Positions 1-64,000 of a DNA stretch of 64,000 bases are shown piece by piece (within the stretch, counting starts at the first letter, position 1; the number at the start of each line of letters is the position of its first letter). A program made the translations under genes and the position numbers. Location of the stretch: assembly GCF_001870225.1 (NCBI RefSeq), contig NZ_CP017675.1:200774-264773 (forward strand), in the 5' to 3' direction. The notes under the pieces are model-generated. The model searched no databases. It had not been told where the DNA came from and saw nothing but the letters and a program-made list of their open reading frames with translations. The stretch comes from Gloeomargarita lithophora Alchichica-D10 (GTDB lineage: Bacteria > Cyanobacteriota > Cyanobacteriia > Gloeomargaritales > Gloeomargaritaceae).

Positions 1-1
1 C

Positions 2-328
2 GTGGTGGATTTAGGGGGGACGATGCGCTTGGGCTTGTATCCGTGCCGTTTGCAGGGGGATAGTGTGGCGGCGCAGTTGTACCAAGAAACGGTCATTTAT
101 GAACGCCATCGCCATCGTTATGAATTTAACAATGCTTACCGCAGTTTGTTCTTGGAAAGTGGTTATCGCATCAGCGGCACCTCTCCGGATGGCCGGTTGG
201 TGGAGATGATTGAACTGTCGGGGCATCCCTTTTTCCTGGCGGTGCAATTTCACCCGGAGTTTGCCTCCCGTCCCAGCCACGCCCATCCCCTATTCCGGGG
301 GTTGGTGCAGGCGGCTTTGGGCCAATGA
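2..328 (+). CDS. pyrG: CTP synthase, C-terminal part (truncated by window start)
   Basis: This is the end of CTP synthase, which makes CTP from UTP, ATP and glutamine in the cytosol. The reading frame is open to the window edge, so the GTG at its first codon is not the true start. The visible 108 residues belong to the class I glutamine amidotransferase domain. The DLGGTMRLG stretch and the [10 protein letters not shown] stretch are characteristic of CTP synthase, and FHPEF carries the His and Glu that complete the amidotransferase triad (residues 84 and 86 of the fragment). The nucleophilic Cys and the whole synthetase domain lie upstream of the window. The ORF ends normally with TGA, 30 bases before the sigma-factor gene. 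Confidence 0.95.
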
Positions 329-358
329 ACCCCCGCCCGTACTTGGCCGTCTAAAGCT

Positions 359-976
359 ATGGTTACCCTCGATTTGGTACTTATGTTCCCAGCGATTTGC
401 ACCAACCCGGTGCCCACCCAGACCGACCACCCGCCCTTGTCTCCCGATTTGGCACTGGTGCAACGGTGTCAGCAGGGCGACCCGGAGGGATTTCGCTGGT
501 TGTACCGCCGGTTCCAACCCCGGGTGCGGGGGACATTGTACCGCCTGTGCGGCGCAGTGGCCTTGGACGACCTGACCCAGGAAGTGTTTATGCGGGTGTG
601 GCGGGGGTTGCCCCGGCTGAGACAATTGGATATTTTCAATACCTGGCTGTACCGGATTACCCTGAACGTCGCCCATGACTATCGGCGGCAATGCGCCCAA
701 AAACGCACCCAGATGGCAACCCTGACCCAGACCGCCCCCGACCGGGTGCCCGCCCCGGATTTGATGCACTTGCATTATGAAGAATTGGTGCGCCAGGGGC
801 TGGAAACCTTGAGTTTTGAACATCGCACCGTCCTCGTCCTGCACGACTTAGAATCCTTACCCCAGAAGGAAATCAGCGAAATTTTACATATCCCCGTAGG
901 CACGGTTAAATCCCGGTTATTTCACGCCCGTGCCGCCCTGCGCCGCCATTTAGAACAACAAGGAGTCACCCTATGA
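359..976 (+). CDS. ECF-type RNA polymerase sigma factor
   Basis: Group 3/ECF sigma factor of 205 residues. It should bind core RNA polymerase and direct it to a stress or envelope regulon. Region 2 spans about residues 32-110, with the core-binding and -10 recognition segment DDLTQEVF at 70-77. Region 4 is about 145-200, with a helix-turn-helix around QKEISEILHIPVGTVKSRLF. The first 25 residues are not sigma-like, so an in-frame ATG at 383 is an equally good start. The stop overlaps the start of the next gene (ATGA), the usual arrangement for a sigma factor and its membrane-bound anti-sigma partner. It resembles the cyanobacterial SigG group, but this was judged by eye only. Confidence 0.9.
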   Translation: MVTLDLVLMFPAICTNPVPTQTDHPPLSPDLALVQRCQQGDPEGFRWLYRRFQPRVRGTLYRLCGAVALDDLTQEVFMRVWRGLPRLRQLDIFNTWLYRITLNVAHDYRRQCAQKRTQMATLTQTAPDRVPAPDLMHLHYEELVRQGLETLSFEHRTVLVLHDLESLPQKEISEILHIPVGTVKSRLFHARAALRRHLEQQGVTL

Positions 977-1251
977 ACCCCGACCCATTGGTGAATTTTC
1001 TGCGTCAGTACTCCCCCACGGCTCCGCCGCCGCACCCCGGATTGGAGGCACGGATTTTAACCGGCACCCGTCCCCAACCCCGACCCGTGTGGCATTGGTT
1101 TCCCCCGGTCATGGCCGTAGCCGGTCTTTCTCTCTGGCTGGGAGTCGCTTCGGCGCAACTATTTCAACCTAGCCCCGCCCAAGTTGCCGACATCGAAGCC
1201 TGGGTGGAGGCCAGTTGGCAGGGTCAGGATGAATTTCTCGCCCTGCACTGA
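973..1251 (+). CDS. Probable membrane anti-sigma factor, partner of the upstream ECF sigma
   Basis: Small 92-residue protein with a Pro-rich N-terminal cytosolic part of about 40 residues, one predicted membrane helix at about 42-62, and a short acidic tail. Its start overlaps the sigma-factor stop by four bases, so the two are translationally coupled. That coupling, the small size and the single-pass topology are the only evidence for an anti-sigma role. No zinc-binding HxxxCxxC motif of the ZAS anti-sigma family is present; the sequence contains no Cys at all. It could be another small membrane protein. The short soluble domain would be the sigma-binding part if the role is right. Confidence 0.6.
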   Translation: MNPDPLVNFLRQYSPTAPPPHPGLEARILTGTRPQPRPVWHWFPPVMAVAGLSLWLGVASAQLFQPSPAQVADIEAWVEASWQGQDEFLALH

Positions 1252-1271
1252 ACCCCGTTGGCCGGTTGTGC

Positions 1272-1301
1272 TTGCCCGGATTGCCATGTTTATGCTATGC
1301 T
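1272..1301 (+). promoter_or_regulatory. Possible sigma-70 type promoter for rpsO
   Basis: TTGCCC at 1272-1277 and TATGCT at 1296-1301 are separated by 18 bases, about 33 bases upstream of the rpsO ATG. This is a plausible vegetative promoter. It is the only intergenic stretch of useful length before rpsO. No experimental support. Confidence 0.35.
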
Positions 1302-1334
1302 ACGTAATCGCCCCATGAATTGCATATTTTCCCT

Positions 1335-1613
1335 ATGAGCCTGCTACAAGAACGCAAACAGGAACTCATCAATGAGTACCAGGTACACGCCACCGATACG
1401 GGTTCCCCGGAGGTACAGATTGCCCTGCTGAGCACCCGGATCAGCCAACTCAGCGAACATCTGCGCACCCACAAAAAAGATTTTTCCTCCCAACGGGGGT
1501 TGTTGCTGTTGATTAGCCAACGGCGGCAATTGCTTTTGTATTTACGCAAACACCACTTTGACCGCTACGAAAGTGTGATTCAACGTTTGGGTATCCGTGG
1601 GTTACGTTCCTAA
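1335..1613 (+). CDS. rpsO: 30S ribosomal protein S15
   Basis: Ribosomal protein S15 (92 residues; the family is about 89). It binds the central domain of 16S rRNA early in 30S assembly. The diagnostic stretch [13 protein letters not shown] and the C-terminal basic helix ending [15 protein letters not shown] are both present. The frame stays open upstream to a TTG, but the ATG giving MSLLQERKQ matches the family start. The next gene begins 12 bases after the stop. The rpsO plus PAM68 pairing is, as I recall, also seen in other cyanobacteria, which suggests an old operon. Confidence 0.95.
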
Positions 1614-1625
1614 TTTTGGCTAACG

Positions 1626-2012
1626 ATGGCAAAAAAATCCCGGCCTACCCCGCCGCCACCCAAAAAACGAGGTTGGCAACAAATTGAAGCTCCGGGGATG
1701 CCCCAGGTGGTCAGCGACCGGATGATGCGGCGGATGGTTATTTTTTGTGGGTTGCCCACCCTGTTGGGGTTGTTGGCCTTTCCCAGCAGTTATCTATTGT
1801 TGCAACAGGGGTTGAAAGTGCCGGTGGTGGCGGTGGTCGGTGTGACCCTGGGATGTTTTGGGCTGGGGATTGTGGGCTTGAGCTATGGCATTCTCTCCAC
1901 CTGCTGGGATGCGGAGCGGCAGGGGCATTGGCTGGGTTGGCAGGAACTTCGCATCAATTGGGGACGGATGCGGGCAAATTCTAAAGCAAATCGTAACAAT
2001 GCCCCGACTTGA
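1626..2012 (+). CDS. PAM68-family photosystem II assembly protein
   Basis: Thylakoid membrane protein of 128 residues, of the PAM68/DUF3464 family, whose members assist photosystem II assembly and chlorophyll insertion. The N-terminus is basic and Pro-rich (KKSRPTPPPPKKRGWQQIE), followed by two membrane helices at about 37-58 and 66-90 and a short C-terminal tail. This layout of charged stalk plus hairpin of two helices matches the family. It lies 12 bases after rpsO and is probably co-transcribed with it. The assignment rests on topology and characteristic residues, not on an alignment. Confidence 0.82.
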   Translation: MAKKSRPTPPPPKKRGWQQIEAPGMPQVVSDRMMRRMVIFCGLPTLLGLLAFPSSYLLLQQGLKVPVVAVVGVTLGCFGLGIVGLSYGILSTCWDAERQGHWLGWQELRINWGRMRANSKANRNNAPT

Positions 2013-2066
2013 GGCCATTTGTTCGTTAAAATGCAGAAATTGTGACCCTAAATTTTCCCTACCGCC

Positions 2067-3125
2067 ATGATTATTGTGATGCAACCCGGTGCGCCGGAAC
2101 TGGAAATTGAGCGCATTAGTGATGAACTCCGCACCTGGGGGTTGCATCCTGAAAAGATTGTTGGTCAGTACAAAGTCATTATTGGTTTGGTGGGGGAAAC
2201 GGCGGGTTTACTGCCGGAACGGATTCAGGAACTCAGCCCCTGGATTGATGAGGTGGTGCGGGTGGAACAGCCCTTCAAGCGGGTGAGTCGGGAGTTTCGC
2301 CACGGCCAACCGGGGGAAGTGACCATTGATACCCCCAACGGGGCGGTGGTCTTTGGGGAACAGCATCCCCTGGTGGTGGTGGCTGGTCCCTGCTCGGTGG
2401 AAAACGAGCAAATGATTATCGAGACGGCACTGCGGGTGAAGCAGGCGGGAGCCAAGTTTCTCCGGGGGGGTGCCTACAAGCCCCGCACTTCTCCCTATGC
2501 GTTCCAAGGACATGGGGAAAGTGCCCTAGAATTGTTGGCGGCGGCACGGGCGGCTTCGGGGCTGGGGATTATCACGGAAGTCATGGATACGGCGGATATT
2601 GAGAAAATTGCCCAGGTGGCTGATGTCCTGCAACTTGGGGCGCGCAATATGCAGAATTTCGCCCTGCTGAAAAAAATCGGGGCGCAAAACAAGCCGGTAC
2701 TGCTCAAGCGGGGGATGGCCGCCACGATTGAGGAATGGCTGATGGCCGCCGAGTACATTTTGGCCGGGGGCAACCCCAACGTCATCCTGTGCGAGCGGGG
2801 GATTCGTACCTTTGATAGCCGTTACACCCGCAACACCCTGGATTTATCGGTGATTCCCGTCCTGCGGAAACTCACCCACCTGCCGATTATGATTGACCCC
2901 AGCCACGGTACGGGTAAATCCGACTATGTACCAGCGATGGCGATGGCTGCTGTGGCCGCTGGCACCGATTCGCTGATGATTGAGGTGCATCCCAACCCAG
3001 CCAAAGCCCTCTCCGATGGCCCCCAATCCTTGACCCCGGAGCGGTTTGACCGTTTGATGCGTTCCGAATTGGCGGTGATTGCCCAGGCGGTGGGGCGCTG
3101 GCCGCAGGTGGCGGTGGGGGTTTAA
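2067..3125 (+). CDS. aroF: 3-deoxy-7-phosphoheptulonate synthase (DAHP synthase, AroF-type)
   Basis: Catalyses the first step of the shikimate pathway: phosphoenolpyruvate plus erythrose 4-phosphate gives DAHP. The 352 residues have an N-terminal ferredoxin-like regulatory domain (about 1-70, starting [10 protein letters not shown]) followed by the TIM-barrel KDPG-aldolase/DAHPS domain. Active-site stretches are visible: AGPCSVE at 106-112, [16 protein letters not shown] at 133-148, LKRGM and IDPSHGTGK in the second half. The N-terminal domain is typical of the type I-beta enzymes regulated by aromatic products. The stop is followed within a few bases by the boundary of the integron cassette, so the cassette may have removed or displaced the native terminator. 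Confidence 0.95.
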
Positions 3126-3249
3126 TTGCTAGTTAGGCTTTCACTATTCTAAAAATATCTTTGAGTTGAAAATCTTGGATTTTTAACATTGATTTTCAAG
3201 ATTGGTAACAAGCCTTTCTTTTACAACATTTTAGATAGGAATCAAAATC

Positions 3250-3510
3250 ATGGGAAAGAAATTTGAGTATAAGAATATTCGTTTTGACTTTAAAGGTCGA
3301 GGCATTACACAAGAAATTAATCTTCTTGATATCGATGGAAAACGTGTAAAAGGATGGTATACCAATACCGAAGAAGTGCCTACTCTTCCAGTATTATTGA
3401 ATGCTGCTGGATCTGATGGATGGGAACTTGTTTCACATAGTGTTAACCAAGATAACCAAGCTAATGGAGTGACATTTCACTATTTATACTTTAAGAGAGA
3501 AGTTGCCTAG
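3250..3510 (+). CDS. Cassette gene 1: small DUF4177-like protein
   Basis: Protein of 86 residues with a mixed beta/alpha pattern. The central DGWELVSHS motif, followed by a final hydrophobic strand (TFHYLYFKRE), recalls the DUF4177 family, whose function is unknown. No membrane helix, signal peptide or catalytic motif is visible. Base composition is much more AT-rich than the neighbouring chromosome, in line with its place inside the cassette. It starts 117 bases after the cassette boundary, leaving room for a promoter, and a purine-rich GATAGGA precedes the ATG. The stop overlaps the GTG of the next gene by one base, so the two are translated as a unit. Confidence 0.75.
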   Translation: MGKKFEYKNIRFDFKGRGITQEINLLDIDGKRVKGWYTNTEEVPTLPVLLNAAGSDGWELVSHSVNQDNQANGVTFHYLYFKREVA

Positions 3511-3722
3511 TGTCAGATTCTGAGCTTGATAAAATCATTGCTGCGACACGACAAAAGAGTGCTAAGAAAAAGCAAAACAATAAAAATACATCGCCATTTG
3601 TAATCGTATTAAGCGTTTTAGCCCTAGTTTTAGTAATAACAAAGAATCCATTTTTCTTATTCCTTATAGCATTAGTTATTTTTATTCTTGTAATAAGAGA
3701 ATCTATAGAATGGATGGGGTGA
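3510..3722 (+). CDS. Cassette gene 2: small two-helix membrane protein
   Basis: Protein of 70 residues, unrecognised. The first 25 residues are polar and Lys-rich (KKKQNNKN), followed by two hydrophobic segments at about 29-43 and 46-62 separated by KNPF, so it is probably a membrane hairpin with a basic cytosolic tail. The GTG start shares its first base with the last base of the preceding TAG. The stop codon lies within the first bases of a perfect 16-bp inverted repeat. Its coupling to the DUF4177-like gene suggests that the two act together. Nothing identifies the role, though small membrane proteins in cassettes are often of unknown or defensive function. Confidence 0.65.
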   Translation: MSDSELDKIIAATRQKSAKKKQNNKNTSPFVIVLSVLALVLVITKNPFFLFLIALVIFILVIRESIEWMG

Positions 3723-3756
3723 TAAACAGGCTCTAATCTTTTAGAGCCTGTTTATC
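3721..3756. terminator. Perfect 16-bp inverted repeat with 4-base loop
   Basis: The arms GATAAACAGGCTCTAA and TTAGAGCCTGTTTATC are exact reverse complements around a TCTT loop. The left arm includes the last two bases of the stop codon of cassette gene 2. No clear T-run follows, so this could be a factor-dependent terminator or a 3' mRNA-protecting hairpin rather than a classic intrinsic terminator. It lies between the cassette genes and the attC site. Confidence 0.7.
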
Positions 3757-3783
3757 ACTACGCTACCTCACAGCCCACTAAAA

Positions 3784-3870
3784 GCCTAACACTGCGTTGG
3801 AGCCGACCTTTCAAAAGTTGATCTGTAAAAGCTAAAGATTAAGTGTAGCGGCTCAACTAGACCGTTAGAC
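3784..3870 (+). other. attC recombination site of an integron cassette
   Basis: All canonical attC parts are present in order. Inverse core GCCTAAC (3784-3790, RYYYAAC); 5-base spacer; GTTGGAGCCG (3796-3805); 43-base centre; CGGCTCAAC (3849-3857); 6-base spacer TAGACC; core GTTAGAC (3864-3870, GTTRRRY). The two inner arms pair apart from one extra G in the left arm, the expected extrahelical base that selects the recombined strand. The spacer lengths of 5 and 6 match known attC sites. A short CACTTG...CAAGTG inverted repeat follows at 3871-3890. Confidence 0.88.
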
Positions 3871-3977
3871 CACTTGATCTTTGGCAAGTGAGCCATCGAA
3901 AAACTTCTGAATTTAATGTTGTAAAATAGGATAGAAATTACTCAATTAACGATTTAAATCGACTCACGGGGTATTTC

Positions 3978-4199
3978 ATGAAAACTTTGCTAGAGATCGA
4001 AGAAGCAATCCAACGTTTGCCAGAAAGTGATATTCGACAACTTTCAGGATGGCTTCAATCGCATCTGGATGAGGTGTGGGATCGTCAAATTGAGGCAGAT
4101 TTAGTGTCTGGGAAACTAGATCACTTAATTGCCCGCGCAGAAGCAGGCATATCCGCTAATAGAGTGAAGCATCTCGATGAAGTCCTTGACAACGCCTGA
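3978..4199 (+). CDS. Putative type II antitoxin
   Basis: Protein of 73 residues, mostly helical and acidic. It starts MKTLLEIEEAIQRLPESDIRQL and ends [19 protein letters not shown]. The pattern of a short N-terminal helical region and a C-terminal toxin-binding tail is that of small cyanobacterial antitoxins paired with RelE/ParE-like toxins. Its last 23 bases overlap the start of the downstream toxin-like gene, typical of such operons. GGGG lies just upstream of the ATG as a possible ribosome site. It sits directly after the attC core, and toxin-antitoxin pairs are common integron cargo, so it may be the remains of a second cassette. Confidence 0.7.
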   Translation: MKTLLEIEEAIQRLPESDIRQLSGWLQSHLDEVWDRQIEADLVSGKLDHLIARAEAGISANRVKHLDEVLDNA

Positions 4200-4467
4200 T
4201 TTCTGGAGAGCTTACGCAGAATTAACCCCAGATATGCGGGAGGAAGTACGGAGAGCGTACCAGCTTTGGCAAAACAATCCAATACATCCATCCTTGCACT
4301 TTAAGAAAGTAGGTAAGCATCTTTGGTCTGTCTGCGTAAGTAGTGGTTATCGAGCTTTAGCATTGAAAAAAGGTGATGACTACTACTCTGGTTCTCCCCC
4401 TGGACGCTCCCTACTCCCTTCAAAGCAGCAACGCCCAAACGATGACAGTCCCAAATTGCTATACTAG
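4177..4467 (+). CDS. RelE/ParE-like toxin with an aberrant, probably inactivated C-terminus
   Basis: Residues 1-68 follow the RelE/ParE-like toxin pattern: [16 protein letters not shown], a helical region, [13 protein letters not shown], then [19 protein letters not shown]. In this family the chain normally continues into a WFWIGxHxxYxRLL-type last strand. Here it instead reads into a Pro/Ser/Arg-rich tail of about 27 residues that does not look like the family. A TGGTTC (Trp-Phe) occurs at that point in another frame, so a frameshift or replacement of the 3' end is likely. The ORF ends near AATTGCTATA, which resembles the end of the CTATAG repeat family. The gene is therefore best viewed as a damaged toxin. 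Its antitoxin appears intact. Confidence 0.6.
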
Positions 4468-4490
4468 AAAATGCTGTATTTACGCAAATC

Positions 4491-5810
4491 ATGCCATCCT
4501 CCGTCCGGCCTAAAGTGGCTTTTACCCACCTGGGATGCGAAAAAAATCGCATTGATACCGAGCATATGCTGGGCTTACTGGCAACGGCGGGTTATCGCAT
4601 AGATAGTGACCCAGAGACGGCGGATTATGTCATCGTCAATACCTGTAGTTTCATCGAAGCCGCCCGACAAGAATCGGTGCGTACCCTGGTAGAGCTGGCC
4701 GAAGCGGATAAAAAAATCGTGATCACCGGCTGTCTGGCACAACATTTCCAAGGGGAATTGCTGGCCGCTATCCCGGAGGCAGTGGCCTTGGTGGGCACGG
4801 GGGATTATCAGCACATTGTCCAAGTCATTGATGCGGTGGAACAGGGGCAAACTGTCCTCCAGGTCACCGAAAAACCCACCTACATTGCCGATGAAACGGT
4901 GCCCCGTTACCGAACTACCTGTGCCCCGGTGGCCTATTTACGGGTGGCGGAAGGGTGTGATTATCGTTGTGCGTTTTGTATCATCCCCCATCTGCGGGGT
5001 GACCAGCGTTCCCGCTCCATTGCCTCCATCGTCCGGGAAGCCCAGGAATTGGCCGACCAGGGGGTGCAGGAATTGATTCTTATCTCCCAAATTACCACCA
5101 ACTATGGGCTGGATTTGTACGGCAAACCCCGCTTGGCTGACTTGCTTTATGCCTTGGGGGATGTGTCCGTGCCGTGGATACGAGTGCATTACAGTTATCC
5201 CACCGGGTTGACCCCGGAGGTACTGCGAGCCTTTCGGGATGTCCCGAATGTATTGCCCTACATTGACCTACCGCTACAACATTCTCACCCGGAGGTTTTA
5301 CGCGCCATGAACCGGCCTTGGCAAAGGGAGGTCAATGACCGCCTGCTCGACCGAATCCGGGAAATGTTACCCGATGCCGTGATTCGGACGACGTTTATCG
5401 TCGGTTTTCCGGGGGAAACGGCTGACCATTTTGCCCATTTGGGGGATTTTGTGGAGCGACATCGGTTTGACCATGTGGGGGTGTTTCCCTTCTCGGCGGA
5501 AGCGGGGACTCCCGCTGCTACGCTGCCCAATCCGATGCCGGAAGCGGTCAAACGGCAACGCCAAAAAACCCTCATGCAAAAACAACAACCCATTTCTCTC
5601 GCCAAACACCAGCAGTATATTGACCGTACTATAGATGTACTAATTGAACAGGAAAATCCTCAAACGGGGGTCAAAATTGGCCGTTCAGCACGCTTTTCCC
5701 CCGAAGTGGATGGGCAGGTGTATGTAACCGGGGCGGCCCCATTGGGACGGCTGGTGCCGGTGAAAATTACGGCGGCGGCTGTGTATGATTTGGTGGGGGT
5801 GTCGGTTTGA
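4491..5810 (+). CDS. rimO: Ribosomal protein S12 methylthiotransferase RimO
   Basis: Radical-SAM enzyme that adds a methylthio group to a conserved Asp of ribosomal protein S12. The 439 residues show all three domains. The N-terminal MTTase domain binds the auxiliary [4Fe-4S] cluster through Cys16, Cys52 and Cys81 (LGCEKN, NTCSF, GCLAQ). The radical-SAM core has Cys156, Cys160 and Cys163 (CDYRCAFC). A C-terminal TRAM domain covers about 375-437. [11 protein letters not shown] near the start and the CAFCIIP context separate RimO from MiaB. It is convergent with alaS and the two stop codons directly abut. Confidence 0.95.
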
Positions 5811-8435
5811 TTATTGACCGGCCAACTTTTGTCGCAATTCCTGGCGGGCTTGGTCGAGGGCTTTGGGTAAACCCTGGGGGTCTTTGCCCCCGGCCTGGGC
5901 TAGATTCGGTCGGCCACCGCCGCCACCCCCACAAAGTTTGGCTAAATCCCCCACCAACCGCCCCGCTTGTAACCCCAGTTTCACCACTTCCGGGCTAAAG
6001 GCGGCGACTAGGGTTACCTTATCTCCTGCGGGGATGGCACCCAGTACGACGGCACCTTTACCCAATTTTTGCAGTAATTCCTGGGCGACATTTCTCAGGG
6101 CTTCCCCATCCACCTGCCCCAATTGACCTACTAATAATTTATAACCATTGATGGTTTCGGTGGTGGTTAATAATTGCAGGGCTTGAGAGCGGGCAAGTTG
6201 CGTATTTAATTCCTCGATTTGTTTGGTTTTAGATTTCATTTCCTGTTGCAATTCCCGCACCCGGTCGGTGATTTCTTCGGGCTTAATTTTGAATAAATCG
6301 GTTAATTCTTTCACCACCCGATCCCGTTGGTTGAGATAGTCCAAAACCCCTAAACCGGCCACCGCTTCCAGGCGGCGAATACCACTGGCAATACCCGTTT
6401 CCGCCACAATCTTAAACAACCCAATTTCTGTTGTATTGCTCACATGGGTGCCGCCACAGAGTTCCATCGAAACCCCAGGAATATCAATCACCCGCACTGG
6501 GTCGCTGTACTTTTCGCCGAACATCGCCATCGCCCCCTTGGCCTTGGCTGCCGCCAGGGGTAGGGTCAAAACCTGAGCCTGATGGGCTTCGATGATCCAA
6601 CGGTTGATCTGCCATTCAATCTGTTGCAATTCCGCCGGAGTCAGGGCACGGGAGCAATTAAAATCAAACCGCAACCGCTCCGCCGTCACCAAAGAACCCG
6701 CCTGGGCGATGTGGGGGTCAATCAGCTTTTGTAATGCGGCTTGCAGTAAATGGGTGGCGGTGTGATGGGCTTGGGTACGAACCCTCTGCCAGCGATCCAC
6801 CTGGGTCTGCACCGGCATCCCGATGGTTAATTCCCCCTGCTCCACCCGGCCATAATGCACCCACAGGTCGGCTTTTTTTTGCACATCCACCACCCGGAAT
6901 TTCATACTATCGTCTGTACTTTGAATGTACCCAGTATCCCCAACTTGACCACCCGATTCGGCGTAGAAGGGGGTTTCCTGTAAAATCACCAACAGATCAC
7001 CACAGGTGTCATCACCACGGCTCACCCGCTCCCCGGCTTGCAGGATGGCTTGTACTGTGGTTGTCCCCGTAATGTTTAAGTACCCTGTGAATACACTTGC
7101 CCCCAATTCGTTAGTTAATTCCACCCACTGGTTGAGGGCTAACACATCCACGGTTGCCTGCCCTTCCCGCGATAGTTCCCGGTGTTTGGTCATCTCCTGT
7201 TCATAACCCGCCGTATCCACCGTTAAATCATGTTCGGCGGCAATTTCAGCGGTCAATTCCACGGGAAAACCGTAGGTAGCGGCCAGGTCAAAAGCAATTT
7301 TGCCACCGATCATTGGGGGCTTTTGGGTCATCACATCAAAAAGTAATTGTTGCCCCACATCCAGGGTTTTCAAAAATTGTTGTTCTTCCCGGTGCAATTC
7401 ATTTTGAATCGTTGTTGTCCGTTCGGCTACATGGGGATAGGCGGGGCGGGCTAAATCAATGGCAGTTAGGGCTAATTCTGCGCTGAAGGAACGGCGTAAA
7501 CCCAACAAACGTCCATGCCGCACCAACCGGCGAATTAACCGCCGCAAAATATAACCCCGGCGCACATTGCTGGGAATTACCCCATCGGCAATCAAATGCA
7601 CCACCGCCCGGAGGTGATCCCCGATGATTTTTAAGGATAATTGCTGTTCTACATTAGCTTTTTGGTAATTCACATTCACCCAATCAGCCATTGGCTCAAT
7701 CACCGGAAAAATCAAATCGGTTTCGTAATTGCTGGGGACATTTTGCAGAATGCGAGCTAACCGTTCTAACCCCATCCCCGTATCAATATTTTTATGCGCC
7801 AGGGGGGTAACATTCCCCTGTAAATCCCGGTTGAGTTCCATGAAAACCAGATTATAAATTTCCACAAACCGCACCTCATCCGTGAGGTCAACGGCGCCGG
7901 GTTGGGGGGTGAAATCGTAGTAAATTTCCGAGCAAGGGCCACAGGGTCCCGTCGGTCCCGCCGCCCAAAAATTATCCTCCGCCCCCAGTTTTTGGATGCG
8001 CTCCGGGGGTAAACCCACCACTTCTTGCCAAAGGGTCAGGGTTTCCGTATCCTCCGCATACACGCTCACCGCTAACTGCTCCGGGGGCAAGCCAAACCCC
8101 TGGGTGACCAATTCCCACGCCCAGGCGATGGCCGCCGCTTTGAAATAATCCCCAAAGCTAAAATTGCCCAACATCTCAAAAAAGGTGTGGTGGCGGCGGG
8201 TACGACCCACGTTTTCAATGTCATTGGTGCGTAAACATCTCTGCGCTGTGGTGACGCGGGGGTGGGGGGCGGCCTGCTGACCCAAAAAAATCGGCTTGAA
8301 GGGCAACATCCCCGCAATGGTCAACAGCACGGTGGGGTCGCTGGGAATCAAGGACGCACTGGGCAAAACCTGATGGCTGTGCTGGGCGTAAAATTCTAGG
8401 AATTTCTGCCGAATGGCATCACCGGCTAAGGGCAT
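5811..8435 (-). CDS. alaS: Alanyl-tRNA synthetase
   Basis: Charges tRNA-Ala and edits mis-activated Ser and Gly in the cytosol. The 874 residues match full-length bacterial AlaRS. The N-terminal class II catalytic domain begins RQKFLEFYAQHSHQVLPSASL and contains the TTAQRCLRTNDIENVGRT region. The editing domain has HHTATHLL and CGGTH, which supply the zinc-binding His and Cys ligands. A coiled-coil segment and the C-Ala domain (GGGGGGRPNLAQAGG) follow. The ATG start is well placed. The 3' end touches the rimO stop with no spacer, so any terminator must lie inside rimO. Confidence 0.97.
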   Translation of the reverse strand: MPLAGDAIRQKFLEFYAQHSHQVLPSASLIPSDPTVLLTIAGMLPFKPIFLGQQAAPHPRVTTAQRCLRTNDIENVGRTRRHHTFFEMLGNFSFGDYFKAAAIAWAWELVTQGFGLPPEQLAVSVYAEDTETLTLWQEVVGLPPERIQKLGAEDNFWAAGPTGPCGPCSEIYYDFTPQPGAVDLTDEVRFVEIYNLVFMELNRDLQGNVTPLAHKNIDTGMGLERLARILQNVPSNYETDLIFPVIEPMADWVNVNYQKANVEQQLSLKIIGDHLRAVVHLIADGVIPSNVRRGYILRRLIRRLVRHGRLLGLRRSFSAELALTAIDLARPAYPHVAERTTTIQNELHREEQQFLKTLDVGQQLLFDVMTQKPPMIGGKIAFDLAATYGFPVELTAEIAAEHDLTVDTAGYEQEMTKHRELSREGQATVDVLALNQWVELTNELGASVFTGYLNITGTTTVQAILQAGERVSRGDDTCGDLLVILQETPFYAESGGQVGDTGYIQSTDDSMKFRVVDVQKKADLWVHYGRVEQGELTIGMPVQTQVDRWQRVRTQAHHTATHLLQAALQKLIDPHIAQAGSLVTAERLRFDFNCSRALTPAELQQIEWQINRWIIEAHQAQVLTLPLAAAKAKGAMAMFGEKYSDPVRVIDIPGVSMELCGGTHVSNTTEIGLFKIVAETGIASGIRRLEAVAGLGVLDYLNQRDRVVKELTDLFKIKPEEITDRVRELQQEMKSKTKQIEELNTQLARSQALQLLTTTETINGYKLLVGQLGQVDGEALRNVAQELLQKLGKGAVVLGAIPAGDKVTLVAAFSPEVVKLGLQAGRLVGDLAKLCGGGGGGRPNLAQAGGKDPQGLPKALDQARQELRQKLAGQ

Positions 8436-8525
8436 GGGAGTTGGGGAAATTTGCAGTATTTCAATTCTACGGATTTTCCCCCATATCTCTGAGAGAAAAA
8501 GTTCAACGTTCCTAGGCCGCCCCTG

Positions 8526-9293
8526 CTATTCTCGGCGGTGTACCAGTAGGGCGTTGGCCTGATCGGTGGGCAAAAGCGTCAGTTCCTGAATGTTCACATG
8601 GGGGGGGCGGGTCAGGCAAAAGGCCACCGTCTCCGCCACATCCCGCCCGGTTAAAGGGGTCAAGCCTTGATATACCTGTTGCGCCCGCTCCATGTCCCCA
8701 TGAAAGCGCACCGGCGAAAATTCCGTAGCCACCAGACCGGGGTTAATCGTCGTCACCCGCACCGGCGTTCCCAACAAATCCTGCTTGAGGGCATCCCCCA
8801 ATATCCGCACGGCGGCCTTGGTGGCGCAGTACACATTGCCCCCCGGATAGGCGGCCAGTCCGGCAATGGAACCGATATTCACCACATGACCCCGCCCCCG
8901 GTGGATCATGCCGGGAAGCACCGTCCGGGTGATGTAAAGCAATCCCTTCAGGTTGGTATCAATCATTTCCTCCCAGTCGTCAATATCGCCCTCGTAGAGC
9001 TTATCTAAACCCCGACTTAGACCAGCATTATTAATCACAACATCAATACATTGCCATTCTGGGGGTAAATTCTGAAACCATGCCTGTACCCCCAGGCGAT
9101 CCCGCACGTCTAGGGCTTGGGGCAAACAGGGGATTTTGTAATTCGTTTGTAATTCCTGCGCCAAATTCTCCAGCCGCTCCTGTCGCCGTGCCACCAGCAA
9201 TAACCGCACCCCCAGGTCAGCCAACACCTGGGCGCATTCCCAGCCGATGCCACTACTCGCCCCGGTGACCAATACCGTTTCTCCTGCCAGCAT
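8526..9293 (-). CDS. Short-chain dehydrogenase/reductase (YdfG-like)
   Basis: NAD(P)-dependent oxidoreductase of the classical SDR fold, about 255 residues. The nucleotide-binding glycine motif TGASSGIGW is at 11-19, NNAG at 89-92, the catalytic Ser in NIGSIAG (about 143), and YCATK (Tyr156, Lys160). The Arg-Arg after the second strand (VARRQERL) suggests NADP. The whole resembles YdfG-type 3-hydroxy acid dehydrogenases, but the substrate cannot be read from sequence. A GTG lies one codon before the ATG used here. It follows the small secreted-protein gene by a few bases and is probably in an operon with it. Confidence 0.88.
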   Translation of the reverse strand: MLAGETVLVTGASSGIGWECAQVLADLGVRLLLVARRQERLENLAQELQTNYKIPCLPQALDVRDRLGVQAWFQNLPPEWQCIDVVINNAGLSRGLDKLYEGDIDDWEEMIDTNLKGLLYITRTVLPGMIHRGRGHVVNIGSIAGLAAYPGGNVYCATKAAVRILGDALKQDLLGTPVRVTTINPGLVATEFSPVRFHGDMERAQQVYQGLTPLTGRDVAETVAFCLTRPPHVNIQELTLLPTDQANALLVHRRE

Positions 9294-9297
9294 CACC

Positions 9298-9486
9298 CTA
9301 GCCTTGCCCCACCGGAGCCGACATTCCTCGCACCGGAAGCGGGCGTTGATCGGGCTGGCTCACCCGTTGTTGGCGGTGATTCCAGTCCGCCGGTACCAGT
9401 AATTGAGTACCCATCTGCGCCCAAGCAGGGGTCGCTAGGAGGGTTAAAGCTAAAGTCAGGCCACTGGTACGTTGTGTGTGTTGCAT
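9298..9486 (-). CDS. Small secreted protein of unknown function
   Basis: A 62-residue product starting MQHTQRTSGL, with a clear signal peptide (hydrophobic LTLALTLLATPAWA, cleavage after AWA) and a mature part of only about 40 residues rich in Gln, Pro and Arg. The frame is open 15 codons further upstream, but that stretch is polar and would hide the signal peptide, so the internal ATG is preferred. The stop is only a few bases before the SDR start. No family recognised. The ORF is short enough that it might not be a real gene, although the signal peptide argues in favour. Confidence 0.55.
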   Translation of the reverse strand: MQHTQRTSGLTLALTLLATPAWAQMGTQLLVPADWNHRQQRVSQPDQRPLPVRGMSAPVGQG

Positions 9487-9531
9487 GGGAATTGACTCTT
9501 CAGGTGTGGTGGTAATGGTAATATCTGCCAT

Positions 9532-9731
9532 GCCTCGCTCCTACGTCACGCCACAGGACTTGCGGCATCGGGTCAGACGGTAAACAAAACCTTTACAAAC
9601 AAAAAACTTTAACCGAACCCAAGGAGTGAATAAACTGGGCATGATAACACCTGAAGAATAATCAGCCAGCCCCCGGATGTCAACCATCCCATAAACGCCC
9701 ATAAACTAAAAAGGACGAAATGGCTTAGGGA
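9532..9731. other. Divergent intergenic region, nothing specific seen
   Basis: Two hundred bases between the divergent secreted-protein/SDR pair and lnt. It must hold promoters for both directions. I see no convincing -35/-10 pair, operator palindrome or RNA gene. Confidence 0.4.
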
Positions 9732-11207
9732 ATGAACACGCAAGGGTTTTATTTGCTCTTCCTCCTGGTATCCGGCGCACTGCTGGGTCTGACCCCTGGC
9801 ACCGCCTGGCTGTGGCCGCTCGCCTGGGTCGCTCTGGTACCCCTGTGGTGGGGGACATTTAGCGATAAACGGCCATTGATCCGGGGAATGCTCTGGGGGG
9901 CGGCCTATCACGGTCTGGCACTCTCCTGGCTCACCCATTTACACCCCCTCACCTGGTTGGGCATTCCCTGGAGCCTCAGTCTGGTCATTGCCCTAACAAT
10001 ATGGCTCTTGGTTACCCTTTGGGGTGCTTTTTGGGTGGGGGTGTGGGCGTGGACAACCAGTCGGATTCGTCAACCGCTACTGCGTTTGTTGGCCGGGGTC
10101 AGCCTCTGGTGTGGGCTAGAAACCCTCGCCAGCCTCACCCCCCTGTGGTGGACGACCCTCGCCCTGACCCAAAGTCCGGGCAATCCCAGCTTTTTACATC
10201 TGGGGCAATTATCCGGGCCAGTGACCCCAACCGCTTGGATTATGTTGGTCAATGGCGTACTAGCATTAGCTGTATTTTATCCTAAAAAAATTATCCTGCC
10301 CCTGGCGGTAGGTTTATTCTGCCTGGGGCAAACTTTGGGCTGGTTTCTCCAGGTGACCGCCCCTAGGGAACGGGTGCTGGCCTATTTCCCGGTGGGCATC
10401 ATCCAGCCCAATATCCCCAATCCCCAGCGGTTTACCCCCCTTGGACGCGGGCAAATGGAGCAACGTCTGCGCTCCGGTTATGAAACCCTGGCGAGCCAAG
10501 GCGCAGAAATTATCCTCACCCCCGAAGGAGCTTTGGGACAAGAATTTACGCCTAATCATGCCCTGACATCATCAATACAAAAATGGCAAATTCCTTTGGT
10601 TTTGGGAGCCTATGGCCGTCAGAATGGGCAACTCACCAATAGTTTATTTATGCTTGACCGCCGGGGTGAAGTCATCAGTCGTTATGACAAAGTAAAGATG
10701 GTGCCCCTGGGGGAATTTATCCCCTTTGAGACGTGGCTGGGCGGTTGGGTGCGGCGGATTTCGGCCTTGCCCGAATCTCAAAGTGCCGGAACCCTGTCCC
10801 AGTCGGTGCGGACGCTGACCGGCCCGGTGATGGCGGGGATTTGTTATGATTCAGCGTTTGCCCCGATTTTTCGCACGCAAGCCCAGGGGGGCGGGGAATG
10901 GATCATCACGGCGGCCAACAATGACCCCTATCCGCCCCGGATGATGCGGCAACACCAGGCTCAGGATGTCCTGCGGGCGATTGAAACTGACCGCTGGCTG
11001 GTGCGGGCAACCAATACGGGGATTTCCGGGGTGATTAGTCCCCAGGGGCAAATTATTTGGCAGGCTGAACCCCAGGAATACGCAACCCATTTGGCCCGCA
11101 TTTACCGGCGCTCCAACCGCACCATTTATGTACGCTACGGGGATTGGCTGACCCCCAGTTTAGGGGGAATTTTCATCATGATTTTTTTAATTCGCTGGCG
11201 TTCCTGA
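9732..11207 (+). CDS. lnt: Apolipoprotein N-acyltransferase
   Basis: Membrane enzyme that adds the third acyl chain to the N-terminal Cys of lipoproteins. Length 491 residues. The N-terminal half has six or so membrane helices. The periplasmic nitrilase-like domain has the catalytic triad: Glu in ILTPEGALG, Lys in YDKVKMVPLGEF, and Cys in GICYDSAF. A final helix (GGIFIMIFLIRW) anchors the C-terminus. The window contains several likely lipoprotein substrates, including the MntC-like binding protein with its LWGC lipobox. It stands alone, divergent from the SDR operon. Confidence 0.93.
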   Translation: MNTQGFYLLFLLVSGALLGLTPGTAWLWPLAWVALVPLWWGTFSDKRPLIRGMLWGAAYHGLALSWLTHLHPLTWLGIPWSLSLVIALTIWLLVTLWGAFWVGVWAWTTSRIRQPLLRLLAGVSLWCGLETLASLTPLWWTTLALTQSPGNPSFLHLGQLSGPVTPTAWIMLVNGVLALAVFYPKKIILPLAVGLFCLGQTLGWFLQVTAPRERVLAYFPVGIIQPNIPNPQRFTPLGRGQMEQRLRSGYETLASQGAEIILTPEGALGQEFTPNHALTSSIQKWQIPLVLGAYGRQNGQLTNSLFMLDRRGEVISRYDKVKMVPLGEFIPFETWLGGWVRRISALPESQSAGTLSQSVRTLTGPVMAGICYDSAFAPIFRTQAQGGGEWIITAANNDPYPPRMMRQHQAQDVLRAIETDRWLVRATNTGISGVISPQGQIIWQAEPQEYATHLARIYRRSNRTIYVRYGDWLTPSLGGIFIMIFLIRWRS

Positions 11208-11233
11208 GTTTATGGTATTGGCGGTACACAACA

Positions 11234-11356
11234 ATATAGCAATATGACACGATTTACGAATAGAAATTCCACAGAACCAGTGGCGGGGGGTGCCCCCCTG
11301 CGATCGCTAATTTGCAATTTATAGAGATGCCCGTAAATCGTCTGCGATTGCTATAG
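11234..11356. repeat. Dispersed non-coding element, CTATAG-end type
   Basis: Starts ATATAGCAATATGACACG, very close to the copies at 44931 and 27809, and ends ATTGCTATAG, its inverted repeat. The GC-rich core GGCGGGGGGTGCCCCCCTGCGA is in the middle. Downstream of the core is TTTATAGAGATGCC, which recalls the GGACAC-end family, so the copy may be mosaic. The right end overlaps the last 11 codons of the kinase gene on the minus strand. It includes one GCGATCGC (HIP1) octamer at 11300-11307. Confidence 0.65.
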
Positions 11357-11858
11357 ATTGATAAAACTCCTTGATATGTTTAGCCGACTGAAGATGATAA
11401 ACCTGTTTGTTTTCCTTGGCTTTAAGCACATACTCTCGATACGTTGGAGTAAGCTTCTTATGGCACAGCCAAACTGTATAGTAACTATTGAACGTTCCCT
11501 TTAAGAGCGGGCTATTTTCAGGCCAATTTTCCGGTGGAACAAAAAAGCCGTTTAAGAATCGCTTCGTCACCCACCAATAGTGCTGTAAAATTGGCATATC
11601 CAAATATATTAAAGTATCTGCGATCTCCAGTCTTTCCCATACCGTATCCAACGATCCAAAGCCATCAATGATCCATTGGTCTTGTTGCAGAAGCTTATCA
11701 TGGGCAACTTTATATTCTTCGTAGGGAGCTTTTCTACCACCGGATTTATATTGCAAAAGGTCTAAAGCAACCAAAGGCAAGCCGGTCATTTCTGCTAAAC
11801 GTTTGCTGAGGGTGGATTTGCCGCCGCCAGAATTACCAAATACAGCAACTTTATTCAT
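11319..11858 (-). CDS. P-loop kinase, adenylate-kinase-like fold
   Basis: About 179 residues. A Walker A motif, FGNSGGGKST, lies right after the N-terminal strand (MNKVAVFG), followed by a helix and LVALD. The pattern of small nucleoside/adenylate-kinase-like proteins with an initial short strand-loop-helix is clear, but the substrate is unknown. ATG codons at 11864 and 11861 are in frame and give one or two extra Met. The gene is AT-rich and lies between two repeat copies. Its last residues (IAIADDLRASL) are encoded inside the inverted-repeat end of the left copy, so the natural C-terminus may have been replaced. Its upstream region also lies in repeat sequence. Confidence 0.8.
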   Translation of the reverse strand: MNKVAVFGNSGGGKSTLSKRLAEMTGLPLVALDLLQYKSGGRKAPYEEYKVAHDKLLQQDQWIIDGFGSLDTVWERLEIADTLIYLDMPILQHYWWVTKRFLNGFFVPPENWPENSPLLKGTFNSYYTVWLCHKKLTPTYREYVLKAKENKQVYHLQSAKHIKEFYQSIAIADDLRASL

Positions 11859-11867
11859 CATCATCTT

Positions 11868-12007
11868 TTATACCAGGTGTCTTAAGGATACCTGTATTTA
11901 TTTGAACTCGCAGAAAGTCATCTCACTGGAATACCGGTATTACCGAGAACCAGGGACGGGGGGTGCCCCCTGCGACCGCTGTTCAAAATTCACTTAAAAA
12001 TTGCTAC
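11868..12007. repeat. Chimeric dispersed element (GGACAC-end left, CTATAG-end right)
   Basis: From AGGATACCTGTATTTATTT (about 11884) through CCGGTATTACCGAGAACCA it matches the GGACAC-end family in reverse orientation. After the core GACGGGGGGTGCCCCCTGCGACC it continues GCTGTTCAAAATTCACTTAAAAATTGCTAC, the right end of the CTATAG family. Just left of it, AGGTGTCTTAAGGATACCT places two terminal repeats head to head, suggesting the remnant of another copy. Confidence 0.7.
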
Positions 12008-12014
12008 ATATTCA

Positions 12015-12048
12015 GGAGAACCAATTACGGGGGGTGCCCCCTGCGACC
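12015..12048. repeat. Isolated core of the dispersed element
   Basis: GGAGAACCAATTACGG followed by GGGGTGCCCCCTGCGACC repeats the core of the adjacent element only 60 bases away, without recognisable terminal repeats. Confidence 0.6.
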
Positions 12049-12077
12049 ATTTCTCCTCATACAAATGTCATGGCTGG

Positions 12078-12752
12078 CTAATTCTCCTCCACCCGCCCAT
12101 AGTGAGCGTTGGGTGCCCCCGTCACCCATGCCCACAGTTGATCCCCCCAGGAAAAATGCCACCATTCCTCTGGATGACGTACAAAACCGGCGTGAATCAT
12201 GGTTTGATGTAATAAATTTCGATGTATAGCGTACGGGCTTTCTCGTGGGTAATAATCGGGCAACGAACGGGGTGAACATTCATCAATTGGCGAACCCATA
12301 TCTACCGCCTGCCCGTATTCATCTATCAGGGTTAAATCCACGGCGGCACCGGTACTGTGGGGTGGTGGGGTGGCGGGTTCATCGCTGGGTACCGCCCAAA
12401 TTTGATACACCTGCGCCAGTAGGTCGGTTGGGGCGATTTCCGGCTGGATTTTAAGCAGTTCTTGGTAAGTATATTCCACCATAAATACTTGTACCGTATT
12501 CGGGCGATAGCCATCAAAAATATTCAGCCGCCAACCGGGTTTTATTTGCTGCAAATAATCCTGCGCTTGTAATAATTTTATTAACACACTCTGGCGGAGT
12601 GAAAACGGGGAATAATTGCCGTAGGGGGCGCCGAGTTTGGCGTAGGGATGGGGCAGGGTCAAGGTGAATTGATCCCCAGGAATCGGGACTAGGGGTTCGC
12701 CCCATTCCTGGATGGGGTGATAACGGTAGGGTTTGAGTCCAGGGATGCCCAT
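12078..12752 (-). CDS. D-alanyl-D-alanine dipeptidase, peptidase M15 (VanX/DdpX-like)
   Basis: Zinc metallopeptidase of about 224 residues that would cleave D-Ala-D-Ala in peptidoglycan turnover. Zinc and catalytic motifs are visible: HSTGAAVDLTL (His and Asp ligands) and EWWHFSWG (catalytic Glu and His ligand). FDGYRPNTVQ carries the conserved Arg that binds substrate. There is no signal peptide, so it is probably cytosolic as in VanX. A TTG precedes the ATG by one codon; the ATG is preferred. It lies 9 bases after the hydrolase gene, in a GNAT-hydrolase-dipeptidase operon. Nothing nearby suggests a vancomycin-resistance cluster. Confidence 0.88.
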   Translation of the reverse strand: MGIPGLKPYRYHPIQEWGEPLVPIPGDQFTLTLPHPYAKLGAPYGNYSPFSLRQSVLIKLLQAQDYLQQIKPGWRLNIFDGYRPNTVQVFMVEYTYQELLKIQPEIAPTDLLAQVYQIWAVPSDEPATPPPHSTGAAVDLTLIDEYGQAVDMGSPIDECSPRSLPDYYPRESPYAIHRNLLHQTMIHAGFVRHPEEWWHFSWGDQLWAWVTGAPNAHYGRVEEN

Positions 12753-12761
12753 CAAATCAAG

Positions 12762-13412
12762 TTAATTTTGGGTTGATGCTAATCCTAAAAAAGCCCCAAT
12801 TTCTTGCCAAATCAAGGGTAAATCCCGTTTCAAGCTATGGTCATCTTCCTGCATTATCAATCGTACCCAGGGGCGGGATTGGGCGTAGGTTTGACTCACG
12901 CAAATTGGCACCACATCATCGGATTTCCCGTGAATAATCAAGGTAGGTACCGGGCGCACTAATTTTCCATCATCATAGGAACGTAAATCTAATAAAAAAT
13001 CATAGTGCAAAGGCAGTTCTTTCCCCTCGCCGTAGTGATAGATGGGCAGGGTTCCCTGGTGTTGCCATTGTTGGAGTTGCGCTGGGGTCATTTTTTCTTG
13101 CCAATAGGTCGCCATCCCAAAGGCAGGCGCGAGTAGAATAATATGGCTAATTTGGGGATGGTTTTCGGCGAGCAAAGCAGCGGTTAATCCCCCAAAACTA
13201 GAGCCAATTAAAACCGTTGGTGCTGGGGTTAAAATGCTGGCAATTTGTTGCATTTGCCGGGTGAGGGTGAGATGGGTAAAATCCCCCTGGTTCAAGTCAG
13301 GAACCTGAATCGGAATGCCTAAATCGGTAAATTTCTGCTGAAAATAACGGGCTTTACCCGAACTGGGACTGGAGGCAAACCCATGAATGTAGATGACCGA
13401 AAATCCAGCCAT
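12762..13412 (-). CDS. YqiA/YcfP-family alpha/beta hydrolase (putative esterase)
   Basis: Short alpha/beta hydrolase of 216 residues. It begins FSVIYIHGFASSPSSGKARYF, the hallmark of the YqiA/YcfP family. The nucleophile Ser is in LIGSSFGG, the acid Asp in HGKSDDVVP and the His in EDDHSLKRD. Members hydrolyse small acyl esters in vitro, but the cellular substrate is unknown. The ATG overlaps the stop of the GNAT gene by one base, so the two are translationally coupled. Confidence 0.85.
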   Translation of the reverse strand: MAGFSVIYIHGFASSPSSGKARYFQQKFTDLGIPIQVPDLNQGDFTHLTLTRQMQQIASILTPAPTVLIGSSFGGLTAALLAENHPQISHIILLAPAFGMATYWQEKMTPAQLQQWQHQGTLPIYHYGEGKELPLHYDFLLDLRSYDDGKLVRPVPTLIIHGKSDDVVPICVSQTYAQSRPWVRLIMQEDDHSLKRDLPLIWQEIGAFLGLASTQN

Positions 13413-13882
13413 TAGGGGGTAGGTAACGGACTAGAAGTTTCAATTAAACGCTCTAATTCGGGTAACGCTAAAGCGGGTTGGCGATTAAATAAAACCATCG
13501 TGGTGGTGAGATTTTCCGTAAATCCCAACCGTTCGTAAAAACCCTGTTGACTGCTGGTCATCAGGTACACCCGCTCCACATTCTGCACGCTGGGATGGGC
13601 GAGTATGGTTGTCACCAACGTCCGTCCCAAGCCCTGTCCCCGGTACTCCGGGTGAATCACCACGTCCCATAAAACCGCCCGATAGACCCAGTCCGAAGTG
13701 GCACGGGCAAAACCCACCAATTGCTCCCCTGCCCAGGCGGTAACCACCGGCTCACTGTGCTGAATGGCCGTCTCCAGGTCACTGAGGGTGCGCTGGCTCG
13801 CCCAAAAGGCGCCGATGGCGAGTAACTGTTTTAACTGGAAAACATCCACTTTTTGACGGTCGGTGGTAAAGGTAATGGTCAT
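13412..13882 (-). CDS. GNAT-family N-acetyltransferase
   Basis: About 156 residues with the acetyl-CoA binding signature HPEYRGQGLGRTLV and a C-terminal QGFYERLGF motif. It probably acetylates a small molecule or amine, but the acceptor cannot be read. The frame is open eight codons upstream, but MTITFTTDRQK fits the first beta strand better. First gene of a three-gene unit with the esterase and dipeptidase. Confidence 0.85.
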   Translation of the reverse strand: MTITFTTDRQKVDVFQLKQLLAIGAFWASQRTLSDLETAIQHSEPVVTAWAGEQLVGFARATSDWVYRAVLWDVVIHPEYRGQGLGRTLVTTILAHPSVQNVERVYLMTSSQQGFYERLGFTENLTTTMVLFNRQPALALPELERLIETSSPLPTP

Positions 13883-13954
13883 GGCGGTCAGTGGCTTGCT
13901 TCGCAAATATTAACCTTAATTTCATTAAGCATAGCAAAAAAACGCCTGACTACG

Positions 13955-13984
13955 AAAAAAGGGGGAATTGCTCCCCCCCTTTGA
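13955..13984 (-). terminator. Intrinsic terminator downstream of petA
   Basis: Read on the minus strand, AAAGGGGG, a short loop, then CCCCCTTTTTTC: a GC-rich stem ending in a run of six T, about 20-50 bases after the petA stop. It would end the petCA transcript. The A-run on the plus side means it could also work for the opposing GNAT operon promoter region, but that is less likely. Confidence 0.8.
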
Positions 13985-14003
13985 TGTTTTTTTGGGTAAA
14001 TCC

Positions 14004-14945
14004 CTAAAATTCCATCTGCGCTTGCACCTTTTCCCATTGGCGTTTTTTCAGCACCAGCATCACCTGGGCAAAGGCCACCGTCGCCAGGAAGGCCAGCAAC
14101 CACTTCAACCGGGTGGGGCTTTGCAGCACAATTTCCCCCTCCGCCTGCCCAAAGCCACCCACGTTGGGGTTGGTGGTCAGGGGCGTATCAGCGGCCACCG
14201 TATCCCCCTGCGCTACGATTAAAGCCGGCCCTGGGGGAATCGTTTCCACCACCGCCGCCCCCGTTTCCGGCTGGATGGTCACCTGATAACCGCCGTCTTC
14301 CTGGGGGGTAATCGCAGTAATTTGTCCAGCAATGGGGGTGCTATAAACCGTGTTGTTGCTCTTGTCCCCGGTGGGATATACCTGCCCCCGTCCCCGGTTG
14401 CCGCCTAAATAAATCGGGTACTTGAAGAAATGCACGTCCTTGTTGGTGGCCGGGTCAGGGGACAAGATGGGAAAGACAATTTCCTGGTACTGATCCCCCG
14501 GCAGAGGCCCCACCAGCAGGATATTGTCCTTCTCTTCGCTGTAGGGTTGGTAATAAACCCCCTCAATTTTTTCCTTCATTTCTGCGGGAATGCGGTCTTC
14601 TGGTGCCAGGGTAAACCCCTCCGGTAAAATCACCACCGCCCCCACATTCAACGGCCCAGCACTGCCATCACCATAGACCTGTGGCACGCTGGTATCGTAG
14701 GGAATGCTCACCTTGGCCTCAAAAACCTGGTTGGGCAAAACCGCCTGGGGCAGTTCCAACCGCACCGGTTTCTGGGCTAAATGGCAGTTGGCACAGACGA
14801 TCCGCCCGGTGGCTTCCCGGGGATTTTCGTAGGCTTGTTGCGCCCAAAAGGGATAGGCGTGGGCGGGGGCAGGGGTTAAACCCAGGATCAGCACCACCCC
14901 CAGGCCAAGACCCACCAATCGCCGCACAAAAGAATTAAGTTTCAT
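14004..14945 (-). CDS. petA: Apocytochrome f of the cytochrome b6f complex
   Basis: Carries electrons from the Rieske protein to plastocyanin or cytochrome c6 in the thylakoid lumen. The 313-residue precursor has a signal peptide ending AHA, so Tyr31 becomes the N-terminal residue whose amino group is the heme iron ligand (YPFWAQQ). The heme-attachment motif CANCH is at 51-55. A C-terminal membrane helix ([18 protein letters not shown]) is followed by a short stromal tail. Mature length of 283 residues fits the family. It lies 56 bases downstream of petC, in the usual petCA operon. Confidence 0.98.
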
Positions 14946-15001
14946 GGTTCAATGATTACCCTAAAAAAAGTATTACCCCAAAAACAAAAACATTTAACTG
15001 G

Positions 15002-15547
15002 TTAAGTCCACCAGGGGTTTTGTCCCGTGCGGAAATCGGTATCGCTCCAAGTGGTAAAAAGCACCTTGTCATCCTCGGTGACCTGGGCTTTCACCAACGC
15101 CAGGGACAAGGGGGCAGGTCCGCGTACCACTTTACCCGCTTTATCGTACTGGGAACCGTGACAGGGGCAAATAAATTTATTTTCGCTGGCATTCCAGGGC
15201 ACCACACAACCCAGGTGAGTGCAAACCGCATTCAAACCATACTCGGCAATCTGGACATCTTCTGTAATGACAATATAAGTCGGGTCACCCTTGGGACCCT
15301 GGGCCAGAGAACGGTCGCCGGGGGGATGGGTTTGCAAGTATTCGGCGGCTTTAATGTCATTACCGAGGGCATCTTTCGCAATAATTCCGCCCCCGGCGCC
15401 ACCCCCGGAACCCGCCGGAATGAAAAAGCTGACAAACGGATAAAGGGCGGCCAGGGCGGTGGCACTCAACCCCCCGGTCATTATCAAATTCATCAATTGG
15501 CGGCGACCCATATCGGGCACATCGGCACTGCTAGAGACGGAAGCCAT
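15002..15547 (-). CDS. petC: Rieske iron-sulfur protein of the cytochrome b6f complex
   Basis: Accepts electrons from plastoquinol and passes them to cytochrome f. The 181 residues have an N-terminal membrane anchor (about 19-44), a Gly-rich hinge (SGGGAGGG) and the Rieske domain. The [2Fe-2S] ligands are Cys109-His111 (CTHLGC) and Cys127-His130 (CPCH), with the disulfide Cys114/Cys129. The frame is open 40 codons upstream, but the ATG giving [17 protein letters not shown] matches the family N-terminus. First gene of petCA. Confidence 0.97.
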
Positions 15548-15599
15548 GACAGTAATCCTGAAAAAGTACGTTACATTTGGACACACACAACCTAGTGTA

Positions 15600-15839
15600 T
15601 CACCCCCAGGGCGGCCATTGTCGCCGTCCCACCCAAACCACTGCGCCGGTGACCAACCCCAGGGCAAACCCCAGGGTCAACACCCACCCCAAGGGCAAGG
15701 GAATGGATTGCCAAACCAACCAACGCAGGCTGACTAAAGTAGCATTTTGTACAGAAAATAAAGCCGTAAATAATAGTCCTAAAGCCAACAAAATAGACAC
15801 GAAAAGACTGGTCACGATTTGCCACCCGCTCGAAGGCAC
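15600..15839 (-). CDS. LapA/DUF1049-like membrane protein
   Basis: Protein of 79 residues with two membrane helices (about 8-28 and 46-68) and a short [14 protein letters not shown] loop between them, followed by a basic tail. Length, topology and the FSVQN-x-LVSLRWL pattern fit the LapA/DUF1049 family, linked in other bacteria to envelope lipid assembly. The start is GTG; a second GTG lies eight codons in. It is 52 bases upstream of petC on the same strand and may share its transcript, though function is unrelated as far as known. Confidence 0.75.
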
Positions 15840-15944
15840 AAGGAATTTATGGTCTGATTTTGACTTGAAATTAGGGGAAGAAACAGGTTATAGCTTTATT
15901 ATAGTTTTAACTTAGTTCGCTCCCAGACCTCCCCGTTGTTTGCC

Positions 15945-17540
15945 ATGCTATTTATGTTGCCCATGATTGCCCAAGTCACCCCGGCACCGATGCCACCGGC
16001 CCGGCGGACGATTTTCAGCCCCCAACCGGTGCGGCCTTTGCCGGGGGTGTTGGATGATGTGCTAATGTTCAACAGCAATAGCCCGGAGGTGGTACAGCAG
16101 GAAGGGATTTTGCTCTCCACCTTTCCGCCCGCAGGGAAACGCACCCCCCAAGCCCATCTGCAACTGCCGCTGAAGGGGCAATTTACCCTGTTTGCCCATC
16201 ATATTTTTCGTACCAATGACCCGGAAAATACCCCCACTTTGTTTCTGGGGTTTATTTTGCATAATCCGAGCCAGGACTATGTGAAGATCAATGTCACCCA
16301 GGCGGCCAGTTTTTTGAGTACGCCGGAGGCGCCGTTTGTGAATTTGCCCGCCTACATGGACAACCCGCGGGGGTATGTATTTTCCGGGCCGGGGAGTCGG
16401 GCGATGAATTTGGTACTACGGGGGGGGCGGCAACGGAATTGGCCGCAGAATATCGTTCTGGAGCCGGGGGAATATCGTTTGTTGGCGAATTTGCCGATTC
16501 CGGCTCCCCGCTTGCCCCGGGCGGTGGTGTCGCGTCTGCCCATGCCCCCGGAAGTGACCTTGGCGCAGGGGATGGTGTTGGCGTTACAAAATCCCACCCT
16601 GGCGCAGGCGGAGCTGGAAGTCCTCCCGGAACCGAATTTGTACCCGTCTTCCAATGGCCGCTCGACCTTTGCCCGTTTGACCAGCGATGGGCCGGTGTAT
16701 GTGGCCAGCTTGGCGATGTATGCCAACCGCACCTGGGATGGTCGGGAGCAAATGCCCCTGGTGCGCGACTGGATGAATGTGCTGGAAAATGGCGGGTTGG
16801 CGGGTCCGCGGGATGTGGCACCTACGCCCCTCCAGGCCAGCAATGCGGTGCGGTTTTTCTATGGCCGGGTAGCCGGGGTGGCGCAGGGTTCCCAGTGGTC
16901 GGCGCGGTTGACGGATGGGGCGGCGGGGCTGACCTCACCCCAACCCCAGATGTTGACCATTCCCCCCCAGGGGCAGGCGTTTTCCTACGGGTTGAGTACC
17001 TTAAATCGGGGTACCTTTGGCACCGGTCAAGTCCAGAGTGCGCCTTTGTTAGTTCGTTATCCGGACACGGCTTATTTGGCGCATGGCAATTATGGGGTGC
17101 ATTACGACCTGCAAATGCCCCTCTACAATCCCAGCAATTTCCCGCAAAGTGTGGCGATTTCCCTCCAGTCGCCCCTCAAGGATGATGTCAAACGGGGTGG
17201 GTTACAGTTTTTGGAACCCCCGGAACCGCGGGTGTTTTTCCGGGGAACGGTGCGCCTGCGCTATCCGGGAGACGATGGCTCCCCCCAGGTGCGCTATGTC
17301 CATGTGGTCAAACACCGGGGTCAGCAGGGAGAACCCCTGGTGACGTTAAACTTAGCTCCCAAAGAGCAACGGTTGGTGGAGGTGGATTATCTTTACCCGC
17401 CGGATGCCACCCCGCCCCAGGTGTTGACGGTGCAGACCCTCACCCCCACCGTGACCCAAACGCCCCCAAAACCCAGCCAACCGGAGGCTCGGCCTTTGAC
17501 CCAGGCTCCAGCGGTGATGCCAGCCAAAAAAACTCGCTAG
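15945..17540 (+). CDS. Cyanobacterial DUF3370 protein, probably exported
   Basis: About 531 residues. The N-terminal MLFMLPMIAQ stretch is weakly signal-like, and the body is rich in beta-strand and Pro, with no membrane helices and no catalytic motif. Features such as NSNSPEVVQQEG near the start, IFRTND, and the central YPSSNGRSTFARL are those I associate with the DUF3370 family of cyanobacteria, for which no function is known. The C-terminal 40 residues are Pro/Thr/Gln-rich and probably disordered. A TTG start three codons upstream is possible. Stands alone, convergent to nothing, with a repeat fragment behind it. Confidence 0.75.
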   Translation: MLFMLPMIAQVTPAPMPPARRTIFSPQPVRPLPGVLDDVLMFNSNSPEVVQQEGILLSTFPPAGKRTPQAHLQLPLKGQFTLFAHHIFRTNDPENTPTLFLGFILHNPSQDYVKINVTQAASFLSTPEAPFVNLPAYMDNPRGYVFSGPGSRAMNLVLRGGRQRNWPQNIVLEPGEYRLLANLPIPAPRLPRAVVSRLPMPPEVTLAQGMVLALQNPTLAQAELEVLPEPNLYPSSNGRSTFARLTSDGPVYVASLAMYANRTWDGREQMPLVRDWMNVLENGGLAGPRDVAPTPLQASNAVRFFYGRVAGVAQGSQWSARLTDGAAGLTSPQPQMLTIPPQGQAFSYGLSTLNRGTFGTGQVQSAPLLVRYPDTAYLAHGNYGVHYDLQMPLYNPSNFPQSVAISLQSPLKDDVKRGGLQFLEPPEPRVFFRGTVRLRYPGDDGSPQVRYVHVVKHRGQQGEPLVTLNLAPKEQRLVEVDYLYPPDATPPQVLTVQTLTPTVTQTPPKPSQPEARPLTQAPAVMPAKKTR

Positions 17541-17593
17541 GTTGGCGGCTGTTGGCAGTGTTGATTATTAATCCTGATTACCTTGGGGCATTT

Positions 17594-17658
17594 TTATAGC
17601 AATCCTATTTGAATTTTGAATCAGCGGTCGCAGGGGGCAGTGGGCGACCTATTTTTAG
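17594..17658. repeat. Fragment of the dispersed element, mosaic
   Basis: TATAGCAATCCTATTTGAATTTTGAATCAGCGGTCGCAGGGGGC is the CTATAG-end half in reverse. It then switches to GGGCGACCTATTTTTAG, the left arm of the GGACAC-end family in reverse, without the terminal repeat. A further copy with exchanged halves. It lies between the DUF3370 gene and bicA. Confidence 0.6.
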
Positions 17659-17791
17659 CCGTATCCATTGCTTGAAATTCATGGATTCAAAGGGATGATC
17701 AAAGCAAATGACCCTGATAAGCAGGTTTGATTGGATTTTGGGAGCTTTTTTCCCTACAGTAATTTAATGTACTCATTCCGTACCCTTTCCC

Positions 17792-19486
17792 ATGACCATC
17801 ACCAACCTGATTCGTTTCGATAATTTACGTGGGGATATTTTTGGTGGGATTACCACTGCGATTGTTTCGATTCCTTTAGCTTTGACTTTTGGGGTGGCCG
17901 CCGTTGACAATCCGGTGGCCGGGTTGTATGGGGCAGTATTTGTGGGGTTTTTGGCCGCCTTGTTCGGGGGAACACCGACTTTAATCTCGGAACCCACCGG
18001 ACCGATGACGGTGGTGATGACCACGATTGTGGCGAGTTTCACGGCGGCCAACCCGGAAAACGGTCTGGCAATGGCCTTTACCGTGGTGATGCTGGCGGGG
18101 ATTTTCCAGATTGTTTTTGGGTTTTTTAAGTTGGGGAAATACATTACCCTGATGCCCTACAGCGTGATTTCTGGGTTTATGTCCGGGATTGGGGTGATTT
18201 TAATCATTTTGCAGATTGCGCCATTTTTAGGTCAAAAAGCTCCGAAAGCTGGAGTATTAGGCACCATACAATCCCTGCCTGAGTTATTAAATAAAATCAA
18301 CCCTAATGAGTTGTTTTTGGGGGCATTGGCACTGCTGATTATTTTCCTAATGCCTTCCCGGTGGAAGCGGTTTTGTCCCCCCCAACTGTTGGCACTAGTT
18401 GTCGGAACTGTCGTGGCGTTACTGTTTTTTGGGGATGATAATATCCGAGTCATCGGTCAAATTCCGGTGGGTTTACCCACGCTCAAAATGCCCACATTTA
18501 CGGCGGTACAAACGGTCAAAATTTTTGCTGATGCCTTTATGTTAGCGATTTTGGGGTGTATTGATACCTTATTAACGGCGGTGATTGCCGACAGTTTGAC
18601 CCGCACGGAACATAATTCTAATAAGGAATTAGTCGGTCAAGGCATTGGGAATTTAGTGTCGGGTTTGTGTGGGGGGTTGCCGGGGGCGGGGGCGACCATG
18701 GGCACGGTGGTGAATATCCAAACTGGAGCCAAAACGGCACTATCAGGAATTACCCGGGCGTTGGTTTTATTAACCATTGTGTTGGGGGCGGCGCCATTGA
18801 TGCAAAATATCCCGATGGCGGTGCTGGCGGGGATTGCGATTAAAGTGGGGATTGATATTTTGGATTGGAGTTTTCTCAAACGCGCCCACGTGGTATCCAA
18901 ACGTGCCACCTTGATCATGTACGGGGTGTTACTGCTGACTGTTTTTGTGGATTTGATTGTGGCGGTGTTTGTGGGGGTATTTATTGCGAATATCCTGACG
19001 ATTGAACGATTGTCCGAACTCCAATCCAAGGAGGTGAAAACGATCACGGATGCGGATGATGCCATTCATCTCAGTCAAGAGGAAAAAGAATTGCTCAACC
19101 AAGGTCAGGGTCAAGTATTGTTGTTTTATTTAAGTGGGCCGATGATTTTTGGGGTGGCCAAGGCCATCGGTCGGGAACATGCGGCGATGAGTAATGTGGG
19201 AGCGGTTATTTTGGATTTAACCGATGTACCGATGTTGGGGGTAACGGCCTGTTTAGCCATTGAAAATGTGGTTTTGGAAGCCTTGGATAAGGGGCGGGTG
19301 GTGTATATTGTGGGGGCGGCGGGTAGCACCCGCAATCGCTTGCAAAAATTTGGGGTATTAGACCGTTTACCCCTGGATCATTTGGTGAGTGAACGCCGTT
19401 TGGCTCTGGCGAAGGCGTTGGTGGAATTGAATCTACCCGTGGCACGTCCGGTGGTGGGAGCGGCACCAGAGAGCAGTCATTACTAA
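17792..19486 (+). CDS. bicA: SulP-family bicarbonate transporter, BicA-like
   Basis: Plasma-membrane Na+-dependent bicarbonate transporter that feeds the carbon-concentrating mechanism. The 564 residues have a SulP transport domain of 12-14 helices (first 430 residues) and a C-terminal STAS domain (about 440-545, with the characteristic VILDLTDVPMLGVTA). The N-terminus (ITNLIRFDNLRGDIFGG) and GGTPTLISEPTGPMTVVM stretch closely resemble characterised BicA proteins. The following operon encodes an Mrp Na+/H+ antiporter, which would restore the sodium gradient BicA uses. BicA-type identity versus another SulP anion specificity is inferred. Confidence 0.9.
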   Translation: MTITNLIRFDNLRGDIFGGITTAIVSIPLALTFGVAAVDNPVAGLYGAVFVGFLAALFGGTPTLISEPTGPMTVVMTTIVASFTAANPENGLAMAFTVVMLAGIFQIVFGFFKLGKYITLMPYSVISGFMSGIGVILIILQIAPFLGQKAPKAGVLGTIQSLPELLNKINPNELFLGALALLIIFLMPSRWKRFCPPQLLALVVGTVVALLFFGDDNIRVIGQIPVGLPTLKMPTFTAVQTVKIFADAFMLAILGCIDTLLTAVIADSLTRTEHNSNKELVGQGIGNLVSGLCGGLPGAGATMGTVVNIQTGAKTALSGITRALVLLTIVLGAAPLMQNIPMAVLAGIAIKVGIDILDWSFLKRAHVVSKRATLIMYGVLLLTVFVDLIVAVFVGVFIANILTIERLSELQSKEVKTITDADDAIHLSQEEKELLNQGQGQVLLFYLSGPMIFGVAKAIGREHAAMSNVGAVILDLTDVPMLGVTACLAIENVVLEALDKGRVVYIVGAAGSTRNRLQKFGVLDRLPLDHLVSERRLALAKALVELNLPVARPVVGAAPESSHY

Positions 19487-19500
19487 GGATTTAAATTTAT

Positions 19501-19610
19501 GAATACCTCTAAAAATGGGTCGCAGGGGCACCGCCCCCGGACTTGGTTCTGGGTAGTATGGGCATTCCAGGGAAATAACTTTCTGCTGGTGTAAATAAAT
19601 AGAGGTGTCC
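19501..19610. repeat. Dispersed element, GGACAC-end type, with 5-bp target duplication
   Basis: Left end GAATACCTCTAAAAATGGGTCGCAGG, right end AATAAATAGAGGTGTCC, inverted repeats of one another over 11 bases with two mismatches. The core GGGGCACCGCCCCC is present, as is the downstream TTCCAGGGAAATAACTTTCTGC shared with other copies. TTTAT flanks it on both sides (19496-19500 and 19611-19615), consistent with a target-site duplication. It sits between bicA and the mrp operon, close to the mrpC ribosome site. Confidence 0.8.
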
Positions 19611-19627
19611 TTTATGATTGGGAGGGA

Positions 19628-19972
19628 ATGGGCGTGATTCTGGAAGCGTGGGTTTTTGCCACTATTCTCTGTGGTTTTTTGGGCATTTTATGGAAACAAA
19701 ATCTAATTATGAAAGTTCTCGCCATGGATGTGATGAGTACCGGGGTGATTGCCTACTACGTGGTATCAGCGGCACGGGGGGGTGTTTTTACCCCAATTTT
19801 TCTGCCCCAACGGCAGGTGGCTTATGCAGACCCGGTGCCCCAGGCGGTGATTTTGACGGCGATTGTGATTGGGTTATCCATTCAGGCGTTGATGCTGGTG
19901 GGGGTGATGAAATTGTCCCGCTATCATCCTACGTTAGACGTTCGTGATATTGAGATGAAAAATTCCCCATGA
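19628..19972 (+). CDS. mrpC: Mrp antiporter subunit C (NuoK-like)
   Basis: First gene of the multi-subunit Na+/H+ antiporter operon. The 114-residue protein has three membrane helices and is similar to MrpC/MnhC and NuoK: MKVLAMDVMSTGVIAYYVV and an AVILTAIVIGLSIQALML segment containing the conserved DP-x-PQAVILTAIVIG pattern. A GGAGG lies only 2 bases from the ATG and 8 bases from an in-frame GTG at 19634, so translation could start at that GTG instead. The stop overlaps the mrpD ATG. Confidence 0.85.
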   Translation: MGVILEAWVFATILCGFLGILWKQNLIMKVLAMDVMSTGVIAYYVVSAARGGVFTPIFLPQRQVAYADPVPQAVILTAIVIGLSIQALMLVGVMKLSRYHPTLDVRDIEMKNSP

Positions 19973-21402
19973 ATGTCCTGACGTTGGTTTGGATTGCGAG
20001 TGCTTTTTTCCTGGGGTTTGGGATTTATTTTATGCCCTCATTGACCCGCCCCTTGGCTTTGCTGGCTGGGTTCTTTTCCCTGGGCTATGGCTTGGCCTTG
20101 GGAGTGCAACCCGAACCCGTAGTTTTGCGGTTATTGGACAGTTTTGGGGTGGGTTTATTTTTGGATAGCCTGACCAGCTTTTTTATTATCACCAATGCCC
20201 TGGTGACAATTGCGGTGATTTTCACTCTCTGGGAAAGTGATAAAACCCCGTTTTTCTTCACTCAAATTTTGATTTTACATGGGAGCGTAAATGGGGCGTT
20301 TGCCAGTACGGATTGGATCAGTTTGTACGTGGCGTTGGAGGTGGTGGGAATTGCCGCTTTTTTATTGATTACCTATCCCCGCAATGAACGGGTAATTTGG
20401 GTGGGTTTGCGGTATTTGTTGATTAGTAATGTGGCGATGTTGTTTTATTTGGTGGGGGCGGTGTTGGTGTATGAATCCCACCATTCGTTTGATTTTGTTG
20501 GCCTTGGGGAGGCTCCCCCGGAGGCGGTGGCCTTGTTGTTTTTGGGATTGTTGGTCAAAGGGGGGATTTTTACCCTGGGGTTTTGGTTGCCGATGACCCA
20601 TGCCACGGCGGAGGCTCCGGTGTCGGCCTTGCTTTCTGGGGTGGTGGTGAAGGCGGCAGTTTTGCCTTTGATCCGCTGTGCCCTGCTGGTGGCGGCGGTG
20701 GAGCCGTTGGTGCGGGGGGTGGGGGTGGGGACGGCACTGCTGGGGGTGGGTTTTGCCCTGTTTGAATCGGATGTAAAGCGGGTGTTGGCCTGGAGTACCA
20801 CGTCCCAGATGGGGTTTATCCTGGCGGCTCCTGAGGTGGGGGGATTTTATGCGTTGGCGCATGGCTTGGTGAAGGCGGCCTTGTTTTTGTTGGCCGGGCA
20901 GTTGCCTAGCCGTGATGTCAGGGAATTGGCACAGCAGGGCATCCCCCGCACCCTGGGGATTCCTTTGGCGTTGGCGAGTTTTTCGATTTCTGGATTCCCG
21001 TTGCTGGCGGGTTTTGGGGCGAAGGTGCTGACCATGAAAAATCTCCTGCCCTGGCAGGTGGGGGGGATGACGGGGGCGGCGGTGGGGACGGCGGCGATTT
21101 ATGCCAGTTCGTTTTTCCTGCCCTGGACGCGTACCCCCACGTCCCTGCCCCGGGGGTTTTGGGCGGCGATGGCGGTGTTGTTGGGGGGGCTATTGGTGGC
21201 GAATGGGGTGTATTACGAGGCGTTTACCTGGGGGAATATAGTTAAGCCTTTGGGGATCATTGCCGGGGGTTGGGGGCTATATTGGGGGGTGGTGCGGCGG
21301 CTACAGGTGCGGTTGCCCCGGTTCCTAGAGCAGTTGGAACATTTGTTGGGGATGATGAGCGTGGGTTTGGTGGTGCTGTTTTGGTTGGCCTGGTCATGGT
21401 AG
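19969..21402 (+). CDS. mrpD: Mrp antiporter subunit D (proton-conducting membrane subunit)
   Basis: 477 residues with about 14 membrane helices, of the NuoL/M/N antiporter-like family that conducts protons in Mrp and complex I. LVKGGIFTLGFWLPMTHATAEAP-type sequence carries the conserved Lys and the P-x-H-A-x-A-P-V-S-A-L-L-S-G-V-V-V-K signature, and AHGLVKAALFLLAG carries the later His-Lys pair. The glutamate in helix 5 (ALEVVG) is also present. Starts in an ATGA overlap with mrpC. Only one D-type subunit is present in the operon. Confidence 0.9.
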   Translation: MNVLTLVWIASAFFLGFGIYFMPSLTRPLALLAGFFSLGYGLALGVQPEPVVLRLLDSFGVGLFLDSLTSFFIITNALVTIAVIFTLWESDKTPFFFTQILILHGSVNGAFASTDWISLYVALEVVGIAAFLLITYPRNERVIWVGLRYLLISNVAMLFYLVGAVLVYESHHSFDFVGLGEAPPEAVALLFLGLLVKGGIFTLGFWLPMTHATAEAPVSALLSGVVVKAAVLPLIRCALLVAAVEPLVRGVGVGTALLGVGFALFESDVKRVLAWSTTSQMGFILAAPEVGGFYALAHGLVKAALFLLAGQLPSRDVRELAQQGIPRTLGIPLALASFSISGFPLLAGFGAKVLTMKNLLPWQVGGMTGAAVGTAAIYASSFFLPWTRTPTSLPRGFWAAMAVLLGGLLVANGVYYEAFTWGNIVKPLGIIAGGWGLYWGVVRRLQVRLPRFLEQLEHLLGMMSVGLVVLFWLAWSW

Positions 21403-21803
21403 GCACGCTGTTGTTGCGGTTGACGGTGTGGTTTCTGCTGACGGCCAATTTCAGCGGGGTGAATATCCTGGTGGGTGTGGCGGTGGCGGTGTTGTTGCCG
21501 GGGGGGCTACGGATGCGCCGCAATTGGCCGGAGTTGGGGCGGGGGGTGGGGCGGATTGTCCGGGCGATTCCCCAAGCCTATGGGGAAGCGATGGAAATGA
21601 TGGTGCGACCCCATACCCGTGAGGAAATTCAAATCGAACCGGTGGCACCCAACCGGACACCTGGGTTGGTCTTTTTAGATATTTTTTTGATTACCTTTAC
21701 CCCCAAAACCATTGTATTGAACTATCAAGAACCCCAGGGCTATGTGGTGCATTATTTACACCCGCCACTGCCCGGTTCTGAAGGAGAAAAACCGCCATGT
21801 TGA
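21396..21803 (+). CDS. mrpE: Mrp antiporter subunit E
   Basis: 135-residue membrane subunit. Two helices near the N-terminus (LLLRLTVWFLLTANFS and VNILVGVAVAVLLP) are followed by a cytosolic part with RRNWPELGRG and LDIFLITFTPKTIVLN. Members assemble with the rest of the Mrp complex. The frame is open 42 codons upstream inside mrpD, but the ATG at 21396 overlaps the mrpD stop by seven bases and gives the family N-terminus. The stop region overlaps mrpF by seven bases. Confidence 0.87.
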   Translation: MVGTLLLRLTVWFLLTANFSGVNILVGVAVAVLLPGGLRMRRNWPELGRGVGRIVRAIPQAYGEAMEMMVRPHTREEIQIEPVAPNRTPGLVFLDIFLITFTPKTIVLNYQEPQGYVVHYLHPPLPGSEGEKPPC

Positions 21804-22057
21804 CCGGGGTGCTGTGGGGGATGATCGGGGTATTTTTGATCCCGCTTTACCAGACGACCCGCCGGGGGGATATTTGGGAAACCATGTTGGCGCTTTCTAG
21901 TGTGGCGACCAAATCTTCATTGATCATGGTATTGGTGTCGGTGATGCGGGATGACTGGATGATGGGGTTGGTGGGGGTGATTACCCTCAGTGTGGGGAAT
22001 GCGGGATTTATGTTGTTGGCGCATCTCTTAAGGCGTATGGCGCAGACGGGGAGGTAG
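21797..22057 (+). CDS. mrpF: Mrp antiporter subunit F
   Basis: 86-residue protein with three predicted helices, of the MrpF/MnhF type; SSVATKSSLIMVLVSVMRDDWMMGL is consistent with the helix-2 region. Overlaps mrpE. Position between E and G supports the call more than the sequence, which is short and hydrophobic. Confidence 0.8.
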   Translation: MLTGVLWGMIGVFLIPLYQTTRRGDIWETMLALSSVATKSSLIMVLVSVMRDDWMMGLVGVITLSVGNAGFMLLAHLLRRMAQTGR

Positions 22058-22061
22058 CCCA

Positions 22062-22346
22062 GTGGGGATTGAAATTGCCAGCGGTGTCTGTTTGGGGGTG
22101 GGGTTAATTCTCTGGTTTTGGGGGACACCGGTGCTGTTGACCCGGCGTTCTATCCTGTTCAAATTGCACCATTTGTCCGTGGCGGATACCCTGGGTTCGC
22201 TGGCGTTTATGGTGGGGTTATTGCTCCGCCGCCCCCGGGAATGGCCGCTACTTCTGCTGGCGGTTTTTTCCCTGGCGATGTGGAATACGGTGCTGGGCTA
22301 CGTTTTAGCCTATTGCGCCCACCCGCTGGAGCAGGAGCATGGATAA
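22062..22346 (+). CDS. mrpG: Mrp antiporter subunit G
   Basis: 94-residue membrane protein with three helices. SILFKLHHLSVADTLGSLAFMVGLLLR matches the MrpG pattern of a polar RLHALSxxDTLG-like stretch before helix 2. The start is GTG, five bases after the mrpF stop. Its last bases overlap the next gene by eight. Confidence 0.82.
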   Translation: MGIEIASGVCLGVGLILWFWGTPVLLTRRSILFKLHHLSVADTLGSLAFMVGLLLRRPREWPLLLLAVFSLAMWNTVLGYVLAYCAHPLEQEHG

Positions 22347-22872
22347 TTCCCTGGTGCTGTTGACGGCCTTGCTCCCCCTAGCGGCGGGCTTGGTGGTGGT
22401 ACAAACCAATCCCTACCGGGCATTGGTGGTGCGGGGGATTTTGGGGTCGGTGGCGGCCCTGGTCTATGCCCTGCTGGGTGCCGCCGATGTGGCCTTGACG
22501 GAAGCCCTGGTGGGGACGCTGTTGGCGGTGATTCTCTACGCGGTGGCGGTGCGGTCGTCCTTGGTGGTGCGCCTGGGGGTGCTGGCGGTGGACTTAGACC
22601 GGCGGGCAGGGGATTTGCAGACTTTGATGACGGCTCTGCGGCGGGTGCTGGGGCAACAGTACGTCCAGGTGGAATGGGTGACCTATGGGGAAACGACAGA
22701 ATTGGCACAGGCGTTGGCCGATCAAAAAGTCCACGCCATTTGTACTTGCCCGGAACCCACGCTGATTCATACCACCACTCAAGTCCATCGTTTGTATGAA
22801 ATCCTGCAAAGAGAGTGGCCGACTCCGATGACGGTGGTGTATCAACCGGTTGCCATCCAGGGAGGACACTGA
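22339..22872 (+). CDS. Mrp subunit A-like, MbhD/DUF4040 domain only
   Basis: 177 residues. The N-terminal 80 residues form three helices with the MbhD/DUF4040 signature, here AADVALTEALVGTLLAVILY. This corresponds to the small domain found near the C-terminus of full-length MrpA. The large NuoL-like proton-translocating part of MrpA is absent, so the operon has MrpD as its only large subunit. The C-terminal 95 residues are soluble and have a VDLDRRAGDL-type start; I do not recognise that part. ATGA-type overlap with mrpB. Confidence 0.78.
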   Translation: MDNSLVLLTALLPLAAGLVVVQTNPYRALVVRGILGSVAALVYALLGAADVALTEALVGTLLAVILYAVAVRSSLVVRLGVLAVDLDRRAGDLQTLMTALRRVLGQQYVQVEWVTYGETTELAQALADQKVHAICTCPEPTLIHTTTQVHRLYEILQREWPTPMTVVYQPVAIQGGH

Positions 22873-23534
22873 TGGGGAAATGGGTGTATGTCCTGGCGGC
22901 ACTGGCCTTTGGGGTAAAAATGGTGGTGCTGGTGCATCCCACCCCGGAGTCCCCCCTGGCGATTGTGGCGCAGGTGGTCACGGATAGCGGTATTCCCAAT
23001 GCGGTGTCGGCGATCATTCTCCGCAACCGCCTCTACGACACGGTCTGTGAAGTAATTGTATTTACCATTGCCATCATGGGTGTGCAGGGGATCATGGCGG
23101 ATGAGCGTCCCCTGAGTCGGATTTATCAACTCACGGATGCGCCCTCGGTGGTGCTGGCGCAGTTGGGAGCCACCATCGCCGCCTTGGTGGGGGTGGAATT
23201 GGCTCTGCGGGGGCATCTCACGCCGGGGGGTGGGTTTGCGGCGGGGGTAGCCGGGGGGACGGCGATTGGCTTGATTGCCATGACTTCACCGCCGGAGCTA
23301 TTACAAAGTATTTATCAACGCTGGCATATTTCCACCTGGGAAAAGCTGACGGTGATGGTTTTTATTATCCTATCGGTGCTGACTTTGATCGGTTGGGAGC
23401 CGCCCCAGGGGAAGTTGGGGGCATTGGTGAGCGGGGGGATGATTCCGGTTTTGAATATGCTGGTGGCGGTGAAGGTGACCTTGGGTTCCTGGGCGATGGT
23501 GTTGGTATTTATCCGCTATCGGGGGTTGTTGTAA
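22872..23534 (+). CDS. mrpB: Mrp antiporter subunit B (MnhB domain)
   Basis: 220-residue membrane protein, last gene of the antiporter operon. The N-terminal part contains VNAxxAIILRNRLYDT-like text (IPNAVSAIILRNRLYD), typical of the MbhE/MrpB junction. The C-terminal MnhB domain has GHLTPGGGFAAGVAGG, the most diagnostic Mrp motif in the window. Starts in an ATGA overlap with the preceding gene. With bicA upstream, the complex would extrude Na+ that enters with bicarbonate. Confidence 0.88.
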   Translation: MGKWVYVLAALAFGVKMVVLVHPTPESPLAIVAQVVTDSGIPNAVSAIILRNRLYDTVCEVIVFTIAIMGVQGIMADERPLSRIYQLTDAPSVVLAQLGATIAALVGVELALRGHLTPGGGFAAGVAGGTAIGLIAMTSPPELLQSIYQRWHISTWEKLTVMVFIILSVLTLIGWEPPQGKLGALVSGGMIPVLNMLVAVKVTLGSWAMVLVFIRYRGLL

Positions 23535-23586
23535 CCCATCTCTGGGGCTTTGGAATTACACTGGGAGAGGGGCTGGAGGTGAACAC

Positions 23587-24348
23587 ATGGATTGGCTGTG
23601 GCAGGATTTGGGGGAATCGCAGGTTTTGATCCCGCCGTCACCCCGGGGGGTGATTCATTTCCTGGGCGGGGCGTTGGTAGGAGCGGTTCCCCAGTGGAGT
23701 TATCGCTGGTTGCTGGAGCGGTTGGCGGGGCATGGGTATATTATTATTACAAAGTCAGTCATTCCTGATTTAGACCATCGGGGTTTGGCGGCCAGAGCCT
23801 ACGGGGAATTTAACGATGTGGTGCAGGTGCTAAAATTGCCCCTGGATTTGCCGGTCTATGGGCTAGGGCATAGTTTGGGGTGTAAGTTGCATTTGTTAAT
23901 TGGCGGGTTATTTCCGGTCGAGCGGGCGGGGCAGGTGTTGATCAGTTACAACAATTTTGGCCTCCAGGCGGCCTTGCCTTGGCTGGGGATGTTGCGCCAT
24001 GTGCCGGTGTTGGATCAACTGCCGGTGGAGTTTAGCCCGTCGCCTGGGGAAACGTTGGATTTTATCCAAAGGCGGTACCGGGTGAGTCGCAATGTACTGA
24101 TTCGTTTTGCCGATGATACGTTGGATGAAACGCCCCAGTTGGCTGAGGTACTGAAGCAAAAGTTCCCCCATGATTTACGATTGCATTACCTAACCGGGAA
24201 TCACCTCACGCCCTTGGGGTTGGATGTAAATTGGGGGCAAAAGCAAGCCTTTAGTCCCCTGGATGCGCTGGGGCAATGGTGCAAGGAGTGGCTGTACCAG
24301 GATTTGCTGACCCTGGAGCGGGTGATTGTGGGGAGTTTACCCCGGTGA
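23587..24348 (+). CDS. DUF1350 alpha/beta-hydrolase-like protein
   Basis: 253 residues. The pattern PRGVIHFLGGALVGAVPQWSYRWLLERLAGHGY at the start and GHSLGCKLHLL in the middle (a nucleophile-elbow-like G-H-S-L-G) mark the DUF1350 family of cyanobacteria and plastids, whose function is unknown. The Ser of the elbow could be catalytic. A clear GGAGGTG lies 6 bases before the ATG. The stop TGA overlaps the GTG start of the transporter gene (GTGA), so the two are translationally coupled. Confidence 0.85.
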   Translation: MDWLWQDLGESQVLIPPSPRGVIHFLGGALVGAVPQWSYRWLLERLAGHGYIIITKSVIPDLDHRGLAARAYGEFNDVVQVLKLPLDLPVYGLGHSLGCKLHLLIGGLFPVERAGQVLISYNNFGLQAALPWLGMLRHVPVLDQLPVEFSPSPGETLDFIQRRYRVSRNVLIRFADDTLDETPQLAEVLKQKFPHDLRLHYLTGNHLTPLGLDVNWGQKQAFSPLDALGQWCKEWLYQDLLTLERVIVGSLPR

Positions 24349-25799
24349 TTGGTTGGGGGGTGGGTTTGGTTTTTGTGACGGCGGCGGCACTGATGGTGGG
24401 GCGGGTGTTACCGGCGTTGTTGGCTCTGCCGTTGATGGCGACGGGGATGGGGGTACTGCCGGTGTTGGCGGGGCAATTGACCTGGAATGATTTATTTTTG
24501 GGGATTTGGGCGGATGGCAGTTTGCGGTTGGCGGAACCGATGGTGATTGCCATGTTGGGGGGAATGCTGAGCAGTTGGTTGCAAAAAACGGGGATTGCCC
24601 AAAGTTTGGTGCGGGGGGGGGCGGAACTGGCGGGCGACCGGCCTTGGCTGTTGTCGGTGCTGTTGTTGGGGGTGGTGGCGGTTTTATTTTCGGCGGTGGG
24701 GGGTTTGGGGGCGGTGATTATGGTGGGGACGGTGGTTTTGCCGATTTTGCATTCCCTGGGGCTACGGGAATATGTCAGCGCCGGGGTGCTGTTGTTTGGG
24801 ATTAGTTTGGGGGGTCTGCTCAATCCGGGCAATTGGGCGGTGTATAAAACGGTGCTGGGGTTGAGTGACCGCCAGGTGAGCAGTTACGCCCTGGGGGTGT
24901 TTGGGGTGATGGCGGTGGGGGCGGTGACGTTTATCGGGGTGGAATTGGCGCGCACGCGGCTGGTGGTCTGGTCGGGCTGGCGGTGGGAGCCGGTGGGCTG
25001 GTTGGGGGTGGCGGGTTTGCCCTGGTTTTTGAGTCCCTGGGTGAGTCTGCCGGGGTGGCGGTGGGGCTTGGGCTGGGGGTTGGGTTGTTTAACTCTGTGG
25101 GGTTTGGGGCAAGGGTTGCGCCGGTGGGGACAGGCTCCCAAAATTTCCTGGTATGCCTATCTCACGCCCCTGGTGCCGTTGATCCTAATTTTGGGGTTGG
25201 GGGTGCCGTTTATTCCGGCGTTTTTGCTCGGTTTGGCCTACGGGTTTGCCGTTACCCTGCGCCGGGGGGGAGTCAATCTGCTGACGGGAGCCATGTTAGA
25301 AGGCTCGGCCAGTGTCGTGGCCGCCGTGGTGTTGATGATGGGGATTGGCATGACCCTGAGTGCGGTGTTGGGGCCAACCAAAACGGGAGTTGGCGCAGTT
25401 TGGCATACCACCCATCCCGATACGGTATGGCCGGTGTTGGCGGCCATTCAACCCCTGTTGGCACCCCTAATTCCCACGTCGCCCTGGGGGTATGTGGTGG
25501 GGTTTGCCCTGGCGGCTCCTTTAGCTCTTTACCGGGGGCCGTTGAACGTGTGGGGGTTGGGCTACGGCATGGGCGGCGTGATGCTGAGTGCGGGTCTGCC
25601 GGGGGGGGCGGTGATGGGGGTGCTGATGTCCCTGGGGGTGATTCAAGGGGTGTGTGACCCGACCAATACCCACAATGTTTGGCTCGCCAATGAGGTCAAA
25701 ACCGATGTGAATGTGCTTTTGCTAAAAACTTTGCCCTACGCCTGGGGGGTGGCGGTGGTGGGGTTAATGGTGGCCGCCAGTCGGTATTTTGGGGCTTGA
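24345..25799 (+). CDS. Multi-pass membrane transporter of unknown substrate
   Basis: About 484 residues with some 12-13 membrane helices. It is extremely rich in Gly, Val and Trp. Two GxxxxxGNWAVYKTVLGL and DPTNTHNVWLANEVK stretches near the middle and end look functionally important: polar residues in otherwise hydrophobic surroundings. The shape recalls ion-transporter-superfamily carriers for carboxylates or gluconate, but I cannot name a family. An upstream in-frame GTG at 24276 lies within the DUF1350 gene; the GTG at 24345, overlapping its stop, is preferred. Confidence 0.65.
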   Translation: MIGWGVGLVFVTAAALMVGRVLPALLALPLMATGMGVLPVLAGQLTWNDLFLGIWADGSLRLAEPMVIAMLGGMLSSWLQKTGIAQSLVRGGAELAGDRPWLLSVLLLGVVAVLFSAVGGLGAVIMVGTVVLPILHSLGLREYVSAGVLLFGISLGGLLNPGNWAVYKTVLGLSDRQVSSYALGVFGVMAVGAVTFIGVELARTRLVVWSGWRWEPVGWLGVAGLPWFLSPWVSLPGWRWGLGWGLGCLTLWGLGQGLRRWGQAPKISWYAYLTPLVPLILILGLGVPFIPAFLLGLAYGFAVTLRRGGVNLLTGAMLEGSASVVAAVVLMMGIGMTLSAVLGPTKTGVGAVWHTTHPDTVWPVLAAIQPLLAPLIPTSPWGYVVGFALAAPLALYRGPLNVWGLGYGMGGVMLSAGLPGGAVMGVLMSLGVIQGVCDPTNTHNVWLANEVKTDVNVLLLKTLPYAWGVAVVGLMVAASRYFGA

Positions 25800-25899
25800 T
25801 GAATAGAATATAAATATGGGCATCCAGAAAAAATATCCGTGGAACTAAGAGAATTTCTGATAAACTCTGAATCAAATTATCTAAAAACGCTAAACAGTG

Positions 25900-27030
25900 A
25901 TGAAAATTTTTCGATTGGGGGAAATGTTTTCCGGGCCAGGTGGTATGGGTCTAGGAGCGAAACTCGCCAGCATGACATGGGAACCCTTGGGATGGCAAAT
26001 TCACCATGAATGGGCAATTGATAACGATGCAGCTAGTTGTGCAACCTATATCCAGAATCTCTGTCCTACAGAGCCTCATAAAGTTATTTGCGCCGATGTT
26101 CAGTGTTTAGATATGAAAGCTTTATCTAAAATCAATGCCTTTGCGTTTGGTTTTCCCTGTAATGATTTTAGTTTGGTAGGTGAAAAACGAGGTATTAATG
26201 GGCAATTTGGCGCACTTTATCAGTATGGTATCCATGTCCTCAATCAGTTTGAACCCGATTGGTTTATTGCCGAAAATGTAGGTGGACTCCAAAGTGCGAA
26301 TCAAGGCCAAACATTTCGGAAGATTTTAGAAGACCTCCAGCAGGCTGGTTCAGGTTATCAATTGACCGCTCACCTCTATAATTTTGCCGATTATGGGGTG
26401 CCCCAGATGCGCCAGCGCATTATTATCGTTGGTATCAAAACCTGTCTGAATCTCAAATTTTTAGTGCCTGCACCCACGCATCTCAATCAACATATTACGG
26501 CTCGTCAAGCCCTCGAAAATCCTCCCATTTTACCCGGTATTACCAATCAAGAAATCACCAAGCAATCCCCATCGGTTGTCGCACGCCTTAAACATATTCG
26601 TCCTGGGGAAAATGCCTGGACGGCTAACATCCCGCCAGAACTTCGCTTAAATGTTAAGGGAGCGACAATGAGTCAGATTTATAAACGCTTAGAACCGGAT
26701 AAGCCTGCTTATACGATCACAGGTAGTGGGGGTGGGGGTACCCATGTCTATCACTGGCAAGAACATCGAGCTTTAACGAATCGTGAACGGGCGCGATTGC
26801 AAACATTTCCTGATGATTTTACTTTCTATGGTTCCAAAGAAAGTGTGCGGCGACAGATTGGCATGGCCGTACCTCCCTTGGCTGCCAAAGTAATTATTGA
26901 AGCCATACTCAAAACTTTTGCTGGCATAGCCTATTCTGCGATTACGCCTAAATGGCAGATGGCTCAAGCATCGATCACAGGCTATAAACAATTGCGTTTA
27001 TTAGAGAAGAGGGGAATCTACGTCATATAA
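25900..27030 (+). CDS. C5-cytosine DNA methyltransferase
   Basis: 376 residues; modifies cytosine at carbon 5 in a specific sequence. Motif I is at about 8-20 (GEMFSGPGGMGLG), motif IV with catalytic Cys at about 87 (GFPCNDFS), motif VI ENV at about 125-127, motif VIII QMRQRIII at 169-176, and motifs IX-X RERARLQTFPDDF and IGMAVPP. The target-recognition domain lies between VIII and IX; its sequence cannot be read by eye. AT-rich compared with its neighbours. A GTG lies one codon upstream. The next gene, 73 bases on, is the presumed restriction partner. Confidence 0.93.
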   Translation: MKIFRLGEMFSGPGGMGLGAKLASMTWEPLGWQIHHEWAIDNDAASCATYIQNLCPTEPHKVICADVQCLDMKALSKINAFAFGFPCNDFSLVGEKRGINGQFGALYQYGIHVLNQFEPDWFIAENVGGLQSANQGQTFRKILEDLQQAGSGYQLTAHLYNFADYGVPQMRQRIIIVGIKTCLNLKFLVPAPTHLNQHITARQALENPPILPGITNQEITKQSPSVVARLKHIRPGENAWTANIPPELRLNVKGATMSQIYKRLEPDKPAYTITGSGGGGTHVYHWQEHRALTNRERARLQTFPDDFTFYGSKESVRRQIGMAVPPLAAKVIIEAILKTFAGIAYSAITPKWQMAQASITGYKQLRLLEKRGIYVI

Positions 27031-27103
27031 AATCTGAAAATAAATTGTTTATAATCAGACGAGCAATGCCCGTATCAAGATTAAAATTTTAGGAGTAAAT
27101 CCC

Positions 27104-27766
27104 TTGTCATGGCGTGATTATTTTAACGTAGCGGGGCTTCCTCCCGGAAACTATCGAAGCATCGCTGGTTATGCGGCTGAATCCTTAGCTATTGGTCGAG
27201 CAATGCAGTGCGGCTATAACCTCTTTTTTAAGGCATGGAGAGATTCACCCTATGATGGGGTCTTGGATTATAATAATACATTATTTAGAGTCGAAATAAA
27301 GGGAACAACTACGGATTCATTAAGTGTAACTTCTGGGAGCAGATCGGGAGCGCAAATTAATCGTGAAGCCGAAGATCGGTCTCATATTATTAGCACAGAG
27401 CAAGTAAATTTTCTCTTGGGTGTGAATAACCTGAATGGGGATTGTTACATCATACATGCTGAAATCTTATCAATTTTCAATCAAAGCTCTCTCTCATTAA
27501 AGAAAATACAAGTTTTCAAAGAAAAATGGCAAACATTCAAGGGCTACACTGTGAATGGACAACAATTTTTTACTCCCAATGATATAAAACTCGGCTTTTT
27601 GCATAGACCGTTAGTAGATTTGCAGAATATTGCGACTAACTTGGGTATTCAATTTTCTTCTACATCAAACACAGTGAATTGGCCAGGATTTAGAGGAAAT
27701 GAACTAAGTAACTTAACCCTTGCACAGTTCCTCACACTGCAAATATGGACTAAAATTTTAGAGTAG
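27104..27766 (+). CDS. Putative type II restriction endonuclease, PD-(D/E)XK fold
   Basis: 220 residues, no family recognised. Residues 51-66 read D-x12-E-I-K: Asp51 in SPYDGVLD and Glu64/Lys66 in VEIKGT, the layout of a PD-(D/E)XK nuclease active site, with Glu26 in AAESLAIGRA as a likely additional helix-1 acid. It follows a DNA methyltransferase in the same direction, which supports a restriction role. The TTG start is supported by AGGAG ending 8 bases upstream; no better ATG exists near. AT-rich like the methyltransferase. It could also be a Vsr-like or other modification-associated nuclease. Confidence 0.7.
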   Translation: MSWRDYFNVAGLPPGNYRSIAGYAAESLAIGRAMQCGYNLFFKAWRDSPYDGVLDYNNTLFRVEIKGTTTDSLSVTSGSRSGAQINREAEDRSHIISTEQVNFLLGVNNLNGDCYIIHAEILSIFNQSSLSLKKIQVFKEKWQTFKGYTVNGQQFFTPNDIKLGFLHRPLVDLQNIATNLGIQFSSTSNTVNWPGFRGNELSNLTLAQFLTLQIWTKILE

Positions 27767-27808
27767 CTCACTAACAAAAACTGCGAAAAATTCATCACAA
27801 TCCCATGA

Positions 27809-27913
27809 CTATAGCAATCCCACTCGATTAGCAAACAGAAATTCCGCAGAACCATTAACGGGGGCGGTGCCCCCCTGTGACCGCCATGCGAAATTCAAAT
27901 AGGATTGCCATAT
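27809..27913. repeat. Dispersed element, CTATAG-end type
   Basis: CTATAGCAATCC at the left and GGATTGCCATAT at the right are inverted repeats with one or two mismatches. Inside are GAAATTCCGCAGAACCA, the core GGGGGCGGTGCCCCCC, and AAATTCAAATAGGATTGC, all shared with the copy at 44931. It lies just behind the restriction-modification pair and close to ndhS. Confidence 0.78.
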
Positions 27914-27941
27914 CTCATAAATTGGTGACTTTGGCAGTGGG

Positions 27942-28142
27942 TTACTTGGTTGTGGCATCCGCCGTCGCCAAATCCTTGAGCCAAAAAGTCACCAACTTGT
28001 CCCAATTTCCCCCCTCAAACAAGACGGCGGCGCGGCCATCGGTGATCCGTTGCACCTGGCCTTGGAAGCCGTAATACATATCCCCTGGGTTGACCACCCG
28101 CACGGGGGAACCAGGCAAAATGGGCAGGGGACTTTTGCTCAT
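27942..28142 (-). CDS. ndhS: NDH-1 subunit S (DUF3252, ferredoxin-binding)
   Basis: 66-residue SH3-like protein that belongs to the cyanobacterial NDH-1 complex and helps it take electrons from ferredoxin. The core [20 protein letters not shown] and the [18 protein letters not shown] stretch match the family closely. The frame is open further upstream, overlapping cysE, but the ATG giving [11 protein letters not shown] fits the known size of NdhS. Divergent from cysE, with about 117 bases between starts. Confidence 0.85.
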
Positions 28143-28259
28143 GGGGAAACCTCTAAGTTTTTCCCTTTGACTGTAGCCAAAACCGCACCGAGTCACAAGG
28201 GGCAAGGGACGAAAATTGCTTATGATAAATGAAGTTCCTGCCGTCAATCCCCAGGAGTT

Positions 28260-28979
28260 ATGCGGGTGTTGAAAACCTTGATTGCTGACTTTCGGATTAT
28301 TTTTGAGCGCGACCCGGCGGCGCGTAACCCCCTGGAGGTGGTACTGTGTTATCCCGGCTGGCACGCAGTTGTCCTGTATCGCTTGGCGCACACTTTGTAC
28401 CAATGGCAACTGCCGCTGGTTCCCCGCCTGGTTTCCCATTTGGCTCGCCTGGTGACGGGAATTGAAATTCATCCGGGGGCGCGGATTGGCCGGGGCTTTT
28501 TCATTGACCACGGCATGGGGGTGGTGATCGGGGAAACCACGGTGATCGGGGATTATTGTTTGCTCTACCAGGGGGTGACCCTGGGGGGAACGGGAAAAGA
28601 AAAGGGCAAACGCCACCCCACCCTAGGGGATCATGTAATTGTTGGGGCGGGTGCCAAGGTGTTGGGGAATATCACCCTGGGACATCATGTGCGGGTGGGG
28701 GCAGGTTCGGTAGTCCTGCGCCCGGTGCCGTCCCACTGTACGGTGGTGGGGATTCCCGGTCGCTTGATTTGCAAAGATGCCACCCTAGAACCCCTGGAGC
28801 ATGGTCGTTTGCCGGATTCGGAAGCCCAGGCGATTCGGGTGTTGGTGGATCGGATTGATGAATTGGAACGGCAGATTTTGGCTCTGCGCCAAGGTCAAAC
28901 CCCCTCGGAACCGGCTCCCGTCACGGTGGCGGAACAGCAACGGCTGATCGGGGAATTTCTGGATGGGGCGGGGATTTAG
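28260..28979 (+). CDS. cysE: Serine O-acetyltransferase
   Basis: Makes O-acetylserine for cysteine biosynthesis. The 239 residues have an N-terminal helical part ([19 protein letters not shown]) and a C-terminal left-handed beta helix of hexapeptide repeats. Catalytic and acetyl-CoA binding stretches: [33 protein letters not shown] and [12 protein letters not shown]. The C-terminal 60 residues extend beyond the usual core and include [18 protein letters not shown] lies 2 bases before the ATG. Its last 59 bases overlap the convergent symporter gene. Confidence 0.95.
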
Positions 28980-30234
28980 CAATCAGGGTGGTGGCCACCA
29001 TACCCCCATGCACCGTTACCAATGCCCGAAAGGGATTGACAATCGCATCCACCGCAATCAACAAAGCCAGCACCCCGTCTAGGGGTAACCCCAAGGGTTG
29101 GAGGACAATCCCCACGGAGGCCAGGGTCGCCACCCCCACCGCCCCCGCCGTTGCCACGCCCCCCAGTACCGCCCCCACCAGGATCACCAACCAGGCTTGC
29201 CACGCCAAACTCTGCTGGTACAACTGCGCCGTAAACACACTCACCAGCGCAAAATAACTCACCACCCCGAACCGACAGACCGTAATCCCCAGGGGAGCGA
29301 TCAAATTCACCTGCTGGCGGTCAAACCCCAAATCACACAGACCTTGAATCGCCGCCGGGAGGGAGGCCAAACTGTTGCTCGTCGTCCAGGCCAGCAGTGC
29401 CGCCGCACCCTGTGCCTGCCATACCAACCGGGGTGTCGCCCCCGAACGCCACAGAATTACCCCCGTACCAGCGATAAATAAACCCATCAGCACCAGCACC
29501 GCCGTTACCACAAACCGCAAAATGGCCAACACCGGCCCTACCCCCGTGCTGGCGACCTGGGGAGCGATCAAACAAAAAATCCCCAGGGGTAAAATCAAAG
29601 TAATGCCCCGGATCAAAGCATTAAATGCTTCGTAAATTGCTTCCAAACCCTGCAATAGGCGGGTCGTGGCGGCATTATTTAGGATTCCTAACGTAATTCC
29701 TAAAAGCACAGCAAAAGTCACCACCTGTAAGGCATTGGCTTGGGTCAGGGCGGCAAAGATATTATCGGGAAACAACGCCCGGATAAATTGCACCAGAATT
29801 GGGGACGGTGGGGTAATGGCCGGTGACCGCAAAGCCAGTTCCACATCCACCCCCGCATTTTGGATATAACGCCCCAGGGTCGCCAACACCTCCGGATTGC
29901 GAATCGCCCCCGGCTGTACCAGGGCGGCTATGACCATACTCAAGCCACTTACCCCCACCAACCCCAGTCCCAAAACCACCAGTAACCGCCGCAAAAATTG
30001 CCCCATTTGCTGATTACTGGCCAGACGGCTAACACTCATGGTCACGGCGGCCAACAAAATTGGTAAAACGCATAGTTTCAACAACGCCAGGTACACATCC
30101 CCCAAAACCTGAACCTTGGCCGCTAAGGTGGGAACCCATACCCCCACCCCAATCCCCAACCCGACCCCCAGCAGTACCGGCAGGGGGGACTGCCAGAACT
30201 GAACCCAATGCTTCCACCAACCTTTGCCTGCCAT
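28921..30234 (-). CDS. Dicarboxylate/amino acid:cation symporter (DAACS family)
   Basis: 437-residue membrane transporter of the glutamate/C4-dicarboxylate:Na+ or H+ symporter family. It has eight or so helices, with two family regions: a Ser-rich hairpin-like stretch [14 protein letters not shown] and the following helix with [15 protein letters not shown], then [15 protein letters not shown] and [17 protein letters not shown]. The usual NMDG motif of helix 7 appears as CRFG, so the ion and substrate preference may differ from the well-known members. The C-terminal coding end is inside the 3' end of cysE on the other strand. Confidence 0.85.
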
Positions 30235-30258
30235 AGGTGCGCCTGTTTCGCTATCAGC

Positions 30259-31959
30259 CTAGAGAAAATCCGTATGCCGGGGGGGCGGGCCAAACAAAGT
30301 ATCCAGCCGTTTCAACGCCAAACGCGCCGACTGAAATCGCTTGCGCCAATCCACATTCAGCAGGCGTACCAAAATTTCGGTTAATTCGGGGCTACAATCC
30401 ACCTGTCCCTGCCAGTCTAATTCATTGGTATTGGGAATTTTGGGCAAAATCTGGGGAGATTGACCGGTCAGGGCTTCGATGGCGATCACCCCCACGGCGT
30501 AGAGGTCACTGGTCAGGTTCGGTTGTCCCCAGGCCTGCTCAGGAGCCATATACCCCGGTGTCCCCACCGCAATGGTGAGCTGCTTCTGGGCGGGGGGGTT
30601 GATCTGGCCAGACAAGGCCGAAGGGAGAACCTTCACCGCCCCAAAATCAATCAACACCAATTTGCGATCCGCATCCCGACGAATCACATTATCCGGCTTA
30701 ATATCCCGGTGAATCACTTTATGCTGTTGCACGAAATCCAAAATTATGAGTAATTCCCAGAGCAACCAGACCACGGACATTTCATCCCAAACTGATTGGG
30801 AGCCTAATTCCTGATTCAGGGGTTGCCCTGCGATAAAATCCTGAATAATATAAAACTCCTCCTCCTGTTCCAGGTAGGCCAACAACAGGGGAATCTGGTC
30901 GTGGCGACCCAAGCGTTCCAACGTGGCCGCTTCCGTGGCAAACAACCGCCGGGCGGTGGTCAACACCTTGGGGTCATGGTTATCCAACCGGAGCCGCTTG
31001 ATCACACAGCGGGGTTCCCCTGGGCGCTGGGTATCCTGCCCCAGATAGGTTTCACAAAACCCACCGGTGGCCAAACTCCGTTGGAGCAGATACCGTCCCC
31101 CGATCAGTTCGTTTCGCTTTTGGCGGGGATGGGCTTGATTCGGTGCCGCACCAACCAGGAATAAACCCGTTACCCCAGCGACCGCAGGCAGACGGCGCAC
31201 CCTGAATTGACAGGACTGCCAAACCTGATTTCCGTGACGCAAACGCCCCGATAGGGTGGGGGCGGGGGTAGGATTTTGCAGAAGAACTTGGGTATAAACG
31301 TCCAAAAAAACCTGCCGGTCTTCGGGGTGGACAAACTCCAAAAAATCCCGTCCCAGTACCTCGGTGAGATTTTTCTCCAGGAGCCGGGCGAGGGTAGGGT
31401 TTTGATAATACACCATGCCCTCTGGACTGAGGATAACCAGCAATCCCTCCACCAACGACTCCAACACCTGGGTCAGGTTGAGTTCCGGGGGCACCTGCGC
31501 CAGCGCCTGGGGTGCCATGGGTGCCACCGTATCCTCCCCCGGTGTGGTGGCCAGACTCGCTTGCGCCGCTAGGTTGGGGGGGAGGTGGGGGGTGCGCTGA
31601 AAATGGATCACATCCCGGGGCTCCGGGTCAAACTGACACCCCAAACTAATTTCCCCCTGCTCCCCCAGGGGCATTTCTTCCCCCCGCAAATGAATCACTT
31701 GCAGAGTATTTCCCAGGCGCACAAACGTGCCATTGCGACTTTCATCCCGCAAATAAAAATGCTGATGCCGGTACTCAATCCGGGCGTGGTTGCGGGAGGC
31801 ATAACCGTTATCCACCAGCAGGTCACTGGCGGGATTTCGTCCCAGGAGGGCAACGGGTCGCAGGTTACCCAGCCATAGTTCCTGGGCATTGACTCGTAAA
31901 TGTAAATACATGGGTTCCGGGTCAGCCACCGCCGGGGGGGGATGGGGCATGGGACACAT
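30259..31959 (-). CDS. FHA-PAS-serine/threonine protein kinase
   Basis: About 566 residues, cytosolic, three recognisable modules. An FHA domain covers about 30-105: LLGRNPASDL, YASRNHARI and SRNGTFV supply Arg, Ser, His and Asn-Gly-Thr for phosphothreonine binding. A PAS domain follows (about 160-275; ILSPEGMVYYQNPTLARLL, VHPEDR). The eukaryotic-type kinase domain follows, at about 290-555, with the ATP Lys in CVIKRL, HRDIKPDN catalytic loop, DFGAVK, and APEQAWG. All key catalytic residues are present. TTG is open further upstream; the ATG used has GGA at a suitable distance. The substrate is unknown; an FHA protein gene lies 3.5 kb away. Confidence 0.9.
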   Translation of the reverse strand: MCPMPHPPPAVADPEPMYLHLRVNAQELWLGNLRPVALLGRNPASDLLVDNGYASRNHARIEYRHQHFYLRDESRNGTFVRLGNTLQVIHLRGEEMPLGEQGEISLGCQFDPEPRDVIHFQRTPHLPPNLAAQASLATTPGEDTVAPMAPQALAQVPPELNLTQVLESLVEGLLVILSPEGMVYYQNPTLARLLEKNLTEVLGRDFLEFVHPEDRQVFLDVYTQVLLQNPTPAPTLSGRLRHGNQVWQSCQFRVRRLPAVAGVTGLFLVGAAPNQAHPRQKRNELIGGRYLLQRSLATGGFCETYLGQDTQRPGEPRCVIKRLRLDNHDPKVLTTARRLFATEAATLERLGRHDQIPLLLAYLEQEEEFYIIQDFIAGQPLNQELGSQSVWDEMSVVWLLWELLIILDFVQQHKVIHRDIKPDNVIRRDADRKLVLIDFGAVKVLPSALSGQINPPAQKQLTIAVGTPGYMAPEQAWGQPNLTSDLYAVGVIAIEALTGQSPQILPKIPNTNELDWQGQVDCSPELTEILVRLLNVDWRKRFQSARLALKRLDTLFGPPPRHTDFL

Positions 31960-32423
31960 TCCATCCAATTAATTTAATTGTTCTCAATTTAACTGAAGGC
32001 AACCCCTATTTAATCGCAATTATAGAGAATTACAGCCTTTTTAACGCTGATGGGGTACGGGCAAGGGGCTTAAGCCTCTTGTTTTACAGGTGTTTTAGCA
32101 TTGAGGGCACCTCTATAAATAGGCTACGCCACGCAAGCTATGCAAATTAGCGGTCGCAGGGGGGCACCCCCCGTCCCTGGTTCTCGGTAATATCTGTATT
32201 CCAGCCAGATAACTTTTTGTTGGTTGAAATAAATAGAAGTGTCCTTGAGTCGGTATGTTATCTACTAAAAAAAACGCTGTAATTGCGGATAATTGACTAG
32301 GATTTCATAGTCTATTCCCGTCATCCTGGCTCTGGCAACCCATTTGTTAATCTTTCTGGGATAATCCCTATCCTGGTTCACACTACCCCCCATAATCCAG
32401 GGTAACAGCCGCAAGGAATGATC
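31960..32423. other. Intergenic region between kinase and glgX
   Basis: About 460 bases holding one repeat copy (described separately) and the presumed promoter regions of the divergent kinase and glgX. The stretch 31968-32100 is AT-rich with TTTAATTG repeats near the kinase start. No RNA gene or regulator site is recognised. Confidence 0.5.
32106..32244. repeat. Dispersed element, GGACAC-end type, with 5-bp target duplication
   Basis: Left GGCACCTCTATAAATAGG and right AATAAATAGAAGTGTCC are imperfect inverted repeats. TTGAG directly flanks both sides (32101-32105 and 32245-32249). The core GGTCGCAGGGGGGCACCCCCCGTCCCTGGTTCTCGG is perfect. An extra CTACGCCACGCAAGCTATGCAAATTAGC lies between the left end and the core, as in the 45112 copy in part. 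Confidence 0.82.
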
Positions 32424-34496
32424 ATGCTGGCAACACAACGGGGGCGCAGTTTTCCGCTTGGGGCAACGGTTTCCGCCCAGGGGGTGAATTTTTGCCTATT
32501 CTCCAAACACGCCGAGCGGGTGGAGTTATTGCTCTTTGACCAGGCCGATGACCCCCAACCTACCCATGTCATTTCCTTAACCGCCCCGCTCCATCGCACG
32601 GCCAACTATTGGCATATTTTTGTGATGGGCATTGGGCATGGGCAGGTGTACGCCTACCGGGTATTTGGGCCATTTGCGCCGGAACTCGGCCACCGGTTTG
32701 ATGGCAGTAAAGTCCTGCTTGACCCCTACAGCCGCGCAGTGGTGGGGTGGGAACGCTACGACCGGGGGGCGGCCACCTGTCCGGGGGATAATTGTGCCAC
32801 AGCATTGCGGGGGGTGGTGTTTGACCCCTGTTGCTACGACTGGGAGGGGGATGTGCCCCTGGAGATTCCCTACGCCCGCACGATTATTTATGAAATGCAC
32901 GTCAAAGGCTTTACGGCGCACCCCAACTCCGGGGTCAGCGAGGGCAAACGGGGCACCTATGCGGGGCTGATCGAAAAAATTCCCTACCTAAAATCCTTGG
33001 GCATTACGGCGGTGGAATTGATGCCCATCCATGAATTTGATGAACAGGATGCCCGCCCCGGCTTGGTGAATTATTGGGGCTATAGTACCTTGGCCTTTTT
33101 TACCCCCCACCGGGCCTACAGTTCAGACCAATCGTTGCTAGGGCCAGTGAATGAATTTCGGGATATGGTCAAAGCCCTGCACAAAGCCGGGATTGAAGTG
33201 ATTTTAGATGTGGTTTTTAATCACACCGCCGAGGGTAACCATGAAGGCCCAACCCTATCGTTCCGGGGGATTGAAAACCAAGCCTATTACATTTTGGAGC
33301 AATTTCACCCGGCTTTTTATGCCAACTATAGCGGTTGCGGCAATACGGTCAAGGCCAACCACGAAATTGTCGGGCGGTTGATCCTGGATTCCCTGCGCTA
33401 CTGGGTGGATGTGATGCACGTGGATGGGTTTCGCTTCGATTTGGCCTCGATTTTATCCCGCAGTAAAACCGGCTTTCCCCTGGCGGACCCACCCCTGCCC
33501 TGGCTGATCGAATCCGACCCGGTGCTGGCGGGCACCAAAATCATCGCCGAAGCCTGGGATGCCGCCGGGTTGTACCAGGTGGGTTCGTTTATCGGAGAAC
33601 GGTTTGCCGAGTGGAATGGCCCGTTTCGGGATGACGTGCGTCGCTTCGTCAAGGGCGACCGGGGAATGTTGGGCTGGTTGGCCGCCCGCTTGTTGGGTAG
33701 CCCCGACCTCTACCGTGACCCCCACCAAATCCCCAACCGCACCATCAATTTCATCACCTGCCACGATGGTTTTACGCTCCATGACCTGGTGGCCTACAAC
33801 GACAAACATAACCAGGCCAACGGCGAGGATAGCCGGGACGGATGTAGCCACAATAACAGTTGGAACTGTGGCCAAGAAGGCGCCACCGATGACCCAGAAA
33901 TCGCCGCCCTACGGGTGCAACAAATCAAAAATTTCCTGGTGATTCTCGCCCTCGCCCAGGGTACGCCGATGATCCTGATGGGCGACGAAGTCCAGCGCAC
34001 CCAGGGGGGCAATAACAACGCCTACGGCCAGGACAATGAAATTAGTTGGTTTAATTGGGATTTGGTCACCCAGCACCAGGAAATGCTGCATTTTTGGCAA
34101 AAACTCCTGCACTGGATGCAGTCCCTACGCCTCTTTGAAGAGGAAACCCGCCTCCGAGTAGAAGCCTACCCCGTGACACAACCCGTTCCCTATCCCCACA
34201 TCGTCTGGCATGGCACCGAATTGGGACAGCAGGGCTGGAGCCACGACAGCCACGCCCTCGCCCTGGAGATGGTGATGCCCAAGGCCGGGGAACATTTATA
34301 CATCATTCTCAATAGCTATTGGGAATGCTTACCCTTTACCCTGCCGCCCCACCCCTGGCAAAGGCTTTTGGATACCCATCTGCCGGGGACAATTTGCCCC
34401 ACCGGCCCGCAGATCACGACGGCTCAATACTGGGCGACCCCCCGTTCGAGTGTGATTTTACGGCGGTTTGCACCCAGCGGCGCAGGAGTGGATTAA
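32424..34496 (+). CDS. glgX: Glycogen debranching enzyme, isoamylase-type
   Basis: Cuts alpha-1,6 branches of phosphorylase-limited glycogen. About 690 residues: an N-terminal CBM48 domain (SFPLGATVSAQGVNFCLFS, then VYAYRVFGPF) and a GH13 barrel. Catalytic stretches: VDGFRFDLAS (nucleophile Asp), IIAEAWDAAG (acid Glu) and FITCHDGFTLHDL (transition-state Asp). The WGYSTLAFFTPHRAY region is typical of GlgX/isoamylase. ATG at 32418 is in frame, but AAGGA ends directly before it, so the ATG six bases on has the better ribosome spacing. It works together with the GlgP at 54248. The 3' end overlaps the convergent hydrolase by 83 bases. Confidence 0.95.
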   Translation: MLATQRGRSFPLGATVSAQGVNFCLFSKHAERVELLLFDQADDPQPTHVISLTAPLHRTANYWHIFVMGIGHGQVYAYRVFGPFAPELGHRFDGSKVLLDPYSRAVVGWERYDRGAATCPGDNCATALRGVVFDPCCYDWEGDVPLEIPYARTIIYEMHVKGFTAHPNSGVSEGKRGTYAGLIEKIPYLKSLGITAVELMPIHEFDEQDARPGLVNYWGYSTLAFFTPHRAYSSDQSLLGPVNEFRDMVKALHKAGIEVILDVVFNHTAEGNHEGPTLSFRGIENQAYYILEQFHPAFYANYSGCGNTVKANHEIVGRLILDSLRYWVDVMHVDGFRFDLASILSRSKTGFPLADPPLPWLIESDPVLAGTKIIAEAWDAAGLYQVGSFIGERFAEWNGPFRDDVRRFVKGDRGMLGWLAARLLGSPDLYRDPHQIPNRTINFITCHDGFTLHDLVAYNDKHNQANGEDSRDGCSHNNSWNCGQEGATDDPEIAALRVQQIKNFLVILALAQGTPMILMGDEVQRTQGGNNNAYGQDNEISWFNWDLVTQHQEMLHFWQKLLHWMQSLRLFEEETRLRVEAYPVTQPVPYPHIVWHGTELGQQGWSHDSHALALEMVMPKAGEHLYIILNSYWECLPFTLPPHPWQRLLDTHLPGTICPTGPQITTAQYWATPRSSVILRRFAPSGAGVD

Positions 34497-35322
34497 CCAA
34501 ATCCGGGCGTTCATCGTGGGGACAATGCCCCGCCTCCAACCATTCCACCTGGGCGTGGGGGACAAGGGCATTACATTTTTGCGCCCGTGCCACCGTCATC
34601 CAGGGGTCAGCCGTGCCCCACATTAGTAGCAGCGGCGATGTTAATGCCTGCATCAACTGATCCAAACGGCGACCGGGGGGTGACTTAAACACCGCCCGAA
34701 ATACCCCCAATGCCCCCTTATCCCAGGCGGGTTCATAAATACTTTGGATCAGTTCATCGTCAATATTTGTAGGGTCTTTGTACACCTGTTGTAAAATCCG
34801 CCGAATCACCTGGGGATTCCGCATATAAAGAAATAAACCCGCACTCGCCAGTTCCACCACCCCCGGAATTTGAAAAAGCAACTGCTGTAACGGGTTGGGG
34901 CGGACGCTATCTTCCCCCACCGGCCCAGCGCAGTTTAATAACGCTACCCCCTGCGTCCATTGGGGGCAATCCACCCCAAAACACAGAGCCGCATACCCCC
35001 CCAAAGAATTGCCCACCAGCACCACCGGCTCCCCAATCACCAGGGTCACCAAATCCCGCAGTTGCTCCCGCCAAAGTTCCCCCGTATAAAGCACCGGCGG
35101 TTTCTCCGAGCGGCCAAAGCCCAGCAAATCCACCGCCCACACCCGATGATCCCGCGCCAAATCCGGCAGATTGTACCGCCAATGCGCCGTAGAAGCCCCA
35201 AACCCATGAATCAGCAAAATCGCTGGCCCTGTACTGCCCGCCTGCACCCAATGGGTACGCCACCCCTGCCAGATACGGTGTTGATGGTGAATGTCAACCC
35301 TAGTCGCCGTCATAGGACACAT
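34414..35322 (-). CDS. Alpha/beta-fold hydrolase
   Basis: About 302 residues with the classical alpha/beta-hydrolase motif set: LLIHGFGAS with the oxyanion loop, nucleophile Ser in LVGNSLGG, acid Asp in WGTADPWM, and the base His in LEAGHCPHDERPDLV. It resembles the haloalkane-dehalogenase/epoxide-hydrolase-like group found in cyanobacteria and plastids; the substrate is unknown. GTG at 35346 and ATG at 35313 are other possible starts. The coding end lies inside glgX. Confidence 0.88.
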   Translation of the reverse strand: MCPMTATRVDIHHQHRIWQGWRTHWVQAGSTGPAILLIHGFGASTAHWRYNLPDLARDHRVWAVDLLGFGRSEKPPVLYTGELWREQLRDLVTLVIGEPVVLVGNSLGGYAALCFGVDCPQWTQGVALLNCAGPVGEDSVRPNPLQQLLFQIPGVVELASAGLFLYMRNPQVIRRILQQVYKDPTNIDDELIQSIYEPAWDKGALGVFRAVFKSPPGRRLDQLMQALTSPLLLMWGTADPWMTVARAQKCNALVPHAQVEWLEAGHCPHDERPDLVNPLLRRWVQTAVKSHSNGGSPSIEPS

Positions 35323-35453
35323 CTTTACCGTTTGTTGCACACTCACTCCATTGTAAAGGCAGGGACAGCCGGGTGAGAAAATCCGGGGAATGGCGTTGCG
35401 ACCCAGGCTAAAATGAGGGGCAAAGCCCTACCTATGCGCCTATCCATGTGCCC

Positions 35454-36092
35454 ATGACAGACCCCCGGCCATCGGACGATACCCTCAAACGTTTACACAT
35501 CCTGGTCATTGAAGATAGCCAGGAGCGGCGGGTTTTGGCCTTGGAAGCGGCCACCTATTCCCTGGGGCGGGATTCCACCAGTGCCATTGTCCTCCAGGCG
35601 GATTCCGTTTCCCGCCAGCACGCCCTCCTGCTCCGGGTGCCCGTCCCGGCTTCCCACGAGTACCAGTACCGGATTGTAGATGGCAATGCGGCGGGCAAGG
35701 CCAGCACCAACGGCATCAAAATCAACGGCACCCCGATGTCCCAACACACCCTGGCGGACGGGGACGTGGTGGAATTTGCCGCCGATGCCCAGGCGACCTA
35801 CTACCACCGCACCGTTGTTGACCCGGAGATGCAAGACTACCTCCAAGCCGCCGAATTTCGCAGTATCAAACTGCCGGTAGTCGAAAAATCCCAGACCGTC
35901 TATGCCGAAAGTCCCACCCAACGGCTCATCCCCGAAAATCTCACCCCCGACCGTCCCCGATTGCCCTGGCACTGGATTGGACTGGGAATTACCCTGGGAT
36001 TACTGCTGGTCGGTGGGGTTTGGTGGTTCCGTCAACGCCCTCAGCCCAGTTCCTCTGCCCCACCCGTGTCCCCGATTGCCCGACCCCTGTGA
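35454..36092 (+). CDS. FHA-domain protein with C-terminal membrane anchor
   Basis: About 212 residues. An FHA domain covers roughly 15-110: SLGRDSTSAIVLQ, SVSRQHALLLR and STNGIKING supply the phosphothreonine-binding Arg, Ser, His and Asn. A linker rich in Pro/Arg follows, then a single membrane helix near the C-terminus (WIGLGITLGLLLVGGVWWF) and a short Pro/Ser tail. It may be a docking partner of a Ser/Thr kinase such as the FHA-PAS kinase 3.5 kb upstream, but no direct linkage is shown. GTG two codons upstream is possible. Confidence 0.87.
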   Translation: MTDPRPSDDTLKRLHILVIEDSQERRVLALEAATYSLGRDSTSAIVLQADSVSRQHALLLRVPVPASHEYQYRIVDGNAAGKASTNGIKINGTPMSQHTLADGDVVEFAADAQATYYHRTVVDPEMQDYLQAAEFRSIKLPVVEKSQTVYAESPTQRLIPENLTPDRPRLPWHWIGLGITLGLLLVGGVWWFRQRPQPSSSAPPVSPIARPL

Positions 36093-36273
36093 TCTAACTT
36101 ACACAGAAAAAAACATTTATCCGTTCTAATAAGAAATAGAGAGAAGTCCGCCCCCCAGGGAACTTCCACCTTCCGTAAAATTACTTAAGTGTCTAAACAA
36201 TGTCATACAAAACCTCCGTATTATTACCGATGACCGTTGTTCCGTCCCTATCGCTTCACCGGGAGGTGAACTA

Positions 36274-37527
36274 ATGGCCGCCTATGGGGATATTCTTAGC
36301 AGTCCCGATGAGGAACTGATTTACAACCATATTCACCAGTGGGTACAGCGGGAAGCCCCCACCTCGGTACTGGAGCGGTTCCGGGAATTTTTTACCGAGA
36401 TGAAGTGCGGTAATCCGGCGGTGGTTGCCACCCTAGAGCGGCTGGTTTTGCGCCCGGAGGCCAGCCAGCGGTTCCGGTTTATCCTGAACCGGAGTTGTTA
36501 TATTCTGGTCAACCAATGGCAAAACCAGTCCCAGCACAAGTGGGCGATCAGCCATTTGGTGGATATTTTGGCGACCCCAACGCCTTTGCGGGGGGGGGAT
36601 CGGGGCAAGACGGTCGGTAACCTGCGCCGCTTATTTCAGGCGTTCCAGGGCACGGATTTGTACCTGCGGTTGTGCCAGACGGTCGCCCTGTTGGAGGCCA
36701 CGGATGAACCCGCCGAAGACCAGCCCTTGGCCTGTTTATTACGCCGGTATCCCTATCTTTATGAAGCCCAGTTGGCGGGGGCGGAAGACCGGCAACAATT
36801 CCAAGAGCAGTTGGAGATTGTGCATAATTTGCAAGCCCAGGTACAACAGCAATTTGAGCACCATTTGGGTCGGTATGTGACCTATGAATATCGCCGTTCC
36901 TTGGGTTCAGCCAAAAACCTAGAGCCGGTGAAAAACCCCACCATGCTCGCCAATCAAGAGCTATTTACGGCCTTCAAATTGTTTGGTGCCAAGGTTGACA
37001 ATGGCCTCACCTATCAGGAGCGGGCGGAGCAGTTTTTGCGGGAAAATCCGGAGGGGCAAAATTATGGGCAATACAAGTATAATTTGGCTAATTATTTAAT
37101 TGTTGCCATCCCCGCCAGCAAAGACCGGGATATTTTTGAACACAAATTGCGGCAGTTTATGGATGAATTATTCCCCCAATTTGATACCCAGGGGGTGAAT
37201 GATTTTCTGATGACCCGCACCTGTAGCCGTCTGCTCAATTTCCTGGTGATTGAAAACAAAAAAGATGCCAACCACAAAACCTTTATTGACCTGATTTGCC
37301 AGTTGGGGCCAACCAAGATGGTAGGACTTCTGCTGAAAATCGTCCTGATTTGTAAAAAGGTTAAAGGCTATTTGGAGCGCCTGATTTGTTTGTTGTTCAA
37401 CCACTACGCCGATCAAGCCCAAGGTCAGGTGCGCTGGCTGATTAAAGTGTTAGAAAATGTCAAATTAGCCTTCAGTCTCCACTTCGGGATGGTTGACTTG
37501 CGGTTCATTCGGCAGTTGTTCGCTTAG
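36274..37527 (+). CDS. Conserved-looking hypothetical protein, all-helical
   Basis: 417 residues, mostly helical, with no membrane segment, signal peptide or catalytic motif visible. GGGAGGTG lies 6 bases before the ATG, a very strong ribosome site. The composition and features such as FRFILNRSCYILVNQWQ and LVDILATPTPLRGGD are those of a long cytosolic helical-repeat protein. I believe homologues exist in other cyanobacteria, but I cannot name a family or function. The last 63 bases overlap rsmA on the other strand. Confidence 0.7.
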   Translation: MAAYGDILSSPDEELIYNHIHQWVQREAPTSVLERFREFFTEMKCGNPAVVATLERLVLRPEASQRFRFILNRSCYILVNQWQNQSQHKWAISHLVDILATPTPLRGGDRGKTVGNLRRLFQAFQGTDLYLRLCQTVALLEATDEPAEDQPLACLLRRYPYLYEAQLAGAEDRQQFQEQLEIVHNLQAQVQQQFEHHLGRYVTYEYRRSLGSAKNLEPVKNPTMLANQELFTAFKLFGAKVDNGLTYQERAEQFLRENPEGQNYGQYKYNLANYLIVAIPASKDRDIFEHKLRQFMDELFPQFDTQGVNDFLMTRTCSRLLNFLVIENKKDANHKTFIDLICQLGPTKMVGLLLKIVLICKKVKGYLERLICLLFNHYADQAQGQVRWLIKVLENVKLAFSLHFGMVDLRFIRQLFA

Positions 37528-38349
37528 AGAATCGCTTGAATAATCGCTTAAAGAATTGCATAAACGTACCCAATCCGGGGCACTGATGGCTTCGGCGCGC
37601 ACGGTTTCCGGGTAACCCAACTGCGTCAAAATCGGAGCTAAAATTTCCTGCGCCACCGGCAGATTATTCCGCAACATTTTGCGACGTTGGCTAAAACCCT
37701 GCTGTACCCACTGCTCAAACCGGCGGGGAATTAAGACAACAGGGTCGGGCATCCGGGGGGTGAGACAAATTACCGCCGAATCCACCTGAGGCCGGGGATA
37801 AAAGGCGCTGGCGGGCACATCACACACCCAAGTACAGTGGGCAATATACTGCATTCGTACGGACAATGCCCCGAAGGTTTTGCCACCAGGTTTGGCCGTC
37901 AACCGTTGGGCGACCTCTTTTTGCACCAACAGCACCACCCGCTCGAAGGGCCAAGACCAGGGACGAGCGGGGGAACCCACCAAATAGGCTAACAAAGGGC
38001 TGGTGATGTGATAGGGAATGTTGGCAACAACTTTATTGGGGGGCGGAAAGAGGGAATTTTTGGCTAATTCTGCCCGTAAATCCAAAGTTAAAATATCGCT
38101 TTTGAGCAACCAAAAATGGGGATGATGACCATATTTTTTTTGGAGAAAATCAACCAATTTTTCATCTAATTCTACTGCTAATAAACCCGCCACCTGGGGT
38201 AGTAAATACCGGGTTAGATTACCCGTACCAGGACCAATTTCCAAGACACTATCGGTTGCTTTTAACTCAGCGGCGTTGACAATTTTTTGGAGAATATCCT
38301 CCCGTTTAAGCCAATACTGTGCCAAGGACTTGCGGGGGCGGGGGGTCAT
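37465..38349 (-). CDS. rsmA: 16S rRNA (adenine1518/1519-N6)-dimethyltransferase
   Basis: KsgA/RsmA dimethylates two adjacent adenosines in 16S rRNA helix 45 during 30S maturation. About 294 residues. The S-adenosylmethionine site is LEIGPGTGNLT, with ELDEKL next, and the catalytic NIPYHIT motif is intact. ASAFYPRPQVDSAVI is typical of the family. The ATG at 38349 overlaps the stop of the upstream DUF2079 gene (ATGA), which decides the start over an in-frame ATG 14 codons earlier. The C-terminal 25 residues are Ser/Glu-rich and overlap the convergent hypothetical gene. Confidence 0.93.
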   Translation of the reverse strand: MTPRPRKSLAQYWLKREDILQKIVNAAELKATDSVLEIGPGTGNLTRYLLPQVAGLLAVELDEKLVDFLQKKYGHHPHFWLLKSDILTLDLRAELAKNSLFPPPNKVVANIPYHITSPLLAYLVGSPARPWSWPFERVVLLVQKEVAQRLTAKPGGKTFGALSVRMQYIAHCTWVCDVPASAFYPRPQVDSAVICLTPRMPDPVVLIPRRFEQWVQQGFSQRRKMLRNNLPVAQEILAPILTQLGYPETVRAEAISAPDWVRLCNSLSDYSSDSLSEQLPNEPQVNHPEVETEG

Positions 38350-39956
38350 GGTTGCCACAGAGACCGTAATTCTTGATATAAGCTCTGCCATTTTTGTTGC
38401 AATTCTGGGGATGTTGTGGCACCTTTTCTAAGTAAAATCACTTCATCTTGTAAAGCAATCACCCCGTATTCCCCGGTACTAATACGCTGGTTCAATTCGC
38501 CAATATCCCAGGCGTTTTTCCACGGCAAATTAAATCGTCGCCAGTACCACAAATCCGTAATGATATAGTCAACTGATTGGATTTGATTATTGTCCAGACG
38601 TAGTTGGTACTGGGGGAACCGGACAACGCCCCGGCGACCGGAGAGGGGAGGCACTAGTTGGTTGGTGGCGGCTACGGTAGCTGAGGCGGGAATTTGCGCT
38701 AGAAGTGACCGAATTTCGCCCCGATGCTGCCAGCGTTGTTGCAGGGGAATCCACACCCAAGGCTGGACGGAATCCGGCAGTACCCAGGAAAAGCTATTGT
38801 TAGGATTAGCGAGCATAATGAGTACCACGGAAACCGCCATACACCACCCCCAAAATTTTTGCAATCGCCGCTGAAACCACGCTTGGTGTTGCGCCCACCA
38901 TAAAATTGCACCGTAGAAAATAGCGGGGACAAGATTAATCGCATAGCGTACATTCAACAGCAGGGCAATGTGAGAGTTTTGTAGTATCCTCTGCCCCAGG
39001 GGAAAGGCCACCATTACCCAGGCGGGCCAGGAGAGGGCAGGGAGCAAACCCAAGGGCAACCAATGTCCTAAAATATACAGTACGATTCTCAGGGGTCGGC
39101 GGCCAAGAATCAGTAACAATTGCACCGGGTTAGTGAAAATTCCCTTGAGAATTTCCAGGGTACTGGTGGCCTCGGTTTCATCACCGGTGACCTGACCAAA
39201 ATATCCCGGCAAAAAGCGGCGGCTTAAATCCTCGGAAAAGGCTGGCATCCAAACGTTGGTTACCAATACAACGTAAAGAAAACTGGCACCACAAACCGTC
39301 AAACCCACCCAGGGAAACCGGCGGCTGAGCAACCAATAAACCCCCAGGCCAAACACCACAATTCCCGTATCTTCGCGTATCATTAACGTTAATAAAATCA
39401 GCGGCCAAAAAAGCCACCAACACCGCCGTTCTAAACTTAAAATGGCGGTAAATAAAAACAGGGGTAATTGCACCGCATCATGGAAATTTCCCAAGGCTGG
39501 CCCGATGACTGCCCCCGCCGTGTAGTAACTAGCTGTAACCCACCAACCTAGGGGCGGTTCTAGCCAATGGCGTGCTAAAAAATACAGGACAATTCCCCCG
39601 CTGGTAAGTACTAACGATTGCAGTATAATGAGTGTTACCGGCGAGGGGGCAAGGGCATAAAACGGGAGCCAGAGCATGAGGGCGGGGGTGAAATGCTGAC
39701 CCAGGCGATGGTAAAACACGCTGGGTACATCCCCATCCAAACGCACGGCCACGGATAATCCGGAGGACAGGGAACTTTCAAAAAAACGCCCGTGCAGACT
39801 ATTCCAGTACAGTTGGTTAAAAATCCCCTGGTCATAGGTGGCAAAAAAGGTGCCATAACGTAGCAGTAGGAGACTAAAAATCACCACAAAAAAAACAACT
39901 GCCACCCCATAGGGATAGTCAGGACGGCGTAGGTGATTAACCCATTTTTTAAGCAT
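38346..39956 (-). CDS. DUF2079 multi-pass membrane protein
   Basis: About 536 residues with some ten membrane helices. [15 protein letters not shown] near the N-terminus and [19 protein letters not shown] are the marks of DUF2079, a family related in architecture to GT-C glycosyltransferases. The conserved Asp and His in those two places could be catalytic or lipid-linked-sugar binding. Function is unknown. TTG four codons upstream is possible. Its stop overlaps the rsmA start, so the two are probably co-transcribed. Confidence 0.82.
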
Positions 39957-40073
39957 TGGCTGGATCAATGCAGCGATAAACTAGCCCAACTATTGTACCG
40001 TTGCCATTTCCCACTTTTTTGCGTTTTCATCCGTTACCCTAGGTACAGTAGCATCCAAATAATTTTCGCCACC

Positions 40074-41117
40074 ATGACCGTCTCTCCCCTGCTGGGGCAA
40101 ACTCTGCCCGAACTCACGACCTGGGTGGCGGCGCAGGGACAACCCACCTACCGAGCCAAACAACTACACCAATGGCTGTACCAGCGGGGTGTGCGCCAAT
40201 TTCAGGATATTACCGTATTTCCCAAATCCTGGCGGGAACAGGTGCAACCGGAACTGGGACGCTCTATCATTGCCCAACGGTTGGTTGCCCAGGATGGCAC
40301 GGTGAAGTATTTACTACAACTCCAGGACGGCAATCTGATCGAAACCGTGGGCATTCCCAGTGCTGACCGCTTAACGGTGTGTGTTTCATCCCAGGTGGGT
40401 TGTCCAATGGCCTGTGATTTTTGTGCCACGGGGAAACAGGGATTCACCCGCAATTTGGCCGTCCACGAAATTTTAGACCAGGTGTTGACGGTGCAAACGG
40501 ACATGGCGCGGCGGGTATCCCACCTGGTTTTTATGGGCATGGGAGAGCCTTTGTTAAATTTAGAGCCGGTGATTGCGGCGGTACAGCGGCTGAACCAGGA
40601 CTGTGGCATTTCCCAGCGGGCGATGACCATTTCCACCGTGGGGGTGCCCCACCAAATCGAACGCCTTGCCCAAGCCCAACTCCAGACCACGTTGGCGGTG
40701 AGTTTGCACGCTCCCACCCAGGAGTTGCGCCAGCGGTTGATTCCCAGTGGTCGGCATTATCCCCTAGAGCAGTTATTGCAGGACTGTCGGGATTATGTGG
40801 CACGGACAAAGCGGCGGCTGAGTTTTGAATATACGCTCTTGGCGGGGGTAAATGATACGCCGGAGTTGGCGCACACTTTGGCAAAGCTACTGCGGGGTTG
40901 GCAAAGTCATCTGAATTTGATCCCCTACAATCCGATCCAGGATGCCCCCTACGAACGCCCGCGCACGGAACAAATTCAGGCGTTTCAAAAAATTTGTGAA
41001 TCCTATCATCTTGAGATAACGGTGCGGCGAACCCGCGGCTTATCTGCCCAAGCAGCCTGTGGTCAACTGCGCTCCCTGGCGGCAAAATTGGTATCGTCGC
41101 CCGCACAACAGGATTGA
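40074..41117 (+). CDS. rlmN: Dual-specificity 23S rRNA/tRNA adenine C2-methyltransferase
   Basis: Radical-SAM methylase that modifies A2503 of 23S rRNA and A37 of some tRNAs. The 347 residues contain the cluster motif [11 protein letters not shown] with three Cys, and the C-terminal [15 protein letters not shown] region carries the methylated Cys. The frame is open 47 codons upstream, but [18 protein letters not shown] fits the family. Lone gene, divergent from the DUF2079/rsmA pair. A repeat fragment follows the stop. Confidence 0.94.
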
Positions 41118-41120
41118 AAA

Positions 41121-41161
41121 GACGGGGGGGGTGCCCCGGCGACCTATTTTTAGAGGTGCCC
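41121..41161. repeat. Fragment of a GGACAC-end element
   Basis: GACGGGGGGGGTGCCCCGGCGACC followed by TATTTTTAGAGGTGCCC: core plus one terminal repeat in reverse orientation. The other half is missing. It follows the rlmN stop within a few bases. Confidence 0.7.
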
Positions 41162-41191
41162 TTATACCCATGCTTTTGATCGGGAATTAAA

Positions 41192-41944
41192 ATGAGTAAA
41201 ATCCTATCCGAGTCAGGCATGAAATTCCTAGTGGTCAAACATGTGGTGGTGGAGGGGTTGGGGGCTTTTGCCCCGTGGTGTGAACAGGCGGGGATTGGCT
41301 TGGATTTTGTGGAATGGGAACGGGGGGATACCCTGCCCGATGCCAAGAATTATCAAGCGGTTTGGGTGATGGGCGGGCCAATGAATGTGGCGGATGAGGC
41401 GGAGTACCCCTGGCTAGTGCAGGAAAAGCACTGGATTCGCCGGGTGGTGCAGGATTTACAAATTCCTTACATGGGGGTGTGTTTGGGGGCACAACTGCTG
41501 GCCTCTGCCCTGGGGGGTGCGGTGGGAGCGATGTCGGCACCGGAGGTGGGTTTGGGGTCGGTTTATCTGACACAACCGGCCAAGGAACATCCCCTATGGC
41601 AAGGATTGCCGGAGCGGTTTCTGGCTCTGCATTGGCATGGGCAGGAGGTGCAAACGTTACCGCCCCAGGGATTGCTGTTGGCTTCCTCGGATCACTGTCG
41701 GGTGCAAGCCTACGCAGTGGGGGCATCCGCCTTTGGGATACAGTTTCACTCGGAGGTGGAAGCCCATACGGTGGCGGATTGGAGCCAATTACCCGCCTAC
41801 CGTTGTGCCTTAGAGCAAGGGTTGGGGGCGACGGCCTGTGAAACGTTGGCGCAGGCGGTGCAGGATGAATTGCCCGCCATGACTCCCATTGCCCGCCGGT
41901 TGTTTGATAATTTTTGTGCGATTGTTCAGGAGCGTTGGGCTTAA
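41192..41944 (+). CDS. Class I glutamine amidotransferase-like protein
   Basis: About 250 residues, cytosolic. The triad is visible: nucleophile Cys in [16 protein letters not shown], and His-x-Glu in [21 protein letters not shown] near the start is typical of free-standing GMP-synthase-like amidotransferases of unknown acceptor. GGGA lies 7 bases before the ATG used; an ATG nine codons in (41219) gives [11 protein letters not shown], also a good family start. The stop overlaps the convergent mtnP stop by four bases. Confidence 0.85.
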
Positions 41945-42831
41945 CTGGGATTTTTCAGATAAGGTGCCAAAATTGGCCGCAATTTCTCTAGGGTCGCCGG
42001 GGGTACGTGATCCAAAGGGGTCATAATGGCATTTTTCAACGCTCGATGCGCCTTGGATGGCGGGGGTTGCTGGGCAATTTGGGTCACCGCTTGTTGAATC
42101 ACCGCCTGGGCATTGGTGACATTTTTACGTAAATTTGCCACCACCATTTCCACCGATACACTGGCGTGATCCGGGTGCCAACAGTCATAATCGGTTGCCA
42201 AGGCCAAGGTGGCATAGGCAATTTCCGCTTCTCTGGCTAATTTCGCCTCCGGCAAATTGGTCATACCGATCACCGTAGCTCCCCAACTGCGGTACAGTTC
42301 CGATTCCGCCTTAGTAGAAAAAGCTGGCCCCTCCATACACACATAAGTCCCCTGGCGATGGACGGTAACATCCGGTAAATTTAATGTATTAATAGCATCA
42401 ATCAACACCTGAGCGAGGGCGGGACAAACCGGATTTTCAAACGTAATATGGGCGACAATTCCTGCCCCAAAAAACGTAGAAATGCGATTGCGGGTGCGGT
42501 CAATGAACTGATCCACCACCACCAAATCCAGGGGTTTCACTTCCGAGCGCAGGGAACCCACCGCCGATACGGAAATCAGGTACTCTACCCCCAGGGTTTT
42601 CAGGGCATAGATATTCGCCCGGGCGGGCAATTCCGTTGGTAAAAGCTGGTGATGTCGCCCATGCCGTGCCAAAAACGCCACCGGCACCCCCGCCAACTCC
42701 CCCACCACTAGGGCATCGGACGGGTCACCAAACGGGGTGGGAATATGCTGTGCCACCGCCCCCGTCAGGGCAGGCATTTGGTACAAGCCACTCCCGCCAA
42801 TCACCCCAATTTTGACCTGTGGTAATGCCAT
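41941..42831 (-). CDS. mtnP: 5'-methylthioadenosine phosphorylase
   Basis: Cleaves methylthioadenosine to adenine and methylthioribose-1-phosphate in methionine salvage. About 296 residues. GVIGGSGLY at the start binds phosphate, with [30 protein letters not shown] and [12 protein letters not shown] as the purine-site stretches. AGGGGA lies 7 bases before the ATG chosen; the frame is open 16 codons upstream. No other methionine-salvage gene is in the window. Confidence 0.93.
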
Positions 42832-42956
42832 CACGCCGTCCCCTGAGCAGTTCCGTTTTAATGTATCACCCCTGCCCAAATTTTGGGGAACAACCCCCGG
42901 CGCTCCCCCGTCTCAAGTTTCAGTACAAATCACACAGACTTTGCAGGATTGAGAAC

Positions 42957-43322
42957 ATGGGATTAATGTTGCTACCAGTATTGCTGGGGCTGGTTTTGGC
43001 CGTGCCTGCCCTCAGCCCCGAATTAGTACAATCACCCAACGGTGAACCGGTGGTATTGGCGCAAGCCCAGTTGGACTTAACCCCGGAGCAACAGGCTCGT
43101 CTTGGGGAAATTCAAACCCAAGCGCAGGACCAGGCCAGCCAAATCCTCACCCCCGCCCAGCAGTCACAATGGACACCCGAAAGCCTCTGGCAAAATACCC
43201 AACACCTCAACCTTACTCAAACCCAGAAAGCCCAGATGACCGCCATTCGGATGCAGGTTTTGGGGCAAATGCACAGCGTTCTCACCCCCGCCCAGCGGCA
43301 ACAGTGGCAGGCTCAGCGCTAA
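42957..43322 (+). CDS. Small exported protein with LTxxQ-type repeats
   Basis: About 121 residues. A signal peptide (MGLMLLPVLLGLVLAVPAL, cleavage near SPE or AQA) precedes a helical, Gln-rich mature protein with repeated LTPEQQ, LTPAQ and LTQTQ motifs, the pattern of the Spy/CpxP LTxxQ group of periplasmic stress proteins. The similarity is one of motif and size only. The frame is open well upstream, but only this ATG gives a signal peptide. Its stop overlaps the convergent membrane-protein gene by four bases. Confidence 0.72.
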   Translation: MGLMLLPVLLGLVLAVPALSPELVQSPNGEPVVLAQAQLDLTPEQQARLGEIQTQAQDQASQILTPAQQSQWTPESLWQNTQHLNLTQTQKAQMTAIRMQVLGQMHSVLTPAQRQQWQAQR

Positions 43323-43951
43323 TCCGGCAATGGGGGTCGCAGGGTTAGGTACAGGGCTGGCCCGACCAGCGGCAACGCCGACACCAGGGCAAACCAGGGG
43401 GCACGAACCACCCGGCGACGGGTCAGGTCATCCCCCAGCACCAAGGGGAACAAGACACTCAACAGGACAAAATCCAGGCTCATCACATGGATAAACCGGC
43501 TGGTTTGGAACGCCTGCCACCAATCCCCCCAACTGCCCTGGGAGAGGCCGTAACCCACAAACCCCACGCTTAACGTCAACCAAACCGCCCCCAGGACACG
43601 GCTATTCCACAGCCTTAGCACCCAGGGCACCGAGCCGCTCCATTGGGGAAACGGGCGGCGTAGGGCCAGGTAGGGCAACAGGGCAAACGCACCGAGGGCA
43701 AATGACCCCGCCACAAACGGCCAAGCCGGAATTTTCTGCCCCCGCCCATCCGTGAGTAAAACAGCGGCGTATATTCCCGGCCACACCCCCATCAGGTTAA
43801 ACAAGGCGACAATCAGGGGGTTGATCCCCGCCACCTGAAACCGGATCAAACGTTGAATCAAATCCCAAGTTTCCGGTTGATCCGGCGGCGCCACGATCAA
43901 CGCATACCCCACAAAACCCAACCAAGTGACCCACAGAAGCGCAGCGTTCAT
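43319..43951 (-). CDS. Multi-pass membrane protein of unknown function
   Basis: 210 residues with about six membrane helices, many Trp and several Pro-rich loops (VAPPDQPETW). No transport motif or catalytic pair is recognised. There is a resemblance to conserved cyanobacterial and plastid membrane proteins, but I cannot name the family. The upstream region carries a partial repeat element. Confidence 0.65.
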   Translation of the reverse strand: MNAALLWVTWLGFVGYALIVAPPDQPETWDLIQRLIRFQVAGINPLIVALFNLMGVWPGIYAAVLLTDGRGQKIPAWPFVAGSFALGAFALLPYLALRRPFPQWSGSVPWVLRLWNSRVLGAVWLTLSVGFVGYGLSQGSWGDWWQAFQTSRFIHVMSLDFVLLSVLFPLVLGDDLTRRRVVRAPWFALVSALPLVGPALYLTLRPPLPD

Positions 43952-43994
43952 GTCGGCAATGACAGAAATTCAACACCGTTCCAAATTAGCATAG

Positions 43995-44060
43995 GGACAC
44001 CTCTAAAAATAGGTCGCAGAGCCTAGCTCCGTCCCTGATTCTTTGAAATTTTTGTATCCT
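43995..44060. repeat. Partial GGACAC-end element
   Basis: GGACACCTCTAAAAATAGGTCGCAG is a near-perfect left end. It is followed by a shortened, degenerate core (AGCCTAGCTCCGTCCCTGATTCTTTG); the right half is not recognisable. It lies in the divergent gap between the membrane-protein gene and the solute-binding gene. Confidence 0.75.
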
Positions 44061-44125
44061 ATGAATACCGCCCTTTACCCTGATGAAATAGGCTGTAACT
44101 GTGTGTATCTCATGACCTGTTCGCC

Positions 44126-44944
44126 GTGTTAAAACGCTTCTGTTGGTTGCTGGTGGTGGCTCTGGGGTGGCTCATCCTTGGGGTAGCTCCCGCCTTGGCC
44201 TTGGCACCGGATATTCAAGCCATCCAACAGCGGGGGGTACTGCGGGTCGCCATGCTGGGGCAGGACAATCCCCCTTTTTTTGCTGAAAATGCCCAAGGGC
44301 AATTGACCGGCGTGGATGTGGATTTAGCCCGGAATTTGGCAACTACCCTGGGGGTGAAAGCCGACTTTATCCGCACCGCCCAGACCTTTGACCAGGTGAC
44401 CCAGTTGGTCTATAGCAACCAAGCAGACGTAGCGATTTCTAAACTCACCGTGACCTTGCCACGGGCTACCGAAGGTTTATTTTCCCAACCCTATTTGGTC
44501 ATGCGGGATGCCCTGATCTTAAATCGTTTGCAGTTGGCCCAAAAGGGACTGCAAAACCAGGATGCGTTAGTGAGTTACATCCGGCAATTCTCTGGACGGT
44601 TGGGGGTGATTACCCAGACGGCACACACCCGCATTGCCCGCCGCCGGTTTCCCAAGGCGGAAATCATTGAATATCCCCGCTGGAGTGAGGTGGTAACAGC
44701 GGTGGAACAGGGGCAGGTTTTGGCCGCTTTTCGGGATGAATTGGAAGTCCGCCAGTTGGTATTAAGCCAACCCGAATTAGCCCTATATTTGAAAACGGCG
44801 GTTTTGAGTGATAGTCTGAATTTGCGGGCGGTACTTTTGCCGTGGAATAGTTACAATTTGCGGGATTTGGTGAATCAATATCTCACGTTAGAACCTGGTG
44901 TATTAACCATAGAAAAGTTATTGCAAGCACCTATAGCAATATGA
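44126..44944 (+). CDS. ABC transporter substrate-binding protein, family 3
   Basis: 272-residue periplasmic solute-binding protein of the polar-amino-acid family. A signal peptide (LVVALGWLILGVAPALA) precedes a core starting IQQRGVLRVAMLGQDNPPFF; FAENAQGQLTGVDVDLARNLA and the second-domain SGRLGVITQTAHTRIA are typical. It has no permease or ATPase next to it. The GTG start is not in a strong ribosome context. The last residues (PIAI) and the stop codon are encoded within the left end of a repeat element, CTATAGCAATATGA, so the native C-terminus was probably cut by the insertion. Confidence 0.87.
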   Translation: MLKRFCWLLVVALGWLILGVAPALALAPDIQAIQQRGVLRVAMLGQDNPPFFAENAQGQLTGVDVDLARNLATTLGVKADFIRTAQTFDQVTQLVYSNQADVAISKLTVTLPRATEGLFSQPYLVMRDALILNRLQLAQKGLQNQDALVSYIRQFSGRLGVITQTAHTRIARRRFPKAEIIEYPRWSEVVTAVEQGQVLAAFRDELEVRQLVLSQPELALYLKTAVLSDSLNLRAVLLPWNSYNLRDLVNQYLTLEPGVLTIEKLLQAPIAI

Positions 44945-45033
44945 CACGAGTTACGAACGGAAATTCCGCAGAACCAAGGGCGGGGGATGCCCCCCTGCGA
45001 CCGCTGTTCTAAATTCAAATAAGATTGCTATAG
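44931..45033. repeat. Dispersed element, CTATAG-end type (reference copy)
   Basis: A clean 103-base copy. CTATAGCAAT at the left and ATTGCTATAG at the right are perfect inverted repeats. The centre holds GGAAATTCCGCAGAACCA, core GGGCGGGGGATGCCCCCCTGCGACC and GCTGTTCTAAATTCAAATAAG. Left flank AAGCAC and right flank CTAGTT share no obvious duplication. Its left end is inside the 3' end of the solute-binding gene. Confidence 0.83.
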
Positions 45034-45074
45034 CTAGTTGTCATGGAATTGGGTTATCCCCGTACAATTTTTCG

Positions 45075-45244
45075 GTTTAGCGAGATAACTTTCTGCGGGG
45101 GCAAATAAATGGGCACCTCTATTAATTGAAAATTAGCGGTCGCAGGGGGGCACCCCCCGCCCTTGGTTCTCGGTAATCTCTGCATTCCAGCGATGAGATT
45201 TTTGGTTAGTTCAAATAAATAGAGATGTCCAAATAGCGGTGTCT
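45075..45244. repeat. Right end of a GGACAC-end element, split by another copy
   Basis: AGCGAGATAACTTTCTGCGGGGGCAAATAAAT (ending 45110) is the usual sequence just inside the right end, and AAATAGCGGTGTCT (45231-45244) is the end itself. Between them lies a complete second element at 45112-45230. The left half of this host copy cannot be found. Confidence 0.7.
45112..45230. repeat. GGACAC-end element inserted in another copy
   Basis: GGCACCTCTATTAATTG at the left, the perfect core GGTCGCAGGGGGGCACCCCCC, and AAATAAATAGAGATGTCC at the right. The insertion falls inside a related element; AAATG before and AAATA after are a likely 5-bp target duplication with one later change. Confidence 0.78.
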
Positions 45245-45287
45245 TTGTGTTATCCTCAAAAACATCTATCGCATCCACAGGTAGAGT

Positions 45288-45881
45288 ATGCGGCGGTTGG
45301 GCGGGGTGATATTGTTGCTGGCGGGAACGTTCTCCCTAGCGGGGCTGGCTGGGGCACAATCCCAGTTACCGGTGGTGGAATCGGCGGCGTTGGCAGTGGG
45401 GATGCAAGTCCCTTGGTCACAGCCGGTAAAGGTGAAAGACCCCTTTGAGGGGGAAAATTTGGGGGTGTTTGACCGCCATGAATTTAGTCGGGGGGACATT
45501 CCCCGGATGACGGTTTTGAGTTTGTGGCAGGCGAAAAGTGTGCGGTTTTTGGTGGGCTTGGGCACCCAATGTACCCGTGCTTATGTGGGTTATGTGTTTT
45601 ATTTTCCGGTGGGGGGATGGAGTTGTGGGAACATTGATACTAGCCGCAAAATCAACGAAGCGGTGCTGAAAATTGGTGATACCACCTGGCCGTTGACCCA
45701 GGGGCAAAATAATACTTTTCCGATTGCCACAGATACCGCCACTGCCCTACAACAAGCCCCGGAAGCGAAGGTCTTGATCCGCCTGGTTACGGAAGCCGGG
45801 GAACTGATTGATAGCGAAATTGGGGTAAATACGGTACGGTCATGGAAGCAGATTTTTGCCGCAGCCCCCCTACCCCAGTAA
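45288..45881 (+). CDS. Exported protein of unknown function
   Basis: 197 residues. A signal peptide (MRRLGGVILLLAGTFSLAGLAGA) precedes a mature domain of mostly beta pattern with two cysteines (QCTRAY and WSCGNI), which could form a disulfide. RAYVGYVFYFPVGGWSCGNID and a Trp-rich W-P-L-T patch are notable. No family recognised. It lies 4 bases upstream of the MoxR gene and may be in the same unit, though the functional link is unclear. Confidence 0.7.
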   Translation: MRRLGGVILLLAGTFSLAGLAGAQSQLPVVESAALAVGMQVPWSQPVKVKDPFEGENLGVFDRHEFSRGDIPRMTVLSLWQAKSVRFLVGLGTQCTRAYVGYVFYFPVGGWSCGNIDTSRKINEAVLKIGDTTWPLTQGQNNTFPIATDTATALQQAPEAKVLIRLVTEAGELIDSEIGVNTVRSWKQIFAAAPLPQ

Positions 45882-45885
45882 CCCC

Positions 45886-46824
45886 ATGAGTGACCCACTG
45901 ATTGCCAAATTGACCGCCAATATCGCCGCCGTATTTTTGGGTAAACCCCAGGTGGTACAACAGGTAGTAATGGCAGTCATCGCCGGGGGACATATCCTGA
46001 TTGAGGACGTGCCGGGGGTGGGAAAAACCACCCTAACCCAAGCCATCGCCCGCAGTATTGGTGGCAAATTTCAGCGGATTCAATTCACCAGTGATTTATT
46101 GCCCGCCGATATTTTGGGGGTGACCATTTTTGACCGCAACCAAGCTAATTTTGAGTTTCGCCCCGGCCCGATTTTTGCCAATGTGGTTTTAGCCGATGAA
46201 ATCAATCGCACTTCCCCCCGCACCCAGAGTGCTTTGCTAGAAGCGATGGCCGAGCAACGGGTTTCCTTGGATGACCAGACCTATAGCCTACCCAAACCCT
46301 TTATCGTGTTAGCTACCCAAAATCCCATCGAATATCATGGCACCTATCCTTTGCCGGAAAGTCAATTGGATCGGTTTTTGGTGCGTTTATCCATTGGTTA
46401 TCCCGATAGTGCCATTGAAAAAAAATTGCTGATGTATCGGCAACAAAACGAACCGGTGGAGCAGTTAGCGGCGGTATTATCTTTGGAAGAATTGATCACC
46501 CTGCAAGCCCAGGTGGATCAGATCACTTTAGACGAGTCGCTGGTGGATTATATTTTGCAGGTGGTGACGGCGACCCGGACGGCGAAAATCCTGCGGGCGG
46601 GGGTGTCCACCCGGGGGGCTTTGGCACTGGTGCGGGCGGCGAAGGCACGGGCGTTGGTGCAGGGACGGGCCTACTGTGTGCCGGATGATGTGCTGGAATT
46701 ACTGGTGCCGGTGTTGGCGCATCGCCTGTCTTTGGGGAATGTGGGGCAGGACATCCAGACCCACCGCCAGGAATCGGAGGCAATTTTGCGGGATTTAACG
46801 GCGGATATTCCCTTGCCGGTTTAA
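45886..46824 (+). CDS. MoxR-type AAA+ ATPase
   Basis: 312 residues. MoxR proteins are chaperone-like ATPases that help insert metal cofactors or activate partner proteins, often with von Willebrand A domain partners. Walker A GVGKTTLTQA, Walker B VLADEINR, sensor 1 VLATQNPIEYHGTYPLPESQLDRF and the lid domain are all visible. The frame is open 10 codons upstream; the ATG after TACCCCAGTAACCCC is chosen. No vWA or DUF58 gene follows; instead, a repeat element and the outer-membrane gene do. Confidence 0.93.
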   Translation: MSDPLIAKLTANIAAVFLGKPQVVQQVVMAVIAGGHILIEDVPGVGKTTLTQAIARSIGGKFQRIQFTSDLLPADILGVTIFDRNQANFEFRPGPIFANVVLADEINRTSPRTQSALLEAMAEQRVSLDDQTYSLPKPFIVLATQNPIEYHGTYPLPESQLDRFLVRLSIGYPDSAIEKKLLMYRQQNEPVEQLAAVLSLEELITLQAQVDQITLDESLVDYILQVVTATRTAKILRAGVSTRGALALVRAAKARALVQGRAYCVPDDVLELLVPVLAHRLSLGNVGQDIQTHRQESEAILRDLTADIPLPV

Positions 46825-46913
46825 TGCGCTTGGGGACGAGGCTGGCAACCCGTTGCCCCGGTCTGGATTTTTATAAATTTTTGCAATTTTATGGGGGCAA
46901 ATTTCAATTTATA

Positions 46914-47022
46914 GACACCTCTAAAAATAAGTCCCAGGGGAAACGTCCCCGTAATTGGTTCTCGGTAATACCGTTATTCGAGCGAGATGACTTTCTGCGG
47001 GGGCAAATAAATAGAGGTGTCC
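46914..47022. repeat. Dispersed element, GGACAC-end type
   Basis: GACACCTCTAAAAATAAGTC at the left and AATAAATAGAGGTGTCC at the right, inverted repeats over 11 bases. The core is a shorter CCCAGGGGAAACGTCCCC. TTCTCGGTAATACCGTTATTCGAGCGAGATGACTTTCTGC matches other copies. Left flank TTATA and right flank TAGTA differ at two positions, so no exact target duplication remains. Confidence 0.8.
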
Positions 47023-47095
47023 TAGTACAAGATGTCCTATTGACAAATCAGCACAAATTCAGTTCTATTAGAATTAAATCCATAAAAAATTAATT

Positions 47096-49039
47096 ATGTC
47101 CTGGCAAAGATTCTGGTGTGGGCTTTGCATTCAAGGGTTGTCGGTTCTAGCATGGGCGGTGGCGGCGGAAGCGATGCCCCAGCGTTTGAAGGGTGGTTCG
47201 GTGCCGCAATTTAGGGCACCCGTCCCCAAGGTTGACCCCGGCGATGGAAATTCACCCAGTTTTCGCAAGGGAACGGTAAACCCGCGGGTGCGATTACCCA
47301 AGCAACCCCAGCCGGAAACAGTGGCAATCCCACCCCAGGCACCCTTTAGCGGCGGCAATCCCACCAATACGCCTTTTGCTCAGAGTAACCCTGACCCCAA
47401 CCAGCAACGGATTCCCCAACCCCAGCAGGTGCAACCCATTCCTCCGGCTCCCCAGCGGCCGGAAACCCCTTTTGTGCCGGGGGCGGTACCGGGGAATCCC
47501 GACCAACTGGTGGTGGTGGAAGCCCTGGACGTGGTGGGCAGTACAATCCTCACCCCCAAGGAAATTGCCAAACTGGTGGAGCCGGTCTTGTATCGCGAAG
47601 TTACCCTGCGGCAGGTGCAGGATGTGGCGGATGCGATTACCAAAATCTATGTGGATGGGGGGTATATCACCTCCCGGGCGGCGATTGCGTCCGAGACGAT
47701 CCCCTCCGGGAAACTGCGGATTGATGTCACGGAAGGCCGGTTGGTGGATATTCAAATCACCGGCAATCAACGGTTATTTACCAGCTATATCCGGGATCGC
47801 CTGAAACTGGGGGCAAACACCCCCTTGAATAGCAATGCCCTGGAAGACCAGTTGCGGTTATTGAAAGCGGTGCCCTACCTGGAAAATGTGGAAGCCAGCC
47901 TGCGCCCGGGGGAAAAACCGGGGGAAAGTATCCTGGTGGTGCGGGTGCAGGAGGACAAGCAACCTTTTGTCATGTCCTTTGGGGTGGATAATTATGTGCC
48001 GCCGAGTATTGCCACCCAACGGGGGTATGTGTCCCTGGGGTATCAAAACCTGAGTGGCATTGGGGATGAAATTTTTGGTTCCTACACGGTGGGGTTAAAT
48101 TTCACCGATTGGGAACGGGCGGCGTTGAATGAATACAATTTCACCTACCGGGCACCGATTAACCCGATGGATGGGACGGTGCAAGCCCGGGTGTTGGTGA
48201 CCAATAACCAGATTACGGATGAGAATTTTGAGGTTCTCAATATCAGCGGTGAATCCCAGTTGTACGAGTTTAGTTTTCGGCAACCGATTATTCGCAGTGT
48301 GCGCCAGGAATTAGCCTTGTCAACGGGGTTTACCTGGCAACAGTCCCAGACCTTTACCTTCGCCGGGCCGACCCCCTTTGGTTTAGGGCCGGATGAACAG
48401 GGCTTTAGCCGTACCAGTGTGTTGAAATTTGGCACGGATTATATCTATCGGGATGGCACAGGGGCGTGGTTGGCTCTGGGGCAGTTTAATCTGGGGTTGC
48501 CTATTTTTAGCGCCACCGAAAATACGGATGGCCCGATTCCTGGTCGGATTATTCCCGATGGCCGGTTTTTTAGCTTCCAGGGGCAGGGACAACGGGTGCA
48601 GAATTTGGGTAATGATTTTCTGTTGATTGTGCGGGGGGATATGCAACTCGCCGCCACGCCGCTTTTAGCCCAACAGCAGTTTGTGATTGGGGGTGCCCAG
48701 TCCGTGCGGGGGTATCGGCAAAACGCCCGGGCGGGGGACAATGGTTTTCGGATTTCGATTGAATCGCGGGTGCCGATGGCGCGGGACAAAAATGGGCAGG
48801 TATTTTTCCAGTTGGCACCGTTTATCGAATTTGGCCGGGTCTGGAATAATCCCGCCAACCCCAATATCCTGGTGGCTCCCAACACTTTAGCGGGGATTGG
48901 CACCGGCTTTATTTGGAATCCGGTTCAGGGGATGGATGTGCGGTTAGACCTGGGCGCACCCTTGATTTACAACGAAGACCGGGGGAGGGATGCCCAGGAT
49001 TATGGTATTTATTTCAATGTGAATTACCGGGCATTTTAA
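47096..49039 (+). CDS. Outer-membrane POTRA/beta-barrel protein (TpsB/ShlB-like)
   Basis: 647 residues. A signal peptide (LCIQGLSVLAWAVAAEA) precedes a Pro/Gln-rich linker of about 110 residues and a POTRA region (about 135-285; VVVEALDVVGSTILTPKEIAKLV, YVDGGYITSRA). The remaining 350 residues are beta-barrel like, with the SVRGYRQNA motif that marks the Omp85/TpsB lid-lock element, and the chain ends in an aromatic residue (YRAF). Two-partner secretion usually pairs it with an exoprotein gene, but none lies adjacent, so it could export something encoded elsewhere. Confidence 0.9.
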   Translation: MSWQRFWCGLCIQGLSVLAWAVAAEAMPQRLKGGSVPQFRAPVPKVDPGDGNSPSFRKGTVNPRVRLPKQPQPETVAIPPQAPFSGGNPTNTPFAQSNPDPNQQRIPQPQQVQPIPPAPQRPETPFVPGAVPGNPDQLVVVEALDVVGSTILTPKEIAKLVEPVLYREVTLRQVQDVADAITKIYVDGGYITSRAAIASETIPSGKLRIDVTEGRLVDIQITGNQRLFTSYIRDRLKLGANTPLNSNALEDQLRLLKAVPYLENVEASLRPGEKPGESILVVRVQEDKQPFVMSFGVDNYVPPSIATQRGYVSLGYQNLSGIGDEIFGSYTVGLNFTDWERAALNEYNFTYRAPINPMDGTVQARVLVTNNQITDENFEVLNISGESQLYEFSFRQPIIRSVRQELALSTGFTWQQSQTFTFAGPTPFGLGPDEQGFSRTSVLKFGTDYIYRDGTGAWLALGQFNLGLPIFSATENTDGPIPGRIIPDGRFFSFQGQGQRVQNLGNDFLLIVRGDMQLAATPLLAQQQFVIGGAQSVRGYRQNARAGDNGFRISIESRVPMARDKNGQVFFQLAPFIEFGRVWNNPANPNILVAPNTLAGIGTGFIWNPVQGMDVRLDLGAPLIYNEDRGRDAQDYGIYFNVNYRAF

Positions 49040-49069
49040 GGGTTTGGGTAACGTTGCGCCTGAAGCATC

Positions 49070-50881
49070 TCATTCGCTCATTTGGGGCAAGACGGTGCCC
49101 GTAAGATTGGCTCCTTCCAGGCAGGTTTGTTGCATCTGGGCTTGCCAGAGATTCGCCCCGGTGAGGTTGGCCTGCTCAAAATTGGCCTGATTCAATACCG
49201 CTCCGTGCAGATTGGTGGCGTAGAGGATGGCTTCTTTGAGGTCGGCACTGGTGAGGTTGGCACCGGCAATCAGGGCTTCACTCAGGTCGGCTCCCCGCAA
49301 ACGGGCTTGGTACAAGGTAGCGGAACTGAGATTGGCGCCCATGAGTTGACTGCCATTCAGGTTGGCTTGGCTGAGGTTGGCACCGATCAAGTTGACACCG
49401 CCGAGGCTGGCTTCCCGCAGGTTGGTTTTCACCATTTCCGCCCCCACTAGGTTGGCACCGGCGAGTTTTGCCCCAATCAACAAACAGCCGCTCAAATCCG
49501 CCAGCATCAGGTCAGCACGGGATAAATTCACGCCCTCCAGGTTGGCACCCTGGAGGTTGCACCCGATCAGGTTAATGCCGGTAAAGTCCCGTTCCCCGGC
49601 GGCATAACGTTGGAGGAGTTGATTGGCCTGGGCAACCGGGTCGGCCAGTTGGTCGATCACCTGTTCCGGCTCTGGAGGCAGGGTGGCTTCCGGGGCAATG
49701 GGTTCTGGGGGCGGGGGGGTGGGGCTAACCACCGCTAGATCGCTCCGCAGGGGCGCATAGCGGCTGACCAGTTTGAACAATTCTTCCGGCGTGACCGGTT
49801 TTTTGAGCATTTCGGTCACCCCCACCAACCGGGCGCGGGTGCGGTTGACGATGCTTTCGTGGGCGGTGACTAGGAAAATCGGGGTGTCTTTGAATACGGA
49901 AGTTTTACGCAAAAGGCCGCAGAGTTCGTAGCCATTCACATCGGGCATCACCCAATCCATCAGGATCACGTCCGGTTTGGCCTCCAATAGATTGGCCATC
50001 TGCATCATCGGTTCGGCGACGGTCATCACCCGATACCCGGCGCGGCTGAGACTGGTTTCCAGGATTTTTAACATCACCGGGCTGTCGTCTAAACAGGCCA
50101 CCAGGGGTTGATGGGCATTGCTGACCGTTGGCGCACCAGGGGGGGGCGGTGGGGGGGCGGAGCTACGTTCTGCCACTGGAGCGGGCAGGTCGGGGAGAGT
50201 TTGCCATTCGATCCACCCCTGCTGTACCCAGGTAACGATGGGTTGCACCGTGGCTTGCAGGGATTTCCGGGTCAAGCCCATCACATCCCAGAGGGTATTT
50301 TGACCGTTGAGTAAGGTGACCCAATTGGCCCCCCCCGGTTGCTCTTGAATTTTGTCCGCCTGCCGCACCACCGGGGCTAAATCCGGGGAGAGTTCCTGGG
50401 TAACATTTTGCAGTTGTTTAATGCCCGTCGCTTGCCACTGTTGTTGGAGTTGTTCCACTTCTCCCAAGACCCGCTCCACCTGCAACAGGGCAATTTGGGT
50501 GCCCAACCCCTGCCCGGCCTGAAGGGTCAAGGTCAAATGTTCCTGCCCCACCAGGGCGAACAAAACCTCCAGCACACTGGCCAGGATTACGGCCTTGGCC
50601 TGGGAAGGGGTTAAGCGGCCATTGGCCGTGCCTTGCACCAGACTGTGATATTCCCAGGGGGCGGCATTCCCCAAGGTACTCCAGTCCGGCTGAAACTGGG
50701 GACAATGGGCTTTCAGTACCCGTTGCCACCGCCGCCCCCGATGGACACCGCCGGTCGCATACAGCAGTCGCCCCATAAACAGGTAGAGCCACCACTGTTG
50801 CCCGTTTCCCTGCACCACCACCGTCCCGGTCACTTGGCGTTGTTGCAACGCCATCAATTCCTGGCCTACATCTTGAGTCAC
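49070..50881 (-). CDS. PATAN-REC response regulator with C-terminal pentapeptide repeats
   Basis: About 603 residues. Module 1 (about 1-125): a PATAN/DUF4388-type domain with TGTVVVQ and WWLYLFMGRLLYATGG, found in PatA/PixG-like regulators of cyanobacterial motility and differentiation. Module 2 (about 258-380): a receiver domain with Asp pair in ACLDDSPVM, phospho-acceptor Asp in ILMDWVMPD (about 309), Thr in LVTAHE and Lys in LKKPVT; all key residues are intact. Module 3 (about 432-598): roughly 33 A(D/N)LxxA-type pentapeptides. I do not know of this combination. The GTG start with upstream AGGGG is chosen over a TTG six codons earlier. Confidence 0.88.
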   Translation of the reverse strand: MTQDVGQELMALQQRQVTGTVVVQGNGQQWWLYLFMGRLLYATGGVHRGRRWQRVLKAHCPQFQPDWSTLGNAAPWEYHSLVQGTANGRLTPSQAKAVILASVLEVLFALVGQEHLTLTLQAGQGLGTQIALLQVERVLGEVEQLQQQWQATGIKQLQNVTQELSPDLAPVVRQADKIQEQPGGANWVTLLNGQNTLWDVMGLTRKSLQATVQPIVTWVQQGWIEWQTLPDLPAPVAERSSAPPPPPPGAPTVSNAHQPLVACLDDSPVMLKILETSLSRAGYRVMTVAEPMMQMANLLEAKPDVILMDWVMPDVNGYELCGLLRKTSVFKDTPIFLVTAHESIVNRTRARLVGVTEMLKKPVTPEELFKLVSRYAPLRSDLAVVSPTPPPPEPIAPEATLPPEPEQVIDQLADPVAQANQLLQRYAAGERDFTGINLIGCNLQGANLEGVNLSRADLMLADLSGCLLIGAKLAGANLVGAEMVKTNLREASLGGVNLIGANLSQANLNGSQLMGANLSSATLYQARLRGADLSEALIAGANLTSADLKEAILYATNLHGAVLNQANFEQANLTGANLWQAQMQQTCLEGANLTGTVLPQMSE

Positions 50882-50980
50882 CGTTCTACCCCTACCCAAA
50901 GCCCTAGTATCAGATTAGCGGTTCTCACCCTAGGTACACCACATAATTCAGCGGGGAATTGACCCAATCTCAAGCCAGCC

Positions 50981-51934
50981 CTAGGACAATCCGGCGACTG
51001 GTGAAGCCATGCGGGCGACCCGCGGCAGTTCCAAGGTCAATCCCTGACCCAAGAGCAGTCGCCCCTCCAGCCGCTCTACCAGCATTTGCGCCACATATAA
51101 ACCCATCCCCGGTCGGGTCGGCCCCAGGGGATACCAAAGTTCCCCTAAATCCAATTCCGGCACCCCAATTTGTAATCCCGTACCCCCCGGCCAACCCCGC
51201 ACCTGCACCTGGGTATCCCCCGGCGTATGGGTCAGGGCATAATCCAACACCTGCACCAAAATCGGCACCAATAACTCCGGGTCACTCCACACCGGCGACA
51301 GTTCCTGGATGCGCCAGTCCACCCGGTTCCCCCCAGGCTGCAACGCCAACTCCAGCATCACCTCCGGCACCAACTCCGCCACCCGCACCGGGCGAAAATG
51401 CCCCGGCTGTACTTGCCACCGGGAGACAGCCAGCACCGCTTCTACCAAGGCCGACAACTGCGTCACCTGGGTCTGGACAATTTCCAAAAAATGGCGGGTC
51501 TGGGCATAACTGAAATGGCTTTGGGAGTGCAATAACGTATCCACAAACCCCTTGATACTGGTCAACGGAGTCCGCAATTCGTGGCTAATCGTATCAATAA
51601 ATTCCTGTTGGGATTGCTCCAAATCCCGGCTATGTTCCGGCACAAAACTCCACACCAACCCCCCCTGGGTTTCCTGGGGGAACTTCTGCACCAAGACCCG
51701 CATCATCAACCAACCCGCTGGCGTGGATAAGCGCACCCGTCCCCCCGCCTCCTGCCACCGCAAATAGGTCGCCAATTCCGGCCAAAATTCCGTAATGCTA
51801 TTGCCCTGTACCTGCTGGGGATCAAGGCAAAACCAATCCGCCATCACCTGATTGCAGTGGAAAATCCGTCCCTGCTCCTGGGTCAAGACTACCCCAATGG
51901 GTAAACAATTTATCAGACCGGAACTAAAATCCAT
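50981..51934 (-). CDS. PAS-histidine kinase with degenerate ATP-binding domain
   Basis: 317 residues, cytosolic. A PAS-like domain covers about 5-100. The HisKA domain has the phospho-acceptor His118 in FIDTISHELRTPLTSIKG. The HATPase region has LVQVLDYALTHTP where the N-box Asn should be, so that Asn is Tyr or Asp, and the DxGxG motif is missing. The later GMGLYVAQMLVE G2-box remains. It may therefore bind ATP poorly or act mostly as a phosphatase or acceptor. It lies 99 bases upstream of the response-regulator gene in the same direction and is probably its partner. Confidence 0.85.
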   Translation of the reverse strand: MDFSSGLINCLPIGVVLTQEQGRIFHCNQVMADWFCLDPQQVQGNSITEFWPELATYLRWQEAGGRVRLSTPAGWLMMRVLVQKFPQETQGGLVWSFVPEHSRDLEQSQQEFIDTISHELRTPLTSIKGFVDTLLHSQSHFSYAQTRHFLEIVQTQVTQLSALVEAVLAVSRWQVQPGHFRPVRVAELVPEVMLELALQPGGNRVDWRIQELSPVWSDPELLVPILVQVLDYALTHTPGDTQVQVRGWPGGTGLQIGVPELDLGELWYPLGPTRPGMGLYVAQMLVERLEGRLLLGQGLTLELPRVARMASPVAGLS

Positions 51935-52070
51935 CGCACGCCTGGGGGGATATTTAATCCAGTGTAATAACCCCGTTGCAAGGCGCAGAAATTCTCTACG
52001 GAAAAACTTAATAGCTCCGAAGGAATTATTAAGCTCAACAGGTATTATTCTGAGTATTTATACAGCCCCC

Positions 52071-53150
52071 CTACAGCCGCACCCTGGGGTCAATGAATGC
52101 GGTCAACACATCAATTAAAATACTCAAAACCACCACCACCACCGCCAAAAACACCACAATTCCCTGCACCGTGGGATAGTCCCGCAGATTGATCGCCTCG
52201 TACAAACGATTCGCCAACCCCGGCCAGGAAAACGTCACCTCCGTGACAATCGCGCCCCCCAATAGCGAGGCCAAGGTTAGCCCCAACAACGCCACCACCG
52301 GAATCAACGCATTGGGTAAAACGTGATGCCAAAGTAGCCACCCCGGCGGAATCCCCCGTGCCCTGGCCGCCTCCACATAATCCCCCCGCCAGCCCGCCCG
52401 CACCTGCACCCGCACCATCCGTTCAAACAACCCACTTAGCACCAGCCCCAAGGTCAAACTGGGCAAAGCCAAATGGTGCAAAGCAATCCCCAACTGGCGC
52501 CAGTTTCCCGCCAGCAAACTATCCAGCACATACAAACCCGTCGGCCCAGCGGGAGCCACCTCCTGCAAGGGAAAGCGCACCCCCAAGGGAAACCAGCCCC
52601 AACCGACACTCAGCCATAACTGCAACAACATTCCCAGCCAAAACAGGGGCACCGCATAGCTCACCAGGCTAAATACCTTGCCCCCCATCGCCAATGGGCT
52701 AGACTCCGGGCGACTGCCGGTGATTAACCCCAGTCCCACCCCCAACCCAGCGGCCACCCCAAACCCCGCTACTCCCAACTCCACCGTGGCCGGGAGATAA
52801 GCGGTAATAATATCCCCCACGGTGCGCCCCGGCTCCGTCAGCGATGTGCCCAAATTCCCCTGGATCAACTGCCCCAGATAGCGCAGATATTGCATGAGCA
52901 AGGGCTGATCCAACCCCAACTGCACCCGCAATGCCTCCTTCACCTGCGCCGGTGCCCGCCCCCCATAAATCGCATCCACTGGGTCGCCCGGTGTCGCCCG
53001 CAACAGCAAAAAAACCACCGTCACCACCGTCCAGAGCATCACCGGTGCCAGGAGCAACCGCCCCAGCAGGTAATTTTGTATCTGTTGCCACCGTCCCACC
53101 ACGCTTGCCCCAAACAGGTCACAATAGAAAGCATAACCAAAGTGAACCAT
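52071..53150 (-). CDS. ABC transporter permease, oligopeptide/DppB type
   Basis: About 359 residues with six membrane helices. The binding-protein-dependent permease loop EAARARGIPPGWLLWHHVLPNAL is intact, as are TPGDPVDAIYGG and NLGTSL near the N-terminus. It probably imports oligopeptides or nickel with partners encoded elsewhere; none lies adjacent. The ATG used is only 12 bases from the start of the divergent DUF4346 gene. GTG codons at 53102 and 53099, leading into GRWQQIQNYLLGRLL, would give an N-terminus more like related permeases and leave space for a shared promoter, and may be the real starts. Confidence 0.88.
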   Translation of the reverse strand: MVHFGYAFYCDLFGASVVGRWQQIQNYLLGRLLLAPVMLWTVVTVVFLLLRATPGDPVDAIYGGRAPAQVKEALRVQLGLDQPLLMQYLRYLGQLIQGNLGTSLTEPGRTVGDIITAYLPATVELGVAGFGVAAGLGVGLGLITGSRPESSPLAMGGKVFSLVSYAVPLFWLGMLLQLWLSVGWGWFPLGVRFPLQEVAPAGPTGLYVLDSLLAGNWRQLGIALHHLALPSLTLGLVLSGLFERMVRVQVRAGWRGDYVEAARARGIPPGWLLWHHVLPNALIPVVALLGLTLASLLGGAIVTEVTFSWPGLANRLYEAINLRDYPTVQGIVVFLAVVVVVLSILIDVLTAFIDPRVRL

Positions 53151-53162
53151 CGTAACCCCTGC

Positions 53163-53555
53163 ATGATGTTTATTGACTGGGCGGAACAAATCCGTTGCAT
53201 TGACACAACCCTCTCCAAACGGCACCTTGACCTTGACCCGGCGGGTTATTTCATCATTTATATTGACCCCCAGGAAGGGTATATCTACGCCAAGTGGTTC
53301 ACCAATGCTATTGACAAACGGGGCTTAGCCCTTGACCCCAGCACCGGCCAACCCATTCCCGCCCGGGGGGGAGTCAAACGGGAACCCAACCATATCTTTC
53401 GGGGACGCACCGCTAAGGAACTGTGTGTGGAAATTTTTGAAGAATGTCATACCTTTCAGCCGGTCAGCCAACTCGGCCATGCGGCCTACCTGGGGCGGGA
53501 ATTCCTGCGGGCGGAAATGGCCCTAGTCCAGGGCACCGCCTACACGCAAGATTAA
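53163..53555 (+). CDS. DUF4346 protein
   Basis: About 130 residues. HLDLDPAGYFIIYIDPQEG, a central GQPIPARG region and HAAYLGREFLRAEMAL with terminal YTQD match my memory of the DUF4346 family of cyanobacteria and some archaea; its function is not established. The frame is open far upstream, antisense to the permease gene, so the ATG-ATG pair at 53163/53166 is preferred. The stop is 3 bases before the surE start, so the two are co-translated. Confidence 0.8.
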   Translation: MMFIDWAEQIRCIDTTLSKRHLDLDPAGYFIIYIDPQEGYIYAKWFTNAIDKRGLALDPSTGQPIPARGGVKREPNHIFRGRTAKELCVEIFEECHTFQPVSQLGHAAYLGREFLRAEMALVQGTAYTQD

Positions 53556-53558
53556 CCT

Positions 53559-54251
53559 GTGACAGCCGTTGGACTGACCAACATTTTACTGACCAATGAC
53601 GACGGCATTGATGCGCCCGGGTTGCAGGTCTTAGCGCAAGTTTTACCTGGGGCTTTGGTGGTGGCTCCCCAGGCGCAATTTTCCGGGTGTGGCCACCGGA
53701 TCACCACCGGGCGACCAATTCTATTTGAGCAACGCACCTCCCACCGCTACGCCGTCCAGGGCACCCCCGTGGATTGCGTGCGACTCACCCTCGCCCACTG
53801 GCAACCCGACACCGCCTGGGTACTGGCCGGGGTCAACCAGGGAGCCAATTTGGGCGTAGATGTCTATCAATCGGGCACCGTGGCCGCCGTGCGGGAAGCG
53901 GCCTTGCATCGCATCCCCGCCATTGCCCTGTCCCAATACCAGCAACGGGGCACAGAAATTGATTGGCAACGCACCCAACGCTGGAGCGAGAAAGTCCTGC
54001 AAATTTTATTCCAAAAACCCGCCCCCGGATGCTTTTGGAACGTGAATTTTCCCCACCTGGAACCCACCGCCCCGGAACCGGAACTGGTGTTTTGCCCCCC
54101 CTGCACCCAGCCCTTGCCGATGCAGTACCAAGCCACCCCCCAGGGATTTGTGTATCAAGGGGTGTATCAACAACGTCCCTACGACCCAGCCGCCGATGTA
54201 GCCGTATGTTTTCGGGGGCACATTGCCATTAGCCAAATGGGACTCGGCTAA
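53559..54251 (+). CDS. surE: 5'/3'-nucleotidase SurE
   Basis: Metal-dependent phosphatase that removes 5' or 3' phosphates from nucleotides and also handles short polyphosphate. About 230 residues. ILLTNDDGIDAPG at the start provides the metal-binding Asp pair, with GTPVDCVRL, SGVNxGxNLG-like VNQGANLGVD and SGTVAAVREA as the other active-site stretches. GTG start, 3 bases after the DUF4346 stop. Convergent with glgP; the stops overlap by four bases. Confidence 0.92.
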   Translation: MTAVGLTNILLTNDDGIDAPGLQVLAQVLPGALVVAPQAQFSGCGHRITTGRPILFEQRTSHRYAVQGTPVDCVRLTLAHWQPDTAWVLAGVNQGANLGVDVYQSGTVAAVREAALHRIPAIALSQYQQRGTEIDWQRTQRWSEKVLQILFQKPAPGCFWNVNFPHLEPTAPEPELVFCPPCTQPLPMQYQATPQGFVYQGVYQQRPYDPAADVAVCFRGHIAISQMGLG

Positions 54252-56806
54252 TTCCCCCAATGGATCAACCCCAACTCCAAAGGGTTGCTCAAGTCCGGGT
54301 GGTGGGGCAATAACCGCACCGCAAACCCCTGCAACCCACTGCTGGCGTAGCTAATTTCGCCCGTGTAGGCGTAATACCCATCCCCCTGTTGGCCTGGACA
54401 GGTCATGGGCACCACTTGCCCAACGGGGATATTGCCCGTGGCATCCACTTCCCCCTGGTACAACTGCACCTGCACCTCCGCAGGCGTGAGTTCCCCCAAA
54501 TAAATCCGGGCGGTGACCCCAATCGGTTCATACACCCGCACCTCCTTGGGAGATTGGGCGGTGACATCCTGGATTTTGATCTCGTACCAATGCTGGAATA
54601 AACGGGCTTTCCACTGCGCCAACGCCTGTGCCTTGACGTACCCCTGTGCCGATAAGCGTGCCCAGCGGTCACTCACCGGGAAATAGGCGTGCTGGGCGTA
54701 CTCCTGCACCATCCGCTCCGTATTGAAAAACGGCGTATTGATGCGAATCGAAGCCTTCATCTTGTTCAGCCAGCCCCGGGGCAAACCCTCCTGGTCTCTT
54801 TGATAGTACAAAGGCAAGACATCTTCTTCTAAAATTTGGTACAGGGCATTGGCTTCTAGTTCATCCTGGACTTGGGTATCCGTGTATTCCTCTCCCCGGC
54901 CAATCGGCCAGCCGGTGGTCACATAGTCCGCCTCCGCCCACCAGCCATCTAAGGTACTCAGGTTGGGCACCCCATTCATGGCCGCCTTCATGCCACTGGT
55001 GCCGGAAGCCTCGCGGGGGCGGCGGGGATTATTTAGCCACACATCGCAACCCGCCACCATCAACCGGGCGGTATGAATATCGTAGTTGGGCACAAACACG
55101 ATCTGCCGTTCCAAGCCCTGTTCTTTCGCAAAGTGGATAATATCCCGGATCATATCCTTGCCTGGATGATCCTTGGGGTGGGCTTTGCCCGCAAACACAA
55201 ACTGAATCGGGCGTTGCCGGTCCGCCAGCATTTTCAACAACCGCTCCGGGTGGGAGATAAATAAATTCGCCCGTTTGTAGGTGGCAAACCGACGGGCAAA
55301 GCCGATGGTCAACGCTTCCGGGTCAAGCACCTCCCGGGTTTTGAGAATCTCCGCCTGGGATGCCCCCCGTTCCTCCCACGCCCGCCGCAGTCGCTCCCGC
55401 ACGTACAGCACCATCTGCACCTTCGCCCGGTCATGGATGCGCCACAACTCCTCATCCGGGATACTCTCCACCCGCTGCCACTCCGGCGCCGTTGCCGGTA
55501 ATGCCCACCAATCCGGGCTGATATAACGCTGGTAGAGATTCTGGGTCGCCGGTGCCACACAACTGCGGGCATGAACCCCATTGGTAATCCCCCGAATCGG
55601 CACCTCATGTTCCGGGGTCAGCCCCCACAGGGAACCAAACATCTGCCGACTCACCCGGGCGTGCAGTTGACTCACCCCATTGAGCGAACTCGCCATGCGG
55701 ATGGCAAAAATCGCCATATTAAACGGGGCTTGAAAATCCCCCGTCTGCTCCCTGCCCAGGGAGAGAAACTCCTGCTCCGACAGGCCAAAAAGCTCCCGAT
55801 ACCGCCCCAGGTAATACAGCACTTTGTCCGTCGGAAATAAATCAATCCCCGCTGGCACCGGCGTATGGGTGGTAAACACCTGGCTGGCCTGCACCGCCTC
55901 CTTCGCCTGGGCAAAGGTCAACCCCGACTCCTGCATCAGTTCCCGAATCCGCTCCAGGGACAAAAACGCCGAATGCCCCTCATTCATGTGATAGACCGCA
56001 GGCTGTAATCCCAACGCCCGCAGGGCTTTGATCCCCCCAATCCCCAAAATCATCTCCTGATGGATGCGTAAATCCACATCCCCGCCGTACAACTGGTCGG
56101 TAATGTCCTGGTCGTAGGTATTATTCGGGGGAATGTTTGTATCTAATAAGTACAAGGGCACCCGCCCTACCTGCACCCGCCAAATCCGGGCATACACCAC
56201 CCGCTGGGGAAAGACCACCTCAATCCGCAGTTCCGACCCATCCGGTCTGCGCTCCAACTGCAAGGGCAAATTATAAAAATCATTGAGGGGATAACGTTCC
56301 TGTTGCCACCCATCGGCACTGAGATATTGTTGGAAATAGCCCTGTTGGTACAATAGCCCCACACCCACCAACGGCAAACCCAAATCACTGGCCGATTTCA
56401 GGTGATCCCCCGCCAACACCCCCAACCCCCCCGAATAAATGGGCAGAGCGGTGGTGAGGCCAAATTCCGCCGAAAAATAGGCATAACATTCCTGGGTATC
56501 CGTCCCCCGGTGCCGCTGGTACCAACTGCGTTCCTGGAGGTACTGCTTTAATTCCGCCTGCGCCCGTTCCAGGTGTGCCAAAAAACCATCATCCGTACTG
56601 GCCGCCTGCAGCCGCTCCTGGCTAATCGTCCCCAACATCAACACCGGGTTTTGGCGGCTCTGCTCCCACAAATCCGGGTCTAACCGGCGAAAAAGCTCCT
56701 TGACCTCATCGCTCCAATCCCAGTACAGGTTGGTGGCCAGGGGACGCAGGGCTTCCAACGCCGCAGGCAGAGCAGGCGAAACCTTGAAGGTACGAATCGG
56801 ACGCAT
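54248..56806 (-). CDS. glgP: Alpha-glucan phosphorylase (GlgP family)
   Basis: Breaks down glycogen to glucose-1-phosphate. 852 residues with an N-terminal DUF3417 domain (PALPAALEALRPLATNLYWDW), the GT35 catalytic body (YFSAEFGL, GGLGVLAGDHLKSASDLGLP) and the pyridoxal-phosphate site RPREASGTSGMKAAMNGVPNLS with the Lys. The shorter DUF3417-type architecture is that of bacterial/archaeal-type phosphorylases rather than the E. coli MalP type. It acts with GlgX encoded earlier in the window to degrade storage glycogen. The ATG start is unambiguous. A spurious-looking extension is absent. Confidence 0.95.
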   Translation of the reverse strand: MRPIRTFKVSPALPAALEALRPLATNLYWDWSDEVKELFRRLDPDLWEQSRQNPVLMLGTISQERLQAASTDDGFLAHLERAQAELKQYLQERSWYQRHRGTDTQECYAYFSAEFGLTTALPIYSGGLGVLAGDHLKSASDLGLPLVGVGLLYQQGYFQQYLSADGWQQERYPLNDFYNLPLQLERRPDGSELRIEVVFPQRVVYARIWRVQVGRVPLYLLDTNIPPNNTYDQDITDQLYGGDVDLRIHQEMILGIGGIKALRALGLQPAVYHMNEGHSAFLSLERIRELMQESGLTFAQAKEAVQASQVFTTHTPVPAGIDLFPTDKVLYYLGRYRELFGLSEQEFLSLGREQTGDFQAPFNMAIFAIRMASSLNGVSQLHARVSRQMFGSLWGLTPEHEVPIRGITNGVHARSCVAPATQNLYQRYISPDWWALPATAPEWQRVESIPDEELWRIHDRAKVQMVLYVRERLRRAWEERGASQAEILKTREVLDPEALTIGFARRFATYKRANLFISHPERLLKMLADRQRPIQFVFAGKAHPKDHPGKDMIRDIIHFAKEQGLERQIVFVPNYDIHTARLMVAGCDVWLNNPRRPREASGTSGMKAAMNGVPNLSTLDGWWAEADYVTTGWPIGRGEEYTDTQVQDELEANALYQILEEDVLPLYYQRDQEGLPRGWLNKMKASIRINTPFFNTERMVQEYAQHAYFPVSDRWARLSAQGYVKAQALAQWKARLFQHWYEIKIQDVTAQSPKEVRVYEPIGVTARIYLGELTPAEVQVQLYQGEVDATGNIPVGQVVPMTCPGQQGDGYYAYTGEISYASSGLQGFAVRLLPHHPDLSNPLELGLIHWGN

Positions 56807-56881
56807 GGGTTCACCGGTAACGAAATCTGGTTTTTAGTGTAGCTTGCCCGTCCCCGTCCACAAAATTTCTTAACCCCAACT

Positions 56882-57721
56882 TCAGACCCGCCTACGCCAC
56901 AGGCCGTACTTCGGCGCAAAAACCATCACCAATAAAAACACCAGGGTTTGCACTAACACAATACAGCCCCCCGTAGAAGCATCCAGATAATAGCTCAAAT
57001 ACGTTCCCAGCACACTCGAACCCAGCCCCGAAAAAATTGCCAAAATTAACATCCGGTCAAACCGATCCGTGAGTAAATACGCCGTCGCACCGGGGGTCAC
57101 CAACATGGCGACCACGAGAACAATTCCCACCGCCTGCAACGCCACCACAATCGTCAATGACAATAGGGTGAGCAATACATAATAAAGCCAGTTAATGTCA
57201 ATCCCAATCGAACGGGCATGGGTCGGGTCAAAACAAAATAAAAGTAAATCATTTTTCAGCACAAAAATCACCGCTAGGGTAAACAGACCAATCACCACCG
57301 TCTGAATCACATCCGACGTGGGAATACCCAATAAATTACCAAACAAAATATGTAAAAAATCCACATTACTCGGAGTTTTAGAAATCAGCACCAACCCCAG
57401 GGCAAAAAATCCCGTAAACACCAACCCAATCACCGTATCTTCCTTAATCCGGGTTTGACTCTGAATCCAGCCGATGAGTAACACCGAACCCACCCCAAAG
57501 ATAAACGCCCCCACGGCCAACGGAAAATTGAATACATAGGCCAAAACCACGCCAGGGGTGACCGAATGCGCCACCGCATCCCCCATCAATGCCCAGCCTT
57601 TCAAGGTCATATAGCAGGACAAAACCCCACATACCATGCCCACAAAACCACTGACCAGCAGGGCTTTGACCATAAATTCATATTGCAGGGGGGCAGTAAT
57701 CCAATCCCAGATCATTGCCAT
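56882..57721 (-). CDS. mntB: Manganese ABC transporter permease
   Basis: 279 residues with eight or nine membrane helices, of the metal ABC permease family. YMTLKGWALMGDAVAHSVTPGVVLAY and the later LSLTIVVALQAVGIVLVVAMLVTPGATAYLLT stretch are typical of Mn/Zn permeases. It is the third gene of mntC-mntA-mntB, which is the order I recall from Synechocystis. It starts 5 bases after the ATPase stop. Mn specificity is inferred from the order and the cyanobacterial setting; Zn is possible. Confidence 0.9.
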   Translation of the reverse strand: MAMIWDWITAPLQYEFMVKALLVSGFVGMVCGVLSCYMTLKGWALMGDAVAHSVTPGVVLAYVFNFPLAVGAFIFGVGSVLLIGWIQSQTRIKEDTVIGLVFTGFFALGLVLISKTPSNVDFLHILFGNLLGIPTSDVIQTVVIGLFTLAVIFVLKNDLLLFCFDPTHARSIGIDINWLYYVLLTLLSLTIVVALQAVGIVLVVAMLVTPGATAYLLTDRFDRMLILAIFSGLGSSVLGTYLSYYLDASTGGCIVLVQTLVFLLVMVFAPKYGLWRRRV

Positions 57722-57726
57722 TATCC

Positions 57727-58473
57727 TCAGTGAATATTCGAGTTGGGCGGGCAGTATCCTCCAAAGGTGCGGCTGAGATTTTCCGGGGTGAAAACCTCTT
57801 GGGTAGCTCCGTAGGCCAAAATAGTTTGATTGATAAAAATCGTCTGGTCACAAAAGGTAGAAACCGAACTTAAATCGTGGGTAGAAACCAAAATTGTATG
57901 GCCGAAACGCCGTAATTCCATCAGTAGTTTGATCATGGTTTGTTCAGTCTTCACATCCACCCCATTAAACGGCTCATCCAAAAGTAAGATATTGGCCTGT
58001 TGTGCCAAGGCTCTCGCTAAAAAAGCCCGTTTTTTTTGTCCCCCCGAAAGTTCCCCAATCTGCCGGTCTTTGAGAGCCAGCATATCCACCCGCAGGAGAC
58101 TGTCTTGGACAATGCGCCGATCCACCGGACGGGGAATGCGTAACCAATTCATATAACCATACCGCCCCATTAGCACCACGTCCTGCACACTCACCGGAAA
58201 TTGCCAATCTACCTGTTCGGTTTGGGGAATGTAGGCCACTCGGCCTCGTTTTTGCGCCAAACGAATGGGTAATCCCTCAATGGTCACCCGCCCGATCGTG
58301 GGGGCAATCAACCCCATGATGGTCTTAAATAGGGTGGATTTACCACTGCCATTCATGCCCACTAGACCGACAATTGAACCCGGTTGGAGGGACAAATTCA
58401 CCCCATGCAATGCCACTTTATCGTGATAGTTCACGGTGACATTTTCAATATCAACACTCATCATTTGGGGCAT
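57727..58473 (-). CDS. mntA: Manganese ABC transporter ATPase
   Basis: 248 residues. Walker A GMNGSGKSTLFK, signature ELSGGQKKRAFLARAL, Walker B ILLLDEPFNGVD and the H-loop VSTHD are all present. The N-terminal MSVDIENVTVNYHDKVALHGVN is normal for the family. Between mntC and mntB, with gaps of 4 and 5 bases, so translated as one operon. Confidence 0.93.
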   Translation of the reverse strand: MPQMMSVDIENVTVNYHDKVALHGVNLSLQPGSIVGLVGMNGSGKSTLFKTIMGLIAPTIGRVTIEGLPIRLAQKRGRVAYIPQTEQVDWQFPVSVQDVVLMGRYGYMNWLRIPRPVDRRIVQDSLLRVDMLALKDRQIGELSGGQKKRAFLARALAQQANILLLDEPFNGVDVKTEQTMIKLLMELRRFGHTILVSTHDLSSVSTFCDQTIFINQTILAYGATQEVFTPENLSRTFGGYCPPNSNIH

Positions 58474-58477
58474 GATT

Positions 58478-59416
58478 TTAGCTCCTTTTATTTTGTTGTA
58501 AACCTTGGGTCAATGTGTTTACGTTATGTTCTAAAAGTTGCAGATAGGTGGGGGCGGCACCCGTCGCTGGGGTAAGGGAATCCACATAAAAAACACCCCC
58601 GAATGTCACCCCGGCTTCCTTGGCAACTTGTTTTTGTGCCTGGTCATTGACCGTACTTTCACAAAAAACTACCGGCACTTGACTCGCTCGCACTTGGTCA
58701 ATTGTGTTGCGAATTTGCTGGGGCGTGCCCTCCTGTTCGGCATTGATCGGCCAGAGATAAATTTCTTTAAGATTATAATCCTGCGTGAGATAACTAAAGG
58801 CTCCTTCGCAGGACACTAAAACCCTTTGGGAAGCGGGGATCACACTCAGGGACTGCCTAAGTTTTTGGTCTAATTGTTGAATTTCCTGCTGATATTTCTG
58901 GGCATTTTGCGTATAAATTGCTTCATTTTCTGGATCAAGATTGACCAGGGCTTGGTGGATATTTTCGATGTAAATTAATGCCAATTGGGGGGACATCCAG
59001 GCGTGGGGATTGGGTTGATTTTTGTAGGAACCTTCCTGAATGGGAATCGGGGTAATGCCCTTGCTGAGTGTCACCTGGGGAACATTGCGTAAATTGGTGT
59101 AAAATCGCTCCGCCCAGCGCTCTAACCCCAAGCCATTTTCTAAAATTAAATTGGCATTTTGGGCACGGGTAATATCCATCGGGGTAGGTTCATAACCATG
59201 AATTTCCGCCCCTGGTTTAGTAATAGATTCCACCCGCACTTTTTCCCCAGCCACTTGGCGGGTCATGTCCGCCAAGACCGTAAACGTCGTTAAAACCACC
59301 TTTTCCTGCGCCTGGGGCGGAGTCGGATTGCCCTGACACCCCCACAAGCCCAACAATGCCCCCAAAACCCACCAACCCCGCATCCCCATTTTGACCCCCC
59401 GACTTTTCATAATCAT
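58478..59416 (-). CDS. mntC: Manganese ABC transporter substrate-binding lipoprotein
   Basis: 312 residues, cluster 9 (metal) binding protein. The N-terminal region has a lipobox LLGLWGC, so the protein is probably lipid-anchored after cleavage and is a substrate of Lnt. Metal ligands: His in EIHGYEPTP, His in PNPHAWMSPQLA, Glu in CEGAFSYL, and Asp in YVDSLTP. It binds Mn2+ (or Zn2+) and delivers it to the MntA/B complex. ATGs at 59410 and 59392 are other possible starts. Mn is needed for photosystem II. Confidence 0.92.
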   Translation of the reverse strand: MIMKSRGVKMGMRGWWVLGALLGLWGCQGNPTPPQAQEKVVLTTFTVLADMTRQVAGEKVRVESITKPGAEIHGYEPTPMDITRAQNANLILENGLGLERWAERFYTNLRNVPQVTLSKGITPIPIQEGSYKNQPNPHAWMSPQLALIYIENIHQALVNLDPENEAIYTQNAQKYQQEIQQLDQKLRQSLSVIPASQRVLVSCEGAFSYLTQDYNLKEIYLWPINAEQEGTPQQIRNTIDQVRASQVPVVFCESTVNDQAQKQVAKEAGVTFGGVFYVDSLTPATGAAPTYLQLLEHNVNTLTQGLQQNKRS

Positions 59417-59498
59417 TTCACAATGATCACCATAACATACTCGGTTGGGATTTTCATTATTATTTCATGTTTTTAATTTTATGTCATGGCTGACGGTA

Positions 59499-62030
59499 TC
59501 AGGGGGCGGGGGTTTTGGCGAGTAGTTCGGCCACCACGCTGAGTAATTCCCCTGGCACGATGGGTTTGACCAGGTAATGGCTGGCACCCAAACTCAAGGC
59601 TTTTTGGCGATGGCGGTCGCCGGTGCGGGAGGTAAGCATCATCACCGGGACGGCATAGTGGCGGTCGTGGCTGCGGATGCGTTGCAAAAGACCGTACCCA
59701 TTCAGGCGGGGCATTTCAATATCGGAAATCACCAGTCCCACCGGGCGGTATTCCTGGCTGAGCCATTCCCAGGCTTCTTGGCCGTCCCGACCGGTTTGCA
59801 CCTGGTAACCGCTCTGGCGCAACAGCCGTTCCAATAATTGGCGGGTGGCGACGGAATCCTCCGCCACCAGGATCAGGGGGGGGCTAGCGGGGCTAGCCGG
59901 GGCAGGGGGCGGGTCTGCGCTCCGGGACAACAGGGGGGATAATTCGCCAGGAATCAGGACGGGGACGACTTCCCCACTGCCCAAAATCGTACAACCGGCC
60001 AGGTAGGGGGGCAGGGGCACGGTTTCATCCAGGGATTTGAGGATCAACTGCCGCTCCCCCACCAGTTGTCCCACGGTATAAACAGCGGGTTGGGTCTGCC
60101 CCAGCACCAAACCGACGGGTTCCGGTTCCGGGGGGCTGGGACGGCGATAGGGCAAGGCTTGGAGTAGGGAAACCACGGGCAATTCCTGCCCCCGCCAGGC
60201 AAGGGTATGGGTGCCGGGAGTGATGGGCAGAATGTCTAATACGCCGGTGGCGGGAATCCCCAGGGTGCGGTTGCGGCTCCGGCACAACAGCAGGGGCAGG
60301 AGGGTCAACCCCCGGGGCAGACGCAGGGTAAAGGTGGTACCTTGACCGGGTTGGGTTTCAACTTGGATCACCCCCCGCAGGTGCTGAATCTGGGTGCGGA
60401 CAATATCCAAGCCCACCCCCCGCCCGGAGAGGGCACTCACGCTACCGGCGGTGGAAAAACCGGGGTGAAAAATAAAATCCAGCACCGCTTCCCGCCCCAT
60501 TTGCCCCCAGGGACGGGTACACCAGCCCTGTTGCACCGCCCGTTGATAGACCCGTTGCAGATCAATGCCCCGCCCATCGTCCCGGAGGGTGATCACCACC
60601 TGGTTTTCCTGGGTTTCGCTGTGCAGGTGAATCCCGGCGGTGGCGGGTTTATCCAAAGCGGTGCGTTCCGCCGGGGATTCGATGCCGTGGTCAAAGGCAT
60701 TGTTTAGCAGATGGGTCAAGGGGGTACGCAGGCGTTCCAAAAGCACCTGATCCACCAGCACGTCTTCGCCGGTGATTTTTAGTTCGACTTGCTTGTGGTA
60801 TTGCTGATTCAGGCGGCGCAGTTGGGGCAAAAACCCCTGGGCAAGATGGCGAAAGGGCACCAGGCGGGATTGGGTAATTTGTTGGTACAAACGATCCAGT
60901 TCTTGGCGCACCTGGGTGAGTTCTTCCCCCAATTCCCGCAGGGTCAATTCCAGGTCAGAACGGATTTCCTGGGTACGCAGTAGGGTTTCTTCCAGGGTTT
61001 GCAGTTGGGAATGCCCCTGGGTGTATTGATCCAGTTCCAGACTGTCAAATTCACTGGCCGGGGCGGGGTTGGTGACATTCACCGCCAACTGGTCGTAGAG
61101 GCTTTGAATGGCTTCCCGCAGGGGTTGGGATTGGCTGACCAGGGTATTCAGGGTGCGGCTGGTCTGGAGCAGGTTTTCCTGGTGCAGGGTCAGGCGTTCA
61201 TGGCGGATGAGCAGTTCCCCGACCGTATTAGCCATGGATTCCAACTGCTCCAGGGGGAGGCGGACGTTGGTTAAAGGTTGGTCGGGGAGGGCGGGTTCGG
61301 GTTCTGGGGGTGCCGGTGCCGTTGGGTTGAGGTAATCCGAGCGTTGTTGCCGAATTTGCGCCAGGGTCGCTTCAATCTGGGGAATTAATGCTTCGGTGGG
61401 GGGTTGCGCGGCCAAGGGTTGCACCGCCGTTAGCAACCAGGGTAAATCCAGGGTGTCCCCCAACAGGGTGCAGGCATCCACCAGATTTTCGACCACGGTG
61501 GTGAGGTCGCTTCCGGGTTGGGTCAACGCCTGGGCGGTTTCGGTGAGACAGGCTTCTAAATCCTCGTTCAGGGCGGTCGCCACGATGCTGGGGGGCACCG
61601 AGGTCGTGGGGGTGGCGGCAGTATCCGTAAGGGTGAGGTGGGCTAAAGCGGCCAATACCTCCGGGTTGGCGATGACTTCCGTTTGATGGTGCGCCTGGGC
61701 TAAAAGAGATTCCAATTCCTGAATCCCCCGTTCCAACACCGGCCAAATGGGGTCGTGGGCGGGTCGAGTCTGTATGCTCAAGGTTTGCAGGAGGTCTTCC
61801 AGTTGGTGCGCCAGGTGGCTAATGTCCATCAGTTGGGACAGTCCGGCTCCCCCTTTGATCGAATGGGCGGCGCGCATCAGGGCGGCCATATCCACCGCCT
61901 GTCCCCGCCGTTGGCGACCAATCCCCTGCACCAAAGTCGTGATGTAGGCGGGCGCATCCTCGGTGAGGAAACACTGGCGCACCTCCCGGAGAATGTTTTG
62001 GTACTGCTCCGTTTGGGTATCGAAATTCAT
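59499..62030 (-). CDS. CheA-type hybrid histidine kinase
   Basis: 843 residues. Module order: Hpt with His56 in [12 protein letters not shown]; a second Hpt-like stretch at about 150-235 without a clear His; a dimerisation helix pair; HATPase with [24 protein letters not shown] and GRGVGLDIV; a CheW-like domain ([23 protein letters not shown]); and a C-terminal receiver with [26 protein letters not shown] and LVKPI. This is the architecture of PilL/PixL/HmpE-like kinases of type-IV-pilus chemotaxis in cyanobacteria. Its ATG overlaps the chemoreceptor stop (ATGA). CheW- and CheY-like partners are not in the window. Confidence 0.92.
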
Positions 62031-63766
62031 GGGGTGAGACGGAAACGGGCGACAGAAGTTTGTAAATCCCCCACCACCGCCAATAAATCCTGCAAAGAAC
62101 CGGCCACAGTCTGGGATTCAGAAGCGGTCTGGGTGGCAATCGTGGTCACGGCCATCATCCGTTGGTTGACCTGCTGGGATGCCGCCTGCTGGGCGTAGGT
62201 TTGACCGGCAATTTCCTGCAAAAATCGGTCAATGTCCTGGCTCAACTGGGCTAAGCCCTGGAGGGTTTCCCGGGTGGATTGCACCAATTGGGTACTGACC
62301 ACCACCTCGCTGGTGCCGGTTTCCATCGCCTGCAACACATCCCCGGTGCCTTCTTGGATGTTGGTCACCCGCTGTTCGATTTCGCGGGTGGCTTCCGTCA
62401 CCTGCTGGGCGAGGCGGCGCACCTCATCGGCCACCACCCGAAACCCCTGCCCGTGTTCCCCGGCGCGGGTGGCTTCAATGGAGGCATTAAAGGCCAGCAA
62501 ATTGGTTTTTTCGGAAATCCCGGAAATAATCGCCACAATCTGGGAAATTTCCTGGGAGGATTCCGCCAAGCGTTTGACTTTTTTGGCGGTGGTGGCCACC
62601 GTACTGCGTAACCCTTCGATACTGGCGACGGTTTGATTGATTTTGCCATCCCCCGCCTCCGCCGCCACCAGGGCGGAACGAGCCACCTGGGCGGCCTGTT
62701 GCGCCAATGCCGTCACCTGGGTAATGGACTGGTTCATAGCCGCCACCGTCGCCAGGGAGTCCTGCACCTGGGCGGTCTGGGTTTGGGCGGCCTCGGTCAA
62801 GTGGGTAATGGATTCAGACCCGGCCTGGGTTACCTGTTGGACCTGGTTGGCGACCCCCTGCACCTGTAAAACCAACTGGCGCAGACTGGCAATGGTGGCA
62901 TTAAAGGCATCGGCGATGGAACCCACCTCCCCCGGCGTAATGGGTGCTTGCACGGTCAAATCCCCCCGTTGCGCCCCCTCGATTTCCAGCAGGAGATTAA
63001 TCACTTCCTGTTGTAATTGCTCCTTATCCTGGCGTTGGCGCGCCAGTTCTGTGGTCTGGGTTTGGCTGCGTTCCGCCAGGGTTTGCTGTGCCGTTTGCGC
63101 CTGCTGTTGCCATTGGGCTACGGTCTGGGTCAAGCGTTCCAATTCATTGGCCGGGTCATCTTCATCGGCCGGATCATCGGGGGTTTCACCGCCGGTCAAC
63201 CGTTTCAGGGGTACTACCACCTCTTGCCAAAACCACCACAGCACCAACAGGTTCAGCAACAACAGCACACTGGCCAACGTGAACTGGCTGGAGCGGGTTT
63301 GGGTCGCCACCGGGGGTTGGGTCGCAGGCGGCGTGATGCCCGTGGGTATCCAAGCGGCAATGGTCAATACCTGCACTACCACCACCAGGCCAAATTTCCA
63401 GCCCACCGAACGCTGGTGCAACCACCGCAGGGGCGATTCCTGGGGCGGAGCCATTTCTCCTTCCATGACTTCGGGGAAGCTGGCCGGTTGAGCCTCCGGC
63501 ATGACCAAAGCCAAGGCCCCCGTGTTTTGCAGTTCCGCCAAGGCTTTCTCAGCAATGGCCGCATAGGTGCCATCGTGATCCAGCCGGATTACCTCTTGGT
63601 ACATTTGGGCGGCTTGGGTCACCTCCCCCGCCTGCTCCAGGGTGTTGGCCTGAAGAATTTTGGCCATCAAATCCACCTCCCGCACCCCACTATCCGCTGG
63701 GGTAAATACCGGGCGACCCCGATACATCATTACGGGTTGACCTGAGGAAGGGGTAGGGTCATACAT
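62027..63766 (-). CDS. Methyl-accepting chemotaxis protein (PilJ/PixJ-like)
   Basis: 579 residues. An N-terminal region of about 120 residues has a short helical (TPR-like) part ([27 protein letters not shown]). Two membrane helices lie at about 124-141 and 163-180 with only a 20-residue loop between, so there is no periplasmic ligand domain. A HAMP-like segment covers about 265-320, and the cytosolic signalling hairpin is about 330-560, with [35 protein letters not shown]. It feeds the downstream CheA-type kinase. ATG start; the preceding bases have no clear ribosome site. Confidence 0.9.
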
Positions 63767-64000
63767 ACCGGCGATCCCATTTGCTGACGTTGACTTGATT
63801 TAAGATCAAAAGTAACCTAATTTTTTATAACCCGGATTTTTTTATCCAGATTTTTCTGTACCTATCATCTTGCACAGACAAAATCCAAACTGTTCACCGT
63901 GACCATTTAGCTTAGAGACCCCTCTATATTATTTATACCAGCAGAAAATCATCTTGCTGAAATGCCGGTATTACTAAGAACCAGGGACAAGCGCAGTGCC
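63767..64000. other. Upstream region of the chemoreceptor gene
   Basis: About 230 bases to the window end. Holds the presumed promoter of the chemoreceptor/CheA operon on the minus strand and the start of a repeat copy. No gene is visible. Confidence 0.5.
63915..64000. repeat. GGACAC-end element, cut off by the window end
   Basis: GAGACCCCTCTATATTATTTATACCAGCAGAAAATCATCTTGCTG followed by AATGCCGGTATTACTAAGAACCAGGGAC: the right half of the family in reverse orientation. The core would begin where the window stops. Confidence 0.7.

Follow-up and report, generated by a model that had tools for sequence, protein, structure and literature searches.

An integron gene cassette behind aroF in the chromosome of Gloeomargarita lithophora and its probable origin by off-target integration

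Integration of gene cassettes into bacterial genomes by way of attG sites was reportedly described by Loot et al. (2024, Nat Microbiol, doi 10.1038/s41564-023-01548-y), and the attG data are said, in a paper that cites this work, to be experimental and to come from E. coli. Single attC sites or clusters of attC sites that are not accompanied by an integron-integrase are referred to as SALIN and CALIN (PMC12690207, PMC9024848), and the origins proposed for CALIN include off-target insertion and genomic rearrangement (PMC8618304). A class of attC sites from the Cyanobacteria has also been described (Ghaly et al., 2021; PMC8352920). In the open-licence literature, we found no papers on integrons in Gloeomargarita.

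We analyzed a 64-kb stretch (here called the window) that covers positions 200,774-264,773 of the chromosome of Gloeomargarita lithophora Alchichica-D10, which is a single contig of 3,049,282 bases. A preliminary description of the window had proposed that it contains a genuine integron gene cassette, located a few bases past the stop codon of aroF and with no integrase nearby. The features at this locus are as follows, with positions numbered from the start of the window.

2067-3125, + strand, aroF (DAHP synthase), the upstream host gene, intact (NCBIfam NF009933, E 7e-208)
3132-3138, + strand, left junction G^TTAGGC, the host G followed by the 5' end of the cassette
3133-3864, + strand, cassette of 732 bp, as delimited by the junctions and the attC
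3250-3510, + strand, cassette ORF1 of 86 aa, with weak similarity to DUF4177 and the "Sp36" family, under both cut-offs
3510-3722, + strand, cassette ORF2 of 70 aa, a small hydrophobic protein, its start overlapping the ORF1 stop by 1 nt
3718-3759, + strand, perfect 19-bp stem with a 4-nt loop, overlapping the ORF2 stop and located between ORF2 and the attC
3784-3870, + strand, attC (model R1, 60.9 bits, E 3.8e-14)
3784-3790, attC box R'' (GCCTAAC), followed by a 5-nt spacer
3796-3804, attC box L'' (GTTGGAGCC), with one extra G
3850-3857, attC box L' (GGCTCAAC), followed by a 6-nt spacer
3864-3870, attC box R' (GTTAGAC), with the crossover at G3864^T3865
3865-4386, + strand, probably the 5' part of another cassette that has lost its attC, as suggested by the resemblance of its head and by a truncated toxin gene
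3978-4199, + strand, antitoxin-like ORF of 73 aa, so called from its position before the toxin
4177-4467, + strand, ParE/RelE-like toxin ORF (ParE_like, E 0.02, under the cut-off)
4491-5810, + strand, rimO, the downstream host gene (TIGR01125, E 2e-167)

The attC was searched for with a covariance model of the R and L stems (R1), which was built from 17 aligned cyanobacterial attC sites, picked by a simple finder from the same genome and from other cyanobacteria, with the site at 3784-3870 left out. This site was the sole match across the 64 kb, and no Rfam family had a match in the window. Covariation is evident in the stems of R1, where 93.8% of the cells are paired as compared to 81.3% in shuffles, and two-sided changes number 33 as compared to 10.5. 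The site contains the R''-L''-L'-R' boxes, the extrahelical base and the paired stems of an attC; the canonical parts named in the preliminary description were all recovered, and the covariance search that it had proposed, with a model trained without the site, indicates that the pattern is not due to chance. Its other proposal, to fold the site as single-stranded DNA, gave a divided outcome: the R and L stems are present in the predicted bottom-strand fold, but the folding energy is unremarkable (z -1.34). The thermodynamic z-score was discarded as an attC test, since it is uninformative.

The left edge of the cassette agrees with its right end. A 5' end of the form TTRRRY, complementary to the R'' of the same element, was found at 3132-3138, where GTTAGGC is the exact reverse complement of R'', so that the element is circularizable at G^TT; the complementarity of TTAGGC to the inverse core that had been pointed out earlier is exact. 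The insertion point lies 7 bp past the aroF stop codon. The earlier proposal that the segment at 3133-3864 is a genuine integron gene cassette without an integrase nearby is supported. No plasmid or phage copies of it were found. The structure predicted for ORF1 is of moderate confidence (pLDDT 75.6) and gave no convincing match in a comparison to the PDB. The hairpin at 3718-3759 is terminator-like, yet lacks a T tract and was missed by a terminator scan; the RNA fold of 3716-3790 has an energy of -32 kcal/mol, and no other copy of the palindrome was seen in the genome.

Relatives of ORF1 are 94% identical at the amino acid level in Coleofasciculaceae and Microcoleus records and 91% identical in another genome (G111). 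The leader, ORF1 and ORF2 also occur together, without an attC, in the metagenome-assembled genomes of Coleofasciculaceae SM2_1_6 and of a Microcoleus (loci L293 and L294), with a DNA identity of 82% for the unit and an amino acid identity of 63-67% for ORF2. Homology between the window and these loci begins within about 6 nt of the G^TT at 3132/3133, which provides independent support for the left edge of the cassette, and ends at the ORF2 stop codon, past which the cassette has new sequence and then the attC. The mutual homology of L293 and L294 continues past both of these points. At the position of the left GTT of the cassette, they carry GTTAAAT/ATTAAAC, and no attC was identified near any of the 22 relatives of ORF1 that were checked. 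The ORF1-ORF2 loci can be read in two ways, either as the kind of locus from which the cassette was made or as old cassettes minus their attC. It is conceivable, although we think it unlikely, that the cassette records the birth of a cassette, in which an attC inserted downstream recombined with an attG-like GTT upstream and host genes were lifted out. A 69-bp block with 93% identity (L293:4604-4672 and L294:463-531) differs between the two records in its position with respect to ORF1-ORF2, and the attC-less unit may thus also be mobile.

The DNA that follows the attC begins at 3865 with TTAGAC-CACTTG, which resembles other cassette heads in the same genome. The homology of the toxin ORF at 4177-4467 stops at residue 70 (base 4386), after GDDYY, whereas intact homologues are 83-87 aa long and end GDDYYWFWIG.., so that the last ~15 residues of the toxin (WFWIGxHDEYExLL) are replaced. 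No family match above noise was obtained for the 73-aa ORF at 3978-4199. A toxin homologue with 70% identity (in G060) is flanked by attC sites, one directly after it and another one upstream. Three weaker homologues, encoded by the G. lithophora genome, are located 66-78 bp before attC sites. Because the toxin is truncated and its homologues precede attC sites, the anatomy of the segment suggests that a second, toxin-antitoxin cassette has probably lost its end and its attC beside rimO. The statement in the preliminary description that the cassette is not in an array thus holds with regard to the single attC, as in a SALIN (one R1 match in 64 kb and no intI nearby), but the truncated cassette-like segment implies that the locus may earlier have been a small array.

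A search of the whole genome for intI and attC, another of the earlier suggestions, identified 46 attC sites with R1 at E<=0.01, of which 15 form an array on the + strand at 837.8-869.7 kb, beside two copies of intI, and 31 are located at 22 other places. The only strong matches to the IntI family are at 835 and 840 kb on the - strand, with weaker tyrosine-recombinase matches at 718 kb. These are the nearest visible intI copies to the window, which itself contains none, as had been noted before; the combination of intI and attI beside an attC, as in a complete integron, is absent from the aroF locus. The first cassette starts about 140 bp upstream of the start of the 840-kb intI, and about 140 bp from the intI start to the first cassette is the usual attI geometry. 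The 835-kb intI is truncated at the 5' end, where it is joined to the right half of an attC. The two copies (C1:835311-835607 and C1:839617-840006) are 95% identical across 302 visible bases, with profile positions 1-130 visible in copy 2 and 32-130 in copy 1, and with 414 and 447 nt masked. Both copies are probably truncated at the C-terminus, as far as can be judged from partly masked sequence: the readable DNA past the masks encodes no IntI C-terminus, and the masked stretches are not long enough to contain one. The first cassette by the truncated intI (C1:835634-837905, L005) encodes a Septu-type system (PtuA E 2e-166, PtuB E 3e-96; PADLOC). The suggestion that the window holds the last remnant of an integrase-less array finds no support, since the chromosome has an array of its own, accompanied by copies of intI, and about 30 scattered attC sites besides.

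The scattered attC sites are mostly single, and at least six belong to cassettes with a defined left edge. Four or so of the matches are doubtful (796572, 816133, 1366794 and 2124179): the inverse core is odd at 1366794 and at 2124179, and the matches at C1:796572 and 816133 were rejected as cassettes because they share a near-identical downstream ORF (MIAAEVWGILMKLQRLL..) and may belong to another repeat family. Integration by IntI would be expected to leave, at the left edge of a cassette, the complement of its R''. Among the 29 scattered sites whose inverse core is canonical, 9 have a matching 5' heptamer within 1 kb upstream, as compared to 1.5 expected with the heptamers of other sites (maximum 5 in 5000 trials) and a mean of 2.4 (maximum 10) with permuted letters. 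No clear enrichment of the left heptamer was seen in three other genomes (G278, G396 and G284), where 6 of 37 sites had one against 3.0 expected.

Empty sites were identified for three of the scattered cassettes. The cassette at C1:1253255, which is 918 bp long and carries a gene for a PIN-domain toxin and a probable antitoxin gene, is located inside an IS transposase gene, for which an intact IS copy (C1:2189743) provides the empty site with the target GATG^TTCAAG. When TTATGC...attC...GCG is removed, the flanks are 97.0% identical to the IS copy over 570 bp with zero gaps, and the insertion has caused neither duplication nor loss at the target. The empty site for the cassette at 432198 is provided by a neighboring tandem copy in G. 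lithophora itself and also by G085, while the flanks of the cassette at 2174013 are contiguous in G085, G389 and G388. G^TT at the junctions is common to the scattered insertions examined. Toxin-antitoxin genes are frequent in the scattered cassettes (C1:1253255, 1478503, 1697394, 1347282 and 2812637), including PIN, Phd/YoeB, ParE-like and PemK/MazF-like types. By eye, the scattered cassettes also seem often to run in the same direction as the host gene that precedes them (aroF, murI, serA, katG and others), which may or may not exceed the operon background.

We compared the aroF-rimO junction, as had also been proposed, to those of relatives. In none of the seven nearest genomes, six of the genus and one of the family, are the two genes adjacent; they lie at a distance from each other, and the comparison therefore yielded no empty-site counterpart. 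The gene upstream of aroF is conserved next to it across the genus, which is not the case for the downstream side. Within the genus, genomes with IntI have 46 (two intI copies), 26 (C-terminal part) and 12 (C-terminal part) attC sites, as compared to 5, 0, 0 and 0 in those without, and no attC was found at E<=0.01 in G386, G388 and G390. The attC counts in the genus follow the traces of IntI. Dispersed attC sites also occur in four other genomes (G387, G278, G284 and G396). In a sample of 386 cyanobacterial genomes (attC at E<=1e-5, IntI piece at E<=1e-30), attC sites were identified in 86 genomes and an IntI piece in 41, with both in 31 genomes, only attC in 55 and only IntI in 10 (Fisher p 9e-15, uncorrected for relatedness).

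We consider it likely that the cassette arrived by off-target (attG-type) integration by an integron integrase and remains as a SALIN beside aroF. IntI, the presumed agent at this locus, would have inserted the cassette as a folded single-stranded attC at a non-integron G^TT behind aroF, and the cassette would then have stayed there as a single recognizable attC without an integrase. The toxin-antitoxin segment may have arrived as a neighboring cassette, and a later rearrangement could have cut it and brought rimO next to it; expression of the cassette genes might depend on read-through from aroF or on their own leader. Secondary-site insertion had been among the origins considered in the preliminary description, and by analogy the empty sites of the three siblings support it strongly, but there is no empty site at the aroF-rimO junction itself. 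Against off-target insertion stands that no intact integrase is visible in the genome, parts of which are masked. Because both visible copies look truncated, the cassette would probably have been inserted by the resident integrase at a time when it was still intact, or by a visiting integrase.

A different history, in which a piece of the resident array was moved to aroF by genome rearrangement, is one to which we give a minor share of credence. It would account for the truncated cassette-like segment next to the cassette, the genus is heavily rearranged around aroF and rimO, and rearrangement is one of the proposed origins of CALIN (PMC8618304). However, the clean G^TT junction in the 3' flank of an intact aroF is integrase-like, the siblings are inserted base-exactly in unique or IS DNA, and many rearrangements would be needed for 22 separate places. 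We regard it as very improbable that the gene pair was moved by another element, such as an insertion sequence, an intron or a genomic island, that happened to carry an attC: the pair does occur without an attC in two other cyanobacteria, but there is no transposase or intron gene at 3133-3870, no Rfam match, and no terminal repeats or target duplication were seen at the cassette ends, where the junctions are of the integron type. Least credible of all is a chance inverted repeat in ordinary DNA, a practically negligible option for which the unexceptional folding energy, taken alone, would leave room, but not the E-value from an independently trained model together with the matching left edge.

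The cassette resembles SALIN and CALIN in that one attC-bearing cassette is found without a nearby intI, and differs from them in that attC sites are scattered over about 22 places in the chromosome and that the siblings have empty sites at base level. It has the same type of attC (77-89 nt) as the resident array at C1:838-870 kb, whose cargo includes toxin-antitoxin and defence genes (Septu PtuA/PtuB), but the array adjoins the intI copies, whereas the cassette is located about 630 kb away. The attC is typical of the phylum, like the cyanobacterial class described in 2021 (PMC8352920), with membership judged by R1, a model built here.

Off-target cassette integration is so far known mainly from the laboratory, within the literature searched. 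This chromosome and, as judged by R1, several other cyanobacteria appear to hold natural scattered examples, with toxin-antitoxin cargo beside housekeeping genes. The scattered sites offer material for studying which attG sites are preferred in nature, how cassettes decay and possibly how they arise. As in the attG integration of Loot et al. (2024), to the extent that this work is represented in the citing paper, the cassette has been placed in chromosomal DNA that is neither attI nor attC; the insertions there are experimental and in E. coli, those here are natural and cyanobacterial, with only G^TT seen in common at their junctions. CALIN, SALIN and attG integration are already known; the unusual features here are how widely cassettes are dispersed in a single natural chromosome and the base-exact empty site.
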